From Acidobacteriota bacterium (GTDB taxonomy: Bacteria > Acidobacteriota > Aminicenantia > UBA2199), in assembly GCA_025456205.1 (NCBI GenBank), contig JALOLA010000012.1:1-36756 (forward strand): 36,756 bases of DNA, written 5' to 3'. The stretch's first letter is position 1. The number at the start of each line of letters is the position of its first letter. Position numbers and translations under genes: made by a program. Below are positions 1 to 36,756 of this stretch, piece by piece. The notes under the pieces are model-generated. The model was not told the DNA's origin. It saw only the letters and a program-made list of their open reading frames with translations, and made no database searches.

Positions 1-1
1 G

Positions 2-418
2 ATGAAGCAGAAGGACCTGTTCCAGAAGACCATGGTCTCCAACTACATCTTCTACAAGGACGGCATCTACGCCCACACCGTGCTCAACGACGAGGACCTG
101 GACATCTACAAGCGCATCCTGGGCATCTTCTCCGAGCGCATCCACCCCTGCAGCCTGGTCGTCTACCTGCAGACGTCGTTCGCCGAGATGATGCAGCGCA
201 TCCACAAGCAGGGCAGCGAGTTCGAAAAGCGCGTGCCCAGCGAATACTGGCGGGAGATCTTCGAGGCCTACAATTATTATTTCTTCAACTACAAGCTGTC
301 GCCGCTGCTGGTCGTCAACGTCGAGAAGATCGACTTCAACAGCCGCAAGGACATCGACGGCCTGATCCAGGAGATCAAGAACCACAAGAAGGGGAACAGT
401 TATTATGCCCCAGCCTGA
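2..418 (+). CDS. Deoxynucleoside kinase (deoxyadenosine/deoxyguanosine kinase family), C-terminal part
   Basis: The 138 residues match the C-terminal two-thirds of bacterial deoxynucleoside kinases of the dNK family, which phosphorylate deoxynucleosides with ATP in the cytoplasm for dNTP salvage. Visible features are the VVYLQTS stretch (strand before the lid), the RIHKQGSEFEKR lid region rich in Arg/Lys, the YNYYFFNY aromatic segment and PLLVVNVEKIDF near the end. The P-loop and N-terminal substrate pocket lie upstream of the window, so the ATG at position 2 is internal and the gene is cut by the window edge. The 3' end overlaps panB by 14 nt. From memory, a dNK gene next to panBCD is a familiar order in some Deltaproteobacteria, usually with folK before it. 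Confidence 0.85.
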   Translation: MKQKDLFQKTMVSNYIFYKDGIYAHTVLNDEDLDIYKRILGIFSERIHPCSLVVYLQTSFAEMMQRIHKQGSEFEKRVPSEYWREIFEAYNYYFFNYKLSPLLVVNVEKIDFNSRKDIDGLIQEIKNHKKGNSYYAPA

Positions 419-1250
419 CCTGGAGAAGAACACGGTCCTGACCCTGGGAAAGAAAAAGGCCCGGGGCGAGAAGATCACGGCGGTCACGGCCTATGACCAT
501 CCGACCGCCCGCCTGGCCTCGGAGGCCGGGATCGACCTGATCCTGGTCGGCGATTCCCTGGGCATGGTGCTGCAGGGGCATGCCAACACCCTCAAGGTGA
601 CCATCGACGAGATCGTCTATCACACCTCCCTGGTGGCCCGGGCCGAGCCGCGCTCGCTGGTGGTCAGCGACCTGCCCTACGGGTCGTTCCACGTCAGCGT
701 CAGGCAAAGCGTGGAGAACGCCTGCCGCTGCGTCAAGGAAGGCGGCGCCGAGGCGGTCAAGCTGGAAGGCGGCCGCAAGCGCTTCAAGGTGATCGAGGCC
801 CTGCTCGACGCCGAGGTGCCGGTGCTGGCCCACCTGGGGCTGACCCCGCAGTCGGTGCATGCGCTGGGCGGCTTCAAGGTGCAGGGCAAGCTGCGGGAAA
901 AGGCGCGCGAGATCCATCGGGACGCCCTCGAACTGGAGAAGCTCGGCGTCTTCGCGGTCGTGCTCGAGTCCATCCCCCAGGAGCTGGCGCGAAAGATCAG
1001 CGCCGACCTGCGCATCCCCACCATCGGCATCGGGGCCGGCAGCGGCTGCGACGGCCAGATCCTGGTCTTCCACGACCTGGTGGGCTTCACCGACCTCTAC
1101 ATGCCCAAGTTCGTGCGCAAGTACGCCGACACCCGCTCCAGCTGGCTCAGCGCCCTGCAGCGCTATGTCAGCGACGTTCAGGACGGCAGCTTCCCCAGCG
1201 CCGCCGAAAGCTACCACCTGGGCCAGGACATCGACGAGTTCCTGAAATGA
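405..1250 (+). CDS. panB: 3-methyl-2-oxobutanoate hydroxymethyltransferase (ketopantoate hydroxymethyltransferase)
   Basis: PanB transfers a hydroxymethyl group from 5,10-methylene-THF to 2-oxoisovalerate to give ketopantoate, the first committed step of pantothenate synthesis. The 281-aa length is close to the usual 260-280. Recognisable blocks are TAYDHPTARLASEAGID and LVGDSLGMVLQGH near the N-terminus (metal-binding Asp in GDS), EAVKLEGG in the middle (substrate Lys/Glu region), AHLGLTPQS, and ESIP followed by IPTIGIGAGSGCDGQ in the C-terminal half. The ATG at 405 lies inside the end of the upstream kinase gene. The stop overlaps the panC start as ATGA, so translational coupling within a panB-panC-panD operon is likely. 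Confidence 0.97.
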   Translation: MPQPDLEKNTVLTLGKKKARGEKITAVTAYDHPTARLASEAGIDLILVGDSLGMVLQGHANTLKVTIDEIVYHTSLVARAEPRSLVVSDLPYGSFHVSVRQSVENACRCVKEGGAEAVKLEGGRKRFKVIEALLDAEVPVLAHLGLTPQSVHALGGFKVQGKLREKAREIHRDALELEKLGVFAVVLESIPQELARKISADLRIPTIGIGAGSGCDGQILVFHDLVGFTDLYMPKFVRKYADTRSSWLSALQRYVSDVQDGSFPSAAESYHLGQDIDEFLK

Positions 1251-2098
1251 GGACCTGCCCGACCATCGCCAGCCTGGGCCGGGCCCTGTCCGCCGGCGCG
1301 GGCCGGAAGGTCGGCTTCGTCCCCACCATGGGCTTCCTGCACGAGGGACACCTCAGCCTGGTGCGCCGCTGCCGGAGCGAGAACGACGTGACGGTGGTCT
1401 CCATCTACGTCAACCCGTCCCAGTTCGGCCCCGCCGAGGACCTGGGGCGCTACCCGCGCGACCTGCGCCGCGATTCGGCCCTGCTGCGGCGCGAGGGGGT
1501 GGACGTGCTGTTCACTCCCGGCGACGGGGAAATGTACCCCGGGCCCTACCGCACCTGGGTCGATGTCCGCGGGCTGGACGACAAGCTCTGCGGACGCTCG
1601 CGGCCCGGCCACTTCCGCGGCGTGGCCACCATCGTGCTCAAGCTCTTCAACCTGGTGCGGCCGCAGCGCGCCTATTTCGGCCAGAAGGACGCCCAGCAGG
1701 CGATCATCCTGCGCCAGATGGCGCGCGACCTGCACCTGGGCGTGCAGCTGCGCGTGCTGCCCATCGTCCGCGCCGCCGACGGCCTGGCCCTTTCTTCGCG
1801 CAATGTCTGCCTGTCCACCGCGGATCGGCGGGCGGCCCTGGCCCTGCCGCGCTCCCTGCAGCGCGCCGCCGCCATGATCCGCGCCGGCGCGACCGCCAGC
1901 AGTGACGTGCGCGCGGCCATGGTCGGGGAGATCGCCCGCGAGCCCTTGCTCGAGGTCGATTATATCGCCATCGTCCGCCTGCGCGACCTCGAGGAAACCG
2001 ATGTCATCGCTGCGGGCGATACGCTCATCGCCGTCGCGCTGCGGGCAGGCAAGACCCGGCTCATCGACAATCTGCTTCTAGGAGAACTGTCATGCTGA
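1247..2098 (+). CDS. panC: Pantothenate synthetase (pantoate--beta-alanine ligase)
   Basis: PanC joins pantoate and beta-alanine using ATP (via a pantoyl-adenylate). It belongs to the HIGH-type nucleotidylyl transferase superfamily. The diagnostic motifs are visible: PTMGFLHEGHLSLVRR (HxGH), IYVNPSQFGP, CGRSRPGHFRGVATIVLKLF, YFGQKDAQQ, and LALSSRNVCLS (KMSKS-equivalent region). At 283 aa it is a normal length. It starts at the ATGA overlap with panB, and its own stop overlaps panD (ATGCTGA), so the three genes are read as one tightly coupled operon supplying pantothenate for CoA. Confidence 0.97.
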   Translation: MRTCPTIASLGRALSAGAGRKVGFVPTMGFLHEGHLSLVRRCRSENDVTVVSIYVNPSQFGPAEDLGRYPRDLRRDSALLRREGVDVLFTPGDGEMYPGPYRTWVDVRGLDDKLCGRSRPGHFRGVATIVLKLFNLVRPQRAYFGQKDAQQAIILRQMARDLHLGVQLRVLPIVRAADGLALSSRNVCLSTADRRAALALPRSLQRAAAMIRAGATASSDVRAAMVGEIAREPLLEVDYIAIVRLRDLEETDVIAAGDTLIAVALRAGKTRLIDNLLLGELSC

Positions 2099-2460
2099 TC
2101 CCATACCTGATCGCCAAGATTCACCGGGCCATTGTCACCGGCGCCGACCTGCACTACGAGGGCAGCATCGCCATCGACGAGGAGATCATGGAAAAGGCCG
2201 GCCTGCGCGTATTCCAGAAGGTCGACGTCTACAACGTGAACAACGGCGCGCGCTGGTCCACCTACGTCCTGCCCTGGCCGCGGGCGTCGCGGGGCATCGT
2301 CGTTAACGGCGCCGCCGCCCGCCTGGTGCATCCCGGCGACATGATCATCATCGCCGCCTATGCCCTGCTCGACGAGAAGGAATTGAATTCGCTGAGCGCC
2401 GTCATCCTCAACATGGGGCCGGACAACGAGATCGAGAAGATCACCCACACGAAGCTGTAA
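2092..2460 (+). CDS. panD: Aspartate 1-decarboxylase precursor (pyruvoyl enzyme)
   Basis: PanD decarboxylates L-aspartate to beta-alanine, the second substrate of PanC. The precursor self-cleaves at Gly24-Ser25 to form the pyruvoyl cofactor; that pair is present in the motif LHYEGSIAID. The family's Tyr58 is present in NNGARWSTY, and the pyruvoyl-pocket segment NGAAARLVHPGD follows. The 122-aa length is close to the usual 115-130. The ATG at 2092 overlaps the panC stop by 7 nt. With panB and panC, the window encodes the whole route from ketoisovalerate to pantothenate except ketopantoate reductase (panE or ilvC), which must lie elsewhere. Confidence 0.97.
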   Translation: MLIPYLIAKIHRAIVTGADLHYEGSIAIDEEIMEKAGLRVFQKVDVYNVNNGARWSTYVLPWPRASRGIVVNGAAARLVHPGDMIIIAAYALLDEKELNSLSAVILNMGPDNEIEKITHTKL

Positions 2461-2493
2461 GGACCGCGGCCGCCTCCGCGCGAAGGAACCACC

Positions 2494-3474
2494 ATGAAGA
2501 AAGTCCTCGGTTTGGGCAACGCCCTGGTCGACATCCTGGTCCGCGTCGACGAGAGCCTGCTGCATCGCCTCGATCTTCCCAAGAGCTGCATGACCCTGGT
2601 GAGCGCCGGCCAGGTCAACGCCATCCTGCAGAAGCTCGACGGGCTGCTGCTGCAGGAAACATGCGGCGGCTCGGCGGCCAACACCATCAGCGGCCTGGCG
2701 CGCCTGGGGATCCCCACCGGCTATATCGGCAAGATCGGCCACGATCCCTACGGCGAGTTCTTCGCCGGCGAGATGAAGCGCCATGGCACCGAGGCGCGCA
2801 TGTTCTTCGGCACCTCGCAGACGGGGCGGGCGCTGGGCCTGATCACTCCCGACTCCGAGCGCACCTTCGCCACCTTTCTGGGGGCAGCGGTGGAACTCGA
2901 CGCCCTGGACCTTTCCCCGGAGCTTTTCCGCGGCTGCGATTATTTCCATATCGAAGGCTACATGGTCCAGAACCACGCCCTGACCCGGGAGGCCCTGCGC
3001 CTGGCCAAGGAGGCCGGGCTCGAGGTTTCGCTGGACCTGGCCAGTCACAATGTGGTGCGCGAGAACCTCGATTTCCTGCGCGAGATGGTCGGCCGCTATG
3101 TCGACATCGTGTTCGCCAACGAGGACGAGTCGATGGCCTTCAGCGGCTGCCATTCGCCCGCCGATGCCCTGGTCACCATCTCCCCGCAATGCCGCATTGC
3201 CGTGGTCAAGCTCGGCAAGAAGGGATCGTTGGTCAGGCAGCGTGACGAGGAGCACCAGGTCGGATGCATCGAAGCCCGGGCCATCGACACCACCGGCGCC
3301 GGCGACCTCTATGCCGCCGGCTTCCTTTACGGACTGATCCACGGCTACTCCCTGGCCATCTGCGGCCGGATCGGTTCCCTGCTCTCGGGAAAGGTAGTGG
3401 AAGTGGTGGGCGCCAAGCTGGATGAGGCGCATTGGCTCGAGGTCGAAGCCGCCCTGCCGGGGATAATTTCCTGA
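2494..3474 (+). CDS. PfkB-family carbohydrate/nucleoside kinase, adenosine kinase-like
   Basis: A 326-aa ribokinase-superfamily enzyme. N-terminal GLGNALVDILVRVDE and the GGSAANT substrate-binding signature (first PfkB motif) are followed by the C-terminal signature DTTGAGDLYAAGFLYG, which holds the catalytic Asp and the anion hole. The N-terminal pattern and C-terminal VVEVVGAKL resemble bacterial adenosine kinase-like PfkB proteins rather than fructokinases, but sequence reading alone cannot fix the substrate. Adenosine is plausible because ahcY and metK in the same window generate it, though they are 16 kb away. The ATG is preceded by GAAGGA about 6 nt upstream. The 33-nt gap from panD allows co-transcription with the pan genes. 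Confidence 0.85.
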   Translation: MKKVLGLGNALVDILVRVDESLLHRLDLPKSCMTLVSAGQVNAILQKLDGLLLQETCGGSAANTISGLARLGIPTGYIGKIGHDPYGEFFAGEMKRHGTEARMFFGTSQTGRALGLITPDSERTFATFLGAAVELDALDLSPELFRGCDYFHIEGYMVQNHALTREALRLAKEAGLEVSLDLASHNVVRENLDFLREMVGRYVDIVFANEDESMAFSGCHSPADALVTISPQCRIAVVKLGKKGSLVRQRDEEHQVGCIEARAIDTTGAGDLYAAGFLYGLIHGYSLAICGRIGSLLSGKVVEVVGAKLDEAHWLEVEAALPGIIS

Positions 3475-3484
3475 ACTTTAATGG

Positions 3485-3667
3485 CCCCAGCCTTGCTGGG
3501 GATGGGGGTTGAGTTGAAAAAAAGGAAAGAAATTGCCGGATTCCTGGAAGGCAACATGACACTCACCCCCCCGCCCCCTCTCTTCAAAAGAGAGGGGGAG
3601 ATGGGTCCAATTTTCATGCGCCTCCTTCTCTTCACAAGAGAAGGGGGATGGGGGTTGAGTTGAAAAA
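3485..3667. repeat. Cluster of three small palindromic repeats with a duplicated 24-bp flank
   Basis: Three hairpins follow the kinase stop: CCCCAGC/GCTGGGG at 3485-3501 (loop 3), CCCCCTCTCTT/AAGAGAGGGGG at 3574-3598 (loop 3), and CCTTCTCTT/AAGAGAAGG at 3624-3644 (loop 3). The first and third are followed by an identical 24-bp sequence (3498-3521 and 3644-3667) that begins GGGGATGGGGG and ends in TTGAAAAA. The left side of the middle hairpin carries a related inverted copy (ACTCACCCCC at 3561). This looks like a dispersed REP-like palindromic element present in more than one copy. The hairpins could also terminate transcription after the kinase gene, though no clean T-tract follows. Confidence 0.8.
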
Positions 3668-4100
3668 CAGAAATGAAACCGCCGCGGCCATGGTGGCCGG
3701 AAAATGGAACTGCGCCCAGGCGGTACTAGGCGTATTCTGCGACGATCTGGGGCTCCACCGGGAGACCGCCATGAAAATCGCCTCGGGCTTCGGCGCCGGC
3801 ATGGCACACCGCCAGGAGGTATGCGGAGCCGTCAGCGGCGCCATCATGGCCATCGGGCTGAAGCACGGCCAGGCCCGCGAGGACGAGAAGGATGCCAAGG
3901 AAAAGGCGTATCGGCTGAGCCGGGAGCTGCTGGACCGCTTCCAGGCGGAATTCGGCTCCTGCCTGTGCCGGGAACTGCTCCCGGGCATCGACCTGGGCAC
4001 AGCGGCCGGTCATCAGCGCTACAAAGCGGAAAGTTGTTCGGAAAAAGTATGCCAACCCTGCGTGCGCTTCGCCGTGCGCATTCTAGAGGAAATCCTGTAA
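3648..4100 (+). CDS. C_GCAxxG_C_C family protein (putative redox/metal protein)
   Basis: A 150-aa protein of the C_GCAxxG_C_C family, typically 130-150 aa. It shows GKWNCAQAV (first Cys), ASGFGAGMAHRQEVCGAVSGAIMAIG (family-defining CGAxxG), SCLCRELL and a C-terminal CSEKVCQPC cluster. The conserved cysteines suggest metal or redox-cofactor binding; the biochemical function of the family is not established as far as I know. The ATG at 3648 lies inside the third copy of the palindromic repeat, whose GAAGGGGG would act as ribosome-binding site. TTG at 3660 and ATG at 3690 are alternatives, but the ATG at 3690 would remove the residues before the first conserved Cys block that normally belong to the family. 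Confidence 0.8.
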   Translation: MGVELKNRNETAAAMVAGKWNCAQAVLGVFCDDLGLHRETAMKIASGFGAGMAHRQEVCGAVSGAIMAIGLKHGQAREDEKDAKEKAYRLSRELLDRFQAEFGSCLCRELLPGIDLGTAAGHQRYKAESCSEKVCQPCVRFAVRILEEIL

Positions 4101-4185
4101 AAGCGGACCCGCACTGGGGAGGACAGGCATGAAAGCAACAGCGCGGCTGAAACCATTCGCCGGGATTCTGCGTTCTAATGAATGT

Positions 4186-4202
4186 TACAATAATAAAGGA
4201 GG
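4186..4202 (+). promoter_or_regulatory. Ribosome-binding site and possible extended -10 before the S9 peptidase
   Basis: AAGGAGG at 4196-4202 sits 6 nt before the ATG at 4209, a strong Shine-Dalgarno that fixes the start. TGTTACAAT (TG at 4183-4184, TACAAT at 4186-4191) resembles an extended -10, but a start site 7 nt downstream would leave the ribosome-binding site at the very 5' end of the RNA, and no good -35 is visible. The promoter part is therefore tentative. Confidence 0.4.
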
Positions 4203-4208
4203 ATACCC

Positions 4209-6167
4209 ATGCCAAAAAAAACCAAGGGCCTGATCATGGCCTGCGCGGCGGTCTTGATGGCCGTTGCCCCAGTGTTTTCCGCCACCACGGGCGATATTCC
4301 CCTGATCCCCCGTGATATTCTTTTCGGCAACCCGGTCAAGGCCTCGCCGCGCCTCTCGCCCTGCGGCATGCGCCTGGCCTACCTGGCGCCGTCGGACAAA
4401 GGCGTGCTCAATGTCTGGGTGCGCACCATCGGCAAGGAAGACGACGCCCAGGTGACCAACGACACCCACCGCGGCATCCGCATCCACTTCTGGGCCGAGG
4501 ACGGCAAGCGCCTCTTCTACCTCCAGGACCTGGGCGGCGACGAGAACTTCCATGTGTACTCGGTCGACCTGGCAACGAAGGTCGTGCGCGACCTGACGCC
4601 TTTTCAGGGCGTGCGTGCCAGCAACATCATGCTGGACAAGAAGTTCCCCGGCCAGATGCTGGTGGGGCTCAACCTGCGCGACCGCCGCGTCTTCGACATG
4701 TACCGCGTCGACCTGAACAGCGGCGCCATCACCCTGGACACCGAGAACCCGGGAGATGTGCTGGGCTGGGTCACCGACCCCGACTTCCAGATCCGTGCCT
4801 GCCAGGCGCAAAATCCCCAAGACGCCTCGAACATCACGCGCGTGCGCGACAGCCGCGACGCCCCCTGGCGCGACCTGGTCATCCTGCCCTTCGGCGAGAA
4901 CGGCGGCGTCATCGACTTCTGCGCCGACGGCAAGTCGCTCTACTTCCAGACATCGATCGGGGCCGACACGGCGCGCCTGGTGCGCATCGATGCCGTTACG
5001 GGCAAGGAGCTCGAGACCATCGCCCGCGACCCGAAATCCGACCTCGCCGGCGCCTTCGTGCATCCCGACACGAAAAAAGTGCAGGCCGTGGCCTTCAGCT
5101 ACCTAAAGAACGAGTGGCGGGTGCTGGATCCCTCGATCAAGGAGGATTTTGCCGCACTGGCCAAGCTCGGCCGTGGCGAGTTCTACCCCGGCGGCCGCGA
5201 CCGCGCCGACACGAAGTGGCTGGTCACCTATCAGGTCGACGATGGCCCGGTGGCCTGGTACGCCTATGACCGCGCCAGCAAAAAGGCCGAGTTGCTCTTC
5301 TTCAACCAGCCCGACCTGGCCAAGTACAAGCTGGCCAGGATGGAACCGGTGGTCATCAAGGCCCGTGACGGCTTCCAGTTGGTAAGCTACCTGACCCTGC
5401 CGGTCGGTTCGCAGGGCAAGAATCTGCCGCTGGTGCTCAATGTCCACGGCGGGCCCTGGGCACGCGACGGCTGGGGCTACGATCCCGAGGCGCAGTGGCT
5501 CGCCAATCGCGGCTATGCCACCCTGCAGGTCAACTTCCGCGGCTCCACCGGCTTCGGCAAGAAGTTCCTCAACGCCGGCAACGGCCAGTGGGGGGTGGGC
5601 ACGATGCAGCATGACCTGACCGATGCCGTGCGCTGGGCCATCAAGCAGGGGATCGCCGACCCGAAGCGCGTCTGTATCTACGGCGGCTCCTACGGCGGCT
5701 ATGCCACCCTGGCCGGCCTGGTGTTCACTCCCGAGCTCTATTCCTGCGGCGTCGATATCGTCGGCCCATCCAACATCAAGACCCTGATGGCGTCGATCCC
5801 CCCCTACTGGGCGCCCATGAAAAAGCAGATGATCCTGCGCATCGGCGACATCGAGAATGACGAGGCCTTCAACAAGAAGATCTCGCCCCTGTTCCACGCC
5901 GACAATATCCGCGTGCCGCTGATCGTGGCCCAGGGGGCCAATGACCCGCGCGTCAACATCCGCGAGGCCGACCAGATCGTCAAGGCCATGCGCGACAAGA
6001 ACCTGCCGGTGACCTACGTGGTCTACACCGACGAGGGGCACGGCTTTGCCAGGCCCAACAACCGCCTCGATTTCTACGGCCGCGTCGACGAGTTCCTGGC
6101 CAAGCACCTGGGCGGCCGCTCCGAGCCCTGGCAGAAGATCGAGGGCACGTCGGCCGAGGTGCGCTGA
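4209..6167 (+). CDS. Secreted S9-family prolyl oligopeptidase/acylaminoacyl peptidase-like serine peptidase
   Basis: A 652-aa protein with a Sec signal peptide (positive MPKKTK, hydrophobic core, AFS-type site near residue 25-28 in VAPVFSATTG). Residues about 40-390 form a beta-propeller-like region with repeated SPCGMRLAYLAP / WAEDGKRLFYLQD type blades. The C-terminal alpha/beta hydrolase domain has VHGGPWARDGWGYDP (oxyanion region), YGGSYGGYA with catalytic Ser494, GANDPRVN with the Asp, and DEGHGFARP with the His. The family cleaves short peptides, often after proline or removing acylated residues. The convergent S46 dipeptidyl peptidase next door points to extracytoplasmic peptide degradation. 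It is terminated by the hairpin at 6208. Confidence 0.93.
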   Translation: MPKKTKGLIMACAAVLMAVAPVFSATTGDIPLIPRDILFGNPVKASPRLSPCGMRLAYLAPSDKGVLNVWVRTIGKEDDAQVTNDTHRGIRIHFWAEDGKRLFYLQDLGGDENFHVYSVDLATKVVRDLTPFQGVRASNIMLDKKFPGQMLVGLNLRDRRVFDMYRVDLNSGAITLDTENPGDVLGWVTDPDFQIRACQAQNPQDASNITRVRDSRDAPWRDLVILPFGENGGVIDFCADGKSLYFQTSIGADTARLVRIDAVTGKELETIARDPKSDLAGAFVHPDTKKVQAVAFSYLKNEWRVLDPSIKEDFAALAKLGRGEFYPGGRDRADTKWLVTYQVDDGPVAWYAYDRASKKAELLFFNQPDLAKYKLARMEPVVIKARDGFQLVSYLTLPVGSQGKNLPLVLNVHGGPWARDGWGYDPEAQWLANRGYATLQVNFRGSTGFGKKFLNAGNGQWGVGTMQHDLTDAVRWAIKQGIADPKRVCIYGGSYGGYATLAGLVFTPELYSCGVDIVGPSNIKTLMASIPPYWAPMKKQMILRIGDIENDEAFNKKISPLFHADNIRVPLIVAQGANDPRVNIREADQIVKAMRDKNLPVTYVVYTDEGHGFARPNNRLDFYGRVDEFLAKHLGGRSEPWQKIEGTSAEVR

Positions 6168-6202
6168 GTTAGGCGGTCCTTTCTGCGATCTGTAGGGATA
6201 GA

Positions 6203-6239
6203 AAAAAGGCGGGGCGCGCGAAACGCGCCCCGCCTTTTT
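6203..6239. terminator. Bidirectional intrinsic terminator between convergent peptidase genes
   Basis: An 11-bp perfect GC stem, GGCGGGGCGCG (6208-6218) and CGCGCCCCGCC (6224-6234), with a 5-nt loop is flanked by a run of A on the left (6202-6207) and of T on the right (6235-6239). It can therefore end the plus-strand S9 gene (stop 6167) and the minus-strand S46 gene (stop at 6263). Confidence 0.93.
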
Positions 6240-6262
6240 ATTTGGGGGGAAGGGGAGGGATA

Positions 6263-8350
6263 TTACTGGCCTAGAATTTCCTGGACCAGCTTCTCGGCGC
6301 CGTAGATCTTCTTCATGGCCTCGATCATGGCCGCGCTGTGCACCGAGACGGTGCGGTTGGCCGTGTCGTCGTAGAAAAAGCGGCCGACGAAACTCTCGAC
6401 ATTGCCGTCGAAGACCAGCCCGACCACTTCGCCGGCAGCGTTGACCACGGGCGAACCCGAGTTGCCGCCGATGATGTCGCCGGTGCAGACGAAGTTCAGC
6501 GGCGTGGCCAGGTCCAGCTTGTCCCTGGCATCGGCAACGCGCTGGGGCAGGTGGAAGGGGGATTTGTTGTCGAAGCTGGCGGCCCGGTCATACAGGCCGT
6601 AGAACGTGGTCTTGTATGGAGCCAGTGTGCCGTTCATGGGATAGCCCTTGACCGCGCCGTAGGAGATGCGCAGGGTGAAGGTGGCGTCGGGGTAGGCGTT
6701 CTTGCCGTAGGCGGCAAAACGGGCCTGGCCGATCTTCTCGCCGGCCGGGCGGGTGATGCTCTCGATGTTGTCTTCCTGCCATTTCCTCATCTCGCGCACC
6801 AGCGGATCGAGCTTGCGGGCCAGGACGATGAAGCTGTCGGTGGACTTGGCCACGGCGGCTTCGCCGCCTTCGACCAGCTGCCTGCGCACGGCCGGGTCGG
6901 CCAGCTGGGTGCCGGCCAGCAGAACCTTGACAGCTTCCTCGGGCGTCTTGCCGTCGAGGCAAGCCTTGACGTAGGGGTCATCGGCGCCGAGCTCCTCCAG
7001 CATCAGCTGCAGGGAGTCGACGGCGATCGCCTCTTCCATGCCCGGATAGATGGGCGCCGGGGAGAAGAGGCGGAAGCGCAGCGAATCGAGTTCAGCCGTG
7101 TGATAGCCATCCAGGCGCTTGCCGTCGGGCTTCTGCAGCTCGGCCACCAGCTGCACGATCTGCAGCGCGATGCCGCCCAGGCGCAGGCCCGGAACACGGC
7201 GATAGGAGAGCTCCTTGATGCGCGGCTTCATCTTCTCGATGGCGCCGGCGATCTGCTCCCAGGCGCCGGCGTATTCTGCCTGCCACTGGGGGTTGGCGTC
7301 GATCATCTTGCGGAACTCAGCCTCGGCGGCGGCCTTCTTTTCCATGAAGCCGGGGGCCTTCATGCCGTCATATTCGCCGCCCGAGGCCTTCAGGCCGTTC
7401 TCGATGCCGAAGATCATGCCCGCGGCCTGGCGTGCTTCTTCCGGCCCCTTGGCGGCATACTTTTTTGCCACGGCGAGCATGCGCTTCATGGATTTCAAAC
7501 GGGTGGGGTAGGCGTACTCACGCTGGAACTGCAGCTGGGCCAGGGTCAGCAGGCGGTTGGTCGAGCCCGGGTGGCCGGGAATAAAGACCAGCTCGCCTTC
7601 GGCGGCGCCGGCGGCGCTCCACTTCAGGTAATGCGCGGCCTTGACCGGCTTGCCTTTCTCATAGGCGCGGAACAGGGCCATGTCCAGGTCGTGGCGCGGG
7701 TAGGTGAAATTGTCGGGGTCGCCGCCGTAGAACGCGGCCTGCTGCTCGGGGGCAAAGACCAGTTTGACCTCGGTGTATTTCTTGTAGCGATAGAGCCAGT
7801 ACTCGCCGCCCTGGTACAGGGAGACCACGTCGGAGCGCAGCCCGGTTTTCTTCAGGCTCAGGCGCTCGATCCCGGCGATGGCGGCCTTCTTGGCCTCCAG
7901 GGCCTTGACCGGGTCCATGCCCTTCCTGACCGCGGCCAGCACCCTGGCGGTGACGTTCTCCATGGAAATGAGGACGTTCAATTCCAGGTCGGGGCAGGGG
8001 AGCTCTTCGGCGGCCGTCGCCGCATAAAAGCCGTCATTGACGTAGTTCTTCTGCGGCGTGGAGACCTTCTGCAGCTGGCCGAGGGCCACGTGGTGGTTGG
8101 TCAGCACCAGCCCGTTGGGGCTGACGAAAGAGCCCGAACCCCCGTCGCCGACGCGCACCGAGGCGAGGCGGATGTGCTCCAGCCAGGCCGCTGTGGGCTC
8201 GAAGCCGTACTTTTCCTTGAGCTGCTGCAGGGGCATGTTGTCCAGCGTCCACATGCCTTCGTCGGCAGGGAGCGCACCCGTCAAGAGCATGATGGCGGCG
8301 GCCGCGAACAGGAAAATCCCCGGCAGCCTTCTTCCTTTGATTTTTTTCAC
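6263..8350 (-). CDS. S46-family dipeptidyl peptidase, DPP7-like
   Basis: A 695-aa periplasmic exopeptidase of family S46, which removes dipeptides from oligopeptide N-termini. The signal peptide (KKIKGRR, then hydrophobic FLFAAAAIMLL) is followed by mature DEGMWTLDNMP, the typical S46 N-terminus. Catalytic His is in LTNHHVALG (residues 83-91), Ser in GGNSGSPV. Eighteen residues after the Ser lies FDGN: Gly here marks DPP7 (hydrophobic P1), whereas DPP11 has Arg (acidic P1). Start: GTG at 8350 has AGGAGG (8357-8362) 6 nt upstream and puts the signal peptide at the N-terminus; a longer reading from ATG 8401 adds 17 residues without a ribosome-binding site. Confidence 0.95.
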   Translation of the reverse strand: MKKIKGRRLPGIFLFAAAAIMLLTGALPADEGMWTLDNMPLQQLKEKYGFEPTAAWLEHIRLASVRVGDGGSGSFVSPNGLVLTNHHVALGQLQKVSTPQKNYVNDGFYAATAAEELPCPDLELNVLISMENVTARVLAAVRKGMDPVKALEAKKAAIAGIERLSLKKTGLRSDVVSLYQGGEYWLYRYKKYTEVKLVFAPEQQAAFYGGDPDNFTYPRHDLDMALFRAYEKGKPVKAAHYLKWSAAGAAEGELVFIPGHPGSTNRLLTLAQLQFQREYAYPTRLKSMKRMLAVAKKYAAKGPEEARQAAGMIFGIENGLKASGGEYDGMKAPGFMEKKAAAEAEFRKMIDANPQWQAEYAGAWEQIAGAIEKMKPRIKELSYRRVPGLRLGGIALQIVQLVAELQKPDGKRLDGYHTAELDSLRFRLFSPAPIYPGMEEAIAVDSLQLMLEELGADDPYVKACLDGKTPEEAVKVLLAGTQLADPAVRRQLVEGGEAAVAKSTDSFIVLARKLDPLVREMRKWQEDNIESITRPAGEKIGQARFAAYGKNAYPDATFTLRISYGAVKGYPMNGTLAPYKTTFYGLYDRAASFDNKSPFHLPQRVADARDKLDLATPLNFVCTGDIIGGNSGSPVVNAAGEVVGLVFDGNVESFVGRFFYDDTANRTVSVHSAAMIEAMKKIYGAEKLVQEILGQ

Positions 8351-8356
8351 CAGTAA

Positions 8357-8362
8357 CCTCCT
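8357..8362 (-). promoter_or_regulatory. Ribosome-binding site fixing a GTG start for the S46 peptidase
   Basis: On the minus strand AGGAGG precedes GTG (8350-8348) by 6 nt. Upstream, TTGAAC and TATCAT (8378-8383) are about 19 bp apart and could be a weak promoter, but the match is poor. Confidence 0.8.
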
Positions 8363-8413
8363 ATTGATTTCGCACTTTATGATACGGGATCGCTCCCGCA
8401 ATAGTTCAAATTA

Positions 8414-8430
8414 CTGAAGGTTCGCTTCAG
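8414..8430 (-). terminator. Small hairpin downstream of the tRNA gene, possible terminator
   Basis: CTGAAG/CTTCAG arms of 6 bp with a 5-nt loop lie 43 nt past the tRNA 3' end on the minus strand and are followed only by TAATTTG rather than a T-run. This is the only terminator-like structure between the tRNA and the S46 gene. Weak. Confidence 0.3.
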
Positions 8431-8472
8431 AAGAAAAACAACTCTGCGATCGGCTTCGTTGAGGTCGAACTA

Positions 8473-8543
8473 TGGAGCCAGGCGGAATCGAACCGCCATC
8501 TCAACCTTGCGAAGGTCGCGTTCTACCATTAAACCATGGCCCC
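8473..8543 (-). tRNA. tRNA-Ala (anticodon CGC)
   Basis: A 71-nt cloverleaf on the minus strand. Acceptor GGGGCCA/TGGCTCC pairs fully and includes the G3:U70 wobble, the identity element of alanine tRNAs; the discriminator is A. The D stem is GTTT/GAAC with a short AATGGTA loop, the anticodon stem CGACC/GGTTG with loop TTCGCAA (anticodon CGC, reading GCG), the variable loop has 4 nt, and the T arm is GGCGG-TTCGATT-CCGCC. CCA is not encoded: TAG follows the discriminator. The body (short D loop, 71 nt) looks more like a bacterial tRNA-Gly than a typical tRNA-Ala. Confidence 0.9.
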
Positions 8544-8562
8544 GATCGGTCGTTGGGAGGCC

Positions 8563-8592
8563 AATATACCATTAAGAAGGGCTGGCTGTCAA
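8563..8592 (-). promoter_or_regulatory. Sigma-70 promoter of the tRNA-Ala gene
   Basis: Minus-strand TTGACA (8587-8592) and TATATT (8563-8568) are separated by 18 bp, with TG one base before the -10 (TGG-TATATT, extended -10). Transcription would start near 8556, about 13 nt before the tRNA. Confidence 0.85.
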
Positions 8593-8727
8593 TGAAGAGA
8601 AGGCAAAGGGAAGAGAGAGGGAAAGGCAGAGGGAAAACAGAGTGAGACAGAAATCTCGAAGGGTTTTTTCACTCTCTCTTCCCTTTTTCTTCTCTTACTC
8701 TTCCCTCTCTCTTCCCTTTTTTTCTCC
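8593..8727. repeat. Purine/pyrimidine inverted repeat between tatC and the tRNA promoter
   Basis: A purine-rich left arm (about 8593-8640) and a pyrimidine-rich right arm (about 8668-8727) contain an exact 19-bp inverted match (8605-8623 against 8701-8719); a third related block, CTCTCTTCCCTTTTT, lies at about 8674-8688. The right arm runs into the tatC coding end and supplies its charged tail. The space between the tatC stop and the tRNA -35 is filled almost completely by this element, which could fold into a long hairpin in the tatC transcript. Confidence 0.75.
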
Positions 8728-9435
8728 GGGATTGACCAGTTTGGCGATCAGGATGCTCAGGAGATACAGCAATATCATGGGCACGGCGAACAGCGTCTGG
8801 GTGATCATGTCCGGCGTCGGGGTGATGACGGCCGCCAGGACGAAAATGGCCACCACCGCGTACTTGAAATAGCGCACCAGGAAGCGGGCGCTGACGATGC
8901 GCAGCCGGGCCAGCAGGAAAACCAGCACGGGCAGCTCGAAGATCGCCGCGATGCCGAAAAGGACGCGGAAAGCCAGGGAAAAATAGTCGTTGATGGTGAT
9001 GATGGCCGTGAAGTCCTTGCCGATGTTGAGGAAGAACTTGCAGGCCAGCGGGAAGACCACGAAATAGCCGAAGGCGCCGCCGAGAAGGAAAAAGAACGTG
9101 GTGGCAAAAACAAAGGGGATCACCCATTTCTTTTCCTTGGCGAAGAGCGCGGGGGAAATGAAGAGCCAAAGCTGGTAAAAAATGAAGGGCGAGGCGGCGA
9201 ACAGGGAGGCGATGAAGGCCACCTTGATGTACATCATGAACGGCTCGGCCAGCGAAGTGTAGGCCAGCTTCTTCTCGCCCGTGGGCAGCACCGGCAGGTA
9301 CTTCAGCACCGGCAGCGAAAGCCAGTAGTACAGCTTGTCGACGAAGCGCCAGGAGGCGACGAAAAAAACGAGGATGAAACCGAACGAATAGAGGATACGC
9401 TTGCGCAGCTCTCCCAGATGTTCGAAGAACGACAT
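8695..9435 (-). CDS. tatC: Twin-arginine translocase subunit TatC
   Basis: TatC is the six-helix membrane receptor that binds twin-arginine signal peptides and recruits TatA. The 246-aa protein begins MSFFEHLGELRKRI, the family's hallmark N-terminus, and shows SLAEPFMMYIKV, SPFIFYQLWLFISPAL (highly conserved first periplasmic/TM block), GAFGYFVVFPLA, and LVFLLARLRIVSARFLVRYFKYAVV before the late ITPTPDMITQ motif. The ATG at 9435 lies one base after the tatA-like stop and is preceded by AAGGCG; an in-frame ATG at 9456 would add 7 residues and overlap tatA by 20 nt. The last residues (KKGREREE) are encoded by the purine-rich repeat and are probably not functional. Confidence 0.96.
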   Translation of the reverse strand: MSFFEHLGELRKRILYSFGFILVFFVASWRFVDKLYYWLSLPVLKYLPVLPTGEKKLAYTSLAEPFMMYIKVAFIASLFAASPFIFYQLWLFISPALFAKEKKWVIPFVFATTFFFLLGGAFGYFVVFPLACKFFLNIGKDFTAIITINDYFSLAFRVLFGIAAIFELPVLVFLLARLRIVSARFLVRYFKYAVVAIFVLAAVITPTPDMITQTLFAVPMILLYLLSILIAKLVNPGEKKGREREE

Positions 9436-9436
9436 T

Positions 9437-9859
9437 TCATTCGCCTTTTTTTTCATCTTCCTTCCCTGCGTCGGTCTTTTCCGGCTTGTCGATGTCGCCG
9501 TAGATGTCCAATGCGTTCTTCATGTCATTGCTGATCCGCTGTCTGATGTTCAGGGCGTCCTTCACGTCCTTGCCCAGCCCGCCGGTGATGTCCAGGGCGT
9601 CCTTCACGTCCTTGCCGAGTTCGCCGGTGATGTTCAGGGCGTCGCGGACGTCCTGGCCGATCTCCTTGAAGTGCCCGGCCATCCCTTCCTTGTAGATCTC
9701 GTCCTCGATCGCCGACTTGGCCTGGTCGACGGTCGAGCGGAATTCACGCAGCGCCTTGCCCAGCAGCTTGGCGAACTCCGGCAGCTTCTTTGGCCCGAAG
9801 ACCAGCAGCACGACGATGAAGACCAGGATGAGTTCCGGGAAGCCTATTGATCCGAACAT
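9437..9859 (-). CDS. TatA/TatB-family Sec-independent translocase protein with four C-terminal 14-residue repeats
   Basis: The N-terminus MFGSIGFPELILVFIVVLLVFGPKK is one short membrane helix ending in the FGPKKLPEFAKLLGKALREF amphipathic helix, the universal TatA/TatB layout. The Glu in the PEL motif is closer to TatB/TatAd than a polar Gln. After residue 69 come four in-register 14-residue repeats (70-83, 84-97, 98-111, 112-125) with the pattern D-V-K-D-A-L-N/D-I followed by six variable positions; the DNA repeats every 42 bp. The tail is acidic/lysine-rich. Together with tatC, 1 nt downstream, it forms a minimal Tat system. The gene starts 13 nt after the GGDEF-sensor gene, so the three are probably co-transcribed. 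Confidence 0.93.
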   Translation of the reverse strand: MFGSIGFPELILVFIVVLLVFGPKKLPEFAKLLGKALREFRSTVDQAKSAIEDEIYKEGMAGHFKEIGQDVRDALNITGELGKDVKDALDITGGLGKDVKDALNIRQRISNDMKNALDIYGDIDKPEKTDAGKEDEKKGE

Positions 9860-9872
9860 GGTTGTTGCCTCT

Positions 9873-12812
9873 TCATGGGTGCTCCGGGATCTTGACGCGG
9901 TCCTTGCCGCAGATCAGCTGCAGGTGGCCGTCGCGCACCGCCGCGGCCAGGTCGGCGAACAGCTCCTGCCCGGCGCCGGCGAAGGGCACCGGGCCAGGGC
10001 GGATGCCGATGACCAGGTTGCGGCCGTTGTGCTTGGCCAGGTAGAGGGCATTGTCGGCCATGGAAACCACCTGCTGCCAGCTCAGCTTTTCCTGGTCGCC
10101 GCTGAGGAAGGGATAATGGCAGAAGCCGATGCTCACCGTCTTCTTGATGTGCTGCCCGCCGGGCATCTGAAAGGCCGCCTTCTCGATCCCCTGGCGGACG
10201 CGCTCGGCGAGCTGAAGGGCATCGGCCTGGCTCGCCTGGCGGGTGATGATCATGAACTCCTCGCCGCCCCAGCGCACCACCGTGTCGGACTGGCGCATCA
10301 TTGCCTGCAGCCGGCTGGCGATCTCGATGATCACGGCGTCGCCGGCCTCGTGGCCGTGCAGGTCGTTGACTTTCTTGAAATGATCGACGTCGAGCATGAA
10401 CACGCCCAGGGCGGCCGCCTTTTCGTCAAAGGGCTTCTTGCCGCTGCGCACGTTGTGCAGCTCGCGCTGGATGATGCTCGTGTCTTCGCGGATCGTCTCG
10501 TCCAGGAAGCGGCGGTTCTTCAAACCGGTCAAGGGGTCGGTGATGGACAGCAGTGCCAGCTCGCGGTTCTTCTCGGCGATCTCATTGGTCCGTGACTGGA
10601 CGATCCCTTCCAGCCTCCTCTTCTGCTTCTCCAGGGCGCCGACGCGCAGCTTGATGAACAGCAGGACCAGGCCCAGCCCGAGTAGCGCCTCCAGGACCAG
10701 GAACCACCAGCGCTTCCAGAAGGGAGCGGCGATGGAGAAGATGATGCGCCGGTCGGCCCCGGTCCAGTTGCCGGTGCCGCCGCTGCTGGCCAGCACCGAG
10801 AAGGTGTAGGTCCCGGGCGGCAGGTTGGTATAGCGCACCGATGTGGCCCGGCCGGGCGACGACCAGTCGCTGTCGAAAGGGAACAGGCGCGTCTTGTAGG
10901 ACATCGGGTTCTCATGGCTGGTGGTCGGGCAGATGAAGCGGAATTCGATGGTGTCCTGGTCGTGGCGCAGGGCGGCGGTGAAAGGCAGGCGGCGTGGCGA
11001 GCCGTTGACCAGGGGATCACGGATGACCAGCACCGGCATGGGCGCCGGGACCACGCCCGCGGGACAGGCATATTCCACCAGGCCGGGAACGATGCCGAAA
11101 TAGAGGTTGCCGTTGGCGGCCTTCAGGGCGGCGTGGACGCAGCCCTCGTCGCCGAACAGCCCGGTCTGGCTGTTGAAGAAGGCGTGGGCGGAGTCGGGAC
11201 CGATGCGCTCCAGGGCGCGGGTGCTGTTCAGCCAGATGTTGCCGCTGTCGTCGCGCAGGACCGACCAGATGTCGTTGTGCAGCAGGCCCTGTTCCTGGGT
11301 GATGCGGGTGAGGGTGCCGTCCCTGAGCCAGTACACGCCGGACATCTCGGAGGCCACCAGCACCTCGCGCGGCGAGACCACGCGGATGTCGTTGATGACG
11401 ACCCGGCCGACCAGCTTCTCCCACTCGCTGGCGACGAACGCCTCGTCGCGGAACAGCTGCAGCCCCCGGCGCGTGCCGACCAGCAGGGAGCCCGGCTCGA
11501 GCTCGGCGACGTCCCAGACGATCAGGTCGTTCAGCCCGGAGCGGAACCAGCGGAATTCGCTGCCGTCGTAGCGCAGCAGGCCGCGGTCGGTGGCGAACCA
11601 GGCCCTGCCGCGGCTGTCACGGATGGCATAGAGGGTGTTGACGCCGACGGTCAGGCTGCGCAGGCGGTCGCCGCCGTCCCACTCCAGTATCTCTCCCTCG
11701 CGGCAGCCTAGGAGGAAGCGCCGGTCCTCCAGGCGGACGATGGCGCGGATGGAGCGGTTCTTCAGGCGCGCGTTGACGGCGAAGGGGCGCAGGCGGCCGT
11801 CACGCAGCTCGGCGATGCCGTCGTCGCAGGCCAGAAGCACGCCGCCGCCATGCTCCAGCATGTCCCAGACCTGGGTGGATGGCAAGCCGTCCTCGGGGCC
11901 GTACATGCGGAACAGGTGGCGGGAGAGCTGCGACAGCCCGAACTCGCTGCCGATGAAGACATTGTTCTCGCGGTCGAGGAGCAGCTTGGAGGCGCGGTCA
12001 TAGACGAGACCGTTGGCCGTGCTCAAAGCCGTCGCGCTTCCCGTCTGCAGGTTCTTGTGAAAAACGCCGCTGCGGCTGGCGATCCACAGGTTGTTCCTGC
12101 CGTCGAACAGGATGTCGCTGACGTTGTTCATCCCGGCGGGCAGACCGGAGTACTTCTTGAACTCGCCGAAGGGGTTGAGGATGTACAGGCCGCCCTGGCA
12201 GCCGATGAAGAGGTGCCCGGCGGTCTCCTTGACGAAATTGATCGCCTCCGGGCCGGGATAGCGCTGCAGGCTGCCGTTGCGCAGCAGGAAAACGGCGTCG
12301 CTGCTGAAAAAGGCCATGCCGGTGGCGCCGCTGGCCAGGCCGCCCAGGCGCGTCGCGTCCGCAAAGCGGTTGTAGCGCGACGTGACCCCGTCGCGGACCG
12401 TGTAGAGCGCGTCCGCGGTCAGGACCCAGAGGGTGAAATCGATGCCGCTGTAGGCAATGGCGCGCACGAAATTGTCGGGAAGGGGCCAGGCGGAGATGCG
12501 CCCGCCCAGGATGCGGTTCAAACCGTCCTGGCTGGACACCCAGATGGCGCCGTCGCGGTCCATCTCCAGCCCGGTGATGAAATTGCCGGCCAGGCCTTCC
12601 TGCGAGGTGAAGGTCTCGAAGCGGCTGCCGTCGAAGCGGCCCAGGCCGGCCTGGGTGCCCACCCAGATGAAGCCGTCGCGGTCCTGCAGCAGGGCGGTGA
12701 TGTTGCTCTGCGGCAGCCCCGCGGAGCTGCGATAATTGATGAAGGGATAGCGCACCGAGAGCAGGGGCAAGGCGAGGACGAGCAGGAAAAAAAGGAAGGA
12801 CGCCCGTTTCAT
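9873..12812 (-). CDS. Two-component-type propeller sensor with Y_Y_Y domain and GGDEF diguanylate cyclase
   Basis: A 979-aa membrane sensor. A signal/anchor (MKRASFLFFLLVLALPLL) precedes about 14 propeller repeats of the Reg_prop type (for example DRDGFIWVGTQAGLGRFDG, DRDGAIWVSSQDGL, NNLWIASRSGVF) to about residue 600, a Y_Y_Y domain (about 630-690, LPPGTYTFSVLASS), a TM helix (about 698-720), a coiled coil, then GGDEF with active-site GGEEF near residue 847. RQSD five residues before GGEEF is a good product-inhibition I-site, so it should make cyclic-di-GMP. Start ATG 12812 is chosen because an extended -10 lies 8 nt upstream and the signal peptide begins there; ATG 12830 is the alternative. 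Directly upstream of tatA/tatC. Confidence 0.93.
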   Translation of the reverse strand: MKRASFLFFLLVLALPLLSVRYPFINYRSSAGLPQSNITALLQDRDGFIWVGTQAGLGRFDGSRFETFTSQEGLAGNFITGLEMDRDGAIWVSSQDGLNRILGGRISAWPLPDNFVRAIAYSGIDFTLWVLTADALYTVRDGVTSRYNRFADATRLGGLASGATGMAFFSSDAVFLLRNGSLQRYPGPEAINFVKETAGHLFIGCQGGLYILNPFGEFKKYSGLPAGMNNVSDILFDGRNNLWIASRSGVFHKNLQTGSATALSTANGLVYDRASKLLLDRENNVFIGSEFGLSQLSRHLFRMYGPEDGLPSTQVWDMLEHGGGVLLACDDGIAELRDGRLRPFAVNARLKNRSIRAIVRLEDRRFLLGCREGEILEWDGGDRLRSLTVGVNTLYAIRDSRGRAWFATDRGLLRYDGSEFRWFRSGLNDLIVWDVAELEPGSLLVGTRRGLQLFRDEAFVASEWEKLVGRVVINDIRVVSPREVLVASEMSGVYWLRDGTLTRITQEQGLLHNDIWSVLRDDSGNIWLNSTRALERIGPDSAHAFFNSQTGLFGDEGCVHAALKAANGNLYFGIVPGLVEYACPAGVVPAPMPVLVIRDPLVNGSPRRLPFTAALRHDQDTIEFRFICPTTSHENPMSYKTRLFPFDSDWSSPGRATSVRYTNLPPGTYTFSVLASSGGTGNWTGADRRIIFSIAAPFWKRWWFLVLEALLGLGLVLLFIKLRVGALEKQKRRLEGIVQSRTNEIAEKNRELALLSITDPLTGLKNRRFLDETIREDTSIIQRELHNVRSGKKPFDEKAAALGVFMLDVDHFKKVNDLHGHEAGDAVIIEIASRLQAMMRQSDTVVRWGGEEFMIITRQASQADALQLAERVRQGIEKAAFQMPGGQHIKKTVSIGFCHYPFLSGDQEKLSWQQVVSMADNALYLAKHNGRNLVIGIRPGPVPFAGAGQELFADLAAAVRDGHLQLICGKDRVKIPEHP

Positions 12813-12820
12813 AGGGCCTG

Positions 12821-12829
12821 ATTTTAGCA
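12821..12829 (-). promoter_or_regulatory. Extended -10 promoter immediately before the GGDEF-sensor ATG
   Basis: Minus strand TGC-TAAAAT, with TAAAAT at 12821-12826 and 8 nt to the ATG at 12812. A -35 match is poor (TTGCAC, 18-bp spacer). The predicted start site falls at or next to the ATG, so the mRNA would be leaderless; no Shine-Dalgarno is seen. Confidence 0.55.
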
Positions 12830-12851
12830 CATATCCGCGCGAAGGTGCAAA

Positions 12852-13016
12852 AAGAAGACGACAGACGTTAGATGCTGGACGTTAGCAAGAAAAGGAGCTG
12901 CAGCGAAAGTTTTCCCCTTCATGCGCCAATTCATGGGGTCCTTGCTCTGGCTGTTTTCTTGCTGACGACTAATGTCTGACGTCTGACGTCTGACGTCTAA
13001 CGTCTAACGTCTATTT
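12852..13016. repeat. Heptamer-array inverted element E1
   Basis: Left arm 12852-12886 is five in-register 7-mers (ending CGACAGA, CGTTAGA, TGCTGGA, CGTTAGC). Right arm 12961-13016 is eight (GCTGACG, ACTAATG, TCTGACG three times, TCTAACG twice, TCTATTT). The arms are inverted relative to each other; the 74-nt loop starts AAGAAAA (12887) and ends TTTTCTT (12960), extending the stem. The last right-arm heptamer contains the TAG stop of the minus-strand gene at 13011. The left arm stops 3 nt before the -35 region of the GGDEF-sensor gene. The period of seven and the position argue against coding. Confidence 0.85.
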
Positions 13017-14396
13017 TTTTTCGTTGACGATCTCTTTCAGCACCCGCGTCAGGAACGAGTGGAAGGCCCTGAGCGTCGGTTCGAACTCCGCGGAGAAATT
13101 GGTGCGGTTGAGGTTGTCATAATAGCTGAGGAACTCGTTCCAGTCCTTGTACAGCAGGTAGTTCAGGTCGCTTTCCATGAACTGGTTGATGTCGAAGAAT
13201 ATCTCGGACGGGGTGATGCTGCCTTTGCGGGTGAAATAATCGTTGATCTTGGTATGCAGGCGGATGAGCTTCTTCTTGACCTCGAGCGATTTCTGCTTGC
13301 GCGAGACGTACTTCTCGAAGATGCTGCTGCCGCTGATGCCGGGCTTGAACAGGTGGGCCACGGTCTCGATCAGCTCCTGCACGGCGATCTCGGTGATGAC
13401 CACGAGGTTCTGGATCATGCGCCGCTTCTTGAGCTTGTTGCTCTCGTTGTCGAAATAAAGCGGCAGCTCGCCTTCCCAGACCTTCTTGTATTCCATGCGG
13501 AAGCTGTTGAAGATGTCGCCGACCGGCCCCGCTTTCTTCTTCAGCTCCGCGTCGGACTGCAGGCTCTGCCAGAGGGCCGTGTCGTTGAAATTGATGAGGT
13601 CCTCCATGTTCCGCTTCAGGGAGAGGGCCAGGGGGATGGCCAGGTCCAGGTACTTGCTCTTGTCCACGTTCAGCTCGATGAAATTGTTGATCTTCAGGAT
13701 GCGGAAGGAGAGGATGAAGAAGATGCCCAGGTTCTTGCGGATGTTCTTGTCCTTGCAGGAGGCGATGATGCCCGAGATGTCGGGCTGGTAGATCTTGTCC
13801 ATCTTGGAGATGAACTGCTTTTTCAGCAGCGAGATGAGGATGGGATTGTTGAGCAGCTCGCGGTGGTACAGCTTCTTGATCGAGAGGTAGGCGCGCGGCG
13901 AGACCTGGTCGAGGCGCAGGATCTCGCTCAGCAGGTTGCGGAAGCTCTGCAGGAAGATGCGGAAGCTGTAGAACCAGGACTCGGGGGAGTAGAGCTCCTT
14001 CAGGTTGGGAAAGGACTTGTCCATGTTCTGTTCCAGCATTTTTTCCACGACGTATTCCTCGAAGTTGAGGAAATAGGTGTCCTTCTTGAAGTCCAGCTCC
14101 TTGAGCAGGGCGGTGATGCGCGCCGACGCCTGGTGCAGGCTGAAAACGTAGAACTCGTAGTTGCGCTCGCCGGGAGCGTGGAACTTGAAGATCAGGTTCT
14201 CCAGGTAGGTCGAGGAGTTGAACTCCTCGATGCTCTCGAACCACAATTTCAGCTCGAACAGGTTGAGCATCATCTTTTCCTGGTCGATCTTGTCCAGCCA
14301 GCCCGAGAAGATCTCCTCCCACTTTTTTTCAGGATCCAGGGCGCCGCTCTCCTTTGAAAAAAACTCGCCGATATTTTCCACTTCTCTCTTTTCCAT
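13011..14396 (-). CDS. Protein of unknown function, mostly alpha-helical, cytoplasmic
   Basis: 461 residues, not recognised. There is no signal peptide and no convincing membrane helix (KNLGIFFILSFRIL is a short hydrophobic stretch inside a helical region). The composition is rich in Lys, Glu, Leu, Phe and Asn, with many aromatic-rich helices such as ESWFYSFRIFLQSFRNLL and NYLLYKDWNEFLSYYDNL, and AT-richer codon choice in places than its neighbours. Codon pattern and length support a real gene. Start: ATG 14396 is placed by a sigma-70-like promoter ending 7 nt upstream; the reading frame stays open to 14528, but the extra residues look like noncoding GC-rich DNA. It is divergent from the penicillin-acylase-family gene and ends in the heptamer element E1. 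Confidence 0.85.
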   Translation of the reverse strand: MEKREVENIGEFFSKESGALDPEKKWEEIFSGWLDKIDQEKMMLNLFELKLWFESIEEFNSSTYLENLIFKFHAPGERNYEFYVFSLHQASARITALLKELDFKKDTYFLNFEEYVVEKMLEQNMDKSFPNLKELYSPESWFYSFRIFLQSFRNLLSEILRLDQVSPRAYLSIKKLYHRELLNNPILISLLKKQFISKMDKIYQPDISGIIASCKDKNIRKNLGIFFILSFRILKINNFIELNVDKSKYLDLAIPLALSLKRNMEDLINFNDTALWQSLQSDAELKKKAGPVGDIFNSFRMEYKKVWEGELPLYFDNESNKLKKRRMIQNLVVITEIAVQELIETVAHLFKPGISGSSIFEKYVSRKQKSLEVKKKLIRLHTKINDYFTRKGSITPSEIFFDINQFMESDLNYLLYKDWNEFLSYYDNLNRTNFSAEFEPTLRAFHSFLTRVLKEIVNEKK

Positions 14397-14403
14397 ACCG
14401 GGA

Positions 14404-14432
14404 ATTGTAGCCAATCCTCCGGCTTTTTGCAA
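14404..14432 (-). promoter_or_regulatory. Sigma-70-like promoter predicting a leaderless mRNA for the unknown gene
   Basis: Minus strand TTGCAA (14427-14432), 17-bp spacer, TACAAT (14404-14409), then exactly 7 nt to the ATG at 14396. The start site would be the A of the ATG; GGAGG lies upstream of the -10, too far to serve as ribosome-binding site. Confidence 0.6.
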
Positions 14433-14510
14433 GCGCGACGGCGCCGCGCCCGCATCGCCCCGGCAAGCGGGGCCCGCCGGCCCGCCGCGTTTTTTCTCCC
14501 GCGGCAAACG

Positions 14511-14530
14511 TGATATAATGGCGCGCAAGG
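14511..14530 (+). promoter_or_regulatory. Perfect extended -10 before the penicillin-acylase-family gene
   Basis: TGA-TATAAT (TATAAT at 14514-14519). A start near 14526 leaves a leader of about 10 nt carrying AAGG (14527-14530), 6 nt before the GTG start at 14537. No good -35 is seen. Confidence 0.65.
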
Positions 14531-14536
14531 TCGCCA

Positions 14537-16831
14537 GTGAAAATCCTCAAGATCGCCAGCATCGCCCTGTTCTCCCTGCCGCTGTTCGCCGCCATGGTCG
14601 TTTATTTCTTTTTCCGCTCCACCATCCCGGCCTGGGACGGCGTGCAGACCGGCTGCGGCGTCGCCCGCGAGACGGTCATCGAGCGCAATGCCCATGGCGT
14701 GCCGACGATCAAGGCCGAAAATGATCCCGACCTGTTCTTTGCCGTCGGCTTCGCCCACGCCCAGGACCGGCTGTTCCAGATGGACCTGCAGCGCCGGGCG
14801 GCCTCCGGCAGGCTGGCCGAGGTCCTGGGCGAGCCGGGGCTGGAGCGGGACATCTGGCAGCACTACCTGCAGGCCGCTTCTGGTATCGAGCGCAGCCTGC
14901 GCGCCCTCAGTCCGGGCGTGCGGGCGCTCCTCGAGCAGTACTGCCGGGGCGTCAACCGCGCGCTTGCCGGCCAGGGGCTGCCCCCGGAGTTCCATATCCT
15001 GCGCTATGCCCCCGAGCCCTGGCAGGTGCGCGATGTCGTGGCCGCGATGAAGTACCTGGAGGGAGAACTGGTTTTCTCCGGTGGGGAGCTGAACCACGCC
15101 CGCCTGCTGGCGGCTCTGGCCCCGGGGCATTCCCGCGACTGGCTGGCCGCGCCGCGGGCGGATTTCGACAACAGCCGCTCTTTTTGGCCCAGGGCCCTGT
15201 CCGCCCAGCCGCTGTCGCGGCTCCTGGCGGCCGAGACCGCCTGGGACGACTACGATCCAACGGCAGGGGCCTGGGCCGTGGCCGGTTCCCGCACCAGCAG
15301 CGGCCAGGCCATCCTGGCCAACGAATTCCCCTGGCGGCCCCGGCTGCCGGCCCCTTTTTACCAAATCGCCGGGCGCACGCCGAACCGGGAGATCACAGGC
15401 AACACGCTGCCGGGCATCCCCTTCATTTTCAGCGGCCGCAACCGCCACCTCGGCTGGGGCGTGAGCCCGGACCGCTGCGATGCGCTCGATTATTTCCTGC
15501 TGGAGCGCCATCCCGGCAACGAGCGCCTCTACCGCTGCGACGGGCGCTGGCTCGAGCTCGAATACCATGAAAAACGGATCGCCTGTCGCGGCCGCCGGCC
15601 TGTCCAGTTGCGGCTGGCCTTCTCCCGGTTCGGCCCGGTCATCGAGGCCGGCGGCGGGCTCCTGGCCGTGCGCTCCATGGTGCAATCCCGCTCCCACGCC
15701 CTGGAGGCGCTGTTCCTGATGAACGCGGCCCGCAGCCCGAAGGACCTGGCCTTGGCGCTGCGCAAGTTCACCGCCCCGGCGCTGCGCGTGGTGTTCGCCG
15801 ACCGCAGGGGCAATATCGGGGCGCTGCGCTCCGGGCTGCAGCCCGTGCGCGGCCGGGGCGACGGCCAGCTGCCGCTGCGGTCACGGGCGCTCGGCGATGC
15901 CTGGAGAGGCTTCGCCGCTGCCGCGGACAGGATGGTCCTCAACCCGGCCAAGGGCTGGGTCGGTTCCGGCGACCTGGATTCCGCGAACCCGTCTCCCGGC
16001 TTCTTCAGGTTCGCCGCGGCCCCGGACGACAAGGCGGGGCGCCTGGCCGCGATCCTTTCCGACCCCTCGCGCCTGGACCTGGCGGCGGCGGCCCGGCTGC
16101 AGAACGATGCCCGCGTGGCAACAGCGGAGTTCCTGGTCACGTTCATCCAGGACATGCCGCTGGCTTCCGCCGAGGCCGAGCAGGTGCGCAACGTCCTGTC
16201 CGCCTGGGACCTGAATGCCGGCGAAGGCCCGGGGCCTGCGTTTTTCTACGAGTTCGAAAGGCGATTGGCCGCCGCCTTTTTTTCCCCGGCCCTGCGCGAT
16301 GCCGCCGCCGTCGCCGGCGTGAGGCCGCGCTGGCTTCGCGGGGCGCTGCAAAACCCGGGCCTGCTGCCGCGGCGCGACATCGCCGCCGCCGTCGAGCAGA
16401 GCCTTGCCGGCGCCCACGAGTCCTTTCGCCTCCAGGCGGGCAGCCAGGGCGACGGCTGGAACTGGCAGGTACAGCATACGGCCGGTTTCTCGCACCCGCT
16501 GGGGTCCGTCTTTTTTTTGCGCCCGCTCTTTGCGCGCGGGCCTTTGAGCGTACGCGGAGGCAACACCTGCCTGCTGGACACCGGCTTCGAGCCCCAGGCC
16601 GGATTTCGCGCCACCCGCCTGGCCGCCTACAAGATGATCCTTGATCTCTCCGCGCTGCCCGCGTCGCTGCTGGTCTATCCCGGCGGCCAGAGCGGCCACC
16701 CCCTCAGCCCGGCCTACGACGACCAGCTCGGGGCATATCTTTCCCAGAAATACCTGAAAATGGAAGATGCGGGCCGGCGCCGCCATCGGCTGCGGCTGCT
16801 CCCGGCCACCGGGAATGCCGCGTCGCTCTAG
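14537..16831 (+). CDS. Penicillin acylase (S45, Ntn-hydrolase) family protein lacking the expected nucleophile
   Basis: A 764-aa protein beginning with a membrane anchor (KILKIASIALFSLPLFAAMVVYFFF). Family landmarks: RNAHGVPTIKAENDPDLFFAVGFAHAQDRLFQMD (A-chain), AGSRTSSGQAILANE, LPGIPFIFSGRNRHLGWGVS, GNIGALRSGLQPVR and the late SGHPLSPAYDDQ. In active members the chain is cut at a Gly-Ser in GSNxW just before xVxGSRT; the new N-terminal Ser is the nucleophile. Here the aligned residues are Thr242-Ala243-Gly244-Ala245-Trp246, so the Ser position is Ala. Either it is a catalytically dead, uncleaved homologue, or Thr242 has taken over with a one-residue shift. The GTG start follows AAGG by 6 nt. 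Confidence 0.9.
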   Translation: MKILKIASIALFSLPLFAAMVVYFFFRSTIPAWDGVQTGCGVARETVIERNAHGVPTIKAENDPDLFFAVGFAHAQDRLFQMDLQRRAASGRLAEVLGEPGLERDIWQHYLQAASGIERSLRALSPGVRALLEQYCRGVNRALAGQGLPPEFHILRYAPEPWQVRDVVAAMKYLEGELVFSGGELNHARLLAALAPGHSRDWLAAPRADFDNSRSFWPRALSAQPLSRLLAAETAWDDYDPTAGAWAVAGSRTSSGQAILANEFPWRPRLPAPFYQIAGRTPNREITGNTLPGIPFIFSGRNRHLGWGVSPDRCDALDYFLLERHPGNERLYRCDGRWLELEYHEKRIACRGRRPVQLRLAFSRFGPVIEAGGGLLAVRSMVQSRSHALEALFLMNAARSPKDLALALRKFTAPALRVVFADRRGNIGALRSGLQPVRGRGDGQLPLRSRALGDAWRGFAAAADRMVLNPAKGWVGSGDLDSANPSPGFFRFAAAPDDKAGRLAAILSDPSRLDLAAAARLQNDARVATAEFLVTFIQDMPLASAEAEQVRNVLSAWDLNAGEGPGPAFFYEFERRLAAAFFSPALRDAAAVAGVRPRWLRGALQNPGLLPRRDIAAAVEQSLAGAHESFRLQAGSQGDGWNWQVQHTAGFSHPLGSVFFLRPLFARGPLSVRGGNTCLLDTGFEPQAGFRATRLAAYKMILDLSALPASLLVYPGGQSGHPLSPAYDDQLGAYLSQKYLKMEDAGRRRHRLRLLPATGNAASL

Positions 16832-16832
16832 G

Positions 16833-16853
16833 CCGCCGGCGCGCGGTTTTTTT
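16833..16853 (+). terminator. Possible intrinsic terminator after the penicillin-acylase-family gene
   Basis: CCGC/GCGG arms (16833-16836, 16843-16846) with a 6-nt loop, followed by seven T. The stem is short, but the T-run right after the stop codon makes it plausible. Confidence 0.45.
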
Positions 16854-16893
16854 CGTCGCCCGCTGAGCAACCATGGCTTCAGCGCGGCTTTTT

Positions 16894-16902
16894 TGCTATA
16901 CT
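16894..16902 (+). promoter_or_regulatory. Extended -10 predicting a leaderless mRNA for the anti-sigma factor gene
   Basis: TGC-TATACT (TATACT at 16897-16902) lies exactly 7 nt before the ATG at 16910. No convincing -35 and no Shine-Dalgarno are present. Confidence 0.6.
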
Positions 16903-16909
16903 TGCGCTA

Positions 16910-17332
16910 ATGGCCAAGAAAGAGAACAGGATCGCGATCGCCTTCAAGAGCGACTTGAAGTACACCGAATTGAGCATCCTGGTGCTGGGATTCATCAGGA
17001 AGCTGCTGGACATCGCCGACGAGGTCTTTTTCAAGATCGAGATCTCGCTGCGCGAAGCGACCAACAACGCCATCGTCCATGGCAACGGCCGCGACCTGAG
17101 CAAGCTGGTGCACATGGAGTTCGTCTGGGACAAGTCGTTCCTGCGCATCCATGTGCGCGACGAGAACAACCGCCAGGTCGACCTGCAGGAGGTGGAGGAC
17201 AAGATCCAGGGCTGCCACCTGCTCTCCTTCAACGGCCGCGGCATCATGATCATTCGCAGCTACATGGACCGTTTCGAGTTCCATTGTCGTCCCGGCGGCA
17301 GCGAGGTGGTCATGGAAAAGAAACTGCCGTGA
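16910..17332 (+). CDS. RsbW-like anti-sigma regulatory factor (HATPase_c_2 serine kinase family)
   Basis: A 140-aa GHKL-fold protein. The N-box is visible in EISLREATNNAIVHGN and the G-box in NGRGIMIIRSYMD, followed by the closing strand GGSEVVMEKKL. Proteins of this family bind an alternative sigma factor or phosphorylate an STAS antagonist; neither partner is encoded in the window. It opens a unit with tsaB and rimI: its TGA overlaps the tsaB GTG (GTGA). The start at 16910 is fixed by the extended -10 only 7 nt upstream. The pairing of a partner-switching component with t6A tRNA-modification genes is unusual. Confidence 0.9.
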   Translation: MAKKENRIAIAFKSDLKYTELSILVLGFIRKLLDIADEVFFKIEISLREATNNAIVHGNGRDLSKLVHMEFVWDKSFLRIHVRDENNRQVDLQEVEDKIQGCHLLSFNGRGIMIIRSYMDRFEFHCRPGGSEVVMEKKLP

Positions 17333-18042
17333 ACCTGCTCTGCTTCGACACGTCGTCGCGCGACGCCTCCATCGCCGTGCTGCGCGACGAGGAGGTCGTC
17401 CTGGAATACAACTTCTCCTCGCGCGCCGAGCTCTCGGCCATGCTTATCCCCAGCCTGGAGTTCCTGCTGCGCTCGCTGGGACTGGGCGTGCGCCAGGTCG
17501 ACCTGTTCGGCGTTTCCGTCGGGCCCGGGCTCTTCACCGGCATCCGCGTCGGCCTGGCCACCCTGAAAGGCCTGGATTTCCCGGGCGGCAGGCCCGTGGT
17601 CGGCGTGAATGCCCTCGAGGCGCTGGCCTGCAAGTTCGCCGACACCCGCCACACCGTCGTGCCCATGATCGACGCCCGCAAGGGGGAAACCTATCTCGCC
17701 GCCTACCGCTTCGACCCGCCGGAGGCCGGGGGCGGAATGGTCGAGCTGCTGGCCCCCTGCCTGCTGCGGGTGGCGGACGCCGTCCCCCTGCTGGAGAAGT
17801 TCCCCGACAAGGTTTTCGTCGGCAGCGGCGCCGAAAACCATGGCGAGCTGCTGCGCCGGGATTTTCCCGGCGCCCGTCTCCTGTACCGCTCCAATTTCCT
17901 GGCAACGGAGATCGGCCGCATCGCACTGGAGCGCTTCCGCCTGGGGCAGTACGTTACCGACCTGCAGCAGCTCCATCCGCTCTATATCCGCAAGCCCGAT
18001 GCCGAGAGCAGCCGCGAGCGCACGCCTGACGACGCGGATTAG
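17329..18042 (+). CDS. tsaB: tRNA threonylcarbamoyladenosine biosynthesis protein TsaB
   Basis: TsaB (YeaZ) is the inactive ASKHA-fold partner that dimerises with TsaD to make t6A37 in ANN-decoding tRNAs. The 237-aa sequence has LLCFDTSSRDASIAVL at the N-terminus, GVSVGPGLFTGIRVGLATLKGL (the hallmark GPGSFTGLRIG-type motif, with Leu for Ser), VGVNALEALA, and MIDARKGETYLAAY. The start is GTG at 17329, overlapping the previous stop; the frame is open further upstream but enters the anti-sigma gene. The next gene, rimI, begins inside its 3' end. tsaD is not in the window. Confidence 0.93.
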   Translation: MNLLCFDTSSRDASIAVLRDEEVVLEYNFSSRAELSAMLIPSLEFLLRSLGLGVRQVDLFGVSVGPGLFTGIRVGLATLKGLDFPGGRPVVGVNALEALACKFADTRHTVVPMIDARKGETYLAAYRFDPPEAGGGMVELLAPCLLRVADAVPLLEKFPDKVFVGSGAENHGELLRRDFPGARLLYRSNFLATEIGRIALERFRLGQYVTDLQQLHPLYIRKPDAESSRERTPDDAD

Positions 18043-18535
18043 GCGTGCGCAGGCCTCCGACCTGCCGGCCGTGGAGAGCATCGAGCGCCAGCTGTTCTCC
18101 AATCCCTGGTCGCGCGAATACTATGCCGCGGAGCTGAGCAACCATTTTTCCCACTTTTATGTCGCCGAGGCCGTCCCGGAAAGCGCCGGGAAATGTCCCG
18201 CGGCCCGCGGCGGTGCCCAGGAGGCCCCACTGGTCGGCTATCTGCTCTTCTGGCGGCTCGGAGCCGAGCTCGAGCTGCACAAAATCGCCGTGGGCAGGGC
18301 CTGGCAGCGCCAGGGCCATGCCGCCCGCCTGTTGGAATTCTTCATCCAGGCCGGCCGTTCCTGGGGAAGCGAGCGCGCGGTGCTGGAGGTCCGGGAGTCC
18401 AATGTCGCGGCCATGCGCCTGTATGAAAGATATGCCTTTCGCCCCGTCGCCCGCAGGAGCGATTATTATACGCGGCCGCAGGAGGACGCCCTGGTCTACT
18501 GGCTGGATTTCACCGGCAGCGTGGCGGACTTATAG
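17999..18535 (+). CDS. rimI: Ribosomal-protein-alanine N-acetyltransferase RimI-like (GNAT)
   Basis: A 178-aa GNAT acetyltransferase. RRAQASDLPAVESIERQLFSNPW is the RimI N-terminal block, ELHKIAVGRAWQRQGHAARLL carries the acetyl-CoA pyrophosphate loop (RQGHAA), and EVRESNVAAMRLYERYAFRPVARRSDYY is the conserved C-terminal block. RimI acetylates the N-terminal Ala of ribosomal protein S18; tsaB-rimI is a very common pair. The start is uncertain: the only ATG is at 17999, 44 nt inside tsaB and without a ribosome-binding site. CTG 18026 or ATT 18038 would fit the domain edge better. A Gly/Ala/Pro-rich insert (about residues 60-75) interrupts the middle. Confidence 0.85.
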   Translation: MPRAAASARLTTRIRRAQASDLPAVESIERQLFSNPWSREYYAAELSNHFSHFYVAEAVPESAGKCPAARGGAQEAPLVGYLLFWRLGAELELHKIAVGRAWQRQGHAARLLEFFIQAGRSWGSERAVLEVRESNVAAMRLYERYAFRPVARRSDYYTRPQEDALVYWLDFTGSVADL

Positions 18536-19612
18536 CAGATCGCGGTCGTGGCGGATGTTGTCCTCGATGCTCATCTTTTCGGCGATCCAGAAATCGAGGC
18601 TGGTCTTGGCGAAGATGGAGATGATCCCCGGGTCGAACTGCGTGCCCGAGTATTTCAGCAGCTCGCTGGCGGCGTTCTCGAAGGACAGGGCCTTCTTGTA
18701 GGGGCGGTCGGAGGTCATGGCGTCGATGGCGTCGGCGATATGGAATATCCGCGCCCCCAGGGGAATGCGTTCACCGGACAGCCCGTCCGGGTAGCCGCTG
18801 CCGTCGAAGGCCTCATGGTGGTGCAGCACGATCTGGGCCGCGTCCTCGAGGAACTTGATGCGCTTGAGCACGTTATAGCCGATGGTGGGGTGGTTCTTCA
18901 TGATCTGCCACTCTTCGCGATCCAGCTTGTCCGGCTTGCGCAAAATGGCATCGGGAATGCCGATCTTGCCGATGTCGTGGAGCAGGGCGCCGTATTCGTA
19001 GACCTTCAGCGTGTTCTTGTCGCTGATGTTCATCAGCTCGGCCAGCTTCTGCGTGAAGCGCACCACGCGCAGGGAATGGCCCTGCGTTTCCGTGTCCCGG
19101 GTGTCCAGGGCGGTGACCATGGCCCGCAGGGTGAAGTTGTAGGTCTTGTCCAGCTCGATGAGCGCCTGCTTCAGTTCGCCGGTCCGCTCCTCGACCATTT
19201 TTTCCAGCTGCTTCTGGTATTCCTTGTTCTCCAGGACCAGGCGGCGCTTTTCCAGCGCCTTGTTGGCGACGAAGGCAACCTCGTTGAGCTTGAAGGGCTT
19301 GGAGACGTAGTCGTAGGCGCCCTTGGACATGGCGGCGATGGCCGACTCGATGTCCTTCACCGCCGAGATCATGATGACCATCACGTCATCGTCCAGCGCC
19401 TTGACCTCCTCGAGCAGGTCCAGGCCGGTCTTGCCGGGCATGCGGATGTCGGACATGAGCAGGTCGAAGTCGGCGGCGGCCTTGAACTTCTCCAGCGCCT
19501 CGAAGGCATTGGCCGCCAGCTGGCATTCGTAGCCCTCGTTCTCCAGAAAATCGCGCAGCAGCTCGCGGATGTCCTTCTCGTCGTCGGTGATCAGTATCTT
19601 TCCCTTTCTCAT
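18530..19612 (-). CDS. Response regulator with HD-GYP domain (putative cyclic-di-GMP phosphodiesterase)
   Basis: A 360-aa protein. The receiver domain (1-125) has the acidic pocket TDDE, phosphoacceptor Asp55 (LLMSDIRMPG), and YVSKPF with the conserved Lys. A coiled coil (about 130-165) links to an HD-GYP domain with YGALLHDIGKIGIPD (HD), HHHEAFDGSGYPDGL (GYP) and HIADAIDAMTSDRPYK. HD-GYP enzymes hydrolyse cyclic-di-GMP, so it may oppose the GGDEF sensor at 9873. ATG 19612 is chosen because the receiver starts there and an extended -10 lies 7 nt upstream. Its stop TAA overlaps the rimI stop on the other strand. Confidence 0.95.
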   Translation of the reverse strand: MRKGKILITDDEKDIRELLRDFLENEGYECQLAANAFEALEKFKAAADFDLLMSDIRMPGKTGLDLLEEVKALDDDVMVIMISAVKDIESAIAAMSKGAYDYVSKPFKLNEVAFVANKALEKRRLVLENKEYQKQLEKMVEERTGELKQALIELDKTYNFTLRAMVTALDTRDTETQGHSLRVVRFTQKLAELMNISDKNTLKVYEYGALLHDIGKIGIPDAILRKPDKLDREEWQIMKNHPTIGYNVLKRIKFLEDAAQIVLHHHEAFDGSGYPDGLSGERIPLGARIFHIADAIDAMTSDRPYKKALSFENAASELLKYSGTQFDPGIISIFAKTSLDFWIAEKMSIEDNIRHDRDLL

Positions 19613-19619
19613 CGATTGC

Positions 19620-19648
19620 AGGATAGCAGATGGGAAAGATTTAGTAAA
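19620..19648 (-). promoter_or_regulatory. Extended -10 promoter predicting a leaderless HD-GYP mRNA
   Basis: Minus strand TGC-TATCCT (TATCCT at 19620-19625) with 7 nt to the ATG at 19612; TTTACT at 19643-19648 is a 4/6 match to -35 at a 17-bp spacing. No Shine-Dalgarno. Confidence 0.5.
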
Positions 19649-19682
19649 GCCGGCCGGCGCCGTTCCCGGATCTGCGCCGGGC

Positions 19683-21107
19683 TCAATAGCGGTAATGGTC
19701 GGGCTTGAAGGGGCCATCCGCCGTGATCCCCAGGTAGGCGCACTGCTCCGGGGTCAGGCGGGTGAGCGCGACCCCCAGCGCATCCAGGTGCAGGCGGGCC
19801 ACTTCCTCGTCGAGGCGCTTGGGCAGGGTGTAGACCTTTCTTTCCAGGCCGCCTTTGGCCAGCTCCATTTGGGCCAGGCACTGGTTGGTGAAGCTGCAGC
19901 TCATGACGAAGCTGGGATGGCCGGTGGCGCAGCCGAGGTTGACCAGGCGCCCTTCGGCCAGCACGATGATCGAGCGGCCGGACCTCAGGGTCCACTTGTC
20001 GACCTGGGGCTTGATGGTCATTTTCCTGCAGCCGGCGGTGGTTTCCAGGTAGTGCATGTCGATCTCGCTGTCGAAGTGGCCGATGTTGCAGACGATGGCC
20101 TCGTCCTTCATCATCTCCATATGGCGGCCGCTGATGACGTCGCAGTTGCCGGTGGCGCTGACGAAAATGTCGCCGACCGGGGCCATGGCATCCATGGTGG
20201 ATATCTCGTAGCCCTCCATGGCCGCCTGCAGGGCGCAGATGGGGTCGATCTCGGTGACGATCACCCGGGCGCCGAAGCCGCGCATGGACTGGGCGCAGCC
20301 CTTGCCCACGTCGCCGTAGCCGCAGATCACGACCTTCTTGCCGGCCATCATGATGTCGGTGGCGCGCTTGATGCCGTCGGCCAGCGATTCGCGGCAGCCG
20401 TAGAGATTGTCGAACTTGGACTTGGTCACCGAGTCATTGACGTTGATGGCCGGGAACAGGAGGCGGCCCTCGGCCTGCATCTGGTAGAGGCGATGAACGC
20501 CGGTGGTCGTTTCCTCGGACACGCCGCGGATGCGGGCGCTGGCGCGGGTCCAGTGCTGCGGGTCGCGCTCGACGGACTCACGCAGGCGCTTCCAGACCAC
20601 GGCCATCTCCTTGTTCTCCGGCAGGTCCTTCAGCAGGGCGGGGTCCTTTTCGACCCTTACTCCCTGATGGACCAGCAGGGTGGCGTCACCGCCGTCGTCG
20701 ACGATCAGGTCGGGTCCGGAGCCGTCGGGCCAGGTCAGCGCCTGCTCGGTGCACCACCAGTACTCTTCGAGCGTCTCGCCCTTCCAGGCGAAGACGGCCG
20801 CTCTGCCCGCCTTGGCGATGGCGGCGGCGGCGTGGTCCTGGGTGGAGAAGATGTTGCAGGAGGCCCAGCGCACGTCGGCACCCAGTTCGACCAGCGTCTC
20901 GATGAGCATGGCCGTCTGGATGGTCATGTGCAGGCTGCCGGTCACCCGCAGCCCCTGCAGGGGCTTGAGCGGGCCGTATTTCCGGCGCATGGCCATCAGG
21001 CCGGGCATTTCCGCCCGGGCCAGCTCCATCTCCTTTCGGCCCCAGTCGGCCAGGGAAAGGTCGGCGATCTTATAGGGCAGCGTGCGATCCTTGTCGGTTG
21101 TTTTCAT
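19683..21107 (-). CDS. ahcY: Adenosylhomocysteinase (S-adenosyl-L-homocysteine hydrolase)
   Basis: AhcY reversibly splits SAH into adenosine and homocysteine using tightly bound NAD. The 474-aa sequence is of the long bacterial type (with the 40-residue insert). Motifs: [16 protein letters not shown] (substrate), [29 protein letters not shown] with the catalytic Lys/Asp/Asn group, [11 protein letters not shown] (NAD Rossmann Gly-rich loop), [11 protein letters not shown], and C-terminal PFKPDHYRY, the canonical end that reaches into the neighbouring subunit. AGGAG 7 nt before the ATG supports the start. It follows metK on the same strand, completing two steps of the activated methyl cycle. 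Confidence 0.98.
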
Positions 21108-21123
21108 TTTGCTCTCCTAAGAA

Positions 21124-21152
21124 ATTTTATCATGAAAAATCTTAGACGTCAG
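21124..21152 (-). promoter_or_regulatory. Promoter of ahcY, with -35 contributed by the heptamer element
   Basis: Minus strand TGA-TAAAAT (TAAAAT at 21124-21129) is a good extended -10. Seventeen bp upstream, CTGACG (21147-21152) is a 4/6 match to TTGACA and is part of the first clear heptamer of element E2. The ahcY ribosome-binding site AGGAG lies just downstream. Confidence 0.6.
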
Positions 21153-21287
21153 ATGTCAGACGTTAGAAGTCAGCAAGAAAGGTGGGAAAAAGCACAACCA
21201 TCTTATTCTTGCAGCCATCCTCTGTTTATCATCTGACGCCTTGCTATTTCTTGCTGATGCCTGACATCTAACGTCTACCGTCTGAGT
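21140..21287. repeat. Heptamer-array inverted element E2
   Basis: Left arm 21140-21174 has five 7-mers (TCTTAGA, CGTCAGA, TGTCAGA, CGTTAGA, AGTCAGC). Right arm 21253-21287 has five (GCTGATG, CCTGACA, TCTAACG, TCTACCG, TCTGAGT) in inverted orientation. The 78-nt loop begins AAGAAA and ends TTTCTT. Arm register, loop ends and loop length match E1. The right arm abuts the metK stop codon (TGA, 21289-21287) and the left arm ends at the ahcY promoter, so the element fills the whole intergenic space. Confidence 0.85.
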
Positions 21288-22444
21288 CATTTGCTCTTGG
21301 CTAAAGCCTTGAGCTCCTTGACCTTGTCCAGCTTCTCCCAGGGGAATTCGCTGCGGCCGAAGTGGCCGTTGGACGCCGTCTGCTTGTAGATCGGCCGTTT
21401 CAGCTTGAGCTCCCTCAGGATGTCGCCGGGCTTGAGCGGGAAGACCTTGCGGATCATGGCCGTGATCTTCTCCTCGCTCAGCGTCCCGGTGCCGAAAAGG
21501 GTGACGTTGATCGAGACCGGCTCGGCCACGCCGATGGCATAGGCCAGCTGCACCTCGCATTTTTTCGCCAGGCCGGCGGCCACGACGTTCTTGGCGATGT
21601 AGCGGGCCACGTAGGCGCCGGAGCGGTCGACCTTGCTGGGGTCCTTGCCGGAGAAGGCGCCGCCGCCGTGCCGGCCCATGCCGCCGTAGGTGTCGACGAT
21701 GATCTTGCGGCCGGTCAGCCCGGCGTCGGCATAGGGGCCGCCGACGACGAACTTGCCGGTGGGGTTGATGTAGAACTTCGTTTCCGGGGTGAGCCACTTG
21801 CCGCAGACGGGCTTGACGACGTGCTTGATGATGTCCTTCTCGATGCGGGAATGACCGATCTTGTCATCGTGCTGGTTGGAGACCACCACGGCGGTGATGT
21901 GCCGGGGCTTGCCGTTCTCGTACTCCACGGTCACCTGGGCCTTGCCGTCGGGGCCGAGGTAGGGGATGGTCCTGTTCTTGCGCACCTGGGCCAGCCGCGC
22001 CGTCAGCTTGTGGGCCATGGCGATGGGCAGGGGCATGTAATTCGCGGTCTCGCTGGTGGCGTAGCCGAACATCATGCCCTGGTCGCCGGCGCCCTGCTCG
22101 TGGCTGCGCGAGGCGTCCACGCCCTGGGCGATATCGGGGGACTGTTCTTCGATGTGCACCAGCACGGCGCAGGTCTCGTACTCGATGCCGTAGCGCGACT
22201 GGGTGTAGCCGATCTCCTTGAGGGTTTGGCGCACGATGGTCGGGATATTGACGTAGGCCTTGGTGGTCAGCTCGCCGGCCACCAGCACCATGCCGGTCTT
22301 GGTCAGCGCTTCGATGGCGACGCGCGAATCCGGGTCCTGCTCCAGGCAGGCGTCGAGGATGCTGTCGGATATCTGGTCGCATACCTTGTCCGGGTGCCCG
22401 GCGCAGACCGACTCCGACGTGAACAGATATTTCCCCTTGATCAT
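21287..22444 (-). CDS. metK: S-adenosylmethionine synthetase
   Basis: MetK makes SAM from methionine and ATP. The 385-aa sequence has the family signatures [17 protein letters not shown] (ATP/metal, N-terminus), [12 protein letters not shown] (the GAGDQG motif), and [16 protein letters not shown] (the [10 protein letters not shown]-loop-like motif), and ends with the FGRSEFPWE block. Start: ATG 22444 with GGAGG 5 nt upstream; the in-frame GTG at 22450 overlaps the ribosome-binding site and is rejected. The leader is only about 33 nt, too short for a SAM riboswitch. The neighbouring ahcY recycles the SAH formed from SAM. Confidence 0.98.
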
Positions 22445-22483
22445 TTTCACCTCCAGGGAGATCGTTAGGTTGGCGGAATCTCA

Positions 22484-22512
22484 ATACTAACAAATACGGT
22501 CATATATGTCAA
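22484..22512 (-). promoter_or_regulatory. Sigma-70 promoter of metK
   Basis: Minus strand consensus TTGACA (22507-22512), 17-bp spacer, TAGTAT (22484-22489) with TG one base before it (extended -10). The start site would be near 22477, giving a leader of about 33 nt that ends in GGAGG. Confidence 0.85.
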
Positions 22513-22522
22513 CTTACAATCG

Positions 22523-22813
22523 TGACGCGTGACGCGTAACGCGTGACGCGAAACAGCAAGAAAAAATCCAAATCCCAAACACTCAATTCCAGACAAGCAC
22601 CAATGATCCAATGGCAAAAATAAGGAGAACAAGCACTGCGTGATGCGTTATGTGAAAGAAACAGATCGTACATTTCTCTTTCTCATCACGCATTATGAAA
22701 TCCTGAAAGATCGTTCGCGCATCACTTAGACTGATTATCCATTATTCTTTCAAATCACGAATCACGAATTACGTATACGGCTTCTCGTCACGCGTTACGC
22801 GTCACTTGTCACG
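22523..22813. repeat. Heptamer-array inverted element E3 (with nested hairpin), filling the metK-ggt space
   Basis: Left arm 22523-22557: TGACGCG, TGACGCG, TAACGCG, TGACGCG, AAACAGC, then AAGAAA, the same loop start as E1 and E2. Right arm 22786-22813: CGTCACG, CGTTACG, CGTCACT, TGTCACG, inverted. Inside lie a second inverted pair (about 22635-22662 and 22668-22695, built on TGCGTGA/TGCGTTA and its complement, with GAAAGAAA and TTTCTCTTTC closing a hairpin) and a third direct array at 22753-22780 (AATCACG twice, AATTACG, TATACGG). No gene is visible in this 378-bp space, which otherwise holds only the metK promoter. The right arm ends 9 nt from the ggt stop. Confidence 0.8.
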
Positions 22814-22822
22814 GATGATCGT

Positions 22823-24514
<1,692 letters not shown>

Positions 24515-24537
24515 GTTTCCTCCACGGCATGCCGGGT

Positions 24538-24566
24538 ATTATACGTCGTCCCTTCCCCGGCGGCAA
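24538..24566 (-). promoter_or_regulatory. Sigma-70 promoter of the gamma-glutamyltransferase gene
   Basis: Minus strand TTGCCG (24561-24566), 17-bp spacer and a perfect TATAAT (24538-24543). The start site near 24531 leaves a leader of about 17 nt with GGAGG before the ATG at 24514. Confidence 0.8.
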
Positions 24567-24604
24567 CCGCCCGGGCGTTCCGCCATGGAAAATAAACAAA
24601 ATAT

Positions 24605-24614
24605 GTGCTACAAA
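24605..24614 (+). promoter_or_regulatory. Possible extended -10 of the M48 protease gene
   Basis: TGC-TACAAA (TACAAA at 24609-24614), about 36 nt before the ATG. No clear -35. A GAGG at 24639-24642 is the likely ribosome-binding site for ATG 24651. Confidence 0.4.
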
Positions 24615-24650
24615 GAAAATGGCCGCATCATTGTTCGTGAGGTGGAAGCC

Positions 24651-26090
24651 ATGAAAAAGAAACAGCGGACGTTCGTCACTCTGGCGATGCTGGCCCTGGT
24701 CCTGGTCGCCATCGCCTGCGCCGTCAACCCCGTCAGCGGCAAGAAGGAGCTGATGTTCTTCTCCGAGCAGCAGGAGATCGCCATGGGCCGGGAGACCGAC
24801 CAGGCGCTTCGCCAGCAGTTCGGCATCTACCCGGACAAGGCCCTGAACGACTACGTCAACCGCGTCGGCCAGAGCATGGTCGCGAACTCGCATCGCCCGA
24901 ACCTGAAGCATTATTTCGCCGTCCTGGACACGCCGGTGGTCAACGCCTTCGCCGCCCCCGGGGGCTATATCTACGTGACGCGCGGCATCCTGGCGCTGAT
25001 GAACAGCGAGGCGGAGCTGGCCGCGGTCCTGGGCCACGAGATGGGCCACGTCGCCGCCCGTCATTCGCTGAAGCAGATGAGCGGCCAGATGCTCGCCCAG
25101 ATCGGCCTCGTCGTCGGCAGCATCATCAGCAAGGATATCCGCAAGTTCGCCGGCCTGGCCAGCATCGGCATGCAGCTGCTGTTCCTCAAGTTCAGCCGCA
25201 GCGACGAGTACCAGGCCGACGCCCTGGGCATACGCTACGCGCGCCAGGCCAAGTATTCGCCGGGCGAGATGCTGCGTTTCTTCAGCGCCCTGGAGAACAT
25301 GAGCGCCGAAGCGACAAGCCACAGGATCCCCACGTTCCTTTCCACCCACCCCATGACCGCCGACCGCATCGCCAAGGTCAAGGAGATGGTCTCCAGCCAG
25401 GATGTCCGCCTGGCCATCAGGAAGGACGAGTACCTGCGCCGGGTCGACGGCATGATCTATGGCGACAACCCCCGCCAGGGCTTTGTCGAGAACAATGTCT
25501 TCTACCATCCGGAGATGGCTTTCCAATTCGCCGTTCCCGCCAGCTGGGGAGTGGATAACACCCCGAGGCAGGTCGTCGTCGGCGAAAAGGAGGGCAAGGC
25601 GGCCCTGCTGCTGCAGGCCGAGGCCAGCAGCCAGGACCTGGACCAGTACCTGCTGGCCAAGGCCCAGGGGTTCGGCCAGGCCAAGCTGCTGAAGTCGACC
25701 AGCGACCCCGTCCAGCGCCTGGAGGCGCGCCATGCCTATTACCAGGTGCCCCAGGAGCAGGGCGAGGCCCTGGCCATCCGCCTCTCCTGCATCCGCAAGG
25801 ACGGTATGGTTTATTCGTTCGTCGCCATGAGCACGTACGGCGGCGCCAACACCTACCAGCCGGTCATGGAGCGCGCCATCCTGTCGTTCAGGGGCCTGAG
25901 CGATCCCAGGTACCTGGGCCGCGGGCCGCAGCGCCTCGCCCTGGCCCGCCCCGACGGCCGGCGGACGTTCCAGAAGCTGCTGAACGACGCCGGCGTCGAC
26001 CCGAAGCTGTGGAAGCAGCTGGCCGTGTTCAATTCCATCAAGCTGGAGGCGGTCCCGGAACCGGGGCAGTTGGTCAAGCTGGTGAAATAA
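24651..26090 (+). CDS. M48-family zinc metalloprotease, predicted lipoprotein
   Basis: A 479-aa protein with a lipoprotein-type signal (KKKQRTFVTLAMLALVLVAIAC, Cys23 as acylation site) followed by AVNPVSGKKELMFFSEQQE, the usual start of BepA/YfgC-like M48 proteins. The zinc site is GHEMGHVAARHS with HExxH at residues 129-133 and the downstream Glu in SDEYQADALG. A C-terminal region (about 270-420) is the accessory domain, and the end (DPKLWKQLAVFNSIKL, EPGQLVKLV) resembles a LysM-like module. Such enzymes act in envelope protein quality control. ATG 24651 is chosen over an upstream reading because of the ribosome-binding site and signal peptide. Confidence 0.93.
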   Translation: MKKKQRTFVTLAMLALVLVAIACAVNPVSGKKELMFFSEQQEIAMGRETDQALRQQFGIYPDKALNDYVNRVGQSMVANSHRPNLKHYFAVLDTPVVNAFAAPGGYIYVTRGILALMNSEAELAAVLGHEMGHVAARHSLKQMSGQMLAQIGLVVGSIISKDIRKFAGLASIGMQLLFLKFSRSDEYQADALGIRYARQAKYSPGEMLRFFSALENMSAEATSHRIPTFLSTHPMTADRIAKVKEMVSSQDVRLAIRKDEYLRRVDGMIYGDNPRQGFVENNVFYHPEMAFQFAVPASWGVDNTPRQVVVGEKEGKAALLLQAEASSQDLDQYLLAKAQGFGQAKLLKSTSDPVQRLEARHAYYQVPQEQGEALAIRLSCIRKDGMVYSFVAMSTYGGANTYQPVMERAILSFRGLSDPRYLGRGPQRLALARPDGRRTFQKLLNDAGVDPKLWKQLAVFNSIKLEAVPEPGQLVKLVK

Positions 26091-26112
26091 GGGGGAGGCC
26101 GGCGGGGACAGG

Positions 26113-28164
26113 ATGAAGAGAAAAAGCGAGGCCGGGATCGGGCCGATCCCGGGAGCGAAGAAGGGGCGGCGCTCGCAGAGGATCCAGGACGCGGTCTTCC
26201 GCATTTCCGAAGCGGTGCATGTGTCCGATGACCTGCCCGAGCTCTACCGCTCCATCCACCAGGCCATTTCCGGGCTGATGCCCGCCGGGAATTTCTATAT
26301 CGCCCTGTTCGACGCGGAGAGCGGCCAGTTGAGCTTCCCTTATTTCATCGACGAGTTCGACCCGCCCCCCGGCAGCCGCGGCCTGGAAAAGGGCCTGACC
26401 GAGTACGTGCTGCGCAGCGGCAGGCCGCTGCTGGCCACTCCCGGGATCCTGGCCGACCTGGAGCGCCTGGGAGAGATCCAGCTGATCGGCGCCCCGTCCA
26501 TCGACTGGCTGGGCGTGCCACTGAAGATCAAGGGCAATACCATCGGCGTGCTGGTCGTGCAGACCTATTCGCCGGGAGTGCGCTACGGCCAGGAGGAAGA
26601 AAACATCCTGTTGTTCGTGTCCGACCAGGTGGCCATGGCCATCGAGCGCAAGCGCACCGAGTCCGAGCTGCGCCGCAGCGAGCAGAAGAACCGCGCCATC
26701 CTCAGCGCCATCCCAGACCTGATGTTCCTGCTCGACAAGGACGGCGTATTCCTGGACTACAAGGCGGAGAAGGAGAGCGACCTTCTGGCCAGGCCGGAAA
26801 TGTTCCTGGGGCGCCGCGTCGTCGACGTGCTGCCGCCGGCCCTGGCCGGGCTGACCATGAACGCCATCGCGAGCGTGCTGCAGACGCGCCGCGTCCACGT
26901 GTTCGAATACGAGGTCGAGATCAACGGGCGGCAGCAATACGAGGAAGCGCGCTGCGCCCTGTGCGGCAGCGACGAGGTGCTGGTGGTCATCCGCAACATC
27001 ACCGAAAACCGCCATCTGGAGCGGCAGGTGCTGCAGGCCCAGAAGATGGAGAGCCTGGGCACCCTGGCCGGGGGCATCGCCCACGACTTCAACAATATCC
27101 TGGCCGGCATCCTCGGCTACGCCTCGTTCCTCAAGTCGCAGCTCGATCCCGGCCACGACCATTTCAAGTACGCGGACACCATTGAGCGCAGCGCCAGCCG
27201 CGCCGCCGACCTGACCTCGAAGCTGCTTTCCTTTACCCGCGGCGACAAGGTGAATTTCAAGCCGCTGGACCTCAACCGGCTCGTCGCCGAAACCATGGAG
27301 ATCGTCCGCCATACCTTCGACAAGGCCATCCAGGTCGAGACCGCCCTCGAAGGAGCGCTGCCGACGATCGAGGGCGACGCCGGCCAGATCCAGCAGGTGC
27401 TGATGAACCTGTGCGTGAACGCCCGCGACGCCCTGGCCGGGGGCGGCCTGCTGTCCATCGCCACCTCCGTGGCCATGATCGGCGCCGGCGACCTGCAGGC
27501 CCCAACCTGGGTCAAGCCCGGCCCTTTCGCGCAACTGAGCGTCCGCGACTCGGGCAGCGGCATGAGCCGCGATGTCCAATCCAGGATCTTCGACCCTTTT
27601 TTCACCACCAAGGCCAAGGGTCAGGGGAGCGGCCTGGGGCTGTCCGTGGTCTACGGCATCGTCAAGGGTCATGAAGGCTTCGTCACCGTCGACAGCCATC
27701 CCGGGCGCGGCACCATGTTCCATGTCTTCCTGCCGGTGAGCGGCTCGCCGGAGACCCTGGAAAAAGACCGGGGCGAGCCGCCGCGCGGCCGGGGCGAGCT
27801 GGTCCTGGCGGTCGATGACGAGGAGGATATCCGCAGCTTCATCCGCGACGTGCTGCAGAGCCATGGCTACCGGGTGCTGTCCGCGGCCAGCGGCGACCAG
27901 GCCCTGGCGATCTTCGCGGAACGTCGCGGCGAGATCGACCTGGTCATCCTGGACATGGTCATGCCCGGGATGGGGGGCGAGGACACCTTCCTGAGAATGA
28001 AGGCGATCCATCCGGGCCTCAAGGCGCTGCTCTCCACCGGCTACAGCCAGGACGGCCGGGCCGGTGAGATCATCGGCAAAGGCATCAAGGGCTTCATCCA
28101 GAAGCCGTATGACTTCACCCGCCTGCTGACCCTCCTGCGCCAGGTGCTGGACGGCACGGGGTGA
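26113..28164 (+). CDS. Hybrid sensor histidine kinase (GAF-PAS-HisKA-HATPase-REC)
   Basis: A 683-aa soluble kinase, 22 nt after the M48 gene. Domain order: GAF (about 20-180), PAS (about 190-305, LMFLLDKDGVFLDYKAE), HisKA with phosphoacceptor His324 in GGIAHDFNNILAGILGY, HATPase with NLCVNARDAL (N-box), DSGSGM (G1) and GQGSGLGLSVVYGI (G2), and a C-terminal receiver with VDDEED, phosphoacceptor Asp614 in VILDMVMPGMGG, and IQKPYD. No membrane helix, so it senses an internal signal. The HDFNN phosphoacceptor type is typical of hybrid kinases acting with a stand-alone receiver; one lies 1.2 kb downstream (29334), which may be its partner. Confidence 0.95.
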   Translation: MKRKSEAGIGPIPGAKKGRRSQRIQDAVFRISEAVHVSDDLPELYRSIHQAISGLMPAGNFYIALFDAESGQLSFPYFIDEFDPPPGSRGLEKGLTEYVLRSGRPLLATPGILADLERLGEIQLIGAPSIDWLGVPLKIKGNTIGVLVVQTYSPGVRYGQEEENILLFVSDQVAMAIERKRTESELRRSEQKNRAILSAIPDLMFLLDKDGVFLDYKAEKESDLLARPEMFLGRRVVDVLPPALAGLTMNAIASVLQTRRVHVFEYEVEINGRQQYEEARCALCGSDEVLVVIRNITENRHLERQVLQAQKMESLGTLAGGIAHDFNNILAGILGYASFLKSQLDPGHDHFKYADTIERSASRAADLTSKLLSFTRGDKVNFKPLDLNRLVAETMEIVRHTFDKAIQVETALEGALPTIEGDAGQIQQVLMNLCVNARDALAGGGLLSIATSVAMIGAGDLQAPTWVKPGPFAQLSVRDSGSGMSRDVQSRIFDPFFTTKAKGQGSGLGLSVVYGIVKGHEGFVTVDSHPGRGTMFHVFLPVSGSPETLEKDRGEPPRGRGELVLAVDDEEDIRSFIRDVLQSHGYRVLSAASGDQALAIFAERRGEIDLVILDMVMPGMGGEDTFLRMKAIHPGLKALLSTGYSQDGRAGEIIGKGIKGFIQKPYDFTRLLTLLRQVLDGTG

Positions 28165-28201
28165 CCCCGCCGGGACGCGCGCCGGTTGCCGGAGCAGGGT
28201 G

Positions 28202-28216
28202 GTCCCAAATTGGGAC
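28202..28216. promoter_or_regulatory. Palindromic 15-bp site 1, candidate sigma-54 activator binding site
   Basis: GTCCCAAATTGGGAC is a perfect 7-1-7 palindrome, about 250 bp upstream of the sigma-54 promoter at 28450. It matches sites 2 and 3 (shared pattern GTYYMAWWTTGGGAC). Confidence 0.7.
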
Positions 28217-28273
28217 GGAAAAAACGGCCGAGAAGGCCATTGGAAAACGATTTATTCAATCCGCGTCTCTTGT

Positions 28274-28288
28274 GTTTCAATTTGGGAC
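28274..28288. promoter_or_regulatory. Palindromic 15-bp site 2, candidate sigma-54 activator binding site
   Basis: GTTTCAATTTGGGAC has an imperfect left half-site and the same right half (TTGGGAC). It lies 72 bp downstream of site 1. Confidence 0.65.
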
Positions 28289-28351
28289 AAATTTGCGATC
28301 CCGGGAAACTGCCGAACCATGGACGTTTTACGATCGTTCTCCTGGGCGGCT

Positions 28352-28366
28352 GTCCAATTTTGGGAC
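28352..28366. promoter_or_regulatory. Palindromic 15-bp site 3, candidate sigma-54 activator binding site
   Basis: GTCCAATTTTGGGAC, 78 bp downstream of site 2 and about 85 bp upstream of the sigma-54 promoter, a usual distance for enhancer sites of NtrC-family activators. Confidence 0.65.
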
Positions 28367-28449
28367 GATCCCGCTGCTGACTGCAATTTGACCTGGTGAG
28401 CGCATCACGCAGATCACCTTCAGCGCAGCATTTTAAGCTTTCAACCTTT

Positions 28450-28467
28450 TTGGCATCCAAATTGCAT
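28450..28467 (+). promoter_or_regulatory. Sigma-54 (RpoN) promoter
   Basis: TTGGCA-N6-TTGCAT: GG at 28452-28453 and GC at 28464-28465 are exactly 12 bp apart, as required for -24/-12 elements. Transcription would start near 28477, upstream of AAGGAG (28488-28493) and the ATG at 28502. The 337-bp gap before this gene holds no other gene. Confidence 0.8.
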
Positions 28468-28501
28468 GTTCATGTGCATGGCCTGTGAAGGAGCATGGAG
28501 C

Positions 28502-29377
28502 ATGGATCCCGGCGTGGCGCAATCCTGCCTGCAAGAGGCGATCCGCGGCAAGATAGGCGATCCGAATGATGGTCCGGTGGCTGCCGCCCACGTCGTTCTT
28601 TCCGGGTCCAGGCTGGCGCGCAGGATCGCGACCAGGACCGGCAGTGAGGGCTACTTCATGTTCAATCGCGTCCCGCCCGGGATCTATACCCTGGAAGTCG
28701 CCTGCGCGGGCTTCGGCAAGCTGGTCCAGCGGGGGATCGCTGTCCAGGAGCATGCCATCACCGGGCTGGACCTGAAAATGGATTTCCAGGAGGATTCACG
28801 CTCGCTCAGGCTGCGGGCATTGTCGTTGAAGTACATCGTCGATGGGCCGGAAAGGAAGGAAGGCCTGGAGCTGGCGTCGCTGGCCTGCCAGCTGCGCGAA
28901 GCGGTCGCCGGCCTGCGCCTGGAAAGGGCGTTGTTCAATCCTCCGCCCGCGGCCAGGGTCGGCCGGAGCTTCCCCGTCGAATTCGGCCTCTATCAAAACC
29001 TGAGGGATACGATCGGGCGCCGCCTGCGCGAGAGCCATTGCGGCATTTTTGACGGCGATCATGTCGCGGTGGCGCTCACCGCCGACCTGCAGGCGGCTGG
29101 CTGCCGCGTGCTGCCCCGGAGCCTGCCGCGGCTGGACGTCGGCGGGGCCCGTTACCAGGATTGGCGCTGGGAGGTCCTGCCCCAGGCCTTCGGCAGAGGC
29201 CTGTTGAGGCTGGATCTGCGCATCAGCGTGGATGTGATCGGCATGGGCCATGAGGAGAGGAGCCTTCTGGCCCTCGACCGCGAGATCCTTATCCGCAGGA
29301 ATCGCTGGCTGTCCTTGAAGCGCGGGCTGAAAAATGCCATCGGCAGGGAGGAGCAACCTGGATATCCTGATTGTTGA
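28502..29377 (+). CDS. Carboxypeptidase-regulatory-like domain protein of unknown function, first gene of the sigma-54 operon
   Basis: 291 aa. Residues about 15-95 form a CarboxypepD_reg-like beta-sandwich (GKIGDPNDGPVAAAHVVLSG, GYFMFNRVPPGIYTLEVACAGF). A linker of about 60 residues leads to a second beta-rich domain (about 150-260) with the W-x-W pattern RYQDWRWEVLPQAFGRGLLRLDLRI, reminiscent of beta modules in bacterial effector-associated proteins; I cannot name it. No signal peptide is present, although this fold is usually extracytoplasmic, so a cytoplasmic location would be odd. ATG 28502 is 8 nt after AAGGAG; the ATG at 28495 is in another frame. Its end overlaps the receiver gene by 44 nt. 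Confidence 0.8.
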   Translation: MDPGVAQSCLQEAIRGKIGDPNDGPVAAAHVVLSGSRLARRIATRTGSEGYFMFNRVPPGIYTLEVACAGFGKLVQRGIAVQEHAITGLDLKMDFQEDSRSLRLRALSLKYIVDGPERKEGLELASLACQLREAVAGLRLERALFNPPPAARVGRSFPVEFGLYQNLRDTIGRRLRESHCGIFDGDHVAVALTADLQAAGCRVLPRSLPRLDVGGARYQDWRWEVLPQAFGRGLLRLDLRISVDVIGMGHEERSLLALDREILIRRNRWLSLKRGLKNAIGREEQPGYPDC

Positions 29378-29756
29378 GGATGAAGCGATCCTGGCCATGG
29401 TCTATATGCGAAGTTTGCGCAAGCTCGGAGATCTGCAAATGGAATGCGTCTCCAGCGTCGAGGCCGCCCTGGCAGCGATCGATCGTTCCCTGCCGAAACT
29501 GATCCTGCTCGACATCAAGCTGCAGGGGAAGCGCGACGGCATCCAGCTGGCCGAGATCATCCATCAGCACCATGATATCCCCGTCGTGTTCATCACCGCC
29601 TTCTGCGATACGGACACCATGCGACGGGCCCAGCGTACGCGACCGTTCCGCATCCTGGGCAAGATCGGCGACGGCGGGGAAGTGGTGCGCACGGTGGCGG
29701 AGATCTTGAGCGCCGGATACGGGATTTCCCTGAACCCCGGGGAAATGCACGGATAA
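29334..29756 (+). CDS. Stand-alone receiver-domain response regulator
   Basis: 140 aa, a single REC domain without output domain. The acidic pair is in LIVEDE, the phosphoacceptor is Asp60 (LILLDIKL), the Thr is Thr88 (VFITAF) and the Lys Lys110 (ILGKIG, where most relatives have KP). It may be the target of the hybrid kinase at 26113 or act as a phosphate sink. Start uncertain: ATG 29334 lies inside the previous gene, while AGGGAGGAG (29345-29353) sits just before CTG 29358, which would begin the protein exactly at LDILIVEDE; a CTG start is possible. Confidence 0.9.
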   Translation: MPSAGRSNLDILIVEDEAILAMVYMRSLRKLGDLQMECVSSVEAALAAIDRSLPKLILLDIKLQGKRDGIQLAEIIHQHHDIPVVFITAFCDTDTMRRAQRTRPFRILGKIGDGGEVVRTVAEILSAGYGISLNPGEMHG

Positions 29757-29773
29757 ATTAAAAGGAGGAAGAT

Positions 29774-30406
29774 ATGAAAAAAAGAATGGTGAAGTTGATC
29801 CTGGGCGTGGTTCTGACCGCGATCTCGATGGTTTGTCTGAACGCGGTGATCGTCGGCAACGATCCCTACAGCCCGTTCGTCGGCAATGCGAGCGCCCAGG
29901 TCGGGGACATGATCACCGACAGCGCTTCCGAACTGCTGCAGTCGGCGGCCGACGCCTTTCTTTTCCTGAACGAGGTGGAGATCGCCGACAGGAACGGGCT
30001 CAATGTCAACGCCGCCCTGCAGCGGGTCGACATGGCCGCGGCCCGGGTGGAGCGGGCGCTGAGGCTGTTCAAGACCATCATCACCACCGGCAGGGAGGCG
30101 GGCTACGAGAAACGCCGCATTTCCAAGCTGATGGATTTCTCGTACGCGCAATTCGCCAAGGATAACGGCTTGAACACGGAAATGATGGGCGAGGTCTCCG
30201 CTTACCTGGAGCGGGGCAATGTGCTGGGCTTTTACCGGCAGCATGTCAGCAACCTGCAGCGGCTGTTGGACACGCTGACGAGCATCAAAGGCGATCTGCT
30301 GGCCGGCCGGCGCTCGGACAATCAGGTGTTGTGGTCGCTGCTGCAGCAGTACAACCGCACCCTGCTGTTCGGCAACTACGCCTCCCTGGTATTCTATAAA
30401 ATATAG
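29774..30406 (+). CDS. Small secreted or membrane-anchored helical protein of unknown function
   Basis: 210 aa, not recognised. An N-terminal hydrophobic segment (MVKLILGVVLTAISMVCLNAVIVG) with a preceding KKR is a signal peptide or anchor; NASAQVGD could hold a signal peptidase site. The rest is helical with heptad-like leucines (ELLQSAADAFLFLNEVEIAD, RVERALRLFKTIITT, SNLQRLLDTLTSIKGDLL), suggesting a helical bundle. The AAAGGAGGA ribosome-binding site is the strongest in the window, suggesting abundant translation. Third gene of the sigma-54 unit, closed by the terminator at 30423. A periplasmic partner or sensor of the regulated process is an inference. Confidence 0.8.
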   Translation: MKKRMVKLILGVVLTAISMVCLNAVIVGNDPYSPFVGNASAQVGDMITDSASELLQSAADAFLFLNEVEIADRNGLNVNAALQRVDMAAARVERALRLFKTIITTGREAGYEKRRISKLMDFSYAQFAKDNGLNTEMMGEVSAYLERGNVLGFYRQHVSNLQRLLDTLTSIKGDLLAGRRSDNQVLWSLLQQYNRTLLFGNYASLVFYKI

Positions 30407-30422
30407 CCCGGCAGAAGCCGCG

Positions 30423-30456
30423 CGGGCAGCCGGGCCGGCTGCCCGTTGTTTTTTTT
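30423..30456 (+). terminator. Strong intrinsic terminator ending the sigma-54 operon
   Basis: A perfect 11-bp inverted repeat (30423-30433 and 30435-30445; in practice 9-10 pairs around a small loop) is followed by TTGTTTTTTTT (30446-30456). It separates the sigma-54 unit from the permease unit. Confidence 0.93.
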
Positions 30457-30465
30457 CGGCGATCT

Positions 30466-30473
30466 GCTACTAT
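30466..30473 (+). promoter_or_regulatory. Extended -10 just before the permease ATG
   Basis: TGC-TACTAT (TACTAT at 30468-30473) with 5 nt to the ATG at 30479; a TTGTTT within the terminator T-tract lies 16 bp upstream. It predicts a leaderless or near-leaderless mRNA. No Shine-Dalgarno is seen. Confidence 0.45.
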
Positions 30474-30478
30474 GGAAC

Positions 30479-31819
30479 ATGTTTGCATTTTTTTGTTTTG
30501 AACGGCGGAGGATTTTCGGCGAAAAAAAAAACCTGATCTTCCTCGCTTTCATATCCTTTCTTTCAGCCTACTTTGTCTGGTCGGGTCTGAACGAGTACCG
30601 CCAATTTCAGGTTGAAAAAAAAGTGTTTTTAAAGTTTGAAGAGGAAAGGGTGAAGCAGTTCGCCACGTACGTGCAGTATGGCACTTTCGGATTTCGCCTG
30701 CTTTTCGAGGCATCGCCGCTGAACCTGTTTTTTGCCAACAGCAGCATCTTGCAGGACGTTGAGAGCAACGTGGACGGCTTCGAGGCCATTCGCGTGGATA
30801 GCAGTTTCAAGGGAAACAAGCTTTTTCTGAAGCGCGGTTTTTTCAAGGATTTTGCCGGCATCCTGTTCGTTTTTGGATCCCTGTTCATGCTGTACCTCGG
30901 CAATCTGGCCCTTGCCAGCCAGGTATACCTGCGTTTCATGAATGGCTGCATGTCGCTGAAGAAGTTCTACTTCCTGACCACGGCCGCGCGCCTGTTCTGG
31001 CTGGACCTTTTTTTCCTGGCGCTGGGCATGGGGATGTTTTTGCTGGTCCGTCTCGGGGGATGTGTTTTTTCCAGGGGGGAGACGGCAATTTTCCTGCGCT
31101 ATTTGTTTTTTTTGATCCTGCTGCTCGACTTTTTCTACCTTCTGGGCCAGTTTACGGCCGTGCTGGCGGGTTTCCGCAGGGTCTTTTTCCTCTGGTTCTT
31201 CATCGCCTGGTTCCTTTGCGTTTTCCTCCTGCCCGAGATGAGCCGCATCAGCGTCTTCAACGAATCGCGGTCCCTGGAGTCGGCCGAAAAGGTCAACCTG
31301 GAGAAATTCCGCAACCTGATGGCCCTGGAAAAGAAGTTCCGCGAATACCTGAAGGTGAATCCAACAGCCCCGCTGGATCAGGTCCGTGAGATGCAGAAGA
31401 GGTTCGCCGTCCAGTTCATCAACAGCAGCTATCTGGTGAACACCGGTCTCGAGACCAAGTACCTGCGCGAGGTGGAGCGGGTGATCACCGGCCACGAACG
31501 GCAGTCGATCCTCTTCCCCACCACCTACTATCAATTCATTACCGGCGAGGTGTCGGGAAAGGGGTACTACGGGTACCTGGACTTCATGAACTATATCATG
31601 GAGCTGCGCAATCGCTTCATCCAATTCTACCTGAAAAAGCGCTATGAGGAGCCGGAACCCCCGGTCGAGCCGTTCGTGAAGAATAACGAGAATATCTTTC
31701 GCTCGCCCAGCCGCCTGCCGGCCACCTTTCCCCTCGGCATGCTGGCCACGGCCCTCTATGGCCTGGCCCTGTTCATCCTGGCCTTCTGGCGCCTGCAGCG
31801 CCTGGTCTTCCAGCCATGA
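30479..31819 (+). CDS. ABC-2-type membrane permease with a large extracytoplasmic loop
   Basis: 446 aa with about six membrane helices: near residues 20-38 (LIFLAFISFLSAYFVWSG), 125-145 (GILFVFGSLFMLYLGNLAL), 165-190, 205-225, 230-250 (FFLWFFIAWFLCVFLLP) and a last one near 415-440 (GMLATALYGLALFILAFW). A soluble segment of about 80 residues follows helix 1 and a helical one of about 160 lies between the last two. This layout is that of ABC-2 permeases of the DUF3526/GldG-like kind. The sequence is rich in Phe, with TTT codons frequent and GC lower than its neighbours. The stop overlaps the next gene (ATGA), so its partner is the ABC-ATPase-like protein. The exported substrate, if any, is unknown. 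Confidence 0.8.
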   Translation: MFAFFCFERRRIFGEKKNLIFLAFISFLSAYFVWSGLNEYRQFQVEKKVFLKFEEERVKQFATYVQYGTFGFRLLFEASPLNLFFANSSILQDVESNVDGFEAIRVDSSFKGNKLFLKRGFFKDFAGILFVFGSLFMLYLGNLALASQVYLRFMNGCMSLKKFYFLTTAARLFWLDLFFLALGMGMFLLVRLGGCVFSRGETAIFLRYLFFLILLLDFFYLLGQFTAVLAGFRRVFFLWFFIAWFLCVFLLPEMSRISVFNESRSLESAEKVNLEKFRNLMALEKKFREYLKVNPTAPLDQVREMQKRFAVQFINSSYLVNTGLETKYLREVERVITGHERQSILFPTTYYQFITGEVSGKGYYGYLDFMNYIMELRNRFIQFYLKKRYEEPEPPVEPFVKNNENIFRSPSRLPATFPLGMLATALYGLALFILAFWRLQRLVFQP

Positions 31820-32499
31820 TCTCCATCCGCGGCCTGGGGCTGGAGCATGGCGACACGCTGCTGGAGCCCCTCAGCCTGGACATCGCCGACGGCGAGATCT
31901 ACTTCCTGCTCGACCGCCTCGGCTTCGACCTGCTGTTCCAGGTGCTGGGCGGCCTGCGGCGGGCCGCTGCCGGAGAGGTTCTGTTCGCCGGCGGCTCGGC
32001 GGGGAATGGGGGCTGCCAGGGCGCGGCGTTCATCAACCGCATCGCCGACGTGGCCGATTTTGAGACCGACGCCCGCATCGCCGATTGGATCGATTTCCTT
32101 TGCTCGGCCTGCGGCTTCGACCGCGAGCGCATATTCAAGACCCTCCTCGTCTGCAACTTCCACGAGCGGCACCTGAAGAAAAGGGCGCGCGAGCTCACGC
32201 CGGAAATATTCAAGCAGGCGTACCTGGCCGTCAGCCTGGCCGTGGACCGACCGAACCTCGTCATCAACGACTTCATCCGCGGCGCCGACAAAAGCTTCGA
32301 ACTGAAGTTCAACAAACTGCTGCTGCAAATGAAAGCCCAGGGCCGGGCGATCCTCTATCTGGGCAGCGATATCTTCTACGCCTCGGAGATCGCCGACCGC
32401 GTGGGTTTCATCAAGGACGGCCGGCTGCTGTTCGAGGCGGACGCCGCCGACCTGAAGGAAATGGACATCAAGGACCTTTACCTGAAGTTCCTCAATTAG
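31816..32499 (+). CDS. Degenerate ABC transporter ATPase homologue (predicted pseudo-ATPase)
   Basis: 227 aa that align end to end with an ABC nucleotide-binding domain: PLSLDIADGEIYFLL at the start of the core, GEVLFAGG, SEIADRVGFIKDGRLLFEAD at the end. Every catalytic motif is lost: DRLGFDLLF (33-41) replaces the Walker A GxxGxGKST, LTPE (127-130) replaces the LSGG signature, NLVINDF (147-153) keeps the Walker B Asp but has Phe for the catalytic Glu, and LGSD (182-185) has Asp for the switch His. The reading frame is intact and starts in the permease stop. It should be unable to bind or hydrolyse ATP in the usual way; a scaffold role, or pairing with an active ATPase elsewhere, is inferred. 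Confidence 0.85.
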   Translation: MISIRGLGLEHGDTLLEPLSLDIADGEIYFLLDRLGFDLLFQVLGGLRRAAAGEVLFAGGSAGNGGCQGAAFINRIADVADFETDARIADWIDFLCSACGFDRERIFKTLLVCNFHERHLKKRARELTPEIFKQAYLAVSLAVDRPNLVINDFIRGADKSFELKFNKLLLQMKAQGRAILYLGSDIFYASEIADRVGFIKDGRLLFEADAADLKEMDIKDLYLKFLN

Positions 32500-32508
32500 G
32501 CGCGGGCC

Positions 32509-33858
32509 TCACTTCTTCCTGATGCGCAGCTCGGCCATCTTCCGGTACAGCGAGGTCCGCGAGATGCCCAGTATCTTTGCCGCCTGGGTGTACTTGTAGT
32601 CCGTCTGGCTCAGGACATCCTGCATATGGCGGCTGGAGATCTCGGCCAGGCTGGGCTGGCGCCCCGGCACGCCGGCCTTGTTCGGGTGCAGGAGCTTGAG
32701 CGGCAGGTGCTCGGGGCCGATCTGGCCGGACAGGCCGGAGGCGGAGATCCTGAAGATGGTATTGCGCAGATCGCGCACGTTGCCCGGCCAGTCGTAGCGC
32801 GCCAGCAGGCGCTGCGCTTCGGCGCTGATGCCGCTGATGCGCCCGGGGTTGACCAGGTTGGCGATGCCCAGGAAATGGTCGGCCAGCGGCAGGATGTCCT
32901 CCCGGCGCTCGCGCAGGGGGGGCACCTGGATCTTCAGCTGGTCGATGCGGTAATAGAGATCGGCGCGGAAGCGCTTCTGCTGGACCTCTTCCTCCAGGTC
33001 CTTGTTGGTGGCGGCCAGGATGCGGATGTCGACCTGGACCGGGCTCTTGCTTTTCAGCGGCGTGAGCTCGCCGTTCTCCAGGACGCGCAGCAGCTTGGCC
33101 TGGAGGCTGAGCGGCAACTCGCCGATCTCGTCGAGCAGGATCGTGCCGTGGTCGGCCAGCAGGAATTTCCCCGGGGAATCGGCGTAAGCGCCCGTAAAGG
33201 CGCCTTTCTTGTACCCGAACAGCTCCGATTCGGCGAGGTTCTCGGGAATGGAGGCGCAGTTCACCGAGACCAGCGGCTGCTGGCGGCGGCTGGAGCCGGC
33301 ATGGATGGCCTGGGCCATGAGCTCCTTGCCGGTGCCGGTCTCGCCGCTGATCAGCACGGTGTGCGGGGTGGCGGCGTATTCCCGGGCGGTGCGGATCACC
33401 TCGGCCATGGCCGCGCTGCGGAAGACGAACTTGTCGAAGCCGGCGTCGCCGCCGATCTCGCGCTTGAGGTCACGGCACTCGTCACGGGCCTGGATGTAGG
33501 CCAGGACCCGCTGCAGCGCGATGAGCAGCATGTCGGGATTGACCGGTTTCTGCAGGAAATCATGGGCCCCCTTTTTCATGGCCAGCACGGCGGCCTCGAT
33601 GGACCCGGTCCCGGTCAGCACCACGATGCGGTGGGGATAATGGCGGGCGAAGCGCTCCAGGATGTCCATGCCGTCCCCGTCGGGGAGGGTCAGGTCGAGC
33701 AGGACCAGGTCGAAGGTCTCCCGTTGCAGGCGCCGGCTGGCATCCGCCAGATCGACGCTCTCCGACACCAGGAACCCGTTCTGCCCGAGGAATCTCCCCA
33801 CCGATTCGCGCAGGGGAGCGTCGTCCTCGACCAGCAGGATGCGTTTTTTTTGTTCCAT
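32509..33858 (-). CDS. NtrC-family sigma-54-dependent response regulator
   Basis: 449 aa: receiver (about 5-120; VEDD, LVLLDLTLPDGDGMD, LQKPV), AAA+ domain (about 145-380; Walker A GETGTGKE, sigma-54 contact loop GAFTGA in GYKKGAFTGAYADSPG, Walker B GTILLDEIGELP, arginine finger region FRADLYYRI), and a Fis-type helix-turn-helix at the C-terminus (YTQAAKILGISRTSLYRKM). It activates RpoN promoters from enhancer sites. ATG 33858 follows GAGGTG by 3-4 nt; its cognate kinase gene ends in the same bases. It is the best candidate to bind the three 15-bp palindromes at 28.2-28.4 kb. Stops converge with the pseudo-ATPase gene 9 bp apart, with no terminator. Confidence 0.96.
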   Translation of the reverse strand: MEQKKRILLVEDDAPLRESVGRFLGQNGFLVSESVDLADASRRLQRETFDLVLLDLTLPDGDGMDILERFARHYPHRIVVLTGTGSIEAAVLAMKKGAHDFLQKPVNPDMLLIALQRVLAYIQARDECRDLKREIGGDAGFDKFVFRSAAMAEVIRTAREYAATPHTVLISGETGTGKELMAQAIHAGSSRRQQPLVSVNCASIPENLAESELFGYKKGAFTGAYADSPGKFLLADHGTILLDEIGELPLSLQAKLLRVLENGELTPLKSKSPVQVDIRILAATNKDLEEEVQQKRFRADLYYRIDQLKIQVPPLRERREDILPLADHFLGIANLVNPGRISGISAEAQRLLARYDWPGNVRDLRNTIFRISASGLSGQIGPEHLPLKLLHPNKAGVPGRQPSLAEISSRHMQDVLSQTDYKYTQAAKILGISRTSLYRKMAELRIRKK

Positions 33859-33860
33859 GT

Positions 33861-35069
33861 TCACCTCGCCGGCAGGATCAGGTTGACCCGGGTGCCCTGG
33901 CCCGAACTGTGGATCTCCAGGTCGCCCTTCAGTGTCTTCATGATGCTGTAGGATATGTAGAGACCGAGCCCGGTGCCTTCCTTCTTGGTGGTGAAGAAGG
34001 GCTCCAGCACACGGTTCTTGATGGCATCGGGGATGCCCGGCCCCGTGTCGCAGATGGCGATGATGTGATGGTTGTTCTTGGGCAACCCGTCGTATTCGCC
34101 ATAGGCGCGGATTTCGACGGTCCCGCTTTCCTGGCCGGCCATGGCCTCGAGGGCGTTGAAAAGCACGTTGATGAATACCTGCTTCAGGCGGTCGCCGTCG
34201 CTGGAGACGCGGATCCCTTCTTCCGCCTGCACGCGGATCTTCACTTGGGCCGGGACCTTCCGGGCCGGGATCTCCCCCAGGATGCGCTCGATGAACTCGC
34301 GCAGGGGAAAACTGGAAACGTGCAGGTCCTTGAACTTCGAAAAGACCAGCAGCGACTCGATCAGTTGGTTGGCGCGGCCGACCTCGCGGTTGATCTTCTC
34401 GTAGGCGGCCATGACCGCCGCGTCGCCGTCCAGCAGGCCCTTGATGGCCGCCGCCTCGAAAAGGACCGTGGTCAGCGGCGTGCGCAGCTCGTGGGCCAGG
34501 GAGGCCGCCATCTGGCCCAGGAGCACCAGGCGGTCGAACTTGAACAGGCGGTAATAGTTCTTGTCATTCTCGAATTCCATGCGCTCGGCCTCGACCAGGG
34601 GGATGATCATGGTCGCCGCCGCCTGGACCGCGTCGACCAGGGCGCGCAGGCCCGGGCCGTCCTGGGTGTCGGCCCGCGCCAGGAGCAGGCCGCGGAAATA
34701 GCGGCGGGCATGCAGGGGGATGATCAGGTTGACGCCGTTGCGTGTCAGCAGGCCGTCGCAGTCGCGGTCGAAAAGATCAAAGTACATCTGCGTGCCTGGC
34801 CCGGCAGCCATGATCTCCCTGCGCCCGGTGAAGCTCTCCACCAGGCAGGATTCCTCGCGGACGAGCGGCAGGGGACCCGTGTCGCCGTCAGCGCCATAGG
34901 CACGGAAGGAGTTGCCCTCGGCCTCCTTGTAGTAAAGGAAGCAGCGCGCCACGGGGAAGCGGTTGCTCAGCATGGCGGCGAAGGCGGGAAGGAATCCCCT
35001 GGCACTGCGGGCGGCCTGCAGGGCTCGGGCGATCTCGACCAGGAATTCCTCGTGGCGGTGTGGGCGCAT
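33861..35069 (-). CDS. Soluble histidine kinase with GAF-like sensor, partner of the NtrC-family regulator
   Basis: 402 aa. A GAF-like N-terminal domain (about 1-165; FLYYKEAEGNSFRAYG, GVNLIIPLHARRYFRGLLL) is followed by HisKA with ASLAHELRTPLTTV (phosphoacceptor His), HATPase with NVLFNALEAM, DTGPGIP and GTGLGLYISYSIM. No membrane helix, so the input is cytoplasmic. Start: ATG 35069 is taken because the promoter -10 (35093-35098) overlaps the alternative TTG start at 35093. It is the first gene of a two-gene operon with the sigma-54 activator and divergent from gcvT. Confidence 0.93.
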   Translation of the reverse strand: MRPHRHEEFLVEIARALQAARSARGFLPAFAAMLSNRFPVARCFLYYKEAEGNSFRAYGADGDTGPLPLVREESCLVESFTGRREIMAAGPGTQMYFDLFDRDCDGLLTRNGVNLIIPLHARRYFRGLLLARADTQDGPGLRALVDAVQAAATMIIPLVEAERMEFENDKNYYRLFKFDRLVLLGQMAASLAHELRTPLTTVLFEAAAIKGLLDGDAAVMAAYEKINREVGRANQLIESLLVFSKFKDLHVSSFPLREFIERILGEIPARKVPAQVKIRVQAEEGIRVSSDGDRLKQVFINVLFNALEAMAGQESGTVEIRAYGEYDGLPKNNHHIIAICDTGPGIPDAIKNRVLEPFFTTKKEGTGLGLYISYSIMKTLKGDLEIHSSGQGTRVNLILPAR

Positions 35070-35092
35070 CGTTGGTTTTGACGTGAAATCCA

Positions 35093-35121
35093 ACTATATA
35101 TCGCCGGAAAAAGCTTGTCAA
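35093..35121 (-). promoter_or_regulatory. Sigma-70 promoter of the kinase/activator operon
   Basis: Minus strand consensus TTGACA (35116-35121), 17-bp spacer, TATAGT (35093-35098). The start near 35086 gives a leader of about 17 nt before ATG 35069. The best -35/-10 pair in the window. Confidence 0.88.
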
Positions 35122-35134
35122 ATCTCGATTCTCC

Positions 35135-35163
35135 TTGATTTTTATCGGGGTCTGTGCTATTTT
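35135..35163 (+). promoter_or_regulatory. Sigma-70 promoter of the gcv operon
   Basis: TTGATT (35135-35140), 17-bp spacer, TATTTT (35158-35163) with TG one base before it. The leader is about 20 nt and has GGGAG before ATG 35190, leaving no room for a glycine riboswitch. Confidence 0.75.
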
Positions 35164-35189
35164 ACTTATCTACTTTTGGGAGTCGAACA

Positions 35190-36287
35190 ATGAAAAAAAC
35201 CAAAATCAATGAGGCTCATTACATCCTGAAGGGAAAAATGGTCGAATTCTGCGGCTGGGACCTGCCGGTCCAGTACTCCGGGGTGAACACCGAACACATG
35301 GCCGTGCGCACCACCGGCGGCATTTTCGATGTCAGCCACATGGGCGAGGTGTGGTTCCGCGGCCGCGAAGCCTTGAAGGCCGTCCAGCACATCATTTCCA
35401 ACGACGCCTCCAAGCTGCAGCCGGGCCGGATCCAGTATGCCGGGCTGCTTACCGAGAGCGGCTGCTTCGTTGACGACCTGCTGGTCTACATGATGAAGGA
35501 GAACGAATACCTGCTGGTGGTCAACGCCGCCAACATTGAAAAGGATTTCCAGTGGATGAAGAAGCACGCCGCCCGCTTCGACGTGCTCGTCGAGAACCGC
35601 AGCGAGGAATACTCGCAGATCGCCGTGCAGGGGCCGACGGCCGAGAAACTGGTGCAGGAATTCGCCGAGATCGACCTCAAGCCCATGGGCTATTACCATT
35701 TCGCCCAGGGGCGGGTGCAGGGCATGGACGCCATCGTCTCGCGCACCGGCTATACCGGCGAGGACGGCTTCGAGATCTATTTCAAGTCGGACGCGGCCGC
35801 GGCCAGCAAGCTTTTCCTTGACCTGGCCGGCAAGGGGGAGAAGTACGACGCCCTGCCCGCCGGGCTCGGGGCACGCGACACGCTGCGCCTGGAGGCCAAG
35901 ATGGCTCTCTACGGGAATGACATCGATGACAGCCACACCGTGCTGGAAGCCGACCTGGGCTGGATACTCAAGCTGAAGAAAGAGGAGCCCTTCATCGGCC
36001 AGGAAGCCCTGCTGCGCCAGAAGCAGGAGGGGATCCGCCGCAAGCTGGTGGGCTTCGAGCTGGTCGACCAGGGCATCGCCCGCCACGGCTATCCCATCAC
36101 CGTCCAGGGCCGTGAGTTCGGCGCCGTCACCTCCGGCACCTTCGCCCCCTTCCTGAGACGAGCGATCGGCCTGGCCTACCTGCCGCTGGAGCATTCGGCC
36201 ATCGGCAGCGAATTCCAGGTGGGCATCCGCGAAAAAACGGTCACCGCCAAGGTCGTGGAAACCCCGTTTTATAAAAGAAACAAGTAG
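35190..36287 (+). CDS. gcvT: Aminomethyltransferase (glycine cleavage system T protein)
   Basis: GcvT takes the aminomethyl group from lipoylated H protein, releasing ammonia and forming 5,10-methylene-THF. The 365-aa sequence shows KMVEFCGWDLPVQYSGV, FDVSHMGEVWFRG (catalytic Asp in the FDVSHM region), ARDTLRLEAKMALYGND (folate-binding), and the C-terminal barrel ending VTSGTFAPFLRRAIGLAYLP. ATG 35190 has GGGAG upstream; an in-frame reading from 35154 lies inside the promoter and is rejected. First gene of gcvT-gcvH-gcvPA. The methylene-THF formed also feeds PanB. Confidence 0.98.
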   Translation: MKKTKINEAHYILKGKMVEFCGWDLPVQYSGVNTEHMAVRTTGGIFDVSHMGEVWFRGREALKAVQHIISNDASKLQPGRIQYAGLLTESGCFVDDLLVYMMKENEYLLVVNAANIEKDFQWMKKHAARFDVLVENRSEEYSQIAVQGPTAEKLVQEFAEIDLKPMGYYHFAQGRVQGMDAIVSRTGYTGEDGFEIYFKSDAAAASKLFLDLAGKGEKYDALPAGLGARDTLRLEAKMALYGNDIDDSHTVLEADLGWILKLKKEEPFIGQEALLRQKQEGIRRKLVGFELVDQGIARHGYPITVQGREFGAVTSGTFAPFLRRAIGLAYLPLEHSAIGSEFQVGIREKTVTAKVVETPFYKRNK

Positions 36288-36298
36288 GAGGAATCGAA

Positions 36299-36688
36299 AT
36301 GGCTAAGGAAAATCTTCTGTACAGCAAGGATCATGAATGGGTGCTCAGCGCCGGCGGCGCGGTGACGATCGGCGTCACCGACTACGCCCAGCATGAGCTT
36401 GGCGACGTGGTTTTCGTTGACCTGCCCGCCGCGGGCAAGCAACTGAAGAAAGGCGACCCCGCAGCCAATATTGAATCGGTCAAGGCTGTTTCCGACGTCT
36501 ATGCCCCGGTCACCGGCGCGATCACCGAGGTGAACGCCAAGCTGGGTGCCAATCCCGAGCTGGTCAACCAGGACCCTTTCGGCGAAGGCTGGATCTTCAA
36601 GATGAGCGTGAACCAGGCCTCCGAGCTTGAAGAGCTGATGGACCTGAAGAAATACGAAGAATACCTGAAGGGCATCGCCGGGGAATAA
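36299..36688 (+). CDS. gcvH: Glycine cleavage system H protein
   Basis: GcvH is the lipoyl carrier that shuttles the aminomethyl group between P, T and L proteins. At 129 aa it is the standard length; KDHEWVLSAGGAVTIGVTDYAQ and LGDVVFVDLP are the family N-terminal blocks, and the lipoylated Lys sits in NIESVKAVSDVYAPV. AGGAGG 7-8 nt before the ATG supports the start. It lies 11 nt after gcvT. Confidence 0.98.
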   Translation: MAKENLLYSKDHEWVLSAGGAVTIGVTDYAQHELGDVVFVDLPAAGKQLKKGDPAANIESVKAVSDVYAPVTGAITEVNAKLGANPELVNQDPFGEGWIFKMSVNQASELEELMDLKKYEEYLKGIAGE

Positions 36689-36691
36689 GCG

Positions 36692-36756
36692 ATGAGATAC
36701 CTGCCCCTGACCGACGCGGAACGGGAGGAGATGAAGCAGGTCATCGGCGTCTCCGA
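36692..36756 (+). CDS. gcvPA: Glycine dehydrogenase (decarboxylating) subunit 1, N-terminal fragment
   Basis: Only 21 codons are in the window: MRYLPLTDAEREEMKQVIGV. This matches the start of GcvPA (typically MRYIPNTDADREEML), the N-terminal half of the split P protein that decarboxylates glycine with PLP. Only 3 nt separate it from the gcvH stop. A split gcvPA/gcvPB is expected to continue beyond the window. Confidence 0.85.
   Translation, partial: MRYLPLTDAEREEMKQVIGVS

Follow-up and report, generated by a model that had tools for sequence, protein, structure and literature searches.

In an uncultured member of the Aminicenantes, three intergenic spaces of the window, the whole stretch of 36,756 nucleotides that was analysed, hold arrays of degenerate 7-nt repeats that face each other across a loop. 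A first-pass annotation took these elements, here E1, E2 and E3, for members of one family. What kind of element are they, and how do they come to share a design while differing in sequence?

Architecture of the elements in the window

Inspection of the sequence confirmed all three elements where they had been described (Table 1). When a consistent register is kept, the left arm of E1, both arms of E2 and the outer arms of E3 contain four heptamers each instead of the five originally counted, and the E1 right arm is the only one to exceed four (7 units, 12963-13011). The E1 left arm and the adjoining GCAAGAAAA together span 12857-12893. The AAGAAA and TTTCTT reported at the loop ends are an inner purine tract and its pyrimidine counterpart, which most paired elements of the genus possess. 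All three elements lie close to genes: the E1 right arm ends on the C of the CTA at 13011-13013, which is the TAG stop codon of the minus-strand gene upstream; the E2 right arm is found immediately past the metK stop; and E3 has its outer left arm 8 nt from the -35 box of the metK promoter (TTGACA, 22512-22507) and its outer right arm 9 nt beyond the end of the gamma-glutamyltranspeptidase gene (22823).

Table 1. Positions and parts of the repeat elements in the window.
Feature	Position	Strand	Basis and remarks
E1 left arm, four heptamers GACGACA GACGTTA GATGCTG GACGTTA	12857..12884	+	sequence
E1 inner purine tract GCAAGAAAA	12885..12893	+	sequence; equivalent tract in paired arms genus-wide
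E1 inner pyrimidine tract TTTTCTTGC	12954..12962	+	sequence
E1 right arm, seven heptamers TGACGAC TAATGTC TGACGTC (x3) TAACGTC (x2)	12963..13011	+	sequence; fold z=-5.4
E2 left arm GACGTCA GATGTCA GACGTTA GAAGTCA	21145..21172	+	sequence
E2 tract GCAAGAAA, directly after left arm	21173-21180	+	sequence
E2 inner pyrimidine tract ATTTCTTGC	21246..21254	+	sequence
E2 right arm TGATGCC TGACATC TAACGTC TACCGTC	21255..21282	+	sequence; fold z=-4.3
E3 outer left arm CGTGACG CGTGACG CGTAACG CGTGACG	22521..22548	+	sequence
E3 inner tract CGAAACAGCAAGAAAAA	22549..22565	+	sequence
E3 interior, one side of another 7-periodic module (AAATCCC / TTTGGAN family)	22562..22625	+	
E3 interior, small nested inverted pair (GCGTGATGCGTTATG...GAAAG / CTTTC...CATCACGCATTATG)	22638..22698	+	sequence
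E3 inner one-sided array AATCACG AATCACG AATTACG	22753..22773	+	sequence
E3 outer right arm CGTCACG CGTTACG CGTCACT TGTCACG	22786..22813	+	sequence; fold z=-5.5
E0, plan of E1-E3 with 11-nt units (GGGAAGAGAGA-type / TCTCTCTTCCC)	8594..8726 (approx.)	+	

E3 is made up of nested elements. Its inner array of AA-type units is one-sided. A 185-nt stretch of E3 is 77% identical to another locus of the same genome, and interiors similar to its small nested inverted pair occur at other loci. A further element, E0, which the first-pass annotation did not contain, sits between a gene and a tRNA promoter, and three other genomes (G015, G002 and G005) have 11-mer arrays in this tRNA gap as well. The predicted RNA folds of E1-E3 gave z values of -4.3 to -5.5, and among known RNA families only a tRNA was matched in the window.

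Genus-wide distribution and shared design

E1-E3 are part of a swarm of inverted arrays that extends through the genus. A 26-nt pattern had 148 matches in the genome versus 0 for the reversed control, and was present in all 16 sampled genomes of the genus. In 468 kb of unselected genus DNA, 64 intergenic arrays of period 7 were counted versus 0-1 at periods 8-10, and an inverted partner accompanied 28 of the 64 (control, 0). Chance low-complexity sequence is ruled out by the reversed-pattern controls together with the period scans. The idea of a related intergenic family is thus borne out throughout the genome and in every sampled species of the genus: the search for further copies clearly returned many, with the 7-nt register kept.

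The design does not vary: an arm of four heptamers is followed inward by a purine tract (RAAGAAA) and a loop of about 65-150 nt, beyond which the first half recurs as its mirror image, so that inverted ends of short tandem direct repeats flank a variable loop, as in foldback elements. In paired elements of the genus the purine fraction of the inner tract is about 0.8 versus about 0.5 outside. Arm length is close to 31 nt (4 units plus 3) in all families, after which the period-7 match drops from about 0.8 to a background of 0.33. Four is the modal number of units in each named family, and some arrays reach 8-16. The strict alternation of the variable base that had been proposed is not general, and a higher-order 14-bp unit is not supported, identity between units being nearly equal at distances 1, 2 and 3 (0.85, 0.84 and 0.86).

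About 20 recurrent heptamer families share this architecture, 6-, 8- and 11-mer versions being rarer; the unit NNTNACG is therefore too narrow, and the pattern ascribed to local homogenisation of NN is better described by separate dispersed families. The CGTRACG family, for instance, was present in 5/5 members of the genus versus 0/292 other genomes of the phylum. Within one family the unit order GAGG was found in 30 of 65 arms (p=1e-13). When arrays were masked, a paralogue in the same genome was obtained for 37% of the element gaps versus 6% of other gaps. Since unit order is inherited within a family and interiors recur at other loci, copies disperse, and the earlier preference for copying over chance holds. 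The idea that units containing TRA serve to supply stop codons in every frame was abandoned, as the GTTCGAN and TTTGGAN families are without any stop codon.

Genomic placement and orthologous gaps

Elements are located just past stop codons and ahead of the next promoter, at a median of 17-22 nt from the upstream stop, and gaps between divergent genes are depleted of them. Comparison of orthologous gaps gave 65 pairs with both gaps occupied, 16 with one only and 132 with neither; in 40 of the 65 doubly occupied pairs the family was different, a pattern that points to a repeat class with rapid turnover and not to chance. In the ggt-metK gap, an element was present in 10/10 genomes whose metK-upstream sequence still reaches ggt, with several families represented. 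At least one array had grown by seven in-register units, 49 bp, between species. No clean insertion or target-site duplication, the latter expected of a MITE of the DDE-transposase type, was seen in the alignments of orthologous gaps, where the divergence between genomes limits the power.

Origin of the elements

We consider that E1-E3 are probably, though far from certainly, copies of non-autonomous, dispersed foldback-type elements with a MITE- or REPIN-like behaviour. In each, four short direct repeats make up either arm, the second arm being inverted relative to the first, and an inner purine/pyrimidine tract borders a loop that varies and is often nested; terminal inverted repeats of the MITE type and dispersed copies are both present. 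Such elements would spread by a DNA-level process, through a hairpin or cruciform, driven by an activity that may be independent of any one heptamer sequence. Persistence of copies would be confined to sites that tolerate insertion, past a stop codon and ahead of the following promoter. Older copies would disappear or have newer, often nested copies written over them, leaving the gap filled and the word changed.

Candidate sources for this activity were examined. The fetched contigs, which cover a part of each genome, yielded no autonomous copy in which two arms enclose a gene, and most of the long inverted pairs that might have indicated an autonomous parent were matches arising by chance within the CGT family, which is abundant. 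Y1/RAYT-type transposases (Y1_Tnp) were equally common in element-free relatives and were not flanked by arrays, which discards mobilisation of the RAYT/IS200 type. Repeat addition by a reverse transcriptase or a telomerase-like enzyme was rejected since RVT_1 is missing from most carrier genomes, and a phage origin was rejected with 0 and 1 matches in 2.9 million viral contigs. That twenty words should share one architecture is odd for classical transposase recognition, an observation that counts against a mobile element.

The elements might instead be boundary hairpins maintained by the host, structures that would mark 3' ends in both directions, as terminators, stabilisers of mRNA 3' ends or insulators of transcription, and be kept by selection at the ends of transcription units, with shape fixed and sequence free. 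Their location between stop codon and promoter, the strong folds of E1-E3 and sites that stay occupied though the sequence changes, the ggt-metK gap among them, are consistent with this explanation, which we nevertheless regard as doubtful. The transcribed strand has no excess of G-U over A-C, and therefore gives no sign of upkeep or selection at the RNA level. Co-variation between arms at variable positions is weak (shuffle p about 0.02-0.08), which argues against tight co-evolution. U-tracts lie within the loop and not after the stem, only E1 having an adjacent T-run (13014-13021), outside the arm; thus, the stem followed by a U-tract of an intrinsic terminator is not present, and a terminator scan was at or below chance. 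Nor does selection for a hairpin account for the four repeats of 7 nt.

Heptamer microsatellites growing by slipped replication, with the inverted partner produced by template switching, would be a still less probable origin. The seven-unit growth of one array indicates that slippage acts too, arrays of 8-16 units exist, and other phyla commonly have heptamer arrays, which often lack an inverted partner. However, slippage alone does not yield arms fixed at four units, a common inner tract, a non-random inherited order or dispersed interiors.

Comparison with known repeats

The closest precedents for the foldback-type elements described here are the four-unit heptamer repeats of Xanthomonas and Nostoc and of Geobacter metallireducens, some of them in inverted pairs, so the kind is not without precedent; the first-pass annotation had known of no named family like it. 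The first-pass reading of E1-E3 is, as a whole, partly supported. In G. metallireducens, paired tandem-repeat sites of four hepta- or octanucleotides (five in class 3) have been interpreted as predicted regulator sites or as RNA elements (Aklujkar et al. 2009, PMC2700814). They resemble our elements in their four tandem units, opposite-strand pairs, variable distance and multicopy occurrence, whereas that report gives no orthologous-site turnover or shared rule (PMC2700814). By analogy, the arms could be iterated sites, four per arm, for a chromosome-organising or global regulatory protein, and a tetrameric reader would suit a unit number that is constant across periods. We judge this improbable, since about 20 unrelated words in the genus and the switching of families at one gap between close species would require many proteins of shifting specificity.

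In Xanthomonas and Nostoc, four units are clearly preferred in GGGNATC and GGGGA(C/T)T heptamers, one G-rich word per organism, which has been attributed to quadruplex formation, and 70-75 convergent inverted pairs occur in Xanthomonas (Rehm et al. 2015, PMC4692102). Like ours, these repeats have a 7-nt unit with degenerate positions and a modal number of four, are intergenic and stop-adjacent, and are under-represented between divergent genes; in contrast, the genus studied here uses about 20 words, its elements have an inner purine tract and show nesting, and the word switches between orthologous gaps. That G-quadruplexes, as proposed for the Xanthomonas GGGAATC repeats, would explain our elements can practically be discounted in spite of the match in unit length, unit number, stop-proximal placement and inverted pairs: most families are without G-tracts, so the quadruplex explanation of four units is inapplicable, and sequence alone refutes it for families such as CGTRACG, GACGTYA, CGTRATT, GTTCGAN and AGTRAAA, which keep four units with no GG or GGG.

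TAACTGA direct repeats are known from Beggiatoaceae, Cyanobacteria and Bacteroidetes, with a suggested translational role (MacGregor 2015, PMC4679880). These and the cyanobacterial STRR heptamers are likewise intergenic arrays, patchy across phyla, but they are direct and essentially not inverted. REP, REPIN and BIME sequences and bacterial MITEs are small, inverted extragenic elements that occur in hundreds (RAYT-mobilised GTAG REPs, PMC3733652; REPINs, PMC3116915). They are also non-autonomous and avoid coding sequence; the arms of REPs, REPINs and BIMEs, however, are single palindromes, while those described here are four-iteron arrays with neither a GTAG-tagged palindrome nor an association with RAYT.

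The architecture is also similar to that of the Foldback (FB) transposons of Drosophila, in which inverted ends of short direct repeats surround a variable loop, and homology is not implied. FB transposons are eukaryotic and kilobase-sized, and some carry a transposase. Related foldback elements have been described in other eukaryotic studies (PMC3169594, PMC4168063).

Significance

Four-unit heptamer repeats in unrelated bacteria have so far been explained singly, as quadruplexes, regulator sites or translational control. Since about 20 families obey one rule (about 7 nt, four units, an inverted pair, an inner purine tract and stop-to-promoter placement), this rule cannot be a property of any single sequence. 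We speculate, with little confidence, that the elements constitute a distinct bacterial foldback class whose ends are recognised by repeat number and even spacing, four direct iterons plus a purine tract, and not by sequence. If so, one machinery would propagate many unrelated words, different families would re-occupy the same gap, and the four-unit heptamers of Xanthomonas, Nostoc and Geobacter would belong to the same class instead of being quadruplexes or regulator sites. The 16 related genomes, with position kept and sequence swapped, offer a natural experiment in which selfish spread can be told apart from host function and from slippage, and they raise a concrete question: what counts to four.

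Architecture and spread of the elements

The intergenic elements E1, E2 and E3 were found at the positions reported by the first-pass annotation and matched its description, except that the five-heptamer arms were not upheld: a consistent register gave four heptamers followed by a purine tract inward, with the E1 right arm (seven units) as the sole exception. Their minus-strand RNAs, whose folding had been proposed as a check, folded better than shuffled sequences by 4.3-5.5 standard deviations.

Repeat elements in the window and the genes flanking E1-E3
Feature	Position	Strand	Description
E0	8594-8726		inverted array of 11-nt polypurine/polypyrimidine units GGGAAGAGAGA / TCTCTCTTCCC; gene-tRNA promoter gap
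GGDEF/two-component-propeller protein	9873-12830	minus	flanks E1
E1	12852-13016		between minus-strand genes
Uncharacterised gene	13011-14528	minus	flanks E1
S-adenosylhomocysteine hydrolase	19683-21107	minus	flanks E2
E2	21140-21287		between minus-strand genes
metK	21287-22450	minus	flanks E2 and E3
E3	22523-22813		between minus-strand genes; composite
Gamma-glutamyltranspeptidase	22823-24514	minus	flanks E3

The window is an entire contig of a 2.59-Mb draft genome, and the further copies expected there were present, four TNACG in a 7-nt register giving 148 matches (palindromic CGTNACG arrays scoring on both strands) and the reversed pattern none. The relatives also carried the pattern, in 16 of 16 genomes of the genus (3 to 328 matches each); outside it, a few matches occurred in one of 25 other relatives. 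The four-unit CGTRACG arm was present in 5/5 sampled genus members and in 0/292 other genomes of the phylum, and 260 kb drawn from other genera within the family and class contained no period-7 arrays. The elements are real and genus-wide. The draft genome also holds a second, partial metK contig (G000:C74, L066), whose downstream sequence is identical in reading to that of the genus member G001 (G001:C47, L065) and which is probably a contaminant of the bin.

In an unbiased census of 468 kb, chosen regardless of pattern matches, 64 intergenic arrays had period 7, 13 period 6 and seven period 11, with 0-1 at each of periods 4, 5, 8, 9, 10 and 13. An inverted partner (>=70%, within 400 nt) accompanied 28 of the 64 period-7 arrays, and none did in a reversed-not-complemented control. 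With the inner purine tract as anchor, period-7 identity was ~0.8 across the first three blocks, fell to 0.5 in block four and reached background (0.33) farther out, which corresponds to ~31 nt, or four units plus 3 nt. Four was the modal unit count in every named heptamer family, and the rarer 6-, 8- and 11-mer arrays leaned the same way (small numbers). Clustering of 174 arms resolved 26 words, of which 20 had two or more members; the words include CGTRACG, GACGTYA, CGTRATT, GGCNNAN, GGTNNAC, AGTRAAA, AAATTCC and GTTCGAN. Across 35 arm pairs oriented by pairing alone, the inner tract was ~80% purine and the inward strand was G-richer in 29.

Placement relative to genes

With gene calls approximated from open reading frames and third-position GC, arrays were confined almost wholly to gaps of at least 100 bp. 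They sat in 28% of gaps between tandem genes, 24% of those between convergent genes and 11% of those between divergent genes (p=0.036); for all fetched DNA, which includes stretches selected for pattern matches, the figures were 39%, 33% and 14% (p=3e-5). The median distance past the upstream stop was 17-22 nt. The E1 right arm abuts the TAG that ends the upstream gene on the minus strand (12963-13013; AAAATAG, then ACGTTAG units), and an array of its family likewise begins right at TAG in the relative G015. On the minus strand at 21124-21152, the end of E2 provides a -35-like hexamer (CTGACG) that, with an extended -10 (TAAAAT), precedes the gene for S-adenosylhomocysteine hydrolase; part of a promoter may therefore derive from an element. 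E3 and E0 stop just short of -35-like boxes. In the tRNA gap of E0, from which an intrastrand triplex could form, 11-mer arrays also occur in G015, G002 and G005.

Turnover at orthologous gaps

At orthologous gaps the architecture comes back and the word differs between species. The gap 3' of the 13011-14528 gene holds GACGTYA in this genome and G015, CGTRACG in G009 and G005, CGTRATT in G002, ACGGCNN in G004 and GTTCGAN in G014 and G010; G003 has an 11-12-mer-like repeat there. No element was found 3' of orthologues of this gene where tatA comes directly next. Upstream of metK, the words were CGTRACG, GTTCGAN, AGTRACA, ACGGCNN and GGTTKAC. Among syntenic long-gap pairs, 65 carried an element in both species, of differing family in 40 of these; 16 carried one in a single species and 132 in neither, an odds ratio of 143. 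Because the comparisons are reciprocal and the species share ancestry, the counts are not independent, and the evidence lies in the contrast and not in a p-value. Long gaps lacking an element were mostly empty in both species; therefore, either the gaps that tolerate insertion are already saturated or selection favours occupancy.

Origin of the arrays

Upkeep as an RNA hairpin appears disfavoured, within limited power, because the sense strand of tandem-gap elements showed no preference for G-U (22) over A-C (28) pairs and, at variable positions, the two arms of one element matched only slightly better than arms of different elements. Sequence comparison indicates that copies derive from masters: the unit order G-A-G-G occurred in 30 of 65 listed four-unit CGTRACG arms from five species against 6.5 expected under independent unit variation (p=1e-13), 37% of element gaps had a same-genome gap match with arrays masked versus 6% of array-free gaps, and contig C27 carries a second copy of a 185-nt part of E3 (77% identity). 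Neither target duplication or clean insertion at orthologous gaps nor an autonomous copy among the fetched contigs was found, and Y1 transposases and reverse transcriptases, considered as movers, were without association with the elements. Slippage can also change arrays, since one gain of 49 bp was exactly seven units.

Many element interiors (e.g. 22562-22625; G009C31 near 88.3-89.2 kb) contain a shared module of another 7-periodic family (AAATTCCAAATCCCAAGCACC / TTTGGAATTTGGTGCTTGG), enclosed by arms of several different families. In some elements two arms of different families surround it, which hints that elements recombine with one another via the module. In metK flanks of related species (L058, L060, L061, L062), GTAGGGGCGACC...GGTCGCCC palindromes resembling GTAG-tagged REPs lie inside or adjoining heptamer elements, and could be mobilised by Y1 transposases present in those genomes.

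Relation to known repeats

Heptamer repeats favouring four units, in inverted pairs close to stop codons, are known from Xanthomonas, where quadruplexes were invoked (PMC4692102), paired tandem hepta-/octanucleotides termed regulator sites from Geobacter metallireducens (PMC2700814), and direct TAACTGA arrays from several phyla (PMC4679880). (TCTRACG)4 arrays were present across many phyla, with inverted pairs at only 8 of 109 loci; on named contigs (L105-L184; Flavobacteriia, Gammaproteobacteria, Acidobacteria, Syntrophales, Prevotellaceae, Armatimonadetes, Caldilineales and others) they were mostly direct and frequently right behind a stop codon. A literature search found no paper on the elements of this genus. 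The underlying kind is known but poorly understood, the multi-family design and site turnover are mostly new, and, of the readings considered, a dispersed foldback element has the best support.
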